Shown piece after piece: positions 1-64,000 of a stretch of 64,000 nt of DNA. The translations under genes and the position numbers were made by a program. Where the stretch lies: assembly GCA_944472155.2 (NCBI GenBank), contig OX235277.1, positions 41,556,758-41,620,757 of the forward strand, given 5' to 3'. This DNA comes from Trichobilharzia szidati. Lineage: Eukaryota > Platyhelminthes > Trematoda > Strigeidida > Schistosomatidae. Below the pieces are notes generated by a model. The model was given only the letters and a program-made list of their open reading frames with translations. It was not told the DNA's origin and did not search any database. Position 1 is the stretch's first letter, and the number at the start of each line of letters is the position of its first letter.

Positions 1-178
1 TGCCTCACTGCCCGTAACCAATATTCACTCCGATGGGTTCACTAAAATCGATGTCTTATTACAATAGGGGACCGGCTACCTAAAAGTTTCCCAGCCTGCT
101 CGTCTTCTTGACTCAATAATTTAAGTGATCCCGATAATCTTACTTATTGGTCATGCAACCCAATAACTAGTACTAGTC
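1..178 (+). repeat. Probable decayed upstream part of a CR1-like LINE
   Basis: No open frame survives here. The last 16 bases before the LTR element align with the codons K-L-A-L-V that precede the reverse transcriptase block in the second CR1-like copy (29380-30575). The flank therefore appears to continue the LINE that resumes at 3296. Bases 174-178 (tagtc) are the left target-site duplication of the LTR element. The rest is too diverged to assign. Confidence 0.35.
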
Positions 179-514
179 TGTTATGTATGTGAATATGAGG
201 ACCTTGTAGACTACAAGCGAATCTAACTAATGCGCTGGCTAATCTGTCTTAATCGCACGTCAACAGCAACAACAATAATACCGCCGGGCACGCAAGACAA
301 ATAAAAGAGAAGACTGGACGTTGATATGAGAGCTTTTACTGACTCAAACAACAGTCGAAAATGTTAAACAACAACTCCGTATTTATACAATTAGAAAAAT
401 CAATGTCCCATTTTAAAAATATTAACGACCTTGGGAATTTAGTAATTTAAATCAATAATTATGCTAGTGTATGAAATAATAATGAATATTAATGATTAAC
501 CTGCGTATATATTA
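179..514 (-). repeat. 3' LTR of the gypsy element
   Basis: This 336-bp direct repeat of 2960-3295 lies next to the polypurine tract, so it is the 3' LTR of a minus-strand element. On the element strand it ends in ...AACA but begins TAATATA rather than the usual TG. Confidence 0.92.
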
Positions 515-526
515 CCTCCTCCTTTT
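515..526 (-). promoter_or_regulatory. Polypurine tract (plus-strand primer)
   Basis: Read on the minus strand this is AAAAGGAGGAGG, immediately before the 3' LTR. That is the expected position and composition of an LTR retrotransposon polypurine tract. Confidence 0.85.
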
Positions 527-547
527 AAGAGGAATCTTGCAAACAGT

Positions 548-2935
548 TTAGTATCTTTTTTCCTTGAGGTCGATTTGGAAATGAACTGTTTGTGTTCGTT
601 TGCGCTGGGATCGTCGGCTGGGTAGCATCTCTTGTTTTGCTTCTGGTTTGACTGGTGGTATTTTGAAGGTTTCCAGTAGTAAATCCAGTGGCAGTTTAGG
701 TTCTTGGGATGTAGTATATCGACGTCGTATCTGATTTTTGTGTCTAATCCACCATTCATCCCCAACTTTAACCTTGTATATTAGAGTTCCATGTCGACGT
801 TCTATCAAGCCTTCGGCCCATTTTCTGTTCCTCGGTCGATAATCGCGCACATAGACGGCATCACCCTTGCGGTAATACGTCACACTATTTCTTCGTTGAT
901 GTGACGAAGATGGTAACATGGAGTGGTGATGAGTTCGTAGCATTCGACCCATTAGAAGTTCTGCAGGGCTTTTCTTCTGTTCTGCCAGTGGTGTAGTTCG
1001 GTATACAAAAAGAAAGTTTTGTATTGCTTCCGGTTTCGCCCCTCCCCCTGCTTTCAACAACGCTCGTTTGAAAGTGTCGACAAATCTTTCTGCCTGACCG
1101 TTGGATTGAGGGTGATAAGGTGGCGTCCGCACGTGTTGTATACCGTTTCTCTTGCAAAATTCCTGGAACGCTTGTGCGGTGAACTGACTGCCATTGTCAG
1201 ACACGATGATTTCTGGTATACCGTGACATGCGAAGATCTTTTCCAGAACTGATACTGTTCTGCTGCTAGAAGGTGGTGTCACTTGTACTACCTCCGGCCA
1301 TTTTGAGTAAGAGTCCACGAGAACCAAGTAGTATATACCTTCTATCGGCCCAGCGAAATCCACATGTAGGCGGGACCATGGTTTTGACGTGGGCCATGCT
1401 CTCGGTAACTCCCGCGGCGGATCTTTGGCTGCCGTGACAGACATCACCTTCAGTTTTTGAGCAGAGCCTCTCTTACTGGAGCCAACAGTTGCTACTTTGT
1501 TGCTACCAGACATCGAAGCACTTTTGGCGCAGCCATACTCACTGTGACGATTCGAAGTTGGTGTTTCATTAATCACGTCATTCTTTCTAATGGGCTTAGG
1601 TTTAATATATCTGTCTCTTATTTCTGGCTTTCTTGTTGAGGGTTCAATACTTTCGATCTTCTGGCATACACTGCTTAACGGAATCTCTGACAGATGCAGC
1701 TTCTCGAACCAGTCTAAACCCAAGAGGTCAAGGTTTGAATTGTTGATGTAGCATGTGCCGACGAAATGACTATCGCGAAAATCAACGCTGCATTTAATTT
1801 CTCCATTCAATCGAAGTCTTCCACCACATGCGTTAATTGCTATCTGATTTGTCTTCTCTATGGTAGGGCATCCCAACTTCTGCCATAATTTCTTTGATAT
1901 TATTGTAATATCGGATGCTGTGTCGATTTGTAGGCGTGCCGGCCGTGTATTAATCGTCAGATCGATATATTTGCGAGGTGCTGGAGTACTAATATGATAT
2001 GCGGCAGTAACACCCAAAGACTTGAGCTTGTTGCGCCGTCTGGGTCGACTACGAGATCTGGGTCGGTTGTTGCGTTTGCAGTAGCCATCTTTGTGACCAA
2101 CAGTATGGCATCGACGGCATTTATGCTGTTTGAATGGGCACAATTTTGCAAAATGCCAGGAGCCACAGTGCCAGCAGGCTGATGGTGGTTTATGCTGAGG
2201 ATGACGCGGTGCGGTTGATGTCGACGGTACTGGATGCACCGCATGCACTTCTGCTGCATTTTGGCTGCCAGACTGCACCAAGACGGTATCGTTATGAATG
2301 TTGATTAAACGCTGATATTCTTCACCGACGTCTTTCAAAGTCATTCGTGGATCTTGTTCCAGACGATTTAATAGACGTGTGCGTATATCAGCAAATTTGG
2401 GAGACTGCAAACCACAAATGAAAATCAACACCTTGAACTGGTCTTCTGAGAGTGATTTCAATTTAAAACGTTCACACGTGCGATTGACTATACCCAACTG
2501 AGTATGGATATCATCATTTTCGTTCAGAGATAGTTTCATGCAATGATATCGAATGTTGAATAAAGATCTCTGATCACCGAACTGATGACGAAGGGTATGG
2601 ACAGTTTCATCGAATGATCTTTCGCTGGGCTTCTGTGGGAGAATTAAGTTGCAATATTTATCTAGCTCATCTGCTCCCAATTTACGAAGTAGAAGCCGTA
2701 CTTTCCAGGCATCATCTTTATCCGCAAAGTCTACTCGAAATAGGTCTTCATATCTGCGAAACCAAGTGTCAAAAGTGACGTTCGCATCTGGATCATAAAC
2801 GAATTCTGAGATGCTGCTACCAATGCTGTCGTTGGCTGTAGATGAATCAGCAGAGCGTGATATTTGTAGACCAGCAAGCATTTCCATCAATTTTAGCTGC
2901 TGTTCCATTAGTTTCTCTAAACGCAGTGGGTCCAT
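548..2935 (-). CDS. Gag-protease-integrase polyprotein with RT/RNase H deleted
   Basis: This is an intact 795-residue frame. The start is the ATG at 2935 (MDPLRLEKLM); an upstream in-frame TTG lies in the primer-binding site. Residues 1-240 are Gag-like. Residues 254-286 hold two zinc knuckles (C-X2-C-X3-H-X4-C, then C-X2-C-X4-H-X4-C). A retroviral-type aspartic protease follows, with active site DTAS near residue 338. The integrase core begins near 515 (KPWSRLHVDFAGP) and has catalytic D526, D580 and E616, with 35 residues between the last two as in DD35E integrases. Between protease and integrase, where RT, RNase H and the HHCC finger normally lie, there is only a Ser/Lys-rich stretch of about 80 residues. 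The frame is uninterrupted, so this deletion derivative could still encode packaging, protease and integrase functions. It resembles K02A2.6-type gypsy proteins. Confidence 0.9.
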   Translation of the reverse strand: MDPLRLEKLMEQQLKLMEMLAGLQISRSADSSTANDSIGSSISEFVYDPDANVTFDTWFRRYEDLFRVDFADKDDAWKVRLLLRKLGADELDKYCNLILPQKPSERSFDETVHTLRHQFGDQRSLFNIRYHCMKLSLNENDDIHTQLGIVNRTCERFKLKSLSEDQFKVLIFICGLQSPKFADIRTRLLNRLEQDPRMTLKDVGEEYQRLINIHNDTVLVQSGSQNAAEVHAVHPVPSTSTAPRHPQHKPPSACWHCGSWHFAKLCPFKQHKCRRCHTVGHKDGYCKRNNRPRSRSRPRRRNKLKSLGVTAAYHISTPAPRKYIDLTINTRPARLQIDTASDITIISKKLWQKLGCPTIEKTNQIAINACGGRLRLNGEIKCSVDFRDSHFVGTCYINNSNLDLLGLDWFEKLHLSEIPLSSVCQKIESIEPSTRKPEIRDRYIKPKPIRKNDVINETPTSNRHSEYGCAKSASMSGSNKVATVGSSKRGSAQKLKVMSVTAAKDPPRELPRAWPTSKPWSRLHVDFAGPIEGIYYLVLVDSYSKWPEVVQVTPPSSSRTVSVLEKIFACHGIPEIIVSDNGSQFTAQAFQEFCKRNGIQHVRTPPYHPQSNGQAERFVDTFKRALLKAGGGAKPEAIQNFLFVYRTTPLAEQKKSPAELLMGRMLRTHHHSMLPSSSHQRRNSVTYYRKGDAVYVRDYRPRNRKWAEGLIERRHGTLIYKVKVGDEWWIRHKNQIRRRYTTSQEPKLPLDLLLETFKIPPVKPEAKQEMLPSRRSQRKRTQTVHFQIDLKEKRY

Positions 2936-2945
2936 CTTCAGCAAA

Positions 2946-2955
2946 CCCGTCGCCA
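2946..2955 (-). promoter_or_regulatory. tRNA primer-binding site
   Basis: On the minus strand TGGCGACGGG lies four bases after the 5' LTR. It begins with TGG, complementary to a tRNA CCA end. The responsible tRNA was not identified. Confidence 0.8.
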
Positions 2956-2959
2956 AATT

Positions 2960-3295
2960 TGTTATGTATGTGAAATTGAGGACCTTGTAGACTACAAGCG
3001 AATCTAACTAATGCGCTGGCTAATCTGTCTTAATCGCACGTCAACAGCAACAACAATAATACCGCCGGGCACGCAAGACAAATAAAAGAGAAGACTGGAC
3101 GTTGATATGAGAGCTTTTACTGACTCAAACAACAGTCGAAAATGTTAAACAACAACTCCGTATTTATACAATTAGAAAAATCAATGTCCCATTTTAAAAA
3201 TATTAACGACCTTGGGAATTTAGTAATTTAAATCAATAATTATGCTAGTGTGTGAAATAATAATGAATATTAATGATTAACCTGCGTATATATTA
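2960..3295 (-). repeat. 5' LTR of the gypsy element
   Basis: This is the 336-bp partner of 179-514, next to the primer-binding site. The observed differences are two adjacent bases near the terminus and one base in the distal part. Confidence 0.92.
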
Positions 3296-3297
3296 TA

Positions 3298-4446
3298 GTC
3301 ATCTACTTCGACATATCCAAAGCCTTTGACCGCGTTGACCATTTGCTTCTAATAAATAAGCTAAACTCCTTAGGAATAAGTAACCCATTATTAGGATGGA
3401 TTGAATCATTCCTTAACAATAGGTCCCAAGTAGTTAGACTGGGTTCTGTAAACTCTAAACCTAGTCCAGTCACTTCTGGAGTAGTTCAAGGTAGCGTATT
3501 AGGCCCCCTCCTATTCACTCTATATGTCAACGACATATGCAGCTGTTTCTCATTTGGCAAACCATTCATCTTTGCAGATGATCTTAAAGTAGCTTACACA
3601 TTCCACTGTGATGACTTAGGGTACTTTCAGAAAGCTGTTCAGAAAGAACTAGATAGAGTAACTGCATGGTCCTCCACATGGAACCTAAAATTCAACCTTA
3701 AAAAATGTGGTTGGATATGCTTCGGTGCACCCTCAATAAATATTAAACTGGTACTTGAATCTATCGACTTGCCTAAACTCCAAAGTGTTGCTGACCTAGG
3801 ACTCAGGTACTCTAGTGACTTGACATTTTCTGAGCAAGCGGCGACACAGACGCGTAAATCGAGGATGCTCTTAGGATGCATACTCAGGAATTTCCACAGC
3901 TACGAAGCGAAACTATTATTATATAAAACTTGTGTCAGACCACTACTTGAATATTGTCCATTTATTCTCAGCAGCACTCGCGTAAGTGACAAACTTAAAA
4001 TAGAAAGTGTCCAACGATACTTCACGTCTAAACTACTAGGATTTGACTGCGAAAAGGACTACACATCAAGGTGTATAACTCTAGGTATCGACCAACTCTG
4101 GATGAGACGACTGAGCATTAACCTAACATTCTTCTTTAAAATATTGCATAAAATATCATTCTCAGACAGCAAGGAGATACAGTTCTCACCGGAAGGCTCT
4201 TACAATCTTCGTAACCAAACGTGCACAGTATCTAGGAAAAACTGTAAGACAACACTCCGTGCAAACTTCTTCATAGTCATGTACTCTAAGATCTGGAACA
4301 GTTTACCCCTAGAAATAAGGACCTGTCACTCTATCATAACCTTCAAACGCTTGCTATATGAACTGCTTCATCCAAATGACTATGCCAATCACACCGCACC
4401 ACTTATTTCTAAAACGCATCAGCTATTAGAACACTATAACGCCTAG
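3298..4446 (+). pseudogene. CR1-like LINE reverse transcriptase, C-terminal 382 residues
   Basis: The reading frame is open from the right edge of the LTR insertion to a stop at 4446. The start of the protein has been separated by the LTR element. Reverse transcriptase motifs in order are YFDISKAFDR (block A), SGVVQGSVLGPLLF (block B) and FADDL (block C, with Phe in place of the usual Tyr). The C-terminus has the WNSLPLEIRTCHSIITFKRL pattern common in CR1/Jockey-type LINEs. Schistosome SR1 is a CR1-clade element and is a plausible relative; I cannot assign the family firmly. Apart from the LTR insertion, no internal stop is seen. Confidence 0.85.
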
Positions 4447-5465
4447 ACTCATTACTAAATATTATGACACTAAATAAACTCTAAGACTTCGCAAAAATAC
4501 ATGAAAGAACAACTAGATTATAGGTAGTGTTTACTATACAATGATATACATTTATAAACATTTATATATACATAAAATATTAATGTTTTCTTCATTTTTA
4601 CATACTTTATCTTTCTGCTATTCTGCTGCTGAGCGAACTCTTCTATATACCTCCTGGTCGAGGTCGAACAACCCAACATCTAAACTGAAATGACCATTTA
4701 AGTAAATTCAAACTCAAATTCCATGAACGATCCGATGCAACCACTTGAAAACGCTGGCTAACATTCTGTACAAGGAGTATTCTTGATCTGATATAAAGAA
4801 ACAACTGGTTTTCAAGCAGTTTTCAATGAATTACTCAACTTACATGTACAGTCTGCCATGCTGACGCAAATGGCGCAAATGGATAGTTCTAGAATCGACC
4901 TCGGCCCCATTTAATGCAGTAAAACAATCTGACATGAACTTATCTAATTTTCGTATCAAAGATCAAATTTCTTTCCTATTATAAAACTACGATTAGACTG
5001 GTGAAAAAAATGGAATAAATACATTATTGACTCAGAATAATACATCAATAAACTTTATCTCAAGGATGCTGTTCACAACAAAGTTATATAGGAGAATTGA
5101 CTTCAAGCTTTATTTTTCCCAGATATTTGTATTACATTCATCTGAAGTCTGGGTTTTTTGTTAATGCGAAGACAATATTTCTATATCTCTTTATGTGTTA
5201 CACAGACAGACTATTTTGCAGACTGTTCTGACTGACTCTAATGTTAGAAAGAACAAACAAACTGTAATTTATATAATAACTTATCCATGCCTGTACAATT
5301 GGTATGTTCCTGCATAAACAGGAAATAAATAAATAAACCCACTGACTGCATAGCCTGTCCCATTGTGAATTGGTAGCCCAAATGGTAGAGATAAAATATA
5401 ACTATTTAAGAGTACTTTTAAGCGAAGTAATAAGCAATCTTTGTGATACACTATTAGTATTTGTA
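4447..5465. other. Gene-free interval: LINE 3' region and PLE-end repeat
   Basis: No coding feature is supported. The first part is the AT-rich 3' untranslated region of the CR1-like LINE. Parts of 4890-5345 match 28440-28905 in the opposite orientation; there the sequence follows a Penelope-like endonuclease frame. This suggests a solo PLE terminal repeat. Confidence 0.45.
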
Positions 5466-6233
5466 TGAATATTATTCCCCTGGGTCCCAAGTGAAACATA
5501 GGGCTTCAACAACACATCTTCGCTTTCTTCTATTTTCTGCCATCCTCTTCAGCTGGGCGCATGATTGCCCATAATCTCTCATCTCCTCCTCCTCACACTA
5601 CCTCCTCCATGTCACCCTCGTATTGACGACCCAGTCGTCGCTTCCTATTTGTATTTCGCTGGAGTGGTAACCTGCATTATGTGCCGTGTCATTCTACGGT
5701 TTCTACAACGTGTGCCCGATCCATCTCTATCTTTTTACTAATTCTTTTTGGCCATTCGATTTACAGTATGGAGCGAAGGCAGTTGTTGATGAAAGCCTCC
5801 AACCCATTGGAAATCCTTTTCGTTACACGTCAAGTTTCCGACCCTTATAAAAGGACCGATTTGACAATGGTGTTGAAAATGCTAATCAAGTTCCTCGCGA
5901 AGTAGCTTCCAAATTTATTCTTGGTCAACGATGTCAAAGGCATTTTCGAAGTCAATTCAGTTGACGTACATGTCTGACTGCAATTCTACACTTAGTTCAG
6001 TGACGATGCGTAGAGTTGCAATTTGATCAGCAGACGACTTACCCTTCCTGAATCCAGCTTGTTCCGTGCTGACGGAGTTCTGTATCCAGTGCATCTTTTA
6101 TTCTCTCTAGGATGATGTGGCTTAGTATTTTACTTGGCGTCAATGGACAAAAGCATTATTTCACGCCAGTCAGTTCTTGTAGAGGCCTAAGTCGCCCTTC
6201 TTTGGTAGCTTGACGAGGTGGCCAGCCTTTCTT

Positions 6234-6581
6234 TCAATCGGTAGGCACCTTGCCTTGCTTCCAAACCTTTCTTAATAACGGCGTGAACAAATCTGCCGCG
6301 GTCCCTGGGTCCGTTTTCAAACCTTCAGGTTTGGAGAAATTCAGTCTGGCCCTGCTGCCTTTCCGGAGTTCAGTAGCTCGATCGCATTTAGGATTTCTGC
6401 TTTCATTGGAAGAGTGGTGTCCACTAGCAGGCAGTTCTGTGCATGCTGTTGGTGGTATTTCTTGGCGAGTTGTAGTTAATGGGCAATTTAAGAGTACTTC
6501 AGAGTGTTCAACACATCGTTTTATTTGTTTCTCCTCCTTGGTAACTAGGTTCCCTTGAGCAAGTTTTATTGGTTTCACCAT
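6234..6581 (-). pseudogene. RTE-like LINE fragment upstream of RT
   Basis: This 115-residue open frame contains a pattern of the linker between endonuclease and RT in RTE-like LINEs: KRCVEHSEVLLNCPL, then a Pro-rich segment, then DLFTPLLRKVWKQGKVPTD. Downstream frames continue with broken RT sequence (EQAGFRKGKSSADQIATLR). It is non-functional. Confidence 0.55.
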
Positions 6582-7176
6582 CTGGGTAGATCTCTTCCTG
6601 GATAGAGTTCTAGTTATCTAAAATAATGACAATAATGTATATTTTCATATAGGCATAAATTTACAATGCTCTCAGGTTTCTTTCACCTGAGATCTGCCTG
6701 TTCTGTTTCAGTTACCAGTGTGACGTAGAATTGTCTTTTGTCTTTCCCGGCACTTTTCTTCACCTCTTTATTCAGCACAGTTTACATTGAACTCAGCTTC
6801 TCCTTCTGCTGCCCATCTTTGCATTGAGTCATCTCTTTCACTCTCCTCCTCTCTTATATTAGGTTCCGGGTATCCGTTGAGAGCCATTCTGTGTCGTATC
6901 TCTTTTCTCTTCCTAGAACAGTTGTGCACGTTTCCCCGAATATCTCCTTCAGAGGGTTCCAATGTTCCTGCACGCAGGTTTCCTCAGTGATACCACATAG
7001 TGTCTCCGATTTCGCTCTGGTATCTCTATTGAAGATGTGCTTTACAGTTTTTCCCTCAGTTTCTGGATGTTGAACTTGAATTGTGGTCTGTCTGCACTTG
7101 TTTTGATGGACTTCAGCTCCACCTTGAAGGCTCCTTGAACTAAATGATGGTCTGAGTGAGCACGCATCTCCTCCCC

Positions 7177-7790
7177 TTATCGACTTTGTGTCCAGCAGGC
7201 TAGCTGCGTCTCCACTTCCCTCAGCAACACTAGGACGAAATCTATCTGGTTTGTGGTCTGTCCGTCAGGCGAAATCCATGTTGCTTTGTGTATATCCTTT
7301 TGCTTGTACACGCTGCCCCCAATCACTAAATCATTGAAGTCGCGGAAGTCTGAGAATAATTCTCCGTTCTCATCCATTTCTCCGACAGCCTCTCGACCCA
7401 TGATGAGTTCTCTTCCCGTGTTGTATGTTCCCACTTTGGTATTCATTTGGATTTTTCCATTACCGTTTGCCGCTGTCTATAGAAGTCTTCCTTCTTCCCT
7501 GCTCCCACGTTGTTTGTAGCACTGTGCGTGGCATTGGATAATTTCGACCTCCCCTCTTCTCGAGTTGAATCTCGCTGTCATGATCCTGAATGAAATTGGT
7601 TCCCACAGCATTGGGGCTCTGGCTACCACTGGTGACATCATGATAGCCACTCACTGCCTCAGTGTGCTTGTGGTTGTCGTCTGTATGACAAAACTGGAGT
7701 AGATTAATGACTCTCCAGTTGACAATTTTGATACTCCACATCCATTCCATGTGCTCTCACAGATACCCAGAACTTGTACATCGTATGAAA
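7177..7790 (-). pseudogene. RTE-like LINE endonuclease (EEP) remnant
   Basis: Overlapping minus-strand frames preserve parts of an apurinic-like endonuclease. The later part, residues NTGRELIMG through FNDLVIGGSVYKQKDIHKATW and SPDGQTTNQIDFV, has the order expected of the EEP C-terminal half in RTE-clade LINEs. The earlier part is frameshifted. It belongs to the 5466-8060 copy. Confidence 0.65.
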
Positions 7791-8060
7791 ATGTCACATC
7801 CCCATTCTTATTCTCGCTTTCATCGGGAGAAGAATCATAGACTAACTGGCTTCCCGAAGGTTTTCGCCAGCCCGCATCATTTCGTCTCTCTGATTCGAGC
7901 GAAGAATAATATCATTGTTATTTAAAGTTTTTGTATATTTAATATATTTTATGTGCGTTGAATTTTCTCTATCGGTTTGAAAGGTTTAGTGGTGTGAGGT
8001 TGCTAGCCGCACCCTCAAACCTCCCCCTTTACCAGGGTTTGGAACTTGCCAGAAAGCTAG

Positions 8061-11000
8061 CAAGCTAGTTAAGTAGGCGAGGGATAGACTACATGAGCAC
8101 GATCCAGTCATTATTATGTTATCTATTTAAGCATCAATTTTCCGCATTCGCACAGATAAACAAGTCGATCTGTGAAGATTAATCACCAGAAGCTGCAGTA
8201 ACTCCATTTTGATATCCCAGCTGCCCATCGATTCAGTCGTCACATTATCGGTTGAGTGTTATTTCAGTCTACTCTCCTTTAAAAATTAGTCTCCACTTCC
8301 CTGGCGTCTTTATACCTGTAGCACTTGTTAACGTGTGTGGGTGGTGAATAGAAATCCCAAACAGGGTTTATATCAAAACTGCCTGTCCCAAATTATGTTG
8401 TATTGACTGCAGCAGCTGAGCGCAGCATTATGAAATGTTCTCGAGAAACCGACTTACCAGATGACTTGGTGAATGCCCTACCCTCTTTAGTGTAGTGATA
8501 ATGTTTCCTCTAAATCAAGGTGGGGGACGAGAATCCAACATATTTAATGCGAATCTTTACTGCAGAATCTATATTCACCATTTTGGGGAGCCACTGATGC
8601 CTCCAATAAACCCTGATGTACTCTATGGGCTGCCAACACAACAGCTGAGGCCTATATTAAGTAAATGCCTGTGATAAACAGAGAACAGTTAAGCCCATAA
8701 GTTCCCTTTTGGCAGTAAAGGTAATCTACGTCGTCTTGACCGTGAGACTTGACAAAGTCAACTTAACTTGCGACCCCAACGCGACGCTACTCAGAACTGG
8801 TCAGAAGCATATCCACACAGCAACTTTCGATGGTGAATTCATAAATACTGTTTTGGTTGCTGAACTACACGAAACCATCAAGGATGTAGTATGATAGAGA
8901 ACTAGCAGCAGACCATCTTGGCCCCGCCACCCATTCAACGACCACCTTCTCATTGCTAGTATACTGCTAGGACTACCAACAGGCAGCAGTAACACTGTTT
9001 CACTTAGTCATGATAGAACAGTCACTCAAGGATAACCCTCCCAGCCATCACTTCTATGGTTAGACTTACTCAGGCTCGCAAGAGAAGCTCTGCAGTTGGC
9101 TCCTTAACCATGAGACTATGATGCATTAACCGTGGGCAAGTGTCAGGGGTAGACGAACGGAGTTATCATCAGCACTATGAATGACTTCGTCCCTCTGAAA
9201 ACTGTAAACCTCCGAAACAAAGATCACTGAATGTAACGAGGCATATTTAGACATTGCCGAGAGGGGAATCAGGCTGTACGGAGTACCAAGCACTGTGGCT
9301 TAGCGTAAGATGAAGTTTTACCGAGTAGAAGAAAATTCCATGCCACTAGGAGACCAAACCCAGGAATCTGTAACGATTCATGGCTCATGGGAAGAGCGTC
9401 GGCCATGGGGATTATAGCTAGCGATAAGAAGGACAAATGTCTCCGTGATCCATAAGCAATTGAAGCTTTTAATGAGGCATCTGAAAGACAGCCAACCAAC
9501 AAGTATGATATCGGGGTACACCATTTCGGAACCCATGGTGTGGCTTGATAATAATAATATTTTATTTCTGGAACAGAAACCAGCCATTTTTACAGGCATG
9601 AACATATGTACACTAATTAGAACTTATAGAATATATATGATTTGTTAATCTAGAAATAGATTGAATACTGGTAAATTTGAGAAATATTTAAAAAGAAATG
9701 TACAAATAAGGCAATAGGTAATTTTCGAGATATGCTTTCAACTGAATAATTCATGAGATATAGCATCAAATCAAAACTGTAATTGAAAAAAACGTTTTAG
9801 GAGACCAATTGGTAAGGCTGCATAGAGCTAAGTTTTGGTTGGTCTTATTTAGGAATAACGATCTCGGTTATCGCATGACCATCTATCCTGTTACATCTGA
9901 GTTTTGGTCACACCACCTGATGGCCTTTTAGGTTGGCCCCCAATACCGGGTGTTCAGTCTGCTATTAACACCACCCGAACCATTAAAGACACAACGTAAC
10001 CCTTTTGGCTGTTCAAGGATGTATTTATTAACGATGGTATGAAGAGAATATGGAAATAGACAATCACAACACCACAGATGGCCGCACACTTAGTCAAGTG
10101 GGCACAGGTAAGCAAACTGAACGCTGAAAACGAGATGGCTGAAATGCAACCAATTTGGTCCCCTACAAGGATAATCCGCTCAAACAATTTTAAGGGTAGT
10201 TCTGGAGAAGTTCACGGAGCCCTAGCAAGAAAATACTCCAGAATGTAATGTGCTAAAGCTTTGCAATTTCCATTAGTTATTCTGTTTGAGGACTCACTGG
10301 ACAGATGCCAGTTTCCAAGGTATTGGAAGGGACAGTCGGCGAAACCCAAAGTGATGCAGACAGGTGGGTCTACTGCCAAAAATGCCGAAGGTGAAGGAGG
10401 CCTTCTAGACAATCACATTCACAACCATCTGAGATGAAAAAGCCTCCTAAACGGAGTTCGATGTAGATCTGTGAAGAAGCAGTCCTGCACCACACATTTT
10501 CCGATATTTCGGGACAATTGGGCAACATGTCTAGACCACAAAATTTCAGCCTGTCTTGTGAAAGCAGCAATGGTGGTAAGAGCTAATCTCTCTTCCCTAA
10601 AGGTTTATCTTCAGGTAATCCAGTGCCCATCGACGTGACAACCACCCCGTCAACCGTGACCCTATAAAGACGGCTTAACGACCAAGCAGAACAACAGATT
10701 AGCACGCGTATACAGGAAAAGTGGATTGGTTCCAAGGGAATGAACTAGCGCTACAAACGTTCCACCTGTCTTTACTTACATTTATAAACTTTACCATCTT
10801 TTCTCGTATTTTTTACTACTACCCCCACCTCTGCTGATCTCATCTCTGTTATGTGTGCATTTGCTCCCTCTTCCTTAGTTGTTTCACATCTTATTCTGTT
10901 ACCTTACCTTCCGTTCGCTAATTCTGCCCATTTTCTAGATTAAATTCTGACATGCTTGGCTCAACATGTTAAGTTACCAGTTATGTGGAGGAACGTTTGT

Positions 11001-12122
11001 TAGGGACGAGCTTTGCAGGGACATTCCAACTGTTTCTCAGAAGTTATGAGGGGTCTGTTGGTGACAACTTTCTGGGTACTGTCAAAGCTACATGCATGTT
11101 GGTTGACGACACCATGGCTAAAGGGCAGAGTTACTCTCATCGCTTACCTACCAACTCGTTAAGGTCAGTGAGAAGGATTAAAAGAAGGCTGTTGAATATT
11201 TTCCATATTTGTCTTATATTTGATGATAGGCGAACTTCCACCGCATAGTTGCCCCTATAAAACGTTGAAATAACAATATATAGTATCAGGCTAATTCAAT
11301 AAGGTAAATTAGAGGTGCCTTACTGATGTTCGCCATTAAATTTTAAAACAACTAAGTTGAACCTGGTATCTTGTGAGTAAATGTTTTTATTTGAGATCTG
11401 ATTGCATTTTGTCAACCAGAAAATGAAATTCAGACGGAAATGAGAGATATACAAAGAATCAAACTGTTTGATTTACATAATGTCTAGTAGATGTATTGAA
11501 AGTCGACACTTGTTTATATACATTGAAGTGTTGGAGTGGAACGCTAATCAAGTAGTAGCGCGTGACCATTTGACGAGGTAAGACTCCACGAGTTGTTAAG
11601 GTGAAGTTTGCATCTCACCTTATATTCAATGGCTGTTATTCTAGGTAAGCTTTTGATAACCATTGTAGGTAACGTGTTATAACTATATGGTTGCATTAGA
11701 GTGAAGTAAATGGGTTCAGCTGGTTTATTTATCGTGTGTCTAGGCGGCAGTCCGTGAACGCCAAATCCCTCCAGTTCGGGTCTTTGTGTGTTGATGTCGA
11801 TAGTGCTCAGTTTATTACATATACGGAAAGGACCCATTTTAGTGTAGAGAGACTGATAAGTTGGTTCTGTACTTTTTTAATCTAAACTTGGCGCAAGTTC
11901 ACTTATGCAGCGATTATATGGTACTACGATGATATGTGTTTGTCATGATAGTTTCCTTGTTGACCATCTGGTAGTCAGTAGTACTAGTAGGTAATTTTGT
12001 AAGGAGGTAATAACACGTACTCGGCTTATTACTGAAATTGACTGCACCATATATGATACTAGTGATCATGTCACGATTTTCTCATACACCAGGTTATTAT
12101 TGTTTCGATAGCTTATTCACAT
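8061..12122. other. Gene-free interval, nothing recognised
   Basis: No exon, RNA gene or classifiable transposon could be supported across about 4 kb. Open frames are short and without family signatures. This is the upstream flank of RPL14 and may hold its promoter. Confidence 0.5.
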
Positions 12123-12138
12123 GTTCTTCACTTTTCAG
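12123..12138 (+). promoter_or_regulatory. Splice acceptor upstream of RPL14 start
   Basis: A pyrimidine-rich run ending ttcacttttcag lies 50 bases before the RPL14 ATG. No matching donor was identified, so it may be the acceptor of a 5' UTR intron or a spliced-leader trans-splice site. Confidence 0.5.
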
Positions 12139-12187
12139 TGTCAATTGGAGTGGTATCGACTAACCTTATCAACTACAATCGTTCCAT

Positions 12188-12751
12188 ATGGTTAATCATA
12201 CTAGGTTTGTGGAGGCAGGGCGCTTAGTATTCATTGCTTCTGGGCCTTATGCAAAGAAGGTTGCAGTCATAGTAGAAATAATCGACCAAAGACGAGTTCT
12301 GATTGATGGTCCATGTTCTGGTGTCCCAAGACAAGCTATGAATTTGAACAGACTTCATTTGACAAAGCTAAAATACAAAATTCCTCATGGTTGTGGTACC
12401 AACGCAGTTCAGAAGCTATGGTTAAAATATGATATAACAAAAGATTGGGAGAATACTGTATGGGCGAAAAAACTGCACCGCAAATCTCTGCGAGCGTCTA
12501 TGTCAGATTTTGACCGATTCAAAGTCATGGTTGCTCGTCAACAGGTAAGTAGCACCTTTTTTTTAAATTTGTGATGATATTTTGGAAGAGCCGTCTGCTC
12601 CTTTGATGATTTTCTCTATCTGACTATGTTATTTCCAGTAAATAAGTGTTACTGTCTTTTTACTTTTCAGCGGAACAGCATTTTGAAACAATTCAAGATG
12701 AAGAAGCCCGAAGGAAAAGTCTCGAAACCTGCAAAGGCTGTTAAGAAATAA
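12188..12751 (+). CDS. RPL14: 60S ribosomal protein L14 (eL14)
   Basis: Two coding exons, 12188-12544 and 12671-12751, encode 145 residues. The 126-nt intron starts gtaagt and ends ttttcag, in phase 0. The N-terminal half (HTRFVEAGRLVFIASGPYAK, then VEIIDQRRVLIDGP and RQAMNLNRLHLT) is the KOW-like fold of eL14. Near residue 108 the family signature SDFDRFKVMVARQ appears, followed by the basic tail in exon 2 (LKQFKMKKPEGK). eL14 is a structural protein of the large cytosolic ribosomal subunit. The Lys/Ala-rich tail is much shorter than in vertebrates, as in many invertebrates. An AATAAA lies only four bases after the stop. Confidence 0.96.
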
Positions 12752-12754
12752 ACT

Positions 12755-12760
12755 AATAAA
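12755..12760 (+). terminator. Poly(A) signal of RPL14
   Basis: AATAAA lies just downstream of the RPL14 stop codon, implying a very short 3' untranslated region. Confidence 0.6.
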
Positions 12761-15294
12761 CTTTGTGTCCTGTCGCATGCTTCTCATAGTTTTATATTTT
12801 GGTGGGTTGTTTCGTGCATATCAGTATGACTGCTCATTATTCGTTCAGTTTAATGGTTGGGTGTTTGGTTTTATAGCAACTGTAGTTAGGCTTGAGTGGG
12901 CATAGAAAAAAACCCGTATAATAGTTTCCAGAAGTGAAGTTGACTTGATTGTTTCGGCTGCTAATTCTGGCATTTTCAATCGCAACATGTCAATGCGTTG
13001 ACAGATGTTGTGATGAATTCTTTGCATAATTCTTCGTAGTATCGGCAAGCCACGTAACTCCTAAGAATTATTCTGTCGAGGATGGATGCTAATCGTTATA
13101 TAGTACGTCACTCTGCACTGAAGAAAGACAACACTTCATTGATGTGAACGCGTAAGACCTGATAACTAGAGTACGTGGTTGTGATGTATAGGAGGCTTAT
13201 GTGGCATATATAATTGCTGATAACATTCGGTTCTCAAGCGAGCTTTTGTAAAGTAAACTGTATCGTCCGTGGCAAAGCTATAAGTAATTGTTTGACTTCC
13301 ATATATTTTGGAACTTTATTCCAGTTGAAGTTCACCATTGGTTTCCACTGTGATCAAGCAAGGATCTGGTCGTTCGTAGCGAGCCGTTCAACTTCTTAGT
13401 CTGAGGATGCTTACGGATGGTCTAGCCGGTATTCATAAGCATAAAGAATGATATTAGTCCATGCTTCACACCTATCGGGTGCTAGGTGTCCTTGTAGCTT
13501 TCCTCATAACTTGAGAATGATTGGTGATTAGTTGTAATGGATGAAGGAGGTCGTGGAGTTGACATAGATTTAACATGTATGTGTTGGTTCACCATTTACC
13601 CCAGTTTAGTGGCCCACGATGAAATACTATGGATGTGCCTCACACTATAAGCAGCAAAAATATATAAACCGACCTCCACTTATAGCTGAAGTTATGAGGA
13701 ATTTGAAACTGCTAATTTTGGTTAAAGCCTTGTCAATAACCGGAGTTAGAACTATGTCTTCAGAATATTATGACAAAGTACAACAACAGTGTGTAGGTTG
13801 GAGTTTACACGGTGATGAAGGTAGATTCTGTTGATACAACTTAAAACCGTTCCTGGTGGAGTGCATGTACCAGTACGTTGTGTTACAAGTCGCTATTACA
13901 AAGCTTGTATTTTCGTTTTCTGTCGATAACGCAGCTCTGACTTATCTCTACTTCTGTGTTTATATTAATATTAGGATCATACGTATATAAGTCACATAAT
14001 TTATTGATAGACAGATGGTCTAATTACTGGTGTTTTATTTCCCTCTACCTTAATCTACAGATAGAACAAAACTTAATTATTTGACAGATGGCTGTTAGTT
14101 CCTGTCGGCATGTATTGTCCTATTTACAACCTCTATAGCTTATTCATAATCAGCATAATCCGTTTTGAACTGGCTATCCTATTCTAACACACATTTGTAT
14201 AAATATTCTGTTAACAGAGTTTGAAATTCTAGAGTGTAGATTTTCAGGGACATCCTAATTATTATTGCGTGTTGGGATAAGAACTTCCTACTTAATCAAC
14301 TGTAAGAATAGGGTAAATATATACTTCAGACACTAATGCTAACTCATATTTAATTAACTCTCCTTTAACGGTAGTAGAACGATTAACTCCTAACGTCACC
14401 TATATCCTGCCTTAACTAGGAATCATAGTCAAGAGGTAGACACGATATTGAGAAAACTGAAAAGTCACCTGTCGATTCTTTTTTTTATTACATTAGTCCC
14501 CAGAATAAGTTGTCTAAACTGTAGTAAGACCCTAGTAGTTAACATCAAAAACGGGGGGACTCGTAAGACAAAGTAACTGGAGGTTATTTACTTACTTAAA
14601 ATGTAAACTTTGCAATACAGGAACGCCACGAAATGCATCATACCCATTCTTCAACCTGAATTGCCACGTCGCTGTTTTTCATCTAGTCCCAGAGGCAGCG
14701 AATAGCATAGAAGACTCTTGGACAACATACCGTAGCCGGCGACCCAAAATAACATCACTTATTGAGAGGCGACTTTCATAATATTCAAGCACACTTACAC
14801 AGTAATGCCAGCACATTAGGGGCTTGAAAATCTTTTTCAATGTAGGAATAACTGCCATTCAGTTCCAATAATTATTCACTAGTGCATATAGGCTAGTTTT
14901 TTGTTAAATATAATTCGGCAGCGTTGACTGCTTTTATAGCATTCTGCTGAATATTCTTGAGAGATAACGGTCACACCAATCGCAACTTATAGAAGTACTT
15001 TCATCTTGAAGAAAAATAAGCAATTATTAGAACTACCAATTCACTGATTCATAAAGAACTGTTGTGAAGTACACTCCTGGCACTGATGTGCCTGTGACTA
15101 AGTTTGAAATAGTCAGTGAGTGAATTCTCAATGTGCAATACGACTTATTGAGACATTTTCTGTGGACAGAATGAAATAACTAATAGTCTCATTTAGTCAT
15201 TTGTGTTAAAGACGATCTCAATGAATATCGCTTCGTGGACGAACATATAAGTGAGATGCTTGCTAGTGACTTGCTGCAGGACGGAGTTTCCTGG
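12761..15294. other. Gene-free interval, nothing recognised
   Basis: About 2.5 kb downstream of RPL14 shows only short unsupported frames and no identifiable repeat family. Confidence 0.45.
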
Positions 15295-15640
15295 AATTCT
15301 AGTGAGAAGTCGTGACCAATGAGGTCCAACCAGTCAAGTGTGAGGATGGATTTCCCATTGATGACATTGGTTGAAGTTAGAATTCATGGATTGGCCATTG
15401 AATCGGGTCCCAGTGGCTGAATGTTCGTCAACGAGCTTGCCTTGTAACCGGAAGTTCCTGGATTCGAATCCTGGCAGTGGGTGTGTTCTGCCGGTGATTC
15501 CCAAACTAGGATGAAGTAGCTGTCCAGTGCTCCCTGTGGCTGGTTTTCAATGGTTCTCTAACTGATATCAATCCGTGGGCAAACTCGCAAGAATAAATTT
15601 AATCCTAACAAACCAACCCTTGAAAATATAAGTAAGGAAA
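15295..15640 (+). repeat. tRNA-headed SINE family A
   Basis: This copy has a box-A-like TGGCTGAATG and a box-B-like GATTCGAATCC about 40 bases apart, followed by the family body (cccaaactaggatga, agctgtccagt, ggttctctaactgatatcaa). The hammerhead-like core is mutated. Similar copies are at 33115, 38671, 42421, 47222, 54900 and 62545. Confidence 0.7.
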
Positions 15641-16190
15641 TCACAGAAAACAAAGGATGACTACACACTTGCGACGTTCTAGTCGCCGAATGATTTTGAG
15701 GAAGTGGATGTGTAGCGATGGAGTTGATAATTAGAAGATGTTTGATGCTGTTGTCTACAGTGGTATATTAAATAATAATTTCATTCAAAGCGAATAATGA
15801 TAGCTGAAGTTGGAACAAAACGCAGCTGAGATGAAAATGTAAGTGCTGGTCAATGAATACATGTCCAAACACTTGAATATTTAGAAAACAACAAAAATAG
15901 AACGAAGAAATAGCCACTTTTCAACTAGATTTATTTGAAAAATAAAGCCCAATGTTTAAAAACGTAAAGAGTCATCGACTAGACCGTGGTGCTACCAAGA
16001 GATTAGCAAGTGGATGATAACCGAAATTAGTTTCCATATATAAAATCTTCGCAAATAGCATAATAAATCGATCAGAAAATGGGAAAGGATGGCGAGATAA
16101 GGATAACTCGTTTATACAGTTTTAGGGGAAAAATCCTAATCGAATAAACGTCTGTAGCTAGGTTGTCATATTGTTCTAAATACAAGAACT
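15641..16190. other. Gene-free interval, nothing recognised
   Basis: No frame or repeat could be assigned. Confidence 0.4.
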
Positions 16191-16194
16191 CATT

Positions 16195-17010
16195 GCGATG
16201 TCAGCATTGGTAAGTCTGTCTGTCTGTATTCGACAAAGAACTTTGCAAATATGTGCGGCAGTTCAAGTCGCCACACTCCATGTAGCACACAAAGCAAGAG
16301 AAGAAAGTAGAAGAAATACATAATACAGTCAGTAAACAGAGGTGTGAGACAAAGGAATAGTAATAACGGAGAACAAAACAGTTTCATTGGAAATCATAAG
16401 TCACAAGGAGTGGATGCATCTGTGCCAGCCACTGAGAACGATTTTGAGCCATGTCACCAATTGTTTCAAACTATTGGTTTTTACCGTCCCGAGGACCCCA
16501 ACCAGGAAGTCTACACCTTCCTACGTGGCCTAGACTAACTGTTGTCGATTTCATTGACTGGTGTCATGTTTTCGTTTGACTGCCGCTAGCTCTTTTCCAG
16601 CCTGGCCCTATATCAGCTAACATTGGCCGTCGAGGAAGGCGATGACTAGGCATACGTAGCACATGTCCTAACCGTCTCAGTCGATGTAATTTCACAGTCT
16701 CATCGACTGATTTCCCCTCCTTACCTAGCACTCGACGCCTAACCTCAATATTGCTCACCTTATTATACCACTTCACGCGGGAGATAGAACGCAGACACCT
16801 ATGATCAAAGACAGCTACCTACACTGGCTTTTCATGTCTCCCACTCTCAATGGCCAGGTCTCACAGCCACAAAGGAGGCCGGAGCGGACTGATGAGCAGT
16901 ACTCACGCCCTTTGGTCGATAGTCAGATATCACGTCTACGCATTGGTTGGTGGGAGGTATTCAGTTACCAACTGAACTACGGAAGTGTATTTGTGGCTCA
17001 TAGGGAACAC
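16195..17010 (-). mobile_element. RTE-like LINE (family 2), 5'-truncated
   Basis: The minus strand encodes the family-2 C-terminus: VFDHRCLRSI, VKWYNKVSNIEVRRRV, then LGHVLRMPSHRLPRRPM (frame 16776-16564). A 3' untranslated region follows and ends near 16200 in a run of cagacagacag, the tail also seen at 37340 and 49030. Stops interrupt the frame upstream. Confidence 0.75.
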
Positions 17011-17769
17011 AGCAGCTGAAGTGTGTTAAACAGTCATTCATCCGACAATTAAGTCTGATATACTCTACCAAATGCCTTGGAATAATTGTTTAGCTTGCCA
17101 CTGGGGTTCACCTGTTCTTGTAGAGTTGATAAAGACTAAGCAACTGAGACATCCGGCTCAGCTAATGCGTACCAAACAAATAACGTGGAGATTTTCATGG
17201 CGCATTCCACCTCGCTTACTTCACTCACTGATCTAGACAAAGAGGGAACTCTTTGTTTGTCAACAGCAGCCAGAATTGTTCTAGGTGGTTTTCGACTTAT
17301 TCTAAAAATATATTCCTCAAGCTTATTCATAAACACTGTCATTGTCTCACAAATGAATGTTTTCCTTTTATTGGGAAGCCGTAAAAATGGATATAAAGCC
17401 ATCACCATAACTGCATTCGAGAAACTTCTCTTTATTTTCCCTTCTTGACAAACTTATTCATCACTCCACTACTTGACACATGTTTCAAGAGTGCATCTAC
17501 GTAGGCCTGGATTATAGGTGTAGACAGTCAAATTTCAGCTAATCAGTCCCACGTTTAAGTCTACCTCTCTTTCTCTCTGCCTAATTTAGCCTGGGTCGTA
17601 TTATAAGCTGCCAGACAAAGTGTGTGTGGCTGATAGCCAAGCACATGAAAAATCTTTCCTAAGACAACAACTTATTCCTTACTAACTTTTAAGCAGAATT
17701 ACATAGACTTACAGAGGATTAGAAATACACTCACAATTATACAAAAGTACATCATATAAATCGTAGTTT
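17011..17769. other. Gene-free interval
   Basis: Short open frames on both strands near 17136-17448 show no recognisable domain or splice structure. Confidence 0.4.
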
Positions 17770-17957
17770 TATTTCATTATAGCTTAATTCCACACAGTAT
17801 TTTTGATACAAGTATGGAATTTTCAGCATGTGATATCGGTAGCCCAAATTTTGCAGGCCGACCATTGATATCGGGTGTGCGTCGGCAGAGAATCAAGCCC
17901 CGGACCACATGCATGGTCGGCGAGAGTCCTAACCACTGTGCTACCGACGCACAGTAG
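17770..17957 (-). repeat. tRNA-headed SINE family B with attached repeat
   Basis: The minus strand from 17955 begins with the tRNA-like head (tgcgtcggtagcacagtgg, then a box-B-like segment), but the usual family body is replaced by a segment shared with 41413-41516 (ttttcagcatgtgatatcgg). Both copies have the same junction, so this is a distinct subfamily. Confidence 0.6.
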
Positions 17958-18239
17958 TAGTATAATACTTGAACTACAAAGATATCTATGCAAACCATCC
18001 GTTAGTGATAAGCTACTTCAGATATGATAGATTAGAAATCCTAATTCCACCCATAACATCTTTAGGAATATGCATAAGACTTTACTGAATATACGAAATC
18101 TTAACTTCTGTTTCATTGTCTCTAGAACATTGCTCAAAGAACAAACTAATCAACTTGTTTCAGAAATGCCTTTAATTCAGCAGACTTTTCTGTCATGAAG
18201 TTGTTACATTAAACACGACAGTTTAAGGATGTAAAAAAA

Positions 18240-18730
18240 CCTAAATAATTTCTGGGTTTGTGGAAGCGATCTTCGCCTGAACAAGTTCTACACATGTGTG
18301 GAACAAATACATTTCTTTGCAGCAACATTGACAGTAGTGTGCTCTCCAGTCGCCCGCTGATCTGCAGAAGCCCAAAGGACAAGATCCCGCATCTGACCAC
18401 TTCTATGTATATATATCAGTTCACGTATTGCTTTGGAGCCAGGTACATTGGTCGTTCATCGCGCATCCTGTCCAGTGTGGCTGCGGAAAAGAAGTAATGG
18501 CCGCATCAGGAGTGTAATAATCGAACATCTCATCACCACTGGTCGTTCCATCTCAACAAACGCCTCTTCCTTCAAAGTAATCTACAAAGTGAAGAACAAT
18601 CTGCCTACGTTTCCGTCTTCTTTGCATTGCAGAAGTCCTAGCTATTCAGTTAGAAGAACTAAAAATATGCATATAAGAGAAAATGATTCAACCACTTCTA
18701 CTATCATGGTAACAACTCTGTTGACTTGAC
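18240..18730 (+). mobile_element. Penelope-like element fragment (GIY-YIG endonuclease)
   Basis: Frameshifted plus-strand frames keep the PLE endonuclease order: KDKIPHLTTSMYIYQFT, GARYIGRSSRI (the GIY-YIG second block with Arg), then EHLITTGRSISTNASSFKVI. No RT was found upstream. Frameshifts near 18440 and 18500 make it a relic. Confidence 0.7.
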
Positions 18731-19049
18731 TTAACTTTTGCTTGTATGCTCATATTTCCAACTACTTAAAACTCTTACGTGATTCCGTGTATTATTTTGT
18801 TTCCATGATCACCCTAAGCACAACTCTTCCTTCAAACTATTCATGTTCTTACGTAACTCTTCTTTAACAATCGTTTATGATAACTCATCATACTACTAAT
18901 CATGATAAATCATCATACTACTACTAACCTCTTATTTAAACGTTCAATTCCTCTGAACGCCTCTTGTATTATGCAACTCCCACCCCCAAAAAATCTGACT
19001 AATTGTATTGGGATTATTTGATATAAGGATAAAACTTGGGCACTGCTGT

Positions 19050-19292
19050 TTTTAATCCTTTACGTTCCCAGTGGAATACAGGGAGGGCTTCAAGCTAGAG
19101 GCTTGAAGTTTCAGTAACAGTGGTGTTCATTTTTACGGGATGAGCTTGCTAGTCTCATGCCCAACCTTCCCTCTTTACCAGCCTCATTACTGGCTCGGCG
19201 AGGTGAAGGAGTGCGTCGGTGGCCGGGATTCGAACCCCGAACCACATGAGTGGTCGGTGAACATTCTACCTCTGCGCTATCGACGCACTGTG
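19050..19292 (-). repeat. tRNA-headed SINE family B
   Basis: The minus strand starts gtgcgtcgatagcgcagagg and carries box-B-like GGTTCGAATCC variants. It continues through cctcgccgagcc, an aaggttgggcatgag segment and a 3' end near the ttccactgggaacgt motif shared with the family-1 LINE terminus. Confidence 0.75.
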
Positions 19293-19860
19293 GTGGAGTA
19301 TAATTCCATAATGGAATTAGTTCGGAGTAAGTTAGTCAGATCATCGGAAAATAGAAGTTCACCGAGAGCTAGAATGACTGACTCTGCTAACCTAAATAAT
19401 CTAGAAAAAACAAATCAGCCACTGTCATGCGTTTACTTGCACACAATCACAACACAATAGGGTGGGACAGAGCGAAAGTATTAAAAAGTAATACAGCTGG
19501 ATAGAGAGAGAGAGAGAGGTTAACCACCGAAATTTTGTTCATCGAATGAATCACCACTAAACAGCAGGAATTGAATTAATGCAACACCTATACCAGCTAT
19601 ATGGAAAATTGTGATGAATAACGGTGGGGGGAATCACTGATGTAAGAATAGAACTTGGGCAATGTGGTGGAGTATAATCCCATTATGGAGGAAATTTTAT
19701 TTTGATAAAGTCTAACAGTGTGCCATACAATAATATTCACTGATGACCGTTTCGAGCACAATTTATTGCTACTGCTCATAATCATATCAAGGTACTCACT
19801 GAAACAACTTTCTGACTTCGGTTATATACATGAGTAGAAAATTGATTAGACATATGAATT
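19293..19860 (+). mobile_element. Penelope-like element 3' part
   Basis: A degenerate endonuclease C-terminal segment (RSSENRSSPRARMTDSANLNNLEK) is followed by the PLE end repeat: gggcaatgtggtggagtata, attttattttgataaag and tttcgagcacaa. The same end occurs at 25490 and 32590, and reversed at 53270. Confidence 0.6.
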
Positions 19861-19867
19861 AATATAA

Positions 19868-20655
19868 AGTTCAACAACAAGTTGGCAGAAGAAGCATCAA
19901 AGATAGGACTTCAGGTGAACATAAAGAAAACAGAGGTGATGAAGATTCCTGGGCAACACCACCAACAGCAACAACAACAACAACAGACAACAATCAGCAT
20001 AAATGGAAGGAACCTGAAAGAAACAACCTCCTTCACCTATCTATCTGGGAAGCATCGTTTCAACTACAGGCGGAACTGACGAGGATATCAAAGCGAGGCT
20101 CGGGAAAGCAAGACAACCTTTCACTACTCTCAAGTCTGTGTGAAGGTCAACAGCACTCAGCGTGAAAGACAAGATATGGATTTTCAACTCCAATGTGAAG
20201 TCAGTCAGTTCTACTATACGGATCAGAGACTTGGGGCGTCATAAAGAGCATCTCAAACAAACTACAGACCTTCGTTAACAGTTGTCTTCGCTCAATACTC
20301 AAGATCAGATGGCCAGAAAAGATCAGCAACAGAGATCTCTGGGATCGAACCAACCAGGAACTGATTGTGAAACAAATAAGCAAGAAGAAATGGAGGTGGA
20401 TTGGCCATACTCTGAGGAAACCATCAAGTGACATCACTAGACAAGCCCTCGAGTGGAACCCGAAAGGGAAGCGGCGAGTTGGTCGTCCAAGGGTGACTTG
20501 GTGGAGGTCATGTGAAGAGGAGATGAAAACGTGTGGGCAGACTTGGAACCAGGTGAAGACTTTAGCAGAGAACCGAACGCAATGGAGACGCACGGCTGAA
20601 ACCCTATGTTCCTCTAGGAATTAAAGGAAACAATAATAATAATAATAATTAATAG
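19868..20655 (+). mobile_element. RTE-like LINE (family 1), 5'-truncated with (AAT)n tail
   Basis: The copy begins within the RT thumb (KLAEEASKIGLQVNIKKTEV), contains a CAA-repeat Gln run, and continues in several frames to the conserved C-terminus WRWIGHTLRKPSSDITRQAL and GRPRVTWWRSCEEEMK (frame 20367-20624). The protein ends RRTAETLCSSRN. The sequence then runs into an (AAT)n tail, the 3' end shared by all family-1 copies here. Confidence 0.8.
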
Positions 20656-20819
20656 ACATGCGTAAAACAGAAAAGGAGATAAAGTATATTCGGCAATAAT
20701 ATTAGTGCAATCAATGAAATATAATAAGATGGGAAAGAAGACGAGAGTTGTTAATCCATAAGTCAATAATAGTGAAACTAATAATTGTAGCATAAAGAAT
20801 ATAAGGCATCTCCAGTTCT

Positions 20820-21640
20820 ACCATATAAGGAGGGGACATCTGAGACCCTACGTAGGATTCTCAATAAAGCAGGAATTAGAGTGGCATTCATAACCCACAA
20901 ACTCACTCATGTAGGACAAGCTCTGTAGGCTAAAGGACCCTGTAGGTTGACCCAATTTGACAAAATAATATAATTTACAAAATACCTTGCAATGACTGTG
21001 AGTTAAGTCAACTACATAGGTCGGACCAGTAGATCGGGAGTAGTGAGATTATCAGAACATAAGAATTTAACTAAGGTTAGAATGATTGATCCCACGAAGA
21101 CAAGTAATTTAGAAAAAAGCTCAGCAATCGCACTTCATGCATTAACATACAACCACACACGCAATGGGGTGTGTGGGACAAAGTTAAGATTCCAAAGAGT
21201 AATATAGGTAGGTGAAGTGAAAGAGAGATTGATTACTGAATCCTGGTTTATCGAGTGAATATACACCCAACACATGCAATCGAAGTGACTCAATGCAAAT
21301 ACCAGCGATATGTATGGAAGATATTATTACCACCAGTCAAATCAGAGGAGGATAATAAATAATGTTAAAATTTGTTTGATTTCAATTCACGTTATCACAC
21401 TCTAACGTGTTATTTAATTATTTTACTGACAAAACATCTTATTCCCCATCTTATGCACTAACAACACTAGTCTTATTTCCGATCGTATCATATTTATTTA
21501 TTGATAGCACTAATATGATTTCCGAAAGCACTTCATCTTCAATTCTGTCTCACGCATGTCTATTGAACTTTATACTGACTCATGTGCCTGATCAATATTT
21601 TACTCATGTATATAAACGAAGTCAGGAAGTTGTATGAACA
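20820..21640 (+). mobile_element. Penelope-like element 3' half
   Basis: Frames interrupted by stops read ETLRRILNKAGIRVAF, then VNYIGRTSRSGVVRLSEHK and the conserved tail RMIDPTKTSNLEKSSAIALH. This is the GIY-YIG endonuclease region of a PLE. Related copies are at 52640 and 62710. The AT-rich 3' untranslated part extends to about 21640. Confidence 0.7.
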
Positions 21641-22043
21641 CACTGGTATGCCTATGAACATAACATTTTGCTAAAAACATCCTAATTTTAAGTATTGTTC
21701 ATAAATGGACGGCTATTACCCTAAGAGGACTACAAATCGACAAACTATCAACAACTGTCAAAAGTTGAGAAGTCAAGGAAACAGTTTATTTCCGAGTGTA
21801 TAGCACAGGAATATACAGTTCAGCAGAGTTAATTGAGACGCTAATACAGGATCCACAGGTTCACTGCATAGTCAAAAGAATAACCCACAAGGATGGCGCA
21901 TCTGCCTTTAGTTAATTCATCAACACACAACAAAAAAGACAAAAGCAGCAATAGTCTAAAACAAAGCTTTATAATTATATAAGCTAAGGAGTGCTATAAA
22001 GTTAACAAAAGCAATCACTATTTTTTTTTACTATTTACAAAAA

Positions 22044-22882
22044 TTATTGAACTTTAAATTTTACAGAGCATAGATTGTCTAAACCAATTTCAACTTCATC
22101 ACCAATTTTCAGGGGGCCAACACCTGCAGGTGTACCAGTCAAAATAAGATCTCCATATTCTAATGAAATTCTTTGAGAGATTATTGATATCAAATCTGCC
22201 GGTGTCCATATCATCATATTCAGCTTGGATCGTTGACGTTCAGAATGATTCACTTTACACCAAATTTCATTGTTCACTGTTTGAAATTCTTCACGTAATT
22301 TTAAAATGTTGATGGGTAGAGAAGTCATTGGGAGAATTGGACCCACAGGGCAGGCAGTGTCAAAACATTTAGCTAGAGTCCATGGTAATTGCTTTGACTT
22401 GAGCTCATTCTGTAACAATCGATCGGTTAGATCTAAAGCGACCACATAACCCATCACTGAGGAAGACACCTAGAATAAACCACAGAATTTGGAGATTACT
22501 GATGGTACAAATAAAATTTATTTATCCAAAATATGAAACCAAGTCTTACCTCATTCGGCTTCACATTTGTTAAACGCTTTCCAATAACAAAGCCTAATTC
22601 AACTTCATGATGAACTTCCGTTGTTCCATTGGGCATCTTAACAAAAAATTGATTGGAGGTAATGTTGTTGCGCATAGCGAAAACAAACCTTAATATTTTC
22701 ACCCTCTTCTATAATACAACTAGATGGTTTCATAAAGATGACTGGTGAATTTCCAACTTTATTCCCCAATTCCTTTGCATGTTCCCTGTGGGATGATTTG
22801 TTAAGAATGGCTAGTATATGTACGCATAGTTTCTGCCGACTGCGATAATTTTTCGACAAATACTCTTTAAGCTCGTTGACAT
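22044..22882 (-). CDS. FAHD1: Fumarylacetoacetate hydrolase domain protein (FAHD1-type acylpyruvase)
   Basis: Four coding exons on the minus strand (22882-22824, 22785-22689, 22636-22550, 22469-22044) join in frame to 222 residues. The start is ATG 22882, giving MSTSLKSICRKIIAVGRNYA, which aligns with the start of FAHD1 proteins. Residues expected for the catalytic Mg2+/Mn2+ site are present: HHEVELG (two Glu ligands), LDLTDR (Asp ligand), the lysine in LPWTLAKCF, and the loop TGTPAGVGP near the C-terminus. Animal FAHD1 is a mitochondrial acylpyruvate hydrolase and oxaloacetate decarboxylase; mitochondrial targeting here is inferred, not shown. The first two introns are only 38 and 52 nt, the third 80 nt, all gt-ag. 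The length matches the family and no defect is seen. Confidence 0.94.
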
Positions 22883-22886
22883 TATT

Positions 22887-22900
22887 CTAAAAACAAAAAA
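22887..22900 (-). promoter_or_regulatory. Splice acceptor just upstream of FAHD1 start
   Basis: On the minus strand a T-rich run ends ttgtttttag, four bases before the ATG. Coding sequence begins almost at once. The site could be used by a 5' UTR intron or by spliced-leader trans-splicing. Confidence 0.5.
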
Positions 22901-22964
22901 GTGTTAGGATGTTGAATAATGCTTATCATTGAGTTCAAATTAGCAATAGAAATAATATAGAAAA

Positions 22965-23765
22965 TCAAAACAAGTATTTCAACGAAGAGACTTTTCAACG
23001 AATCCATTATCAAACTGTACAATCGTATATATAGTTCTTTTAAAGAAATTATATCCGGTGAGGGAATTAGGTCAAAGCTGTGAATAAATCAAATAATAGA
23101 AGTAGTGTGAAATGCAATTAAAATATTTGTGATTATAATCATAGTTAGATGTCAAGTGGTAAAACAATTAATGTCATATATACAATAATTCATATGATGG
23201 ATAGAACTTGGAAAGGGTGTGTAATTATAGGATTAGTAGGCAAATAAAAATGAAATAAAGACGCTACATGACAGTGTGTGAAATTTAATAACATTGAATT
23301 TAACTTGGCAAAGAAAATTGATTTAGAATGACAAGTGGAATCATATTGGGGACGGTTCAAAGTGAGAATAGTAATAGTAACAATTGGCGCAATAAGAGAA
23401 AAGTAGGCAAATTGAATAAACAAAACAAAAAATAAGTAGAGCCAAAATATGATTGGGGATAACCATACTTTAGCATAGAGGATTTAAGAATATGAAAGTT
23501 GGAGGGGTTGAACGGAATTTTCTGGCTTTTCTATTTCGACGGCCAAAGCTTCAGCAATACAGATAAGGCGGATACCCACTGATTATAATCACAAACATTT
23601 TAACTGTATTCTATACTAATATTATCTCATGTATTCACACCTTTGATTCAATTCCATCACCGGATATAATTTCTTATATATATGTACATATATATATATA
23701 TATATATATACGATTGTACTCGTTGAAGAGAGTCTGTACGTTAAATCACTTGTTTTGATTTTCTA
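22965..23765 (-). mobile_element. Short Penelope-like element with inverted termini
   Basis: The two ends are inverted copies of each other: 22965-23100 (aaaatcaaaacaagt, then acaatcgtatatata and ttatatccggtgagggaatt) and 23625-23765. The inside matches 38936-39330, where PLE endonuclease codons are evident on the minus strand. Only a short C-terminal remnant is left here. A (TA)n microsatellite sits in the right terminus (about 23690-23710). Confidence 0.6.
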
Positions 23766-25467
23766 TGGAAACAGTAGTCTACAGTTCTTACTTCTGGCCA
23801 ATTCGTGGGGGAATTATATCACTCGTTGCGGAACATGTCTTCACATAAGGGTAGGTGCTCAAAGGAAATACTGTTTATATCCTGGCTTATATATCACTGG
23901 AAGAAGAACTCATAGACAATCAAGACAACCTGGATACTCTACGTGACCGGGACAAAACTTGATAACTATCCGATAAGGCTAGTAGATGTGGAAACCTATG
24001 TTGACAACCTCCAACCTAAATTTAGGTTACATCTAAGTACTTCATTTCTACAAACCCTCAGATCAATAAAAAACAATGGCGTTACTTGGTCAAAGAACTT
24101 AACATTTGCATATAAGTAGGTCAATATATATGACACTTCTAACGTTGAAGGTTTTATGTGGTTATATTAAGTCAGAATGAAATGACAAGTGAAAAGCCAA
24201 ACAAACCCGGCTTAATACAGTATTTGAAATCTATTACCAAACACAGACGAGTAACAGGCTCCCTACACCGAAAAACCGTACGCAATTCAGGCTAAAGTTG
24301 TGGTGTAAAATGTTGTGATTCCTTCAGCACTCGAGTGCTAGGCAATAGTCTCCCCCTTAATTAATAGATACGGTAACGTTGGAAGTTCTTTACAGCACCA
24401 ATTACACACCAATAAATTCTTACGAGAATATATGAATACGAAATGAACATTAACTTTGGATGGGATACTGAAAGATCAACCTGACCTTTCTTTTCTGTTA
24501 ATTATACGACAGTTCCAAATGTAATCTTCCCACCCCTTATACATAGAGAGATAGCCTCTTAAAATTAGTGAAATCATGCACATTTCCCTACTATTACCAG
24601 ATGCCACATGAAAATGAGTCCACGGTCTTAATATATAGTAACTTATGTCGAAATAAACTAAACAACAGGTTTTAGAATATTCTTCAAAGAACAGAATTAT
24701 TTAGGAAATGTCTCATGATCAACATATTTTTCTAGAATGTCCTTAAATTAGAAAAAACGATAAGTTGTCTGTGACCACAAGGGTCGTTAATTTTCCTAAC
24801 TGTGAAGACCTCCACGGACTTTGGGATAAGCACAGATTGATTTAAAAGACATTGATCAATTAGGGGTTTCTGTTATATTCCACAAATGGAGATATTGGCC
24901 GCTTATATTCACTACTGCTACCACCTGGTAATTCATCTTAATTCTGAAGCCATTTAGAGATATGCCTTGTGGCCATTACATGTGAATGCACAAACATTTA
25001 AACTGATACATACAGTAGGGGTGGGATAATATCTTTAATATATATCCCAAAGGCTGGGATAGATCCATCTGACTTAAATTTTTAATTCCAGGGATCTTAG
25101 CTGTATAAAAAGTCTTTTTGACCTCAGCTCTTTATCTTCACTACTGTGGAGTGCAGCTTGATAAAAAAATGCTTCTGTTCAAGTTGAAGAATAAGTCTTA
25201 ACGCTATGAATGCCTTATACCTGCTTATCAGCTTCTCCGAATAACTGTTAAGAGTCAGTATTTCAGCCCATATTATTTCTCCGCCTTCAAATGTGTTAAG
25301 TGCAAACTCTTTGTATCCTAATATAGACATCTCTTTAATATCATCCCCATACACTTGGAGAGAATATATTGTACGTCTTTCTTTTCACATAACTACTCAC
25401 TTTAGAAGCTGTAGCTCAGGAATTGAAGACTACTGAATAAAACCCTGATGTTAGAGAACTGAAACAA
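23766..25467. other. Gene-free interval, nothing recognised
   Basis: A 76-residue minus-strand open frame at 25124-25354 has no recognised domain. No other structure was found. Confidence 0.4.
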
Positions 25468-25478
25468 GGAGCTTGTAT

Positions 25479-25790
25479 TTCTTGATATAAATATAAAACT
25501 TGGGCACTGTGGTAGAGTATAACTCCATTATAGATAAGATTTTATTTTGACAAATCACAGTAATATTAACTGATGAAGTTTCGAGCACAAATTAATAATC
25601 GTATCAAGTCACTCACACAACTTGATTTTTATTCAAATGTCTAATCAATTCTACTCATGTACATAAAATCAAGTAAAAAGTTGTGAGTGACTTGATATGA
25701 TTATGAGCGATAACTTGTGTTCGAAACGTCATCGGTCAATATTACTGTACATCACTAAGTGATTTATCAAAATAAAAACTTACCTATTAT
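25479..25790. mobile_element. Foldback insertion made of two PLE ends
   Basis: The left arm (gggcactgtggtagagtata ... tttcgagcacaa ... aagtcactcacacaactt) and the right arm are imperfect inverted copies of the PLE terminal repeat, separated by a short spacer. The insertion is flanked by the 11-bp duplication ggagcttgtat (25468-25478 and 25791-25801). It carries no coding sequence. Confidence 0.8.
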
Positions 25791-25795
25791 GGAGC

Positions 25796-26024
25796 TTGTA
25801 TGTCGTCAAAACAGGAGATTTCCTAATAACAAACGTTAAGTCTTCAGAAAGAAACGTCCTTCTCTCCCTATTATATACTCTTATTCAGTCTTGTGAACCG
25901 AAAATGCTTTTTTTACCATTCTTGGAACATCTTTGTGTGAAAAATTTTGGAAAGTGCACCAAAATATCGGTAATCTCTCAAAGCTTTAGAATTCCTCCAA
26001 AAGACCCAAAAATTGTTACTACAG
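25796..26024 (+). other. Possible orphan exon
   Basis: An open frame reads KTGDFLITNVKSSERNVLLS, then PFLEHLCVKNFGKC and SVISQSFRIPPKDPKI, and ends in a good donor context (acag|gtaata). Composition looks more protein-like than neighbouring frames, but I recognise no family, and no partner exon was found. Its upstream side is interrupted by the PLE foldback insertion, so it could be a broken gene or chance. Confidence 0.2.
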
Positions 26025-26044
26025 GTAATATTTTTCATTTTATT

Positions 26045-26270
26045 CCTTAACCCCCCACCCTCTAGTGGAATATACTGCTTCAAACTAGAGATTTGAAGTT
26101 TCGGTAGCAGTGGTTTTATTTTTACAGGGTGGGGTTATTTAGCCTAGTATCTGGCATTCCCTCTTTATCGGCTTAGCGAGGTGCAGAAGTGAGTAGGCCG
26201 AAGATAAAACCTTGGAGCACATGCGCGATTGGCAATCGTTCTGCAGCCTAACCACCCAAGCTCACAACAA
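26045..26270 (-). repeat. tRNA-headed SINE family B (diverged)
   Basis: The minus strand shows a degraded tRNA-like head (gtgagcttgggtggttaggc), cctcgctaagccg, a pyrimidine-purine middle and a 3' segment (aaacttcaaatctctagttt) matching the body of the 50779 and 36675 copies. Confidence 0.6.
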
Positions 26271-27839
26271 TTCAGATTCAGTTGATAAGGATAGAAGGCT
26301 CTTGTGGCCTGTGTTAATCCTTGCAAAAAACAATTGTAAACTTATTCTAACCTTTTCTTCGATAATGCCTTTTTAATGGTAAATGAAGATTTTATTTACA
26401 CACTATGTTCTGAAATAACTCTGATCGTGCTTTAAAAGAGAGCTGCGTGCTGAATTGTCGTTTCAAAAAGACAATTTAGTGGCCACTGATATGATTCATG
26501 GGGTAATTACCAGCTGGTCAGTAGTACAATTAATACGTTCTCTGCTCTATTTCCTTTAATTTTTATACACCACTATTTTGACGTCTGTCAGACAGAATCC
26601 TTAAAGGACCTCCAGATTCGACAAGTTCGAACACTTACCTCTCTAGGTCGAACGTCGTTTGTAGCGCCAGACCTTCAAAATTTACCGGACTCATACATCC
26701 TTATTATTAATTCTGTGTGTGCGTTAAAAATGTCTTTTCCATATTCCAGGTAATATGCTGATATACTGGTGTTGTCAAAAGTATATTCAGAGTAGTAAAA
26801 GCATTAATGCATGTTTTCTTGCAATGTTTATTCTTCATGATTTATCCAGCTTCATCGCCATTTTCGTGGATAACTATCTTCATCTGGGTTTTATCCAGGA
26901 ATGGCACAGAAGACGACTGGGACATTAAATCTAGGGACAAAAGATCTATATCATGCCCACTAATAATCAGTTTCCATTTCTTTTAGTGTGTCATACGTGT
27001 ATTTTCTAAAACCCTTTCAGACGTCGATTTCTACACGAAATTTCATTATTAAACTCACTAACTAACTTACAGAGGTACGACTTTCTCTGAATTTTCTCTA
27101 ACCACATGTTACTAGCAAAAATCATTTAAAATATAAGAACTCGAGCCCATTTTTATGCAGCTCTGCAAACTGACTGTACTTTTCCGCAAAAGTTATTAGT
27201 CTCTCTCTTTCCACTTGGTCCCACATTTAGCCAATATACGCATCAGACTAATAGGTGATAATTAGGCACGTCAAATAATAATCCCACAGCTATTGCTCAC
27301 TGTGAGAGACAACGGGAATATTTCTGTGAGCAGCAAGTAAATCTATCAGCCAGGGATAATAACAGCCTTAGATGTTATTTGTCAGCATCTTATGACGTGA
27401 AGTGCTTCAGAATCTTGGACAGTCCAAACGCCACTTTACTATCCATCGACGTAAGAAATGATAAATATCCTTCAACAACGAAACTGCTTAATACCTCTAC
27501 ATTACTGTCAGACGGAAACACCTGATTGAGGTATTCTAACACTTCGAATTCCCAGATACTGGGCTAATGGTTTTCATGTTTCGGAATTGTTTTACGCCAC
27601 AGTGTACCTAGAACAATATAACTGAACAGCTTGACGCTTCATGCGACCAATACCAATCAGCTGTTATCTGTCATCCACAACAATTTTGTGTGAAAATAAC
27701 TATATAAGACGCAAATTTGTACTGTAAAGTGGTACTTGTGGTTAAAAGTAAGTCCTTATCCCCCAATATTTAAATGGCTGAGTGAATTGTAGGTATTTGG
27801 CATCTAGTTAGATGCTTTGTTGTGTGTAATGTGATCAGT
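26271..27839. other. Gene-free interval, nothing recognised
   Basis: No exon, RNA gene or classified repeat could be supported. Confidence 0.4.
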
Positions 27840-28905
27840 GGGCATCTCTCACTCCACACAAAGACTATAATGCGGTATTCAAAGACGACCGTCCGGCCGA
27901 CAGCGTGAAGAGGAGAATATCAAATGCCCTAAAAAGAATTCCATTATGGGTAAAAAGAACATTCTCTGCCGCTACAATACGACTGGTATTCTCATATAGC
28001 CCAATGCTGTTCGACAAATCTAAACATAAACTATTGTATTTGACCACTTCTGTGTATCTACCAATGTACTTGTTCATGTTGATCGAGATATATAGGTCGT
28101 TAGAAGCGTAATTTACCTAAAAATGTCAAAGGACGTTGTCCCGCTTTGCTACGGAGAGGTAACACTGGATCAACAACAAGTGAACATATATTCAACAATG
28201 ATCATTCAGTATGTAAGAAGGACTCACTGGAAGTCATCTATAAATCCAAAAGAAGCCTCCCGAAAAGGGCAAGCATCCGTACACCTTGCATTACAAATGC
28301 CTTGGCGATTAGGATGGAAAACCCAGATATTTGCTCACAGAAGAAACTTTTCTAACCCCTCCTCCTACATTGATTATTATTCCAAGTTCAACTATTTTGT
28401 CATTATTACTGCCTTGTGCATTTTCGTATGGTATATATATTTATTCCTATCCATGTAGGAACACACTGATTTTACAGGCATGGATAACTATTATATAAAT
28501 TACGGAAGTTTCGTTTATGGTGAATTTACATGGTTGCAATACTTTTCTGGCTTCCCTTTGTGGGAACAATCAGTTAACTAGTCATTCAATGGAGCACATT
28601 GAGAAATATGGGGATATTGTCTTCGCATGTGTTGGATAGATAACAAATACATGGAAAAAATAAAGCTTGGAGTCAATCCTACCACATAACTCTGCTGTGT
28701 ACCACACCAAATCTTATTCTTGACCTATATCCAAATTGTGTATTGGTTTTAAATAAGTAGTATATTTGTATAATTTCATCAGCAATTTCACCGCAGATAA
28801 CACCAGAAATGAATTGTACCCCATGCAGTTGAATATTAGTCATAGACAGTCAGGTTTGTTTTACTGCACTAAAGTCAGTCATAACTGCCAGTTGTAGCTG
28901 CATGG
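27840..28905 (+). mobile_element. Penelope-like element endonuclease part and terminal repeat
   Basis: Plus-strand frames keep RRISNALKRIPLWVKRTFSA, FSYSPMLFDKSKHKLLYLTT and the YIG remnant IEIYRSL, then the tail SLEVIYKSKRSLPKR and ALAIRMENPDICSQKKLF. Frameshifts separate these blocks. The following segment 28440-28905 has inverted matches with 4890-5345 and probably is the PLE terminal repeat. Confidence 0.65.
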
Positions 28906-29379
28906 TGTTCTGTACGATTAAGTTGATTAAGAGGAAAAAATTATTTGTAAACCAGTCGTATCTTAATTTTAGTTCATGGATACTGCCTGTATAGGATGTC
29001 ATACAGCGTCGTGATATGGTGAAACGGATGGAAACTTAATGTCTGTATATGCATATATATGTTTATATCCATAGTTTGTCAATGTAATCAGTAGAATGAG
29101 ACAGTGTGTACAGACACCGTCTGAAACTTATAACCCAGGTGAAGGTTCTGATTTCTAGAGGCGAACTGATCCATATTTTAGAATCCATGCCTGTGAAGAA
29201 GTTCTCTTGGAGCGGTGATCAAAACGCCTTTACTTTCACTGTGCAAATTTGGTTACGCAGATCTCAAAAGTCTTGTGGTGAGAATTGTATGTTCTTATTG
29301 TCCGAGAATAATACTTTTGTAGGACCTTAAAGAAGAATACTAGGATAATAATGAGTCGTCTCGTTCAGAGTGGGTGAAG
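28906..29379. other. Gene-free interval, nothing recognised
   Basis: A 74-residue open frame (29106-29330) shows no known domain or splice pattern. Confidence 0.35.
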
Positions 29380-30575
29380 TTTTAAAGTCATACCCCTTGA
29401 AACGTGGTCTTCCTTCCAATTTTACCCATGTGGTCTCGACGTGAAATATCGTTGGACATTTCCCGTTCTCATCTTGTAACACATGCGAGTGCAGCTAATA
29501 ATAAATCGACAGTATCCTAATAGTGGCCCTGCACATGTTTTGTATAGAATCAGCTTGACTTCATTGTCACGAAAGTTCCTGAGTATGCATACTAAGAACA
29601 TCCTCGGCTTTCAAGTTTGTGGTGCCACTTTCTCATAAAGTGTTAGGTCGCTAGAGTGCCTCAGGCCTAAGTCAGCGGCACTTCGGAGTTTGAAGCGTTA
29701 ATTTTATGTCAATTTAGGGTGTGCTGAAACAGATCCAACCATATTTGTTCAGATTAAATTTTAGATTTCATAAAGATGACCGAGCATTCACGTTTTCTAA
29801 TTTATTCTATACCACATTCTGAAAACACCCTAGGTCATCACATTGGAATACACAAGCTACGTTTAGGCCATCTTCAAAGATAAGTAGTTTCCCGCGTAAG
29901 AAGAATGCGCACATGTCGTTGATATAAAGTGTAAATAGGAGGGGCCTAATGAGGCTACTTCGAACTACACGGAAACTGGTTGGGCTAGGTTTGGAAATCA
30001 CAGACCCAGGTGGAACTATTTGAGACCTGTTGTTGAGGAATGAATTAAGCCATCCTTTAGTGGGTCACGTATTCCTAAAGAATTCAGCTTGTGTATCGGG
30101 GACCAATGGTAGACGTGGCCAAATAATTTAGAAATGTTGAGTTAAATGACAAGTGCTAGTTTCCGTCTGTCACAACTACAGCTCGCAAAATTGAAGAAGT
30201 CATGGCAATAGGTTAAAGATGACAGGGATTTCAGGAGTCCATGTTGGTTCGGACTTACAATGTTGCACTCAAGCACATGTTTGAGTATGTTGTCTTCGAC
30301 TAGTCTCTCCATAGGTGTTATATTGATCGGCATTAGTTGTTGACTTCTGTTTTTGAACCGCATTTGTTTTTAGGTACAGTAAATGTCATTTTGCATCTAT
30401 CTGGGTAGGTTTGAGTTTCTAAGGACATTGTGGAGATTTAAAGCGTTTATACGGGAATTTCAGTACTGCCATATTTATAGGAATACGACGATATACCGTC
30501 AGTGCCAAAACCTTTAATAACATCTTTTTTCAACTAACGCGTCAGTAACGGCATTACGTAAGTTTGTGGTGATCA
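29380..30575 (-). pseudogene. CR1-like LINE reverse transcriptase relic
   Basis: Read on the minus strand, broken frames run from the RT N-terminus (NRSQQLMPINITPMERLVED) through CNIVSPNQHGLLKSLSSLTY and KLALVI, then SKPSPTSFRVVRSSLIRPLL, LFTLYINDMCAFFLRGKLLI and LILYKTCAGPLL. These blocks match the copy at 3298-4446 in order. Many stops and frameshifts show it is older. It supplies the sequence expected just left of the LTR insertion at 178. Confidence 0.78.
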
Positions 30576-30813
30576 CAGTGCAACTCTCCGGAATTTAGAA
30601 TTTTATTACATGCATATAATCACTAACTCAATTTCAAAGCAAGCAGTATTAAAAGACGGATGGTTGGTCGAATACTTACTGATCCACCAAGTATCAACCA
30701 ATATAACAGGTTAATTACTCAGCAGTTTGATCATGTCATTCACAGTTGATTAATATCAACAAACTAAAAAATTATATGAATAAGGTCAGCATATTACACA
30801 TTAATACTTTTGA

Positions 30814-31310
30814 NNNNNNNNNNNNNNNNNNNNNNNNNNNNNNNNNNNNNNNNNNNNNNNNNNNNNNNNNNNNNNNNNNNNNNNNNNNNNNNNNNNNNNN
30901 NNNNNNNNNNNNNNNNNNNNNNNNNNNNNNNNNNNNNNNNNNNNNNNNNNNNNNNNNNNNNNNNNNNNNNNNNNNNNNNNNNNNNNNNNNNNNNNNNNNN
31001 NNNNNNNNNNNNNNNNNNNNNNNNNNNNNNNNNNNNNNNNNNNNNNNNNNNNNNNNNNNNNNNNNNNNNNNNNNNNNNNNNNNNNNNNNNNNNNNNNNNN
31101 NNNNNNNNNNNNNNNNNNNNNNNNNNNNNNNNNNNNNNNNNNNNNNNNNNNNNNNNNNNNNNNNNNNNNNNNNNNNNNNNNNNNNNNNNNNNNNNNNNNN
31201 NNNNNNNNNNNNNNNNNNNNNNNNNNNNNNNNNNNNNNNNNNNNNNNNNNNNNNNNNNNNNNNNNNNNNNNNNNNNNNNNNNNNNNNNNNNNNNNNNNNN
31301 NNNNNNNNNN
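30814..31310. other. Assembly gap (Ns)
   Basis: 497 undetermined bases. Any open frame drawn across it is meaningless. Confidence 0.99.
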
Positions 31311-32574
31311 ATGTGTTTAAAGAATTATTAATCTATTGTTGAGAACCGCGCGTAATTTAATTGGATCCGCGTGATTAAAGGTCACACTGGGGAGTTTAAT
31401 TCTTAGCTTCATTTTGAGGTAATGTTAAATAACAGTGGCTTAGTTTTCATATCCAAATCATTGCTGCTAATAACTTTTACTTATAAGTAACTGTTGTACT
31501 AACCGCCACTCATCTGTTGGGTGATTCTTTGATTTATATTAAGTGGAATCACAGTATCTTTTTATTCCCTGAAAAATGCGGGCCTAGCAGAACCTTAGGA
31601 ATACAAATTTAGAAGTAAAATAAGCAATAGTAAAGAATAGACATCAAAGTCAAATGCCTACAAACAGCCCTAAGAGAAAATGGGGCCCGATTTTACAGCA
31701 TATTAGAGTTATGTACCCTGTATAATTCAGTTTTTTAACATACATTTCGTACAAATGCTAATTTTCACCTAAAGGAATATAATTGACAGATTCTAGGTCA
31801 TTCGACTTTGGTGTCTATTCTTTACTGTTGCCGTAAAATATGAAAGCGGCCAAATTTTGGTTAACGGAATAGTATGTGTATTTGTAGAAATTGTAATTTT
31901 ATGTAGAAATCGATTTCTACTGTACAGTGGTAGCACGTAATCATTGAATGAACTGCGCCAGAATCTGTAGTTTCTGTCAGCAATATTGAGGGGACGTTTC
32001 AGCGAAGGTATTGTTCGCTGTGTTCATTAACCTACCAAACAGCAGTAGAGATTGAAGTAGTTTTTACTATTCTGAATATTCCATAAATAAATGCTATCAA
32101 GTAACAATAGTCGTAGTGCATGGAGTATATCGCCTGTCAGTTGAATTCCGAAAGTTCAAGTTTATTGAAATTTTAATGTCATTAATCACATATTTGAGTA
32201 ACAACCGAAAGTGGTCAGGGTTACACTTATTTTGTTCATGATCTTAGTCACTCAGTGTAATTCACGCTACGTGCCCCAATTCCAAACGAATGGTGTACAT
32301 ATATTGCAGAATGCTGGAGGATTACACGGTGTTAAAGCCTGTTTTGGACCTAAGTAACCACAAAGTCCGACCGCCTGTCTCCATTGTCAAAAGCACTAAT
32401 ATCCAGGTGTTTGGTGAGTACTACATATTAAGATGACTGGCTTCTCTCTTCTGCTTTCTCTATTTACCTCCCCAAAACAGTCATCTGCTTCAGTCCAGAC
32501 GTTGGGACAGTATCACAGTCTCGGCAAATTCTATTCAAGCTTGTGCCTAATTTCTAAAAATACAATTGAAATTG
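31311..32574. other. Gene-free interval, nothing recognised
   Basis: AT-rich sequence with no supported frame or repeat. Confidence 0.4.
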
Positions 32575-32745
32575 ATATAAGAATAAAACTTGGGCACTGT
32601 GGTAGAGTGTAATTCCATTATGGGTAAATTTTTATTTTGATAGAGTCTCACAGTGTTATACAGTAATATTTACTGTAAATATTACTGTATAACACTGTGA
32701 GACTCTATCAAAATAAAAATTTACCCATAATGGAATTACAATTGA
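32575..32745. repeat. Perfect 66-bp-arm palindrome from a PLE end
   Basis: Bases 32608-32673 and 32675-32740 are exact reverse complements separated by one base (T at 32674). The left arm begins inside the PLE end repeat (ttgggcactgtggtagagtg and attccattatgggtaaat). Both arms show no mismatch. Confidence 0.92.
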
Positions 32746-33114
32746 AATTGCTTAAAAATCCATGCCATTACGGCTGTGCTCTGTACCTCTCATAGGTTGA
32801 GAACTCTCGCTAATCTCCATTCTGTTCTCCTTAATATCGACTTGTGTCGTTTTCTTGCAAGTTTCGAAGTGTAGCAACTCTTGTTAGGACTTCCGTGCGA
32901 AGTTGCATCTTTCGTCCCTAAAACGTGTTTTCTCCTCTGGTTATTTAAATTCTGAATTCTCTTATCAGATAAAGGATGAATATTCACACTAGTGTACAAA
33001 CTGTTACTTGAGCATATATACCTTTTGTCAAACGTGTTATAAACTTAAGTTTCTGGTTAAACTGTCTACAACACTGGAATTGGAACGATAAATGAAATGT
33101 GGGACAAGTAGATT

Positions 33115-33345
33115 ACATGGAGGATTTCATCATTAGCTGACATCAGTTAGGGAACCACTGGAAAACCTAGGAGTACCGGACAGCTGTTTCGACTCTTCAT
33201 CTGTACGCACCCTTCACAGGGGTTTGAACCCAGGACCTTCTGGTTACAAGGCGAGCTCGTAGACCATTGAGCCACTGGCATCCGATTCAATGGTTCTTGC
33301 ACTCTAACTTATGCCAATTCACGACATAGCGCAACCACATTTAAA
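33115..33345 (-). repeat. tRNA-headed SINE family A (minus strand)
   Basis: The minus strand reads a box A (TGGCTCAATGG), a box-B-like segment (GGGTTCAAACCCC) and the family body. The hammerhead-like region is shortened by a deletion: agatgaagagtc runs straight into gaaacagctgtcc. Confidence 0.75.
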
Positions 33346-33484
33346 TGCTGGGGAACATTTGTCGCATCAAAATATCCAATCCTCTTAGGATTTAATATTC
33401 AATATACCTTACACATTTGTTTTTTAGTCCATGCTTATAATCAAACCTTTCTTTGTTTTTTTAGTTAGCACGCATCACATAACA

Positions 33485-33801
33485 ATGGAAGCACTACTTG
33501 CTTATGTAGATGTTCCTCCAGATTGTCGGGACGCTATCCCGCTTTTGAACTTAGAAAACCAATCGTTTGCAAAAATTTTAAAGCGAATGCTAAAAAAGCT
33601 GGAAAAGGGTGAAACTTCTGTTCAAAAGCAGTTGCCTAAGATATCAAATGATGGTAATGAGGAAAATTCAGACTACTTATTCGTTGGAACCAGTCAAGAA
33701 GAGAGTTCAAATATACTGTTTGCACGGCTTCCTGATTCTACAGGCGGCAATGAAATTTATAGGCTTCCTTTTCTGCGTTTCTCCGTTCGTAAAGCAAACG
33801 A
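33485..33801 (+). CDS. Exon 1 of the unknown nuclear protein
   Basis: 105 codons plus two bases (GA) before donor gtgagt. It is the best-conserved-looking part of the protein, with MEALLAYVDVPPDCRD and ENQSFAKILKRMLKKLEKGE. Confidence 0.8.
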
Positions 33802-36800
33802 GTGAGTTAATTTATTAAGTACAATAACTTGTAAGGATTTTTCTAATGTTATTCATTCACTTGTGTAATAAAGAATCCTGAAGATTTGTCAAATAGTAAT
33901 TCACTTTTAACTTTTCTCATTAGTGACACTTTTTTGCATTTCTAATGAAGACTGACCGGATAACATAATTGAATAATATTAACTGATCGATTCAACAACT
34001 TTATTACGTCGATTGAAGTTGAAAAGGATATGTCAGGGTTAGCAAGTAATGTCCCGACCGAAAGCTGCTACAATGACGTGGTGGTTGGGCTTGGACACCG
34101 CAATGATCCAACAAGCCATACTGGCTGAGACTTATGTCGCTTGAGGTCCTACCATGCCAGAAAGGTTGTTTGGATAGCGGTTAGACAAAAAGCAGCTACC
34201 CAATCCAATACTATGATTCAAACAAATTCACAAAATATCATGCCGGATCGGTCGGGGCCCGGATTAACAACGACCGCGCTTCCTGCTGCCGTGTCACAGG
34301 GCAGAAGTGATAAATATGCTACTGAGACACACCAAACAAAAAAGAACACACAAAAACAGGCCGCGTGTGACCGGCCTCAAGCAGTTGTCCCCTGGGCTCT
34401 GCGGTCACGCAACACTTTCTGTTTCAGGTTCCCGAAGAACCAATCAACTTCCACGGTGTGGGCAGCCGGGAAGTAACAACCGCCCACACACTTCCAAAAG
34501 CACACGAAGCCTTCCTGAGCAAGTAATGTAAATGGTATAAGCTCGCGGTCATAAATCTGTAGAGTGTAGAGTGAGTGTGCTGTTATTACTCTACATTCTA
34601 AATTTATCAAGTTGTACAATAGAAAATTGGATATTGGGAAACAAACTGCTTTATTGCGATTTGATCAATAACTATAGTTCACGAATTTGTCGTTGAGGAT
34701 CTAAGCTATGCATAACCCAAGTGTACTCGATTTTAACGAGATCCTGACTACTATTATTATTCCTTGCACTGTGAAGGGTTCACCTCGATCTATTAACTGT
34801 GGATGCATTGATCATGTGTTCACCCTTCGTCAGTTGTTGGAACACCGCTATACATATTGGAGCCCAACGATCGTTGTGTTTCTTGATATTAGGGCTGCCT
34901 TCGATTCGTTGGACAGAACTGTGCTCTGGAACTGTCTGTTAGAGAGAGGTGTACCTGAGAAATTTGTTAACATCTTGAAAGCCCTATACAGAAACACCTC
35001 AGGTAGAGTGAGGGCATACAACCAACTATCACCACTGTTCTCAACCAACAGTGGGGTTAGACAGGGTTGCCCAATCTCTCCATTTCTCTTTAACTTTGCC
35101 ATCGATGACATTCTGGAGTCAGCTCTGAAGGATGTGCGTGAAGGTGGTGTAGATCTGCTACCTGGAGATAGACTTTTCAACCTCGAGTATGCAGACGATA
35201 TCGTCTTACTGTGCGATAGCATGCAGGCTGCCCAAATCGCACTTAATCAGTTGGCGATCAGTGTCTGTAAGTATGGTATGTGCTTTGCGCCGTCTAAGTG
35301 CAAAGTACTGTTACAAGATTGGCAGGAGCCTGTACCTGCACTCACTCTTGCGGGTGAACCGCTTGAAGTTGTCGATAAGTTTGTGTACCTAGGTAGTTGT
35401 GTGAGTGCTGGCGGAGGGGTGACGGATGAGATTTCCAACCGTATAATGAAAGCTAGGGTGGCATACATCAACTTGAGCCACCTCTGGCGCCGTCGCGACG
35501 TTAGCCTGGCTGTCAAAGGTAGGGTATACAATGCTTCGGTGCGGGCTGCGCTGCTCTACGCCTGTGAAACCTGGCCTCTCCGAGCTGAGGATGTGAGGCG
35601 ACTCTGCGTGTTCGATCATCGCTGTCTCCGCAGGATTGCTTGCGTTCGATGGCATCATCGCGTGAGTAATTCTGAGGTTCGGCGGCGTGTGTTTAAACAC
35701 AGTGTAGATCACCATTCATTGAGTGTCGTCATCTGGAAACACCGGCTCTGGTGGCTTGGACATGTGCTGCGAATGTCATCCCAGAGGCTTCCGTACAGGT
35801 CTCTGTTCGCTAGCCCTGGGACGGGATGGAAAAGGCGGAGGGGTGGTCAGTCCATGACGTAGCGTCGTGGTATGAAGGATTTTTGTGCTAGATTAACATC
35901 GGTTGGTGTGTCACGACTCCCTGGTTGGGGTCCGCGAGATAGCTCGAAACGTTATCGGATATGGCCAAGAATCATAATCAATGGCGAATGTGTTGCAATT
36001 TCCTTCTTTCTTCCCTTCCTGATGATAGTTAACGAATACTGTTTGAACTTGTTAAACATGACTGTTTTCCTTCCAGATGAAGTTCTTTATCCGTTTTCTA
36101 CTTACATTTTTACTTTTAATCTATGTTGTTTTATTATTATTGTGTGGCGCATCTTTCTTGGTGCCATATTGTACCAAGTTTTTTCTTGTGCGTTTAAATA
36201 AATTAAATAAATATTAACTGTGAGTTACAGCCTTGGTTTTATCTTGTTGACCAACTTACTGATTAGGCATTCATGTAGAGATACGCTTAGCAACAATTCA
36301 CATCTTACAGCGTACTGCTCGTTATCATGTGACTAGACTTCTCCCTTGAGTAAATCGGAATTTTGATTTCATTTCCCCACTGTTATAAAGATTTTTCATT
36401 GATTCATTGTGATTTTTAAGGAAAGAATTCCTTCCACATGTTAGCACGCATCTTTACATTTTTTATATAATTCTAAACTTTTAGACCCGAAAAGGTGGAG
36501 ACAAAAGAGGACACTGAGAAAGTAAAGGATCAAAGTAATGAAACGAACAGTGAGTGTGCATTTTCCTTTTGATCAATAATTCTATTGGATTTATTGTCAG
36601 ATTTTTGATCTGTTTTGTATTCTTTATGCGAGGTGATACCAAATTTTGATTGTATTCACTACTATTCGGTTCGTGTGTGAGTGGTCCAGCGGTAGAACGC
36701 TCGCCAACCACGCCACAGTTGGTCCGGGATTCAATCCCCGGCTGACGTACTCCTACACCTCGCTAAGCTGGTAGTAAGACCGGTAAAGTAGGGAAGGTTG

Positions 36801-39800
36801 GGTATGAGGTTAGCAACCCCACCCCGTATAGAAGAATAACATCACTGCTACGGAAACTTCAAAGCTTTAGCTTGAAGCTCCATGTTCCACATGGAACGTA
36901 AAGGAATAAAAAATTTAAATAACTGTTCTGTTGGGTGAATAGAATGTGTTTCACATAAGCTTTACACAAATCGAAACTATAGACATTTAAATTTTGTCAA
37001 CCAGCTGGATTCAGCTGTGATAAAATTCCTAATGAGCTCAACGTCAGATGAAACGGTTTTTGCGCGTTTAAATCACTGATACGGCAAGCTAAATATAGTT
37101 TCCAGCTACTTATGTTTTTCAGTAGTATAATTCACTAATCAGAAAATAAACTACGTGAAATGGTACTTTAAATGTCATCATATTTTCAGCATAATAGTGT
37201 AATTCTTTCACGATGATATACTACAGCATGAGTGCTTTTCTTGTGTCTTTCTCAAGAAATGTTGGTTGGAAGTCGAGCGCCTAGACTATTGATGCACAGC
37301 TGCACACACTGCTACTGTATGAAACAAACATCCATTGTCTGTCTGTCTGGATTCAACATAGAACTTGGCATAGAAGTGCAGCAGTTCGAGTTGCCACGTT
37401 CCAAATAGCACGCAAAGGTAGACAAGAAGATGAGTGAAGAGAATCAATAGAGTTTTGACAAGTATAAGAGTGAAACAGAATGAGTAATGGTAGAAAGCAA
37501 TATGAAAGTTTACAGAGACTGAATACATCTGCGTAAGCCATTGACAACGATTTTGAGCCATGTCACCTATTGTCTCCAGTCACTGATTCTTAGAGTCCCG
37601 AGGGCGGGCCCCAACCCGAAAGTCTGCATCTCCCTATCTAACTCAGTTTAACTGTCAGGGATTTCATGGATTGATGCTATGTTTTTGTTTGGCCACCACT
37701 TACTCTTTTCCAACCTGCACCTACCTATATCAGCTAGTAATGCCCGTCCGTCGGGGGAGACGATGGTTAGGCATGCGCAGCACGTGACCTAGCCATCTCA
37801 ATCTATGTAACTTTATAGCCTCTTAGATTGATTTTCCCTCTTTGCCCAACCAACTCTACGCCTAACTTCAACATTACTTACCTTATTATACCACCTAACG
37901 TGAGAAAGAGATCGTAGGCATCTATGATCAAAAACAGTCAACCTTTTCATGTCTTCAACTCGTATTGGCCATGTTTCAGAGCCATATAGAAGGACGGAGC
38001 GAACTGCTGGGCAGTACACACGTCCCTTGGTTGATAGCCGGATGTCACGCCTACGCCAGAGATGGTGTAAGTTAGCGAAAGCAGCTCGAACTTTTTGGAT
38101 CCGTGCTGAGATTTCGAACATCCACTGTGACTGGTTGTTGTTAAAAGTTAGTTACTCGGAATCGGCTTTTCCGTGCACACCTCTCTGTGATTCAGATTTA
38201 TGCTATGAAGATTGAGGATACCGGCCAGTTATCCAAGCTGAAGTAGACGAATTAAGATTTTGAACCCTAAATGTGTTAACTGAGAGTTCCGTAGTAGTAC
38301 ATCAGTTGATGAGTTACATTCAAACAGTATTTTTGTGAGTAGCAAACATTTTGCTCCAATTCTACTTCTGTATTATGCAGTTCACTACCTACTGCTACGT
38401 GCAATAGTCGGTACTGTACGGGCTATTATGTATTGATTGATTACACTACATTTTTAATTCGTGGAAAATTCCCATTGGCACATGTAGAGAGCCCAAACAA
38501 ATGATTCAGCAAAGAGACTCTTTTCAAAGAATTTATTATCAAGCTGTACAATCGCATATAAATATATATATATATATATATAATGGTTTTTAAAGAAGTT
38601 ATATTCCGTGAGGAAATTTAAACAAGGGTGTGAATACATAAAATAATAATGGCAGTATGAAATGCTTTTACGAGTTGATCACGGATTTATATCAGTGTTA
38701 GAGAACCATTGAGCTTGCCTTGTAACTGGAAGGTCCTGGGTTCGAACCCCTCTGGTGGGTGGGTGCGTACTGCCGATGATTCCCAAACTAGGCTGATGAA
38801 ACAGCTGGCTGTCCAGTACTCCCTGTGACTGGTTTTCAATGGTTCTCTAACTGTGATATCAATCCGTGATCAACTCGTGAAAACAAGACTAACCCTTACA
38901 AACCAAACTATGGGAAAGTATGAAATGCAATTAAACTGTTCGTGACTGTCATCATAGTTACATGTCGAGTGGCTAAGCAAATAATGTCATGTATAGAACA
39001 ATTCTCATAGGATGTGTATGAATGTTAGAAGGGTGTATATGTGTGTGTGAAATTAGTAGGCAAATAAAGACGTTACATAACATGGTGTAAAATGTGGCAA
39101 CATAAAATTTAACATTGCAAAAACATTTCCGATTATAAGAATGAAAAGTGGGACAAGTAAACTAATCCCGGAAACAGTTCAAAGTGAGAATATTAATAGT
39201 AACAATCGAATAAATAAAAAGAAAAATAAGTAGAGCCAAGGTACGGATGGGGTTTATCGTGCTAACTTGAGTATAAATGGACTAAGAGAATTAGAGGAGT
39301 TGAACAAACTTTTTCTGAATACAGAGATCTGGCTTCTCTATTTCGATAAGCAAAGCTTCAGACACACAGTTGAATCGGATACGTAATGATTTGGGCAAGT
39401 CATTTTTTGCCTTGTAGAATGACTTTAAAGGAAGAGGTTTGTAGAGGCAGGATGATTCGCATTGCGCTTCCACCTCTTCTTAACTACACCGGATAGTGTT
39501 CTTTCACCCTCTTGGACAAAACCCAAGTCGAACAACCGATATTACTTAGCTCCATAGCAGCAGGTGAATTAGTAAACGCGCATAGAGTTGTTCAACTGTG
39601 GCATTTTGTCGACTGGAAAACGCTTTTCTTAACACTGCTGCGAGGAATGTCATTTTCAGAGACACCGAGGTCTTTTTAAGGATATTATCGGCAACTTAGT
39701 CACCTTTGAATTCAAAGTTCATGTACAGCGTTTTCTTGGTTACGGATGTTAAGTCATATTTCCTAGGTTTTGACTGTATGTTCTTGTCTGTCTGTAAGAC

Positions 39801-42800
39801 GTGGGGAAAATCTATTTCGCATGATTTTTCTTAGTAGATTTAACTCTTCCTCCAAAGCATCAAGATTGCACATGGTGATAATCACAAACGTCTTAATTCC
39901 ACTTCATACCGCCATTATTATTTTATGCATTCACACCTATGATTTAATTCCCTCACCGGATATAATTTCTAAAAACCTCATACATACGATTGTACGGCTT
40001 GGCAACACATTCGCTGAAAAGAGTCTCTTTGCTGAATCACTTGTTTTGATTTTGTATACTGACATTTCAATAACCATCATGATTTTGTTCTTGTGATTTA
40101 TTGCATGTCGGCCCGAGTCAGTGAGTCTCTGGTTTACGTGTTATTTATGGTAATTGCATTCAGCAGTGTTATTTTTGTTACGGGTTTTTTGTTGTTGTTG
40201 TTGTCACTGCCTTTCCTGTTGTGATTTTTGTTGTTGTTCCGATTGCTTTACTCCTTATTTTCCTGATACTAAATTGGTCAACTTAAGAAGTAGCTCCTCT
40301 GTAACTTACATCTCTATGTAACAACTCCCTTCTCGGGCGTGAGGCTAGTAACCTCACCGTGTAAGGAAAACTGCTGTGGGAACTTCAGTACGATGAGTTT
40401 CCTTGCGACGAGAGAAAAGGTATGCGTGGGGACATGGAACCTCCGCACTATGTATGAGACTGGCAAAGCTGCTCAAATCGCAAATGAGATGAAGATATAT
40501 TGTATTGAGGAACTGGGAATATGTGAAAGCAGGTGGAATGGGAGTGGACTCACCAAATTTTCAACGGAAGAGTCAGTGATCTATTCTGGTCATCCAAAAG
40601 ACTACCACGAGCACACCGAGGGTGTGGCTATCGTGATGTCGCCAACGGCAGCGAAGGTCCTGATACAATGGGAGGCGATCTCGCCCAGGATAATGACCTC
40701 CAGATTCAACTCAAAATGAAAGAGACTGTCAATTATACAATCCTATCTACCCACAAACAACGCCGTCCTAGAAAAGAAGGAAGGGTTGTACAGGTAACAA
40801 TGGACAATATTCAATATGGATCAGAGACGTCGTGCATCCCGAAGGGCACTTTGAACAAGCTACACACCTTCATCAACAGCAGTTTTTGCTCAATACAACT
40901 CAAGATTAGATGGTCAGAAAAGATCAGTAAAAAGGATCTCTGGGAACGAACCAACCCAGCAGGAACCGGTTGTGCAACAAATATGCAGGAAGAAATAGAG
41001 GTAGATTGGCCATACTCTGAGAAAACAAGCCATCAAGTGAGTGAAATCACACTCCAGGCCATTGATCGAGTGGAACCCGGCCGAATGGGAAGCGGCGAGT
41101 AGTTGATCGTCAGTGCAAGGTTGACATGGGGGAGGTCATGTGAAGAGGAGATGAAAGGACGTGGGCAGACGTGGAGTCAGGTGAAAACGTTGGTGGAGAA
41201 TTGAACGCAATGGAGATGTGAGGCTGAAGCCCTATGTTCCTCTAGGAACTCAAAGACACAATAATAATAAATATAGTACATTTCAATGGAGATGTAGCTC
41301 GTCGATCAAGAAATATGACTGTTAATGGGGGAATCACAAGTTTGTGTTTCACATCATTTACTGGGATTTTTTTACCGGTCAGATGGTAGCAGTGGTCAGT
41401 AATTAATTTTTAATTCTATTATAGCTTGACACCACACACTATCTGCGATACAAGTATGGAATTTTCAGCATGTGATATCGGTAGCCCAAGTTTTGCAGGC
41501 CGACCATTGATATCGGGTGTGCGTCGACCGGGGATCGAACCCCGGACCATGTGCATGTTCGGTGAGCGTCCCAACCGCTGTGCCACCGACTCACATAGTG
41601 CAGATGTGGTTTATAGGATTTGGATTGTAGTCGTTATATCTACTAGAGTGTAGCTTGCTCTTGAGGTGGATTCCTATTGGTTCAGCTGTATATAGAAAAG
41701 GAATTCGTAAAGCAAAATTAAGATAAATAGGAATGCGATAAATAATTTTAAATGCTGTATTAACGCCAAACTTATGCTCACTATTTACAGGGTGTGCTAA
41801 AACAGAGCCACGAATAGATCTTGTTTGTCCTTCGCTCAACCATGTTGGATGATGTCAGGAAATACGATGATGAAGCTGCCTAATTGTACACCCTTTGTAG
41901 CTGGCTCCACAGCTGCAGTCAAACTGGTGGATACACACATAGAGGAGGCGAAATAAGTGGTAGTTTGTCCTTATTTCGCTAACGTAAAATAGGGAATGGT
42001 AGTGAAGAGACAACATATCTCTGCTACATAATAAACTCTTTTAACTGCATTCTTCTGGCGCTGTGTCACTATTTCGCTGATGTTGTCACCGAGAAACTAC
42101 AGTTTTATGAACAATGGGCTTTTTGGAGCTGTTGTTATACTAACTCTCCTTGGTGCCATATTCATATTTTTCTCAATGAACTTTTCTGGATAACCATTTT
42201 TACTGTCATTCTCTAATAATCTTAAGCTCCTCATTTAGGCAGTCGTTTGAGCAGGTTACCTCCTAGCTGTATGAACCAAACAGGTTACGTTTATATTTCA
42301 AAGGTGCAAAACTCAAAAAAGTATGATTATACTGACGTATTGTTGTAGGTTTCCTATACACACTCCTTCTTCATATGCCATCTCCTTTCCTTTCCAGAGA
42401 TGAGAATCTAATTGAAAAGTAAATCATGAGCTGACATTAGTTAGAGAACCATTGGAAAACCTGGGAGTACTGGACAGCTGTTTCGTCCTAGTTTGGAACT
42501 CTTCGTCAGTACGCACCCACCGGGATTCGAACCCAGCACCTTCTGGTTGCAAGGCGAGCTCGTATACCATTAAGCCACTGGGACCCAATCTAATGGCCTA
42601 TGAATTCTAACTTCTGCCAATTAACGACATAGCGCGACCCCTAGCCAATGTCTTCGGCGAGTCCTCCCAGGTTTTCCAATGGTTCTCTAACTAATGTCAG
42701 CTCATGATGAAATCCTGTTAACCAATCAAATCCCTACAAACCAACACTTGAAAAGTAAATATTTTTTTCACTCAATCCTTTTACTTTCTAAATGTCTAAA

Positions 42801-45588
42801 TGGGTATGTTTTTCCTATATTGAGATCAGTATGGGTCGAATTTAACTTGACTTGAAAAAGCCGCCTCCAAAGGCGAATGAATTGTTGTTTTAATGGATAT
42901 GATTGCTAAATCCCCTGCTATAAATGTGTTTATTTCATTGAAAAACATGAAACACTGGTATATGGATGACATAATAGTCATTTGTGATAAACCGACAGAC
43001 GCCATAGAAATCCTAACCCAGATCAATAGTCTACAAAACAGTGTATCGCTAACATACCTCGTTAAACAGAATAATGATGGCCTGCCATTTTTAGATGTAC
43101 TCATAACCCGCCGCCGATAAGATTGGTCAGTAAAACGACCTGTCTACAGAAAGTCCACATTGACGGGACAGTATCTAAATTATCATGGTTACTGTCCACT
43201 ACAGTATAAAAAGGCGTTGGTTGGTTAAGTGTTTGTTCAAACGCATTCATTCACCGTATATTTACTGCCGATACAATTGAAGAAGAAATACAATACGTCA
43301 CTGAAATATTGTTAAATAACAATTACCCGCTGAGATTTATTAGGCGTTACGGAAGCGTCAACCATAGAGCTCTACCAATCCAATCAGCTCCCAAAAGGGA
43401 TGTTTATATATCCTTGTCGTTCAGAGGTGATCAACGAAGTCTAGTCACTAGTCAAAGACTCAAGGCCGCATTTAACAGAGCTTATTATGTAGCTAAACTT
43501 ATCTTCATAGAGAAAACGAGAACTATACTGTCCTGTAAACCCTCACAACATCTGAACGATAGTGTCACATCCCATCGTGTTTAGCAATTTACATGTATGT
43601 GTGGACACATACATAGGGAGGACCCATCGGTCTCTGCAGGTTAGGGCTACAGAACATATTCCAAAGTGGCTGCAACAACAAATAAAATCACCAGACACAA
43701 TTGACCCCGGAAATAGATGTCCAACATCATCTATAGCGAAGCACATTATAGAGACAGGTCATAAAGTTGATTTCAATAATGCCTTTAAACCCATATATAT
43801 ATAAAATAAGGTTGGGACACATACTTAAATTTGTTGAGGCCTTGGCTATAAAAAGACTTAGACCTGTCTTATGTGTTCAAAAGTTATTTGTTATTACTTA
43901 TTTGGAATCAAAGATCAATTTACTTCATAATATTTTCAACCCCTTCTTTGCTTTGGTTTTTCTTTCTTACCCACACCTTTGCGTCATCTTCCGACTCATT
44001 ATTTGTGACCTTGACTTGTGCACAAACTGACCCGTATTGTAATGATTCATACCTTCTTGTCTTCTATAAAACTGTATGACAAGTACGTCTTTGTTTGTGA
44101 TCAGAATGTCCGAAATGTGTTGCGCAAATACACACTATATTACACGTCTTCTTATTGTGTCGTTGTCGAAATTCATAAAGAGAACTCTAATTGCTTTAAA
44201 CACTGATTGGTCATCAGTAATCATTTGCTAGCTATTATTGTATTATTATTATTCCCTTTAATTCCTAGAGGAATATAGGGCTTCAGCCTCACATCTCCAT
44301 TGCGTTCAATTCTCCACCAACGTTTTCACCTGGCTCCACGTCTGCCCACATGCTTTCATCTCCTCTTCACATGACCTCATCCATGTCACCCCACCATCGC
44401 ACTGATGACCAACTAAGTCTCCACTTCCCGTTCGGGTTCCACTTGAGGGCCTGTCTTGTAATGTCATTTGATGGCTTCCTCAGAGTATGGCCCACCAATC
44501 CACCTACATTTCCTCCTGCATATTTGTTGCACAATTGGTTCCTGCTGGGTTGGTTCGCTCCCAGAGATCTCTGTTGCTGATCTTTTCTGGCCATTTGATC
44601 TTGAGCATTGAGCTGTTGATGAAGGTCTGTACTTTGTTTGAGGTGCTCTTCATGACGCACCAAGTCTGTGATCCGTATAGTAGCACTGATTTCATATTGG
44701 AGTTAAAAATCCGGATCATATTTTTCATACTGAGTGCTGTTGACCTCCACACAGACTTGAGAGTAATGAAAGCTTGTCTTGCTTTCCCGATCCTCGTGCT
44801 TTGATATCCTCATCAGTTCCGTCCGCCTATAGTTGAAACGATACTTCCCAGGTAGGTAGGTGGGTAGGTGAAGGAGGTTGCTTCTTTCAGATTCCTACCA
44901 TTTATGCTGATCGTTGTCTGTTGTTGTTGTTGTTCTTGTCCAGGAATCTTCATCACCTCTGTTTTTTATGTTCACCTGAAGTCTTATCTTCTCTGGTTGC
45001 TTCTTCTGCCAACTTGTTTCTTTTCATTTGCATATCTTCCAGTTTGTGGGAAGTCAGGCATATATCATCGGCAGAATCCAGATCCTCCAAGTCTTTTGTG
45101 TGGGTCCATTTTATGCCTGTCTCCTAGTTGCCCGACCTGCTATCTGTCGCATTATCCAGTCTACTACCCGCAATCAGGAAAATCATTGGAGATAGTAGGC
45201 AGCCAGCCAGCCCTGTCTTACTCCCGTCCTCACTTCTTCGAAGGATTCCGTGAGTTTCCTGTTGTGGATTACTTGGCACACATTTACTAGCTAAAAAGTG
45301 GCTTATCATGTCATTACAAAAGTCTTCTGCATATATATTTTATTTTTAGATAGAGTGAATTTTTTCGCGTTTTATTGTTATAATTAGCCTAAAATTATTT
45401 CAAATCTTATTTGTTTCAAGTAGAGGTAGAACCTTGCCTGGAAAATACTATTAAAAATTTGAATGATAAAATCGATAATTTTGGATCACAGTTAACAAAA
45501 TTACTGGAAAGTCTACCACAGAATCCTAAGCCATCACGACCTCGTCCACGTAAATCGGAAACTCCCGCAGCAGCTAAAACTACCAATT

Positions 45589-45619
<31 letters not shown>

Positions 45620-48600
45620 CAACGCAACTGCTCCAAATACACCCAATGCAGCGCCAGCGGCAAAGTCAACACCTACTCCAAGAACTACACCTGCAAATAA
45701 ACCAAAAACTCCTGTTACACCAGCTGCTGCTGCTGCTAGCGGTGGTAACCAGTCAAAGTCAACTCCTAATAAATCGTCATCTGTACATTTCCCTGGAACT
45801 CAGTCGAACAATCAGACAGCCGAGTCAAAAGCGAAACCAAAGAATAAGGCAACTGAGTCATCGACAACAGGTAATTTTTATCTTTCATTTGTGTCACTTT
45901 AGCATCCTAGTTTTCTCCATTGACAAACAATGTACAGTTTCATTGATTATAGCTATGGCATTGGTACTTCACATTCAAACCGAGCGGTCGCATATGCGAA
46001 TCTCCTACCTCATACTAATCCTTAGGCAATGAGTTAAAACTCAACTATTAACAGGGAAATAGGTGTGTTTGTGTATATATAGTTAATCCGAGGTCTGGTT
46101 TATTATTGTGTTGTGTGAATTCGGTGCAGCTGTGTGTCTCATGGTGTCATGTGCTCGATTACTAATTCCTGCCGTCTACCTACCATGATGATTTGGGCAT
46201 TAATGTGGTAGTATCGTATCGTTAACTTGCGCACACGTCAAGTGCAGCACATTACCGAATGTGTACCTGGCAATCCAGTTGGTTTTTGAGTAACATTGTA
46301 TAATGTCATCTCTTGGTATTAGATGGTTGGAGGTAATCGGTCACAGGAAGCCTTAGACATAGGTTTCGTGCTAGTTGGTACTCACCAGTCGGCAAGGCGT
46401 ATATACAACCTCGAGGGAACTCATGTCCCTTCTGAGATTCAAACTTGCAGTGAGAGACGCTACTACTGAGCTATTCAGGCTCTCGATTGACCTCCTGTAG
46501 GACTGTATTAGATATTTTTGATTGGACACTGGTCAGTAACTAGTGTAATGTGTCTAGTTCTATCTTCGGTGCAGACTGAATTCTATCAGTCAGGTTTGCA
46601 ATGTGGCCACCATGCCAACAGGTGGCTCGCCATCACAGTGCACTGTGATACGCCTTGCTGATGCATACCAACTAGCACGAAACCCAGGTCAGGCAAGGCT
46701 TCCTATGGCCGATTGCCTCCAACCATCTAAGACGAACAATTCACAGTGTACCGTGATGGTGAGCCACCTAGTGGCACGGTGGCCACATTGCAAGGTTGAC
46801 TGATAAAATTCAGTCTACACCGAAGTAGGACTAGACACGGCACACTAGTTACTGACTAGTGTTCAATCAAAAACGTCATCTCTTGTTTGTTTTTTCAGTT
46901 ATAGTGGAAAAAGTTTATGCTGAAATTTCAGTGTTGATTATTTCGTCATTGAAAACCGGGAAGCACTGAACGGTTGTTTTGTCCTGGTGATCGGGACAAT
47001 GGTTTCCGATGCTCTCTGATTGTGATGTTGGTTATTGACGAAATTTGCATTGAAAGTATTCCAGGCTCCTACAAACATCCGTAATCTTAAATTTCAATCT
47101 CCAGTTCATTGATGGCAACTGGATGAATGTTCTGAAGTGGTGGTGTAGTGAGCAGTCGTCATTGTTGGTTGGTTTGAAGGCAGCGCTGTATGATAGCGAA
47201 CTGACAAAGTCAGAATTCACGGGTCCATTGGATTCCAGCCCAGGTGACTGAATGGTAAACGAGCCTGATCTCGGGCTCGATTCCTGGTAAGGTCTTGGGC
47301 GCGTACTGATGAAGAGTCCAAAACTAGGATGAAACAGCTGTCCAGTTCCCCCCTCCGCTAGTTTTCAATGATCTCTCTAACTGGTGTTGGTTCGTAGCGA
47401 AATTTTCATTCCAAGTAATTCGGACACCTTCAAAAAGGAATGCTAACAAGGCTCTGGTTATTTCATAATACTTTTGTAACAACAGAAGACAACGGCCAGG
47501 CAACAGATCGTTTATTGAAAAAATCAAAAGATATTTATAGATTTTTATGTACATTATTATTAGCATTATTGTTAGCAGAGAAGAAACGTCTTCTGATTGG
47601 TTGTTTTTCGCTGAAGTTTATTCTGTATTGCTTGTTAGGCCATATATCTGCGAATCGCACTTGCACACGTTAAGTTTGCTGTGATTGGTTGGTGATTTCC
47701 TCGAGGTTAGGTGTTGTTCTTGTTTTTTCTCATGACCAAGATTTGGGACGTAAACATTGATGTAAATTGCTGTCTACAATTTTAGCTTGCAGACAGCTGT
47801 CACCGCATTTAAACAGAATAGAAAGGCTGTCGATTGTATCCTAAGACAATAGCAGGAATTTATAAACGTTGTTTATTAAGTTTACAATCTGAGAGAGTCT
47901 TCTGCACTGTACTGTGCTGTACTGGAGTCATTGAAATTAACCTCCGATAATTGGAGAGATCCAACTGTGGGTCCCGCTAGTATTGATTTATGTTTTCCTA
48001 ATATTTCTTTATTGAAATGTATTCACTATGAATTCATCTGTGGAATTATGTGGTATGTGGCAGTTAGTTTATTGCGTAAGATCATATTTTTGTTAGTATT
48101 AACAATATTACAAAAATACATAGTGTTAAACTTGACTCGAATCTCTCACTGACTGACTGAAATGCTCAGTGTGTGTTGACACGTCGGGTGCTAGTACGCA
48201 AACGCCTCGATGATTATTGAAGCTCAACACCATGGTATCTGATAGTTGATGGGTGCTGGCCTCTAGCCTCAATGGGGCGCATCATTCACCACTTACTGGG
48301 AATGCAACTGACGAGTTCGTAATAGGCTGAACTGTCAGTCTGGGAAACACCATCAACCAAATATACAGTTTGCTTGTAAATTCCTTCACTTACTGACGTA
48401 CTGACTGGTTTTCAACTTAGAAATTGGCACAAAAGTTCAGCAGTTTAAGTTGCTACACTTCATGTAGCACACAAAATTAGAGAAATGTGAGGGTTCAGGA
48501 GTAACTAACATGGACAAACCTATTACTTTATTGGATATGGGTGATCACAAAGAGTGAATGCATCTGTGCCATTGTTAGCGACCCTAAACTATATTAGCAA

Positions 48601-51597
48601 TTCGTTTATAGCTTCCCGAGGTCCCCAACCAGCCTGCCTGCCAGCCAGCCTACATCTCCCTACCACATGACTCGAACCAACTGTCAAAAATTTCATGGGT
48701 TGATGGCAGGTTTTGGTTTGACCACCTTTTACTCTTTTCTAACCCAGCCCTATGTCAACTAACATTGCTTGTCGAGGAGGGTGATTGGTGGGTGTATGAA
48801 GCACGTTTCCTACCCAGCTCATTCGATGTGATTTCATAACCTCGTCGACTGGCTTTCCCTCCACTCTACGCCTAACCTCAGTCTTAGTCATCGTATTATA
48901 CCACTTAACACGAAAAATAGAACGCGAACATCTGCTTATTAAGTGTTTCATTTCGAAGGTTTTTTTTCGTACTGCACTGAGGTCATTAAAATTAACCTTC
49001 TAACTGCGAGTCTCACACTGGCACGTCTGTCTGTCTGTTTTCGACATAGAACTTTGCACATATGTGCGGCAGTTCAAGTCGCCACACTCCATGTAGCACA
49101 CAAAGCAAGAGAAGAAAGTAGAACAAATCCCTAATAGAGACAGCAAACAGAGGTGTGAGACAAAGGAATAGTAATAACGGAGAACAAAACAGTTTCATTG
49201 GAAATTATAAGTCACAAGGAGTGGATGCATCTGCGCTACTCATGGAGAACGATCACTTTGAGCCATATCACCAATTGTCTCCAGCCTTCATTGGTTTCTA
49301 CCGTCCCGAGGACCCCAACCAGGAAGCCAGTCTATACCTTCCTACATGGCTTAAACCAACTGTTGTGGATTTCATTGACTGCTGATGTCATGTTTTCGTT
49401 TGACCACCACTGGTTAACCCTTTTTCAACCTGACCCTATATCAGTTAACGTCGCCTGTCGTCGAGTAAGGCAATGACTGGGCGTGCGTAACACATGTCCT
49501 AACCATCTCACTCGATGTAACTTCACAGCCTCGTCTATTGATTTCCCCTCTTTACTTAACAGTCGACGCCTAACCTCAATATTGCTCACCTTATTATACC
49601 ACTTCACATGGGGCGAGATAGAACGCAGGCACCTATGATCAAAGACAGCTAATCTTTTCATGTCTTCCACTCTCAATGGTCAGGTCTCAGAGCCATAAAG
49701 GAGGACGCAGCGGACTGATGAGCAGTACACACGCCCTTTGGTCGACAGCCAACAGGATATCACGTCTACACCAGAGGCGGAGTAAACTGGCATATGCGAA
49801 AGTAGCCCTCTGTATCCGTGCTGAGAATTCGTCAGAGATCAACCCGTTGGGGCTGATGGTACTTCCAAAATAAGTGAAGCGGTCAACGTGCTCTACCACT
49901 TCACTTCCTATTTCTAATCTAGGAGTCAGTCCTGTAACATCATACATTTCGCGGGAGCGAATCGCATGCCAAACATTCGTAGATTGCAGCTCAAGGTGTT
50001 TAGAAGACTCTGCTCTATTTTGTCAGCGTCCTCGCCTAGAAGGACTATATCATCTGCATACTCTAAGTCAACGAAATTACACCCTGGTAACAAGTCAATC
50101 CCTGAGTCTCCGAAGTGAGTTAGGGTTAAGTCCATTAGTACATCTATGATGGAACTGAATAGAAGTGGGGATAATGGGCATCCTTGACGGACACCACTAG
50201 TCGTCACCACTTCAGATGACAACTCGCCGTAAACCCTCACCTGGCTGCATGAGTACGAGTAGAGTGCCTTAATCAGTGCAATGTATTTTCTCGGCATTCC
50301 CTTTACTTCCAAGCATCGCCAGAGAACCTCTCGGTCGACAGAATCGAATGCCGCCTTTAGGTCAAGAAATATAATGCTTGTTGGACGCCGGTAGGAATGC
50401 CTATGTTCTAGAATCTGTCGAAGGGTGAAGATATGATCAATACACCCTCTTTCTGGCCTAAAGCCTGCCTGGTTTTCTCGCGTTTCTGCCTCTGGCATTG
50501 ATTTATTTCTTTTTAACGAACGCCAACACTTTGACGATTACTGAAGACGGACATTGTGTTATTCGATTGGTGATGAAGTTTAAGACATTGGGTGTTGTTT
50601 TTGAGTCTTAGTGGGAAAATCACCCATCAGTCACTGAGATGATACATGCAGCTGATGAGTCCTGAAGAGAACAAATTGCGCATCCCGGTCTCGAATCCTA
50701 GTCACTATCAACCAAATATATAAAGTGGGCTTGTAAACTCTTTCATATAGATATTAGTTTGTATCATAAGAAAGTGACGTGCGTCGGTGGCACAGCGGTT
50801 AGAACGCTCGCCGACCGTGCACATGATCCGGGGTTTGATCCCCGGCCACGAACGCACTCCTTTACCTCGCTAAGCCAGAAATAATGCTGGTCAATAGGAA
50901 AGGTTGGGCATGAGGCTGGCTAGCAACCCTACCCTTTAAAATTAAACACTGCTACAGAAACTTCAAGCAACTAGCTTGAGGCCCTATGTTCCACTGGGAA
51001 CTTGAAGGACTCCTTTTAAATTTTCCTTTTTGTAATTAATTAATTATTTATAACATTTATGTGATTCAAAAATAGTTTCACATTTTCTCTCGGTACATTT
51101 CAGTTAAAGCATCTGACGATACAAATACAAATGCAGATTCTCTGTCTACAATCGATAGCGCCATAAACAAAGTATTATCACGTATCAATAAAGGCAAAGA
51201 TATTCATATCGGCTCTGTTCTACAAGAAAGATTGAGTGGTTGTGTCAATGGAAAAGATGCTACAGCAATCGACTATGATGTAGATATTGATTCCTCACCG
51301 CCGGCACCGCCAACACATATTGTCGAAGAGTATCGATGTCCTGTTGGATTGCCTAGAAGAAATCTTGTCGCCATATCACCAACTGTCTCGTTTACTGTGA
51401 AACCAGTTCAGAGTAGTGTACCGCCATCATCATCGACAAAGAGAGATTATTCATCAATAATCATAGAAGAGCATGATGATGTGTCGACGAACAGTGTGTC
51501 TGCTCAAGATGATTGTACTATAATTGATGTTCATACAAGTGGGGAGAAGAAAAAGAAGCATAAAAATAAAAGGAGAAAGCAGGACACACAGGAGTAA
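33485..51597 (+). CDS. Unknown four-exon protein, 441 residues, probably nuclear
   Basis: Coding exons 33485-33801, 36485-36549, 45421-45870 and 51104-51597 join with matching phases (2/1, 1/2, 1/2) and no internal stop. The start ATG gives MEALLAYVDVPPDCRDAIPL; it follows an acceptor and a 20-base leader, though the frame stays open further upstream. Residues 1-105 are mixed and may be folded, with NILFARLPDS and RLPFLRFSVRK. Exon 2 is charged. Exon 3 starts with a helical-looking stretch (LENTIKNLNDKIDNFGSQLT), then a long Thr/Pro/Ala/Ser/Lys-rich part with ten threonines at 185-194. Exon 4 contains PPAPPTHIVEEYRCPVGLPR, acidic-Ser regions and ends in a very basic KKKKHKNKRRK (about 426-436), a likely nuclear localisation signal. 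I do not recognise the family. The phase agreement across large repeat-filled introns makes the gene model strong; the function is unknown. Confidence 0.82.
33986..36209 (+). mobile_element. RTE-like LINE (family 2) in intron 1, with 11-bp duplication
   Basis: The insertion lies exactly between two copies of aatattaactg (33975-33985 and 36210-36220). It holds a 5' region of unknown origin, a long RT frame (34708-35862) and an AT-rich 3' region ending in an AAATA-type tail. The endonuclease is absent, so it is internally deleted or composite. It is in the same orientation as the host gene. Confidence 0.85.
34708..35862 (+). CDS. RTE-like reverse transcriptase, N-terminally truncated
   Basis: The frame is open for 384 residues. 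From about residue 30: CGCIDHVFTLRQLLEHR, VVFLDIRAAFDSLDR (block A), SGVRQGCPISPFLFNFAIDD (block B), LEYADDIVLLCD (catalytic YADD, block C), and the thumb to VYLGSCVSAGGGVTDEISNR. The C-terminus is VFDHRCLRRIACVRWHHRV, SEVRRRV and WWLGHVLRMSSQRLP, ending shortly after GTGWKRRRGGQS. The endonuclease domain is missing upstream, and the first 25-30 residues are probably not native. The polymerase residues are all present, making this the best-preserved LINE RT here. The class is RTE-like; SR2-type schistosome elements are the likely relatives. Confidence 0.85.
   Translation: MHNPSVLDFNEILTTIIIPCTVKGSPRSINCGCIDHVFTLRQLLEHRYTYWSPTIVVFLDIRAAFDSLDRTVLWNCLLERGVPEKFVNILKALYRNTSGRVRAYNQLSPLFSTNSGVRQGCPISPFLFNFAIDDILESALKDVREGGVDLLPGDRLFNLEYADDIVLLCDSMQAAQIALNQLAISVCKYGMCFAPSKCKVLLQDWQEPVPALTLAGEPLEVVDKFVYLGSCVSAGGGVTDEISNRIMKARVAYINLSHLWRRRDVSLAVKGRVYNASVRAALLYACETWPLRAEDVRRLCVFDHRCLRRIACVRWHHRVSNSEVRRRVFKHSVDHHSLSVVIWKHRLWWLGHVLRMSSQRLPYRSLFASPGTGWKRRRGGQSMT
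36485..36549 (+). CDS. Exon 2 of the unknown nuclear protein
   Basis: This 65-nt microexon encodes PEKVETKEDTEKVKDQSNET between acceptor cttttag and donor gtgagt. It completes the split Glu codon of exon 1 and leaves one base that, with exon 3, makes an Ile codon. Confidence 0.75.
36670..36910 (+). repeat. tRNA-headed SINE family B
   Basis: Head gagtggtccagcggtagaac (box A) and ccgggattcaatccccgg (box B), then cctcgctaagctg, the aaggttgggtatgaggttag segment, actgctacggaaacttcaa and the tail ccatgttccacatggaac. It lies in intron 2. Confidence 0.8.
37330..38140 (-). mobile_element. RTE-like LINE (family 2), 5'-truncated
   Basis: The minus strand reads EISARIQKVRAAFANLHHLW, VYCPAVRSVLLYGSETWPIR, then VFDHRCLRSLSHVRWYNKVS and NVEVRRRV (frame 38121-37813), followed by a broken C-terminus and a 3' region ending in cagacagacag near 37340. 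Confidence 0.78.
38480..40061 (-). mobile_element. Penelope-like element with inverted termini
   Basis: Ends 38485-38650 and 39885-40055 are inverted copies (gattcagcaaagagactctt; tacaatcgcatata; ttatattccgtgaggaaatt). The minus strand between them keeps LEEELNLLRKIMRN, a GIY-YIG remnant (VLSKRVKEHYPV) and the tail SFYKAKNDLPKSLRIRFNCV and ALLIEIEKPDLCIQKKFVQ. The RT is not present. A family-A SINE is inserted at 38671-38930. Confidence 0.72.
38671..38930 (+). repeat. tRNA-headed SINE family A with inverted ends
   Basis: Box-B-like GGGTTCGAACCCC is followed by the family body. The left end 38671-38712 is an inverted copy of about 38842-38886 (ggttctctaactgtgatatc ... gatcaactcgtg). The box-A part is lost, because the left inverted end joins directly to the segment after box A. 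Confidence 0.72.
40062..40071 (+). repeat. Target-site duplication, left copy
   Basis: acatttcaat here and at 41278-41287 flank the SL-headed retrocopy exactly. Confidence 0.9.
40072..40107 (+). other. Spliced-leader relic (36 nt)
   Basis: Starts aaccatcatg and ends tgatttattgcatg. Aligned without gaps to the known 36-nt Schistosoma mansoni spliced leader (from memory), 30 positions agree. The six differences, at positions 5, 9, 11, 16, 17 and 29, are all transitions. It includes the terminal ATG of the leader, and what follows is not the SL-RNA donor (gtaag), so this is a spliced product and not an SL gene. Confidence 0.85.
40393..40719 (+). pseudogene. RTE-like LINE endonuclease N-terminus
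   Basis: The frame starts MSFLATREKVCVGTWNLRTM, the typical EEP endonuclease opening (the Asn of WN is a catalytic-site residue), continues with EELGICESRWNGSGL (Glu metal ligand region) and SGHPKDYHEHTEGVAIVMSP, then stops at 40719 by frameshift. The sequence soon jumps to the RT C-terminal region. Confidence 0.8.
40790..41275 (+). pseudogene. RTE-like LINE C-terminal fragment
   Basis: Frames read YGSETSCIPKGTLNKLHTFI, IRWSEKISKKDLWERTNPAG and GCATNMQEEIEVDWPYSE, equivalent to 20230-20640. A frameshift before the GHTLRKPS motif and further stops make it non-functional. The 3' end is ccctatgttcctctaggaac, then a short AAT tail. Confidence 0.75.
41413..41597 (-). repeat. tRNA-headed SINE family B, subfamily with attached repeat
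   Basis: On the minus strand from 41597: gtgagtcggtggcacagcgg (box A), a box-B-like GGGGTTCGATCCCCGG, then a direct jump to the segment also seen at 17770-17880 (ttgcaggccgaccattgata). Confidence 0.7.
41591..42260 (-). mobile_element. Penelope-like element endonuclease fragment
   Basis: Minus-strand blocks in order: LNEELKIIRE, a FASSMCV segment with a degraded GIY-YIG (GASYKG-like), then the frame 41839-41591 reading MSEGQTRSIRGSVLAHPVNS and EHKFGVNTAFKIIYRIPIYL. The last block matches 63548-63901. Stops and frameshifts are present. Confidence 0.7.
42421..42755 (-). repeat. tRNA-headed SINE family A with perfect 45-bp inverted ends
   Basis: Bases 42423-42467 and 42664-42708 are exact reverse complements. 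The minus-strand interior has box A (TGGCTTAATGG), box B (GGGTTCGAATCCC) and the hammerhead-like core (ctgacgaagagttcc, aggacgaaac, gctgtcc). Confidence 0.85.
42840..44215 (+). mobile_element. Penelope-like element, RT C-terminus plus endonuclease
   Basis: Frame 42893-43120 holds HWYMDDIIVICDKP (RT catalytic YxDD) and NNDGLPFLDVLITR, a typical PLE end of RT. After frameshifts come STLTGQYLNYHGYCPLQYKK and a frame at 43309-43584 with TILSCKPSQHLNDSV. Next is the GIY-YIG domain YIGRTHRSLQVRATEHIPKW (43562-43804) and ETGHKVDFNNAFKP. This is the most complete PLE coding region in the window, but it needs at least three frame changes. Confidence 0.8.
44236..45300 (-). mobile_element. RTE-like LINE (family 1), 3' half
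   Basis: Minus-strand reading: GLAGCLLSPMIFLI (degraded block B), LDSADDICLTSHKLEDMQ (block C with ADD), EVMKIPGQEQQQQQTTISIN, GRNLKEATSFTYLP, IKARIGKARQAFITLKSVWR, VLLYGSQTWCVMKS, KIRWPEKISNRDLW-like and LRKPSNDITRQAL. The 3' end at 44260 is followed by an ATT-repeat tail. Several frameshifts; no complete ORF. Confidence 0.8.
45421..45870 (+). CDS. Exon 3 of the unknown nuclear protein (low complexity)
   Basis: Opens after acceptor tttcaag with EVEPCLENTIKNLNDKIDNF, then the basic-proline segment NPKPSRPRPRK, a polythreonine run encoded by an (ACT)n microsatellite (about 45591-45620), and Ala/Pro/Thr/Lys-rich sequence up to donor acag|gtaatt. It leaves one base that joins TT of exon 4 to form Val. 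Confidence 0.8.
45591..45620 (+). repeat. (ACT)n microsatellite in coding sequence
   Basis: About ten ACT/ACC units encode threonines 185-194 of the unknown nuclear protein. Unit changes would alter length without shifting frame. Confidence 0.9.
46318..46873. repeat. Foldback repeat with long inverted arms
   Basis: Bases about 46514-46654 (tttttgattggacactgg ... tcacagtgcactgtga) are inverted at about 46739-46873. In addition, the spacer 46654-46737 is an inverted copy of 46318-46402 (ttagatggttggaggtaatc ... gtcggcaaggcg). The structure is therefore an inverted pair of one longer repeat with part of the interior rearranged. It has no coding content. Confidence 0.8.
47222..47405 (+). repeat. 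tRNA-headed SINE family A
   Basis: Box A TGACTGAATGG, a degraded box B (gggctcgattcctgg), then gcgtactgatgaagagtcc, actaggatgaaacagctgtc and gatctctctaactggtg. Core GAAA is retained, with GGAC changed to GGAT. Confidence 0.65.
47475..47807 (-). repeat. Solo LTR (gypsy type)
   Basis: About 333 bp sharing end-to-end homology with 52002-52308, 53799-54126 and 62205-62521. On the minus strand the LTR starts near TGCGGTGACAGCTGTC and ends GTTGTTACA, with TATAAATAT and a nearby AATAAACGATC. No internal element is next to it. A clear duplication was not seen. Confidence 0.75.
48180..48380 (+). repeat. Sm-alpha-like repeat with decayed hammerhead
   Basis: Contains CTGACGA (48308-48314), gttc, a loop, ggct and gaac, in the order of a hammerhead ribozyme core with substitutions. 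It ends in atcaaccaaatata and cttgtaaattcctt, shared with 50700-50745. Schistosome Sm-alpha satellite/SINE repeats are known to encode hammerheads. The GAAA box is GAAC here, so cleavage is not expected. Confidence 0.5.
48400..48960 (-). mobile_element. RTE-like LINE (family 2) fragment
   Basis: The minus strand holds CSRSIFRVKWYNTMTKTEVR and SHRMSWVGNVLHTPTNHPPR, equivalent to the C-terminus of 49015-50505, then the 3' region. It is truncated and diverged, and lies directly upstream of the next copy's 3' end. Confidence 0.65.
49015..50505 (-). mobile_element. RTE-like LINE (family 2), RT half
   Basis: The minus strand runs from inside RT to a 3' end with cagacagacag near 49030. It has one long intact frame (50498-49926), a frameshifted thumb (49947-49687) and the C-terminal frame 49676-49425 (VFDHRCLRSISPHVKWYNKV, then GHVLRTPSHCLTRR). 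Frameshifts make it inactive. Confidence 0.82.
49926..50498 (-). pseudogene. RTE-like reverse transcriptase core
   Basis: 190 residues without a stop: ENQAGFRPERGCIDHIFTLR, IIFLDLKAAFDSVDREVLWR (block A), SGVRQGCPLSPLLF (block B), LEYADDIVLLGED (catalytic YADD) and MRFAPAKCMMLQD. The catalytic aspartates are present. The frame breaks after the palm, and the N-terminal endonuclease is absent. Confidence 0.85.
50560..50760 (+). repeat. Sm-alpha-like repeat with decayed hammerhead
   Basis: Has gcagCTGATGA (CTGATGA at 50652-50658), gtcc, tgaaga, gaac, aaattgcgcatc and ccgg. The layout matches the schistosome hammerhead core, including the short GCGC-type stem III, with about four substitutions, one of them in the GAAA box. 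It is followed by atcaaccaaatatataaa. Confidence 0.55.
50779..51012 (+). repeat. tRNA-headed SINE family B, best-preserved copy
   Basis: Head gtgcgtcggtggcacagcgg and ttagaacgctcgccgacc, box-B-like ggggtttgatccccgg, then cctcgctaagccag, aaggttgggcatgaggctgg, cactgctacagaaacttcaa and the tail ccctatgttccactgggaac. The middle and tail match the 5' untranslated region and the 3' terminus of the family-1 LINE. Confidence 0.85.
51104..51597 (+). CDS. Exon 4 (last) of the unknown nuclear protein
   Basis: Follows acceptor acatttcag. Encodes SLSTIDSAINKVLSRINKGK, the Pro-rich SSPPAPPTHIVEEYRCPVGL, an acidic/Ser segment (SIIIEEHDDVSTNSV) and the basic C-terminus KKKKHKNKRRK before TAA at 51595. The frame is intact. 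Confidence 0.82.
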
Positions 51598-51997
51598 TAT
51601 TTAAGTATCATTTCTTGTGTATTCATCAATTATACAATAATACGGATTTGATGACTTTGTGCATACTTTTTGTACATATCTGTTTTTTCTTTCTTTTTAT
51701 ACATCGACATCTGTTCTCCACATTTATATATACATATTCATTTCGACTTCTCCTGCATATTCTCTCTCTTTCTGTATGTGTATTATAGACTAATTTGACG
51801 TAATATATCTTTATATATATGTATCTATGTAAGTATACGCTAATATAACCAATATTCTTAGGCACAAGATATTTTCTGAATTGTTTGAAATTTTCGCCGC
51901 GTTGAGTAGTAGTATATTCACCATTAGTGTCCCAAAAGGACCTGGTGGGTGGGTAGACTTTGGTCTTCCAGTCGAGATCGAAATATTCTCATGTGTG
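51598..51997. other. 3' flank of the unknown gene
   Basis: AT-rich sequence probably including the 3' untranslated region. No clear AATAAA was found near the stop and no repeat is recognised. Confidence 0.4.
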
Positions 51998-52001
51998 TGG
52001 C

Positions 52002-52308
52002 TGTAACAATAGAAGACAAGGGCCAGGCAACAGATCGTTTATTAAGGAAATCAAAGCATATTTATATATTTTCATGTACATTATTATAGATTAGTTAAGC
52101 AAACAAACACAGTCTTCTGATTGGTAGTTTCTCACTTAAAGTTAATCTTTCATCTCTTTGTAACTGTTTCTTGAATGCCTACGCAAAGTTTGCTGTGGTC
52201 GGTTTTTGAATCAGTCTTGTTCATATTTTCTCACGACCAATCTTGAGAACGTAAATATTGACGTCAATTACTGTCTACCAATTTGGCTAGTAGACAGCTC
52301 TCACCACA
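52002..52308 (-). repeat. Solo LTR with 4-bp duplication
   Basis: 307 bp, TGT...ACA termini, flanked by tggc (51998-52001 and 52309-52312). The minus strand has TATA-like and AATAAA signals near its 3' part. Same family as 53799-54126. Confidence 0.85.
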
Positions 52309-52429
52309 TGGCTACGCGTTCATAGCCTCTGCCTTTATGCGGTGGGGGTGGGTGATCCTCACACGATAGAGTGGAAGTGTCAGTGTGTCGCATGATATCA
52401 TCGTGTGTGTGCGTGTTTGGTGGAGGTGG

Positions 52430-52635
52430 ACACGGTGGAGGTCATCATGAAGTGAATGTTGACATTTGGGAAACACTGGCTTCCGTGACTTCTCGGATAT
52501 GTACTACGAATGTCATCTTAGAGTCTTGCGTGCCAGTCTTAGTTTGCTTGCCATGAGAGTGGAGTGGTAACATGCAGAGGTAGTCAGTCCATGGTGTGGC
52601 ATCGTGGGATAAAGTGACTACTGTTGGAACATCAG
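52430..52635 (+). mobile_element. RTE-like LINE (family 2) 3' fragment
   Basis: Broken frames read FGKHWLP and LLGYVLRMSS, then cagaggtagtcagtccatgg, equivalent to 35730-35870 of the intron-1 copy. Only the C-terminal end remains. Confidence 0.55.
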
Positions 52636-52639
52636 AGGC

Positions 52640-53330
52640 TCTAATTAGAATTCTAAATGAGCCTAGAGTTAGGGTGGCATTTAAACCAACCAACTCTCTC
52701 AGAGATAAACTTTATTGCCTTAAGGACCCGATAGATTCAATTAAGAAAAGTCATATAAAATTTACGAAATACCATGTAATGACTGTGAGGTCAAACTAGT
52801 AGGTCGGGGTCAACTAGGTTATTGGAGCATAAAAAATTAGCTAGACCTAGAATGATTGATCCTGTTAAGTTAAATCACCTAGAAAAAAGCTCAACCATTG
52901 CACTGCATTCACTTGCATGCAATTACCACACAATAGGTTGGTTGGGACAGGGTGAGAGTATTAAAAAGTAATATAGTTAGGTGGAAAGAGAAGGAGATTA
53001 ATCACTGAAGCTTTGTTTATCGATTCAACATCGCACACGCGCAATCGGAATAACGCAACGCCTATACCGGAGATATGGAAAGTGGCAGCAAACAATAAGG
53101 GAAGAGGGAGAGGAAGAAAAATATATATAAGATGAATTATGAACCTATGAGACTAAATTAGTGAGTAATTATTTATGCTCGAAACCTTTTTATCCAGTCG
53201 TTAATAATACTGCATCTGCATCACTGCATGACATGTGAAATAAACTTATCTAATATGGAATTACACTTTACCAAAGTGCCCAAGTTCTACACTTACATCA
53301 CTAAGATATTTTAATGTGTAAGTTGAGGGA
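52640..53330 (+). mobile_element. Penelope-like element 3' half
   Basis: Frames read IRILNEPRVRVAFKPTNSLR, a degraded GIY-YIG (agtaggtcggggtcaactag), NLARPRMIDPVKLNHLEKSS and TIALHSLACNYHTIG. The PLE terminal repeat in inverted form follows (gctcgaaacc, then aagtgcccaagttc near 53276). Same subfamily as 20820 and 62710. Confidence 0.65.
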
Positions 53331-53578
53331 TTCCTGCGATTAAAATCAGACGACTCACAAGTTTGACATGTAATAAAATGACATTGATACTTCCATACTT
53401 TTATAGGGGTAGGTAAACAGCTGTTTCTTTCGGTGTAGTAGAAGCTTCGTTTCTACGGTTTGGTAACTACTATGAGCTCCACTTAAATGTAACACTTGTT
53501 ACTTTTTAAGCGATTTTGAAACTTTATAGAATTGTTCTCATTAATAAATTTGAATAGAGCAAGAACGGCAAAGAATGT

Positions 53579-54693
53579 ACCAGGATAATCTGAGCTCATG
53601 TTTTTATTTTGATTATTTCGTGGATTCTCCTCAACTGGCTGAATACAACCTAAACAATACCAAAATTTTAAATTAAATTAAAGATCCGAACATACATCTT
53701 TTTTTTTGCAATGATAATGATTAACTGATTGGAACTGAGAGTAACACTGATTAGGAATAAAGTAAGTTGCTGAATAATTAAGAGTGGAAAGGATCGACTG
53801 TAACAACAACAGAAGACAAGGGCCAGGCAACAGATCATTTATTAAAAAGAACAACAGATATTTATACATTTTCATGTACATTACTATAGATTATTGTAAG
53901 CAAACAAACAGTCTTCTGATTGGTGGTTTCTACCTGAACGTTAATCTTTCATCTCTGTGTGGTCGTTTCTTGAAGTTCAGATTATCTATCTGCAAATTGT
54001 TTACGCCTACGCAAAGTCTGCTGTGGTTGGTTGTTGAATCAGTCTTTGTTCTTATTTTTCTCACGACCAATATTGGGGACGTAAATTACTGTCTACCAAT
54101 CTGGCTAGCAGCCAACTCTCACCACACGACTATTTACAGAAGAACTGCATGACTAAAAGCGTGGAAACAAAAGGACAGAGTTCAACATATGTTTTGTGGA
54201 TAGGAATAAAGTTCAACTCGGAAGAGTATAAAAAGGGTAATAGGTTGCGTAACTGCAGAAAAACAGTTTTTTTTTATAAAATAAACAAGAAAGAGGGGCG
54301 TAGGGTGAGTTATGTTTAGCCGAAAAGTTTATTTTATAAAAGCGTGTTTTTCTGTGGTTACGTAACCTATTACTCGTTTTATACTCTTCCGAGTTAAACT
54401 TTATTTCTCTACCCACAAAACATCTGTTGATCTCTGTACTTCTGGTTCCAAGCTAACTCATGCAGTTCTTCTGTAAATAGTCGATCCTTTTCAATCTTAA
54501 TTATTCAACAACTTTATTCCTAACCAGTGTTACTCTCAGTTCCAATCACTTAATCATTATCAATGCAAAAAAGAAGTATGTTCGAATCTGTAATTTAATT
54601 TATAATTTTGGTATTGTTCAGGTTGTATTCAGCCAGTTGAGAAGAATACACGAAATAATCAAAATAGAAAACATGAGCTCAGATTATCCTGGT
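53579..54693. mobile_element. Large foldback element with an LTR in its left arm
   Basis: Terminal accaggataatctgagctca is inverted at 54673-54693. The arms continue inward to about 54290 (left) and 54330 (right), leaving a loop of about 40 bp. Without the LTR the element is about 780 bp, nearly all of it hairpin. Similarity covers the whole arm with scattered differences. No transposase frame was found, so it is a foldback or MITE-like element. Confidence 0.85.
53799..54126 (-). repeat. Solo LTR (328 bp) with 4-bp duplication
   Basis: TGT...ACA ends, flanked by cgac (53795-53798 and 54127-54130). The right arm of the surrounding foldback keeps the uninterrupted target (tagtcgatcc at about 54479-54488), which confirms the insertion boundaries. 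The size fits LTRs reported for Boudicca-type schistosome gypsy elements, from memory. Confidence 0.9.
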
Positions 54694-54899
54694 TTTTAAA
54701 CGTCGATTTGATGTCTATTCTATCGGATGACAAGCGATTGCATGGGTGAATAGCTTTACAGGTTTTTGTCATATTCTTTGGAGAGTACTGAAGCATATGA
54801 GCTGCAAACTGCTCCTTCTGTTTGTCCAGCATGTGTTCTCCACATTCATGTAAATTTGTATTGGTAATCAGAGATGAAATAAAAGTGACATTTGTTTTT

Positions 54900-55240
54900 A
54901 CGAGTTGATCACAGGATTGATATCAGTTAGAGAACCACTGAAAAACACGGAGTACTGGACAGCTGTTTCATCCTAGTTTGGGAATCATCGGCAGTAAGCA
55001 CCCACCACTGGGGTTAGAACCCAGGACCTTCCGGTTACAAGGCTAGCTAGCTCGTAGACCATTCAGCCACTAGGACCCGATTCAATAGCCAGTGCATGAA
55101 TTCTAACTTCTACCAATTCGTGATATTTAGCGCGACCCCAACCATTGTCGTTGGTGGGACATCCATCCACACACGTGACATCTAATTGCACCTCACTGGT
55201 CACGACTTCTCACTAACTGATATCAATCCGTGATCAACTG
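54900..55240 (-). repeat. tRNA-headed SINE family A with inverted ends
   Basis: The minus strand has box A (TGGCTGAATGG), box-B-like GGGTTCTAACCCC and the family body. The ends 54900-54936 and about 55208-55243 are inverted copies (gttgatcac ... gatatcagttag). Confidence 0.75.
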
Positions 55241-55384
55241 GTAAAAAAACGTAACTAACCCTTACAAACCAAACTATAGAAAAAGTGACATTTGTCAACT
55301 TTAGTTAAAGACCAGCTATATATGAGGTACAATGTCTATTCGGCACCTAATTTCATCACAGATCTTGTTGCTCTTGAAGTCATG

Positions 55385-55470
55385 TTTTCGGAAGAAAGCT
55401 GTCCAGTACTCCCAGGTTTTCCTGTAACCAATCAACCAAATCCCAACAAACCAATACTTGAATTAATCGG
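55385..55470 (+). repeat. SINE family A 3' fragment
   Basis: agctgtccagtactcccagg followed by aaccaatcaaccaaatccc matches the 3' part of the 42421 and 62545 copies. Confidence 0.5.
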
Positions 55471-56369
55471 AATGTTGACACAATCTGTGTAGATCTTTAC
55501 AGTAGGGCACTTATAAGTAACACGGAGATGTAAAAACGATGGCATAAATTTGTTGATGTGTAGATTTTTTGTTGTTAAGGCTGTCTTTCAGATCTTTTAC
55601 TTCTAGTATTTCATGAATTATTTCTAGTGCGATGAGTGCTACTTATAATCAGATATAAGTAGTATATCAGTAAACAAATTCAGAAAAGTGACAATATGTT
55701 TTGGGTGTCACTGGAAAAAGGCAATCGAAGAACAGAACTCTGAGAAGAATGTTAGAAACACTGTGCTGAATCACACAACACGCTATCGAATGTGGTGATA
55801 TTCGACCAATTTGCAAATGATATGCAAATAAAGAGTTGAAGATAAGTTATACCAAATTTATGTAACTACAATGCGTTCGTCCTGATTAACTTTGCCTTCA
55901 AGCCTAATCGGTCTTATCTTTTTTACCCTAGCACCTTAGCTACTAATCAAGCAAATCTATCGTGAGTGTCACTGACTTTGTATACGTTGGCAAATGTAGA
56001 AAAAAGGTACCACAGTCAAACCACCTTGAACCAACCAATCAGACCGGCTAGCATTTCAAATGGATGCCCTGTCTATAATCTTCACTGCAAGTTTCCCCCT
56101 GATTTAGGGATGGCGTAGTGTTATGATCAGGGAAGAATTAGGGTTAAGGCGGAACTTGCAACAAAGATTATGGACATGGCATCCATTTGAAACCCTAAGC
56201 GATATAACTATCTTCATTAGGTTGTATTCATCATGAAGTCAATGATTCATCAGAATTAGTGAATCATTTAACTGCTACTCATACAAACTCATTTGTCAGA
56301 ATCCGGATCTTCTCCCACTCCCAGTGTCGGAATTCAAACGCCTACTGCTAATGTGTACCATGAATGTGC
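55471..56369. other. Gene-free interval with a small foldback
   Basis: Only the inverted repeat 56055-56201 stands out (arms tttcaaatggatgccctgtc and gacatggcatccatttgaaa). No coding content. Confidence 0.5.
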
Positions 56370-57180
56370 AATTCTAGTTTGACAACACTCTTTACCGACA
56401 AATAGATGGTGTGGCTATGGACAGTCCACTTAGTCCTGTTCTAGAAGATATCTTCATGTCCACCTTGAGATAAAAAAGTCGAAGCATGTAATCGACGAAC
56501 CGGCTTCTTATTGTTGATATGTTGATGACAAATTTGTAGTGTGCAACAATGAAAGTCAAGCTTCCTACCTACTCGGATTATTCAACTACCCACATACAAG
56601 CAGTGAATTTACTAGGAAACATGAAAATGATGGAAAGTTCCATTTCCTCTAAGTTGCCATGCAAAGCATAGAAGATGGTAGTCTCCAGAGGTCAGTCTAC
56701 GGAAAGCTTACATGCAATGGACAATACCTACATTTTAATAGTTCTCCAAATAGCTTCAAACGAGCACTTGTCAAAACTCTTTACTATAGAACTAGGAGAA
56801 TATACTCTGTAGAAAAATTAGGGAAGAATTTACGATTTTCGAAAAGATGTTGAAAAAGAACGGTTATCTTTAGAGACTCATTAACAAATATGGGAGATGT
56901 GAAGGCTCAAACACCGAACAAATCACAGTGGGGAAAATGTATGTCTTCTTTCAACTCGATTTTAAAAGTGAAAATATTTCAGCAATAGTTAATAGAAGAT
57001 TGAGTACGCCAGTAGACAGAGCCATTACCAGCCATCTCCTTGATACGGGTCGTGAGGTGGGAATCGCGAAATCCTTTAAAATTATCAATAGACACAAAAG
57101 CTCAATTCTCCTCAAGTTTGCTGAAGCAATCTCTATCAAACGTCTGTATGTTCAGAAAGAAGCAGTTATCAATCTCTGAT
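56370..57180 (+). mobile_element. Penelope-like element, degraded RT and endonuclease tail
   Basis: Broken plus-strand frames read [20 protein letters not shown] (RT block B), LPTYSDYS and a frame with NGQYLHFNSSPNSFKRALVK and YYRTRRIYSVEKLG. The endonuclease tail RAITSHLLDTGREVGIAKSF and KIINRHKSSILLKFAEAISI follows (56928-57179). The catalytic YxDD is degraded and the GIY-YIG motif is lost. Confidence 0.72.
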
Positions 57181-57729
57181 CGCCCATCCTGATAAATGGA
57201 TGTCTTCATTGTCTCTCTCGCATTTGATTACGTAACCTTTGATTCTAACCCCACCCCCCTTTGTGATATAATGTAATTTTACTTGTCTCTTGTTTCCATG
57301 ATTTGAGTTGAACTCAGTACATTGTTACCCAATTTATAAGTTACTCATCATCTTACGCATTTCTCATCCTTATAACGTAACTCTTTTACATTTACTTTGT
57401 TTAAACTTGAACTCGCTGTGCAGAAACTATATAAGCGTAATTGTCTGAGCACCTTTCACTAAGTTCAGAACCTCCTGTCAATTGATATCATGTAAAATTT
57501 GCAAGTATGTTAAAACTTTCTTATAGATAAAACAATTAATTTATTTAGGCTGTAGGCAGTTGATGAGAAACCAACGAATTAAAAAAATGATGGTACAATA
57601 TTTTTCTGCTAAAACTGTTGTTCTTGCTTTATTCAAACACATAGAAAGTCTATTGAACTGTGACCTAGATTTGACCTAATAGTTCCAAAATAATTAGGTG
57701 CCGAGTGAGAAGTAGACATTAGTAAAAAT

Positions 57730-59290
57730 TATATTTGTAAAATCTCAACGAAATTGAAATGAGCATTTCCAACGTTTCTTTCGAAAAACTGGTGCCCCAA
57801 ACTTCTTCAGTGAAATTAATCGAAATTAACATAACAGAGGTTTACAAATAGAAAGGACATCTTTTGTTTTTAAAATCCTTGTCCAATCATATGAGTCATG
57901 GAACAGCCGTCAAAATATAATAAACAAACAAAATTGTATGAGCTGTGATCAAATCTGACCTCAGACTTACAAATATCAGTCTACTTTTGTTAAACAGCGA
58001 GAATATTATTGGACAAAGTTTTTAAAAACAAGAGATGTCCCTCCTATCTATAAACCTCTGTTATGCTATAATAAAGGTTGTTTTGTATTTCCCAATGAAT
58101 GAAAAACAAAACGATATTTGGTGCTAATAGCTTTATCAAAGTATAATAAGTATCAAAGTATATATAACAACTTTATCAACGTTCCTCAGAATGGGGTCAT
58201 TTTTCGTTGTCGAATTGGCCATTTGGTAAAAATAACAAAACCAGGTGTATATAGTTGATTTTGATAAGTATGTAAAATTATAAAAGCAGCATGTGTTTAT
58301 ATAATGAAATTGCTTATCACATTCGTGTTGATTTTGTTATTTCATGGGGGAGGCGGGTGCTGAAACCAGGTCAAATTCTGTTGCAGTCCATCATTCCTAT
58401 TCAGACAATTTGGATTCCACTTGATATGAAGTGCTTCTGACGATGTAAGACGTTCTTTGTGATTTCTGAAATGCTTTTTCTGGATTATTTCAATATTGTC
58501 GAAATCATTTTTGTCGCCTGATTCTATAGCGTGTAGACCTATGGCTGATGATTTTTCAAGTTTTTTCATGTTCAATGGGTTTCTCTACGGTATTCATTTC
58601 TTCTGATTTTGATTACTCTCTGTCTGTCTTTGTCCGATGTATATCGCATCACATTCCAAGCATTGTATTTTATAAACACAATCAGATAGAGAATCTTTAG
58701 GAATTTTGTCTTTTATAATGGGCAAGGTTGCTTTGTAGTGTGTGTGTCTGATGTTTTGAAGAAAACTCTGATGTCGAGCTTATTGAGTACTCTTCTGATA
58801 TCATCTGACGTCTGTGTTCTATATGGAATGACAACTGTTGAAGTTCATGTTTTCAGAATGCGTTTTCGGCCATATTTAATGTCTGTGTTGATTTTGTTGA
58901 TGAAGTTCCTTGGGTAGTTGTTTTGCTTGAGAGTCTCAATGATGTTTGATATTTCTTCTTTATTTTCTTTCTCATCCGTTATCAGAGAGTGGGCTCGTCT
59001 AAGAAGACTTGAAACAACTGTTACCTTTGCACTGATGGGATGTGATGATCCTAAGTCTAAATATTCATTGGGAAATACAAAAAAGCCTTTATTATAATGA
59101 ATATCATATACCCAATGCCCAAATTTTTTTCAAACTGTTAAAAGTGAACTTGGTTTGGATATATATAAACCTCTGTTATGTTAATTTCAGTTAATTTCCC
59201 TGAAGAAGTTCTGACCACCAGCAGTTTGCCGAACGAAGTGTTGGAATCACTCATTTCAAATCAGCTGAGATTTTACAAATATAATTTCCA
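57730..59290 (-). mobile_element. Penelope-like element with inverted termini
   Basis: 57735-57845 and 59170-59285 are inverted copies (attatatttgtaaaatctca; acttcttcagtgaaattaa; ataacagaggttta). A further inverted copy of one block lies at 58010-58068. The minus strand keeps endonuclease codons: YRTQTSDDIRRVLNKLDIRV, ECDAIYIGQRQTER with a frameshift, then the frame 58575-58342 MKKLEKSSAIGLHAIESGDK and ALHIKWNPNCLNR. The RT is missing. Confidence 0.75.
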
Positions 59291-59319
59291 AATCGCGAAA
59301 TATACCCGTTAGTTCATAA

Positions 59320-59699
59320 GGAAAAACACAGGTTGTTTTTGTTCAGAGAAGAAACGTATCACTTTTCAACGACTTCATTTTCAGGCAACTGTACAGTCGT
59401 ATTTACAATACACTAAAAGTCATTAAGTGGCACTAGAAATTGCCACAAACCTTTTAATTCGTTTCTCTGCAGTCTTGCTATTGCAACTGCTAACATCATA
59501 TCTTGATGGGCCATTTAGGAGTGAATTTACGTGTCCATGTCTCTACATGAAAGCTGCTCAGAAAGTCTTGTCATCAAATCAGAGTGTGATCATTCTCTCA
59601 CTAGAGGATTTTAAATGAAATTTAGTAAATAACATCACATTTACTACGTTTATTCAGTTATACTTCAACCAACTGTCCTAATCATTGATTTTATCTTAA
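59320..59699. other. Gene-free interval, nothing recognised
   Basis: A 63-residue open frame (59427-59618) has no known domain. Confidence 0.35.
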
Positions 59700-60030
59700 C
59701 AACTCAAAGACTCCATTTATATAGATTGTATCCACATGTGCTGCTCAAGAATAGTAGTTACAGCTCTGGTGGGTTTATCTCATTTTCTAATCGAAATCTG
59801 CTTTAACCAATGGGGCATGTTTTTATATATCACACATTATATCCCATCGACCGATCACCGACCTTTTCTGACTCAGCTATTCTCGTCTGATACTCTAGTA
59901 GACAATTTGTGGGCTTGTTTGTAGCTTCATGTTAAATATTAGACGTTTCAGATAAACCATATAAAGGAGAATTCTGTCAGTGACTAAAAGCAAACGACAT
60001 ATTGCTGGGTTATTCAAATACATTAGAGTA
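59700..60030 (+). repeat. Unclassified dispersed repeat, copy 1
   Basis: Shares ordered blocks with 61858-62135: gctcaagaata, tagttacag, tatcacaca, cagtgactaaa and acgacat. No frame is conserved. Confidence 0.55.
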
Positions 60031-60079
60031 GATGTGTTCAAATATTAGTTCCCTCATAATCTTGGATTGGTTGCGTATC

Positions 60080-60715
60080 AGTAAACTTACCGCCGGTTAC
60101 GGACTAGCTAGCTTTCTTTGATCATAGGTGCCTGCCTTCTGTCTCCTGTATGAAATGGTATAATAGGGAGAGCAATACTGAGGTTAGACATTGGTCGAGT
60201 GCTAGGTAACGAGGAGAAATAAATCGACATGGTTGTGAAGTTACACAGAATGAGAGAGATGGTTAGGATATCTATCACGTATGCCCAGCGATCGCCTTCG
60301 TCGACCAACGGGCAATGTCAGGTTGAAAAGAGCTAGTGACTGGTGGTCAAACCAAAACATGGCTTCATCAATCAATGAAATCCACAACAGTTAGTTTAAA
60401 CCACGTCGGGAGGTGTAAACTTCCTGGTTAGGGCCCTCGGGACGGTAAAAACCAATGAAGGCTGGAGACACTTGGTGATATGGCCCAAAATCGTTCTGGG
60501 TGGTGGCTGGCGTAGATGCATCCACTCCTTGTGACTTATAATTTCCAATAAAATCATATTGTTCTTCGTTATTACTATTCTTTTTGCCTTATATCTATGT
60601 TTACTGCCTCTATTTTCCATTTCTTTTTACTTTCTTCTTCTTCTTCCCTTGCTTTGTGTGCTACATGGAGTGTGGCGACTCGAACTGGTGCACATCGGTG
60701 CAAAGTTCTATGTTG
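60080..60715 (+). mobile_element. RTE-like LINE (family 2) 3' fragment
   Basis: The plus strand holds a degraded VFDHRCL region, RWLGYLSRMPSDRLRRPTGN and the family-2 3' untranslated region (gtgtgctacatggagtgtgg, gcaaagttctatgttgagac). It has a CTT-rich run. Multiple stops. Confidence 0.65.
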
Positions 60716-60899
60716 AGACCAATCATTCCTCATAATCTTACGTCTTATAAAGCTAGAGATGATAGCATTTAGCATATATTGTGAAAATACTGCAACTGTA
60801 GTGTAGCACTGGAGAATAGTGCGAGAATTGTAGCTCTTACCACCTTATCCGATTACAGAACTAGTCGTAATTAAACTATTATAAGGCGTATGCTTTTAA

Positions 60900-61130
60900 G
60901 AAATTTGGAGGATGCTGACTAGCAGTGGTATCCAAGATGCGAACCTTGTCCTATTCGGGACTCGTCATCCGGATGTGCCTGGAGTTGAAACAGTATAGAC
61001 TAACATGGATGCAAGTGAAAAGTATGGCAGAAGACAGAAGCAAGTGGAGACGTGTAGTTGAAGCCCTATGTTCCACTAGGAACCCAAGGGAACAATAATA
61101 ATAATAGTAATAATAATGATAATAATAATC
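60900..61130 (+). mobile_element. RTE-like LINE (family 1) 3' end with AAT tail
   Basis: Reads RLTWMQVKSMAEDRSKWRRV and VEALCSTRNPRE, then a long imperfect AAT/GAT repeat tail. Equivalent to 20540-20655 but more diverged. Confidence 0.7.
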
Positions 61131-61139
61131 GATTAATGA

Positions 61140-61760
61140 TAACTATGAAGACTGACGTGAACACAAAGTCGATGGAGATACCCAACAAAAAACAGTGATC
61201 ATCCCATCAATGGGAAAATCTAAAGGAAGTGGTCGCTTTCACTTATCTAACCTAGGCATCATCGTTACAACCTGCAGGCGATGGAGATTATTATTATTAT
61301 TGTTTCCTTTAATTCCTAGAGGAATATAGGGCTTCAGTCGCAAGTCTCCGTTGCGTTCGATTCTCCATCAACATTTTCACCTGGCTCCACATCTGCCCAC
61401 ATGCTTTTATCTCCTCTTCGTATGACCTCCTCCATATCACACTCGCATTGACGACCAACTAAGTCTCTGCTTCCCATTCAGGTTCCACTCGGGCAATGGC
61501 CTGGCGTGTGATATAACTCACTTGATGGTTTGTTTTCTCAGAGTATGGCCAACCAATCCACCTCTATTTCTTCCTGCATATTTGTTGCACGATTGGAGGT
61601 ACAGATAAGGATGCTAAAGCCAGAATTACATTGGGAAAACAAGACGGGCGATTATTACTCTGGAATCATTGTGCACAAATAGACTACAGGCGTTTATCAA
61701 CACCTGCCTCCTTTGCTACATACTGAAGATCAGATATAACCGACCGGCTAGCCAGTAAAG
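61140..61760 (+). mobile_element. RTE-like LINE (family 1) internal fragment, interrupted
   Basis: The left part reads INPIN-like and NLKEVVAFTYL, up to 61286. The right part from 61590 reads GGTDKDAKARITLGKQDG and continues to the VLLYGS region in broken form. The two halves are contiguous in other copies and are split here by the minus-strand insertion 61287-61589. Confidence 0.6.
61287..61589 (-). mobile_element. 5'-truncated family-1 LINE 3' end inserted in another copy
   Basis: The minus strand gives the last part of the family-1 ORF and its 3' end, with an ATT-repeat tail at the left border. The flanks cgatggag (61279-61286) and cgattggag (61590-61598) look like a target-site duplication with one extra base. 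Confidence 0.75.
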
Positions 61761-61857
61761 CATCAGTAACAAGGAATTCTGACAGCCAAGGACCTATTAT
61801 ACACCTAACAAATATAAAGACGCTTAAAAGATCGGTATGACATCTTCATATAGGTAC

Positions 61858-62135
61858 GCCATTTTGTGTAGACTGTATCTACTTGTACTGCTCAAGAATA
61901 CTAGTTACAGGTTTTCTACTTTAACCAACACACCTTGGTTATACATCACACATGCATCTCACTGACTGATCTACCTTTCCCTTCTCAGCTTTTTCCATGC
62001 GATCTAATAAGCGAATTGACAGTAAAAGGGCTAGTTTGTGACTAGATTTGGTTGTTTAGCTTTTCATATGAAGCAGTACTCTAACAGTGACTAAACGTAA
62101 CCGACATTTTGGCTAGACTATTGAAATATATAAGA
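61858..62135 (+). repeat. Unclassified dispersed repeat, copy 2
   Basis: Partner of 59700-60030, in direct orientation about 2.1 kb away. The middle is shorter. Confidence 0.55.
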
Positions 62136-62204
62136 AAAAAATAAATGCCTCCAAAATATTAACTGACTCACCATCATGTAGCCTTTCGAGTGACTAGGGT
62201 CAGG

Positions 62205-62521
62205 TAACAGATAGTTTATTGAGCAAATCAAGAGATATTTATACAATTTTATGTACATTATTGTCAGCGGGGAAGTAACGTCTTCTGATTGGTTGTTTTC
62301 GTGTTGAAGGTTATTCTGTTATTTTTTGTGACCGTTTCTTGGAAAGTTAAGCCATATATCTGCGAATCATATTTCCACACGTCAACTCCATTGTGATTGG
62401 TTGGTGATTTTCTCAAGGTTAAGCTTTGTTATTGTTTTTTTCCTCATGACCCCGATTCGGGACGTAAACATTGACGTAAATTGTTGTCTACAATTTCGGC
62501 TTACAGACAGCTCTCACCACA
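62205..62521 (-). repeat. Solo LTR (gypsy type), one end eroded
   Basis: Same family as 53799-54126. The right end ctctcaccaca is intact, while the left end (agggtcaggtaacag) is diverged. On the minus strand it has TATAAATATC and a nearby AATAAACT. Confidence 0.72.
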
Positions 62522-62544
62522 ACAGTACAGATATGGGAACACAA

Positions 62545-62700
62545 ATGCTCGCCTTGTAACCAGAAGGTCCTGGGTTCGAATCCCGGTGGGTGCGTACTGA
62601 TGAAGAGTCCCAAACCAGGACGAAACAGCTGTCCAGTACTCCCAGGTTTTTCGATGGTTCTCTAACCGATGTCAGCTCATGATGAAAATCCTGTGACAAA
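62545..62700 (+). repeat. tRNA-headed SINE family A with best hammerhead-like core
   Basis: Box-B-like GGGTTCGAATCCC is followed by CTGATGA (62597-62603), gtcc (62607-62610), a 7-nt loop, ggac (62618-62621), GAAA (62622-62625), acagctgt and a GTC (62631-62633). The order is that of a type-I hammerhead core, but with three extra bases (aga) between CTGATGA and stem II. The box-A part is truncated. Confidence 0.75.
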
Positions 62701-62709
62701 ACAATTTAG

Positions 62710-63235
62710 CTTATCTAATACCCTGCTGCAATGATTGTCAGATCAAATACATAGGTCAAACTAGTAGAACAGGGGCAGTCAGACTAGCAGAACATAAAAA
62801 CTTAGCAAAATCTAGATCGGTTGATCCAAATAAGACAAGAAATCTAGAGAATAGTTCAGCTATAGCACTCACTACATACAATTACACACAACCATACAGC
62901 ATAGGATGGGATGGGATAGGATGACAGTTTCAAAATCTAATGTCACAGGGTATAGGGAGAGATTGATAACAGAAGCTTTGTTTATCGAATCAACTGGAAA
63001 TACATGTAATAGGAATGATTCAACACCTATCCACCCAGATATCTGGAAAATTCTACTAACACGCCTACGATGACAAATAGGAGAGAACAAAGAAAACTAT
63101 AAAACTCAAGTTTCTAAGTCGTGTGATTATAATTGATGAAATGATTATGAACAGTAATAAATTTTGTTCGAAACTGTGTCATCCAGTAAATAATACTGTT
63201 TCACTGTGTGATATGTCCATCTAATAAACAAACTA
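62710..63235 (+). mobile_element. Penelope-like element 3' half
   Basis: Frames read CNDCQIKYIGQTSRTGAVRL (GIY-YIG block), EHKNLAKSRSVDPNKTRNLE and NSSAIAL, then a degraded tail and the end repeat (gttcgaaactgtgtcatcc). Same subfamily as 20820 and 52640. Confidence 0.7.
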
Positions 63236-63479
63236 ATATGGAGTTGCTGATTGAGGATAGTTATCCAGAAAAATTCATCGATAAGAATATCAATCAAAAA
63301 TCAAGGCAGCCCAAGGTATCAACAGTTCCGAAGCAGGAAGGCCTTATTCTTAGAGCTTCAGTTCCTCGAGTATAACATCAGCGAGATATTAATTAATACA
63401 GCGCCTTAGGAATACGGCGGTAAAAAGAAAATTCAGTACTGCTGAATTATGCTGTCTCTTCAAAACCACCCCTATTTTG

Positions 63480-63901
63480 ATTTCGGGATTTAAAGACAAA
63501 CTGCCTAATTTCGTTTCTTCTATGCGTATCTACCAATTTGACTGCACTTGTGGAGTGAGCCAGTTAGTTGCATAGGTCAAACAGTTAGCCGTGTTTCTCG
63601 TCGGATTTCCGAGCATCATCCTACGTGGTTAAGTAAGGGACAAACAAAATCCATTGACAGTTCTATTCCATCTTATCTCGAGGATACAGAACACAAGATT
63701 GGTGTTAAAACGACAGCTTTCAAAGTCATCTACCGCATACCAACTAATCTTAACTTCACCTTAATAATTCGTCTATTACATATTGCTGATGCCGTTAGGA
63801 TCTACATTAAGAAGCCTAACTTATATATGTATCCAAAAGAAGAAGTCGGTTCAGACACTGTCCTTACCTTGGCCATCAATCATGGTTTCAATGATCCTTA
63901 A
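63480..63901 (+). mobile_element. Penelope-like element endonuclease C-terminus
   Basis: After a frameshift near 63560 the frame reads CIGQTVSRVSRRISEHHPTW, SSIPSYLEDTEHKIGVKTTA and FKVIYRIPTNLNFTLIIRLL, stopping at 63901. The preceding frame contributes FVSSMRIYQFDCTCGVS, the cysteine-rich start of the GIY-YIG domain. It matches the minus-strand copy at 41591. Only this domain is retained in the window. Confidence 0.75.
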
Positions 63902-64000
63902 TTTATTGTAGAAATTTTCTGAATTTTATATGATATTCTATTTACTGTTGCATTTTTATGCTTATTATATAACTTAAGCGTCTTTCTTGAGCTGTAATTT

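Follow-up and report, generated by a model that had tools for sequence, protein, structure and literature searches.

A 10-bp target site duplication (TSD) in the genome of the avian schistosome Trichobilharzia szidati encloses a copy of the 36-nt spliced leader (SL) exon followed by the remains of an RTE-like LINE, and we propose that a LINE transcript was SL trans-spliced and then entered the genome by target-primed reverse transcription (TPRT), a reading to which we give a probability of about 0.93. The insertion lies within the 64-kb stretch of DNA that was analyzed (the window; C7:41556758-41620757 of an assembly of 1,113,721,179 bases). An initial annotation of the window had placed the SL at the 5' end of the reverse-transcribed RNA and had supposed a LINE that was first trans-spliced and then mobilized; the position of the SL, between the TSD and an acceptor AG, supports this proposal.

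Anatomy of the insertion

Table 1. Features of the SL-tagged LINE insertion, with coordinates in the 64-kb window
Feature	Coordinates	Strand	Basis
Left TSD acatttcaat	40062..40071	+	exact match to 41278-41287
Genomic copy of the 36-nt SL exon (SL relic)	40072..40107	+	likeness to SL
RTE-like LINE 5' UTR from the putative trans-splice acceptor on	40108..40392	+	native ~240 nt upstream missing
LINE ORF start, endonuclease-like N-terminus, decayed (in-frame stop)	40393..40812	+	translation; homologous copies continue into RT
Internal deletion junction	40812..40814	+	comparison with 12 copies with both sides
RT C-terminal region and short 3' UTR	40814..41259	+	matches in fetched copies
AT-rich (AAT)n-type tail AATAATAATAAATATAGT	41260..41277	+	sequence
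Right TSD acatttcaat	41278..41287	+	exact match to left TSD

The two 10-bp copies of the TSD are identical, lie precisely where they were first annotated, and enclose both the SL relic and the LINE 3' end; a like repeat (a 10-mer with its left end fixed and lying no more than 35 nt from a random right point) arose in 99 of 200,000 random trials. The SL relic begins directly at the left TSD and stops exactly at the SL exon/donor boundary. It matches the S. mansoni SL at 30 of 36 positions without a gap, exactly as initially described, and each of the six mismatches is a transition. This score is far above the maximum of 25/36 obtained with 60 first-order Markov sequences of 200 kb each, and the second-best SL-like place inside the window scores 21/36.

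The annotation had also raised the concern that the leader of this species might be very different from the S. mansoni sequence used for the comparison. The genome has two arrays of SL RNA-like genes, each with its own leader, at C6:10981067-11052476 and C7:63657837-63975812. The C6 array, with a repeat unit of ~1.13 kb, is the main SL RNA array, and its leader (AACCGTCACGGTTTTACTCTTGTGATTTATTGCATG) fits the insert at 31/36, the five differing sites being G5A, C9T, G11A, A16G and C17T; the C7 array carries a variant SL. The C6-type gene copies that were read have the donor GTAAGA, with the exon ending ...TTGCATG immediately before it. Genome-wide, 181 places lie within three mismatches of the S. 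mansoni leader, and a reversed control gave none.

Downstream of the SL, the annotated RTE-like 5' UTR, endonuclease start and LINE 3' end were recovered as a 5' UTR, an ORF start, an RT C-terminus and an AAT-type tail. The ORF contains GTWNxRTM...LGICESRWNG, which we take to be an endonuclease-like motif; a Pfam search for an endonuclease gave no match for this N-terminal piece, nor for those of the related copies L027 and L023. Among longer copies, the L011 ORF matches RVT_1 in Pfam (E 5.5e-15) and the L025 ORF has no match. Heterobilharzia americana has the best named protein homologue, and those of the molluscs Pomacea and Elysia and of T. szidati itself come next. The RT C-terminal part has matches in 13 of 20 fetched relatives, mostly at 75-80% identity, and further copies within the window at 44236-44678 and 20216-20642. 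The very short 3' UTR with an AT-rich trimer/tetramer repeat matches a trait of RTE elements (PMC1291365), and the schistosome RTE-clade LINEs SR2 and SR3 similarly have a short AT-repeat 3' end, with TSDs of 10-12 bp for SR3 that are comparable to the 10 bp seen here. The term 'spliced leader' has zero occurrences in that paper, whereas the T. szidati insert has an SL.

Relative to 12 copies with both sides, ~1.6-2.2 kb is missing from the insert, comprising the rest of the endonuclease and most of the RT, a loss for which either a deletion or cis-splicing of the same RNA had been suggested. Relatives in register read ...ACAATACTC directly before cag... and ...gctact directly before ATACGG... 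at the breakpoints, where inspection by eye reveals a short TACT-like microhomology and, in those of the 12 relatives with both sides that are in register, no GT...AG. Cis-splicing was rejected on this ground, and of the two possibilities it is the deletion that the loss looks like.

LINE relatives, the acceptor AG and a duplicate locus

The best 40 of 16,555 candidates were scored, and beside the window and a locus designated L002 these comprise 38 other places that match the LINE 5' UTR with 77-83% identity, from which 20 were fetched. All 20 have other sequence at the SL position, and most share a native AU-rich 5' UTR of ~240 nt there, the alignment being judged by eye. The 10-nt segment to the right of the junction is kept in 15 relatives and absent from five. 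An acceptor AG just before the tcggcccg segment in full-length LINEs, suggested as a check on the initial annotation, directly precedes the joined segment in 11 of the 15 relatives that retain it (consensus catgcccaAG, followed by T) and is missing from L014, L022, L026 and L027; the family junction motif is AG followed by T(C/T)GRCCC. Because relatives carry both the native ~240-nt 5' UTR and an AG at the point of joining, the SL appears to have replaced an outron at a splice acceptor.

In eight of these 15 relatives at least the preceding 100 nt contain no other AG, as would be anticipated ahead of a 3' splice site, and the remaining seven have another AG 6 to 72 nt upstream of the junction. 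A long AG-free stretch was dropped as a general trait when an early count of three in four copies fell to 8/15 once all were included. The A of the acceptor is conserved in 14/15 and the G in 12/15, with a mean of 0.85 for neighbouring columns; the AG is thus no better conserved than its surroundings and nothing shows selection for the site. The acceptor of this family, cccaAAG, has no U-rich tract and is weak compared with UUNYAG, the form that has been reported at the SL acceptors of flatworms (PMC12582326). The exact source copy of the insert was not found among the best 40 of the 16,555 candidates, where the closest relative is 83% identical.

L002 is the sole other match across the whole insert among these 40. 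It lies inverted on the same chromosome at a distance of 4.4 Mb, shares flanks with the window over ~2.7 kb at 88% identity, and retains both TSD copies and the internal deletion; its SL has four differences from the C6 SL, all of them common to the window copy. L002 is a segmental duplicate of the window insertion, and since it shares the TSDs, the deletion and the SL differences, the insertion, the SL and the deletion are all older than the duplication. The initial annotation had proposed a genome search for SL-like 36-mers followed by this 5' UTR, with the caveat that a single event might be found. The SL-LINE junction pattern occurs at two places, the window and L002 (none in a reversed control), and as one duplicates the other there is a single SL-LINE event in this family; an amplified SL-headed LINE subfamily was rejected because the two junctions represent one event. 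Repeats in the flanks, examined in a search for an empty-site paralogue, stop at or a few bases from the junction and are therefore uninformative on the empty site.

These data bear on two other explanations of the insert. The 36-mer is complete and adjoins the TSD, as it might if the whole LINE family had gained an SL-like 5' end and transposed with it; however, 20 of 20 fetched relatives (from the best 40 of 16,555 candidates) have other upstream sequence and the junction pattern is present at two places that reflect the same event, making this explanation very improbable. We attach equally little weight to the ideas that the likeness is due to chance, that the assembly is chimeric here, or that a LINE landed next to an old SL relic. 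Repeat-rich genomes misassemble easily, a point raised by Boroni et al. for S. mansoni (PMC5832876), but the SL score far exceeds that of random sequences, the TSD encloses the SL, and a second locus, whose flanks are homologous at 88%, has the same structure.

Other SL relics in the genome

A pattern for the 3'-terminal 27 nt of the leader, with a following GTAA excluded, identified 28 places in the genome and none in a reversed control. Twenty relics were inspected (17 newly fetched, together with L030, the window and L002), and the remaining eight have matched strings identical to inspected ones. The leader match is only 27-29/36 in L068, L073, L074, L076 and L077, and L076 resembles an SL RNA pseudogene. 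Parent acceptors were checked for four SL relics or relic families; L065, L068, L071 and L074 are without an assigned source.

In L030 an SL that matches the S. mansoni form at 35/36 is followed by ~700 nt of repeat, and the TSD is tacccga, which lengthens to as much as 11 bp when the first four bases of the SL are included. The repeat presumably includes an RT C-terminus, recognized by eye, and a Pfam search of L030 gave no match. All 39 other scored copies of this family (of 1,936 candidates) were inspected, and 35 contain native upstream sequence, ending in an AG of the gaaAG-before-CGG type in 34 (L091 has GG); the family junction is AG followed by CGGATGCC. The AG would be meaningless if the family started at CGG, and this was ruled out by a 5' end ~180 nt upstream of the junction in 16 of 20 longer-flank copies, beyond which the flanks differ. 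L030 thus represents a second, LINE-like family with the SL exactly at the AG.

Three other insertions of the L030 family (L083/L098; L086/L099, with duplicate L102; and L104/L121) have TSDs and no SL, and begin no more than 2 nt from the AG-CGG acceptor.

L067, which has a C6-type SL and five local copies, and L064, whose SL is nearest to the C7 type (31/36), share a third, unclassified repeat. Of 456 candidates for this repeat, 35 other copies were scored and 18 of those fetched; 17 of the 18 have the AG. They read ...ttcgCAG before G, typically ...ttctatttcaaaatttcgCAG before GAACGCC, a textbook 3' splice site, and the family junction is CAG followed by GAACGCCG. No TSD was found for L064 or L067; a 9-nt repeat considered for L067 sits inside the family sequence, and no TSD is therefore claimed for either.

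L066 provides a positive control, in which a frame for a short-chain dehydrogenase (Pfam adh_short, 2.3e-27) comes after the SL. Used as a query, it identifies three separated exons on C4 with 98-99% identity that are joined in L066, and the first exon of the parent gene is immediately preceded by ...gttatttatttcAG (...atttatttcAG). As the SL is joined at the acceptor AG of the parent, at least this relic marks the trans-splice acceptor of a retroposed mRNA. The process recurs in this genome, in the RTE-like family of the window, the L030 family, the L064/L067 repeat and the dehydrogenase gene of L066.

This recurrence is pertinent to the manner in which the SL and the LINE were joined. Template switching, a proposed route for LINE chimeras such as U6/L1 (PMC13174262), would require the RT to have jumped from LINE RNA to SL RNA during TPRT, and the three SL-less L030-family insertions indicate that 5' ends can arise near the acceptor without an SL. 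However, a jump onto SL RNA should carry over its 3' part, whereas the traced cases stop at the exon boundary with no SL intron, and the element-side AG is seen in all three families and the gene control; we therefore regard template switching as improbable. Ligation of a free SL exon, as RNA, to a broken LINE RNA has likewise been proposed for U6/L1 (PMC13174262), but it does not predict a LINE-side AG in independent families and seems to us more improbable still. A ribozyme-made 5' end was rejected when Rfam searches of L078, L030, L011, L012 and L015 gave no match near the junctions; these five sources contain just two sub-threshold matches, both in the L015 flank.

Two groups of relics, L070, L072 and L075 with L124, and L062, L063, L073 and L077, have the ~120 nt immediately 5' of the SL in common, although what comes after the SL is not the same in every member. 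The upstream piece of L124 (C8:173704700-173705250) has no Pfam match and presumably derives from a BEL/Pao pol, as it reads like one (NGQVWYLPH). These observations suggest chimeras between an LTR element and an SL mRNA, with the junction at the 5' end of the SL. Open frames follow the SL relic in L061, L069, L070/L072 and L075, and these resemble suppressor of fused, PIG-B, dipeptidyl peptidase III and an ABC transporter; in Pfam the L075 piece has a sub-threshold SMC_N match alone.

Proposed route and relation to known systems

Judging from the structure of the insert, an RTE-like LINE transcript was probably trans-spliced with the SL at the RNA level in a blood fluke, such that ~240 nt at the start of the 5' UTR would have behaved as an outron, with the 36-nt SL put in their place at the AG. 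The LINE machinery, either its own or acting in trans, would then have used this SL-headed, internally deleted RNA for TPRT, and reverse transcription at the nicked target presumably reached nucleotide 1 of the SL and left the 10-bp TSD. The deletion may have been present in the RNA already or may have arisen during insertion, in either case before the duplication that, on this scheme, gave rise to the inverted copy 4.4 Mb distant on this chromosome. Since SL addition takes place on RNA, an SL-tagged insertion records the entry of a LINE RNA into the trans-splicing machinery; it also marks the acceptor used, and such tags allow retroposition of both host mRNAs and mobile elements to be counted in trans-splicing animals.

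We think it possible, if rather doubtful, that SL trans-splicing is a regular step for some blood-fluke retroelements, with the 5' UTR as an outron, the SL-capped form as the translated mRNA and the unspliced form as the usual template for transposition. SL-tagged insertions would then be infrequent leaks, each deprived of the upstream (promoter) region. The upstream part of the 5' UTR is absent from the insert, and if the promoter resides in that part the copy would be incapable of transcription.

In S. mansoni, Boroni et al. 2018 (PMC5832876) describe six cases in which a genomic SL exon is fused to a (retro)transposable element; they suggest that the elements were trans-spliced and retro-transcribed, and keep open the possibility of a chimeric assembly. 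The passages that describe the six give neither TSD nor acceptor evidence, whereas the T. szidati insert has both. A 2025 study of 24 flatworms (PMC12582326) found 597 mobile-element-associated SL loci, beside LTR and LINE elements, and offered reintegration of trans-spliced retroelement transcripts as a possibility while setting these loci aside. They were described as partial leaders and discarded, whereas the present insert has a complete 36-nt leader with a TSD and a native acceptor, and recurrences were traced within the one genome. Since these flatworm papers already suggest SL-tagged reintegration, the kind of event is known or foreseen and the value of the present insert lies in its clean anatomy. 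A published guess, that flatworm retroelement transcripts gain an SL and reinsert, here becomes a case that is legible at the level of single bases from TSD to SL, acceptor AG and LINE. Literature searches of titles and abstract openings found no published TSD-bounded SL-LINE with a traced acceptor.

Leader-tagged retroposed RNA is also known from dinoflagellates, in which SL relicts in retrogenes show that a retroposed trans-spliced mRNA keeps its leader as a tag (reviewed in PMC6050394). The dinoflagellate relicts concern host genes and a different leader, whereas in T. szidati the tagged RNA is the LINE's own. Mammalian chimeras of mRNA exons and LINE-1, reported in 2026 and ascribed to cis- or trans-splicing (PMC13174262), resemble the T. 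szidati insert in having a spliced 5' exon joined to a LINE before TPRT, but involve ordinary gene exons rather than a dedicated SL. In Hydra, ~30% of transposon Iso-Seq reads carry SLs (PMC12220107), and about a third of trans-spliced genes in Heterodera co-align with repeats (PMC6362198).

The window also contains three type I hammerhead ribozymes above the Rfam threshold, at 62594-62639 (+), 42467-42512 (-) and 47303-47348 (+), the first two of which sit in copies of one repeat. An Rfam match to mir-3492 at 49804-49881 (+) is just over its threshold and is possibly a repeat-derived hairpin.
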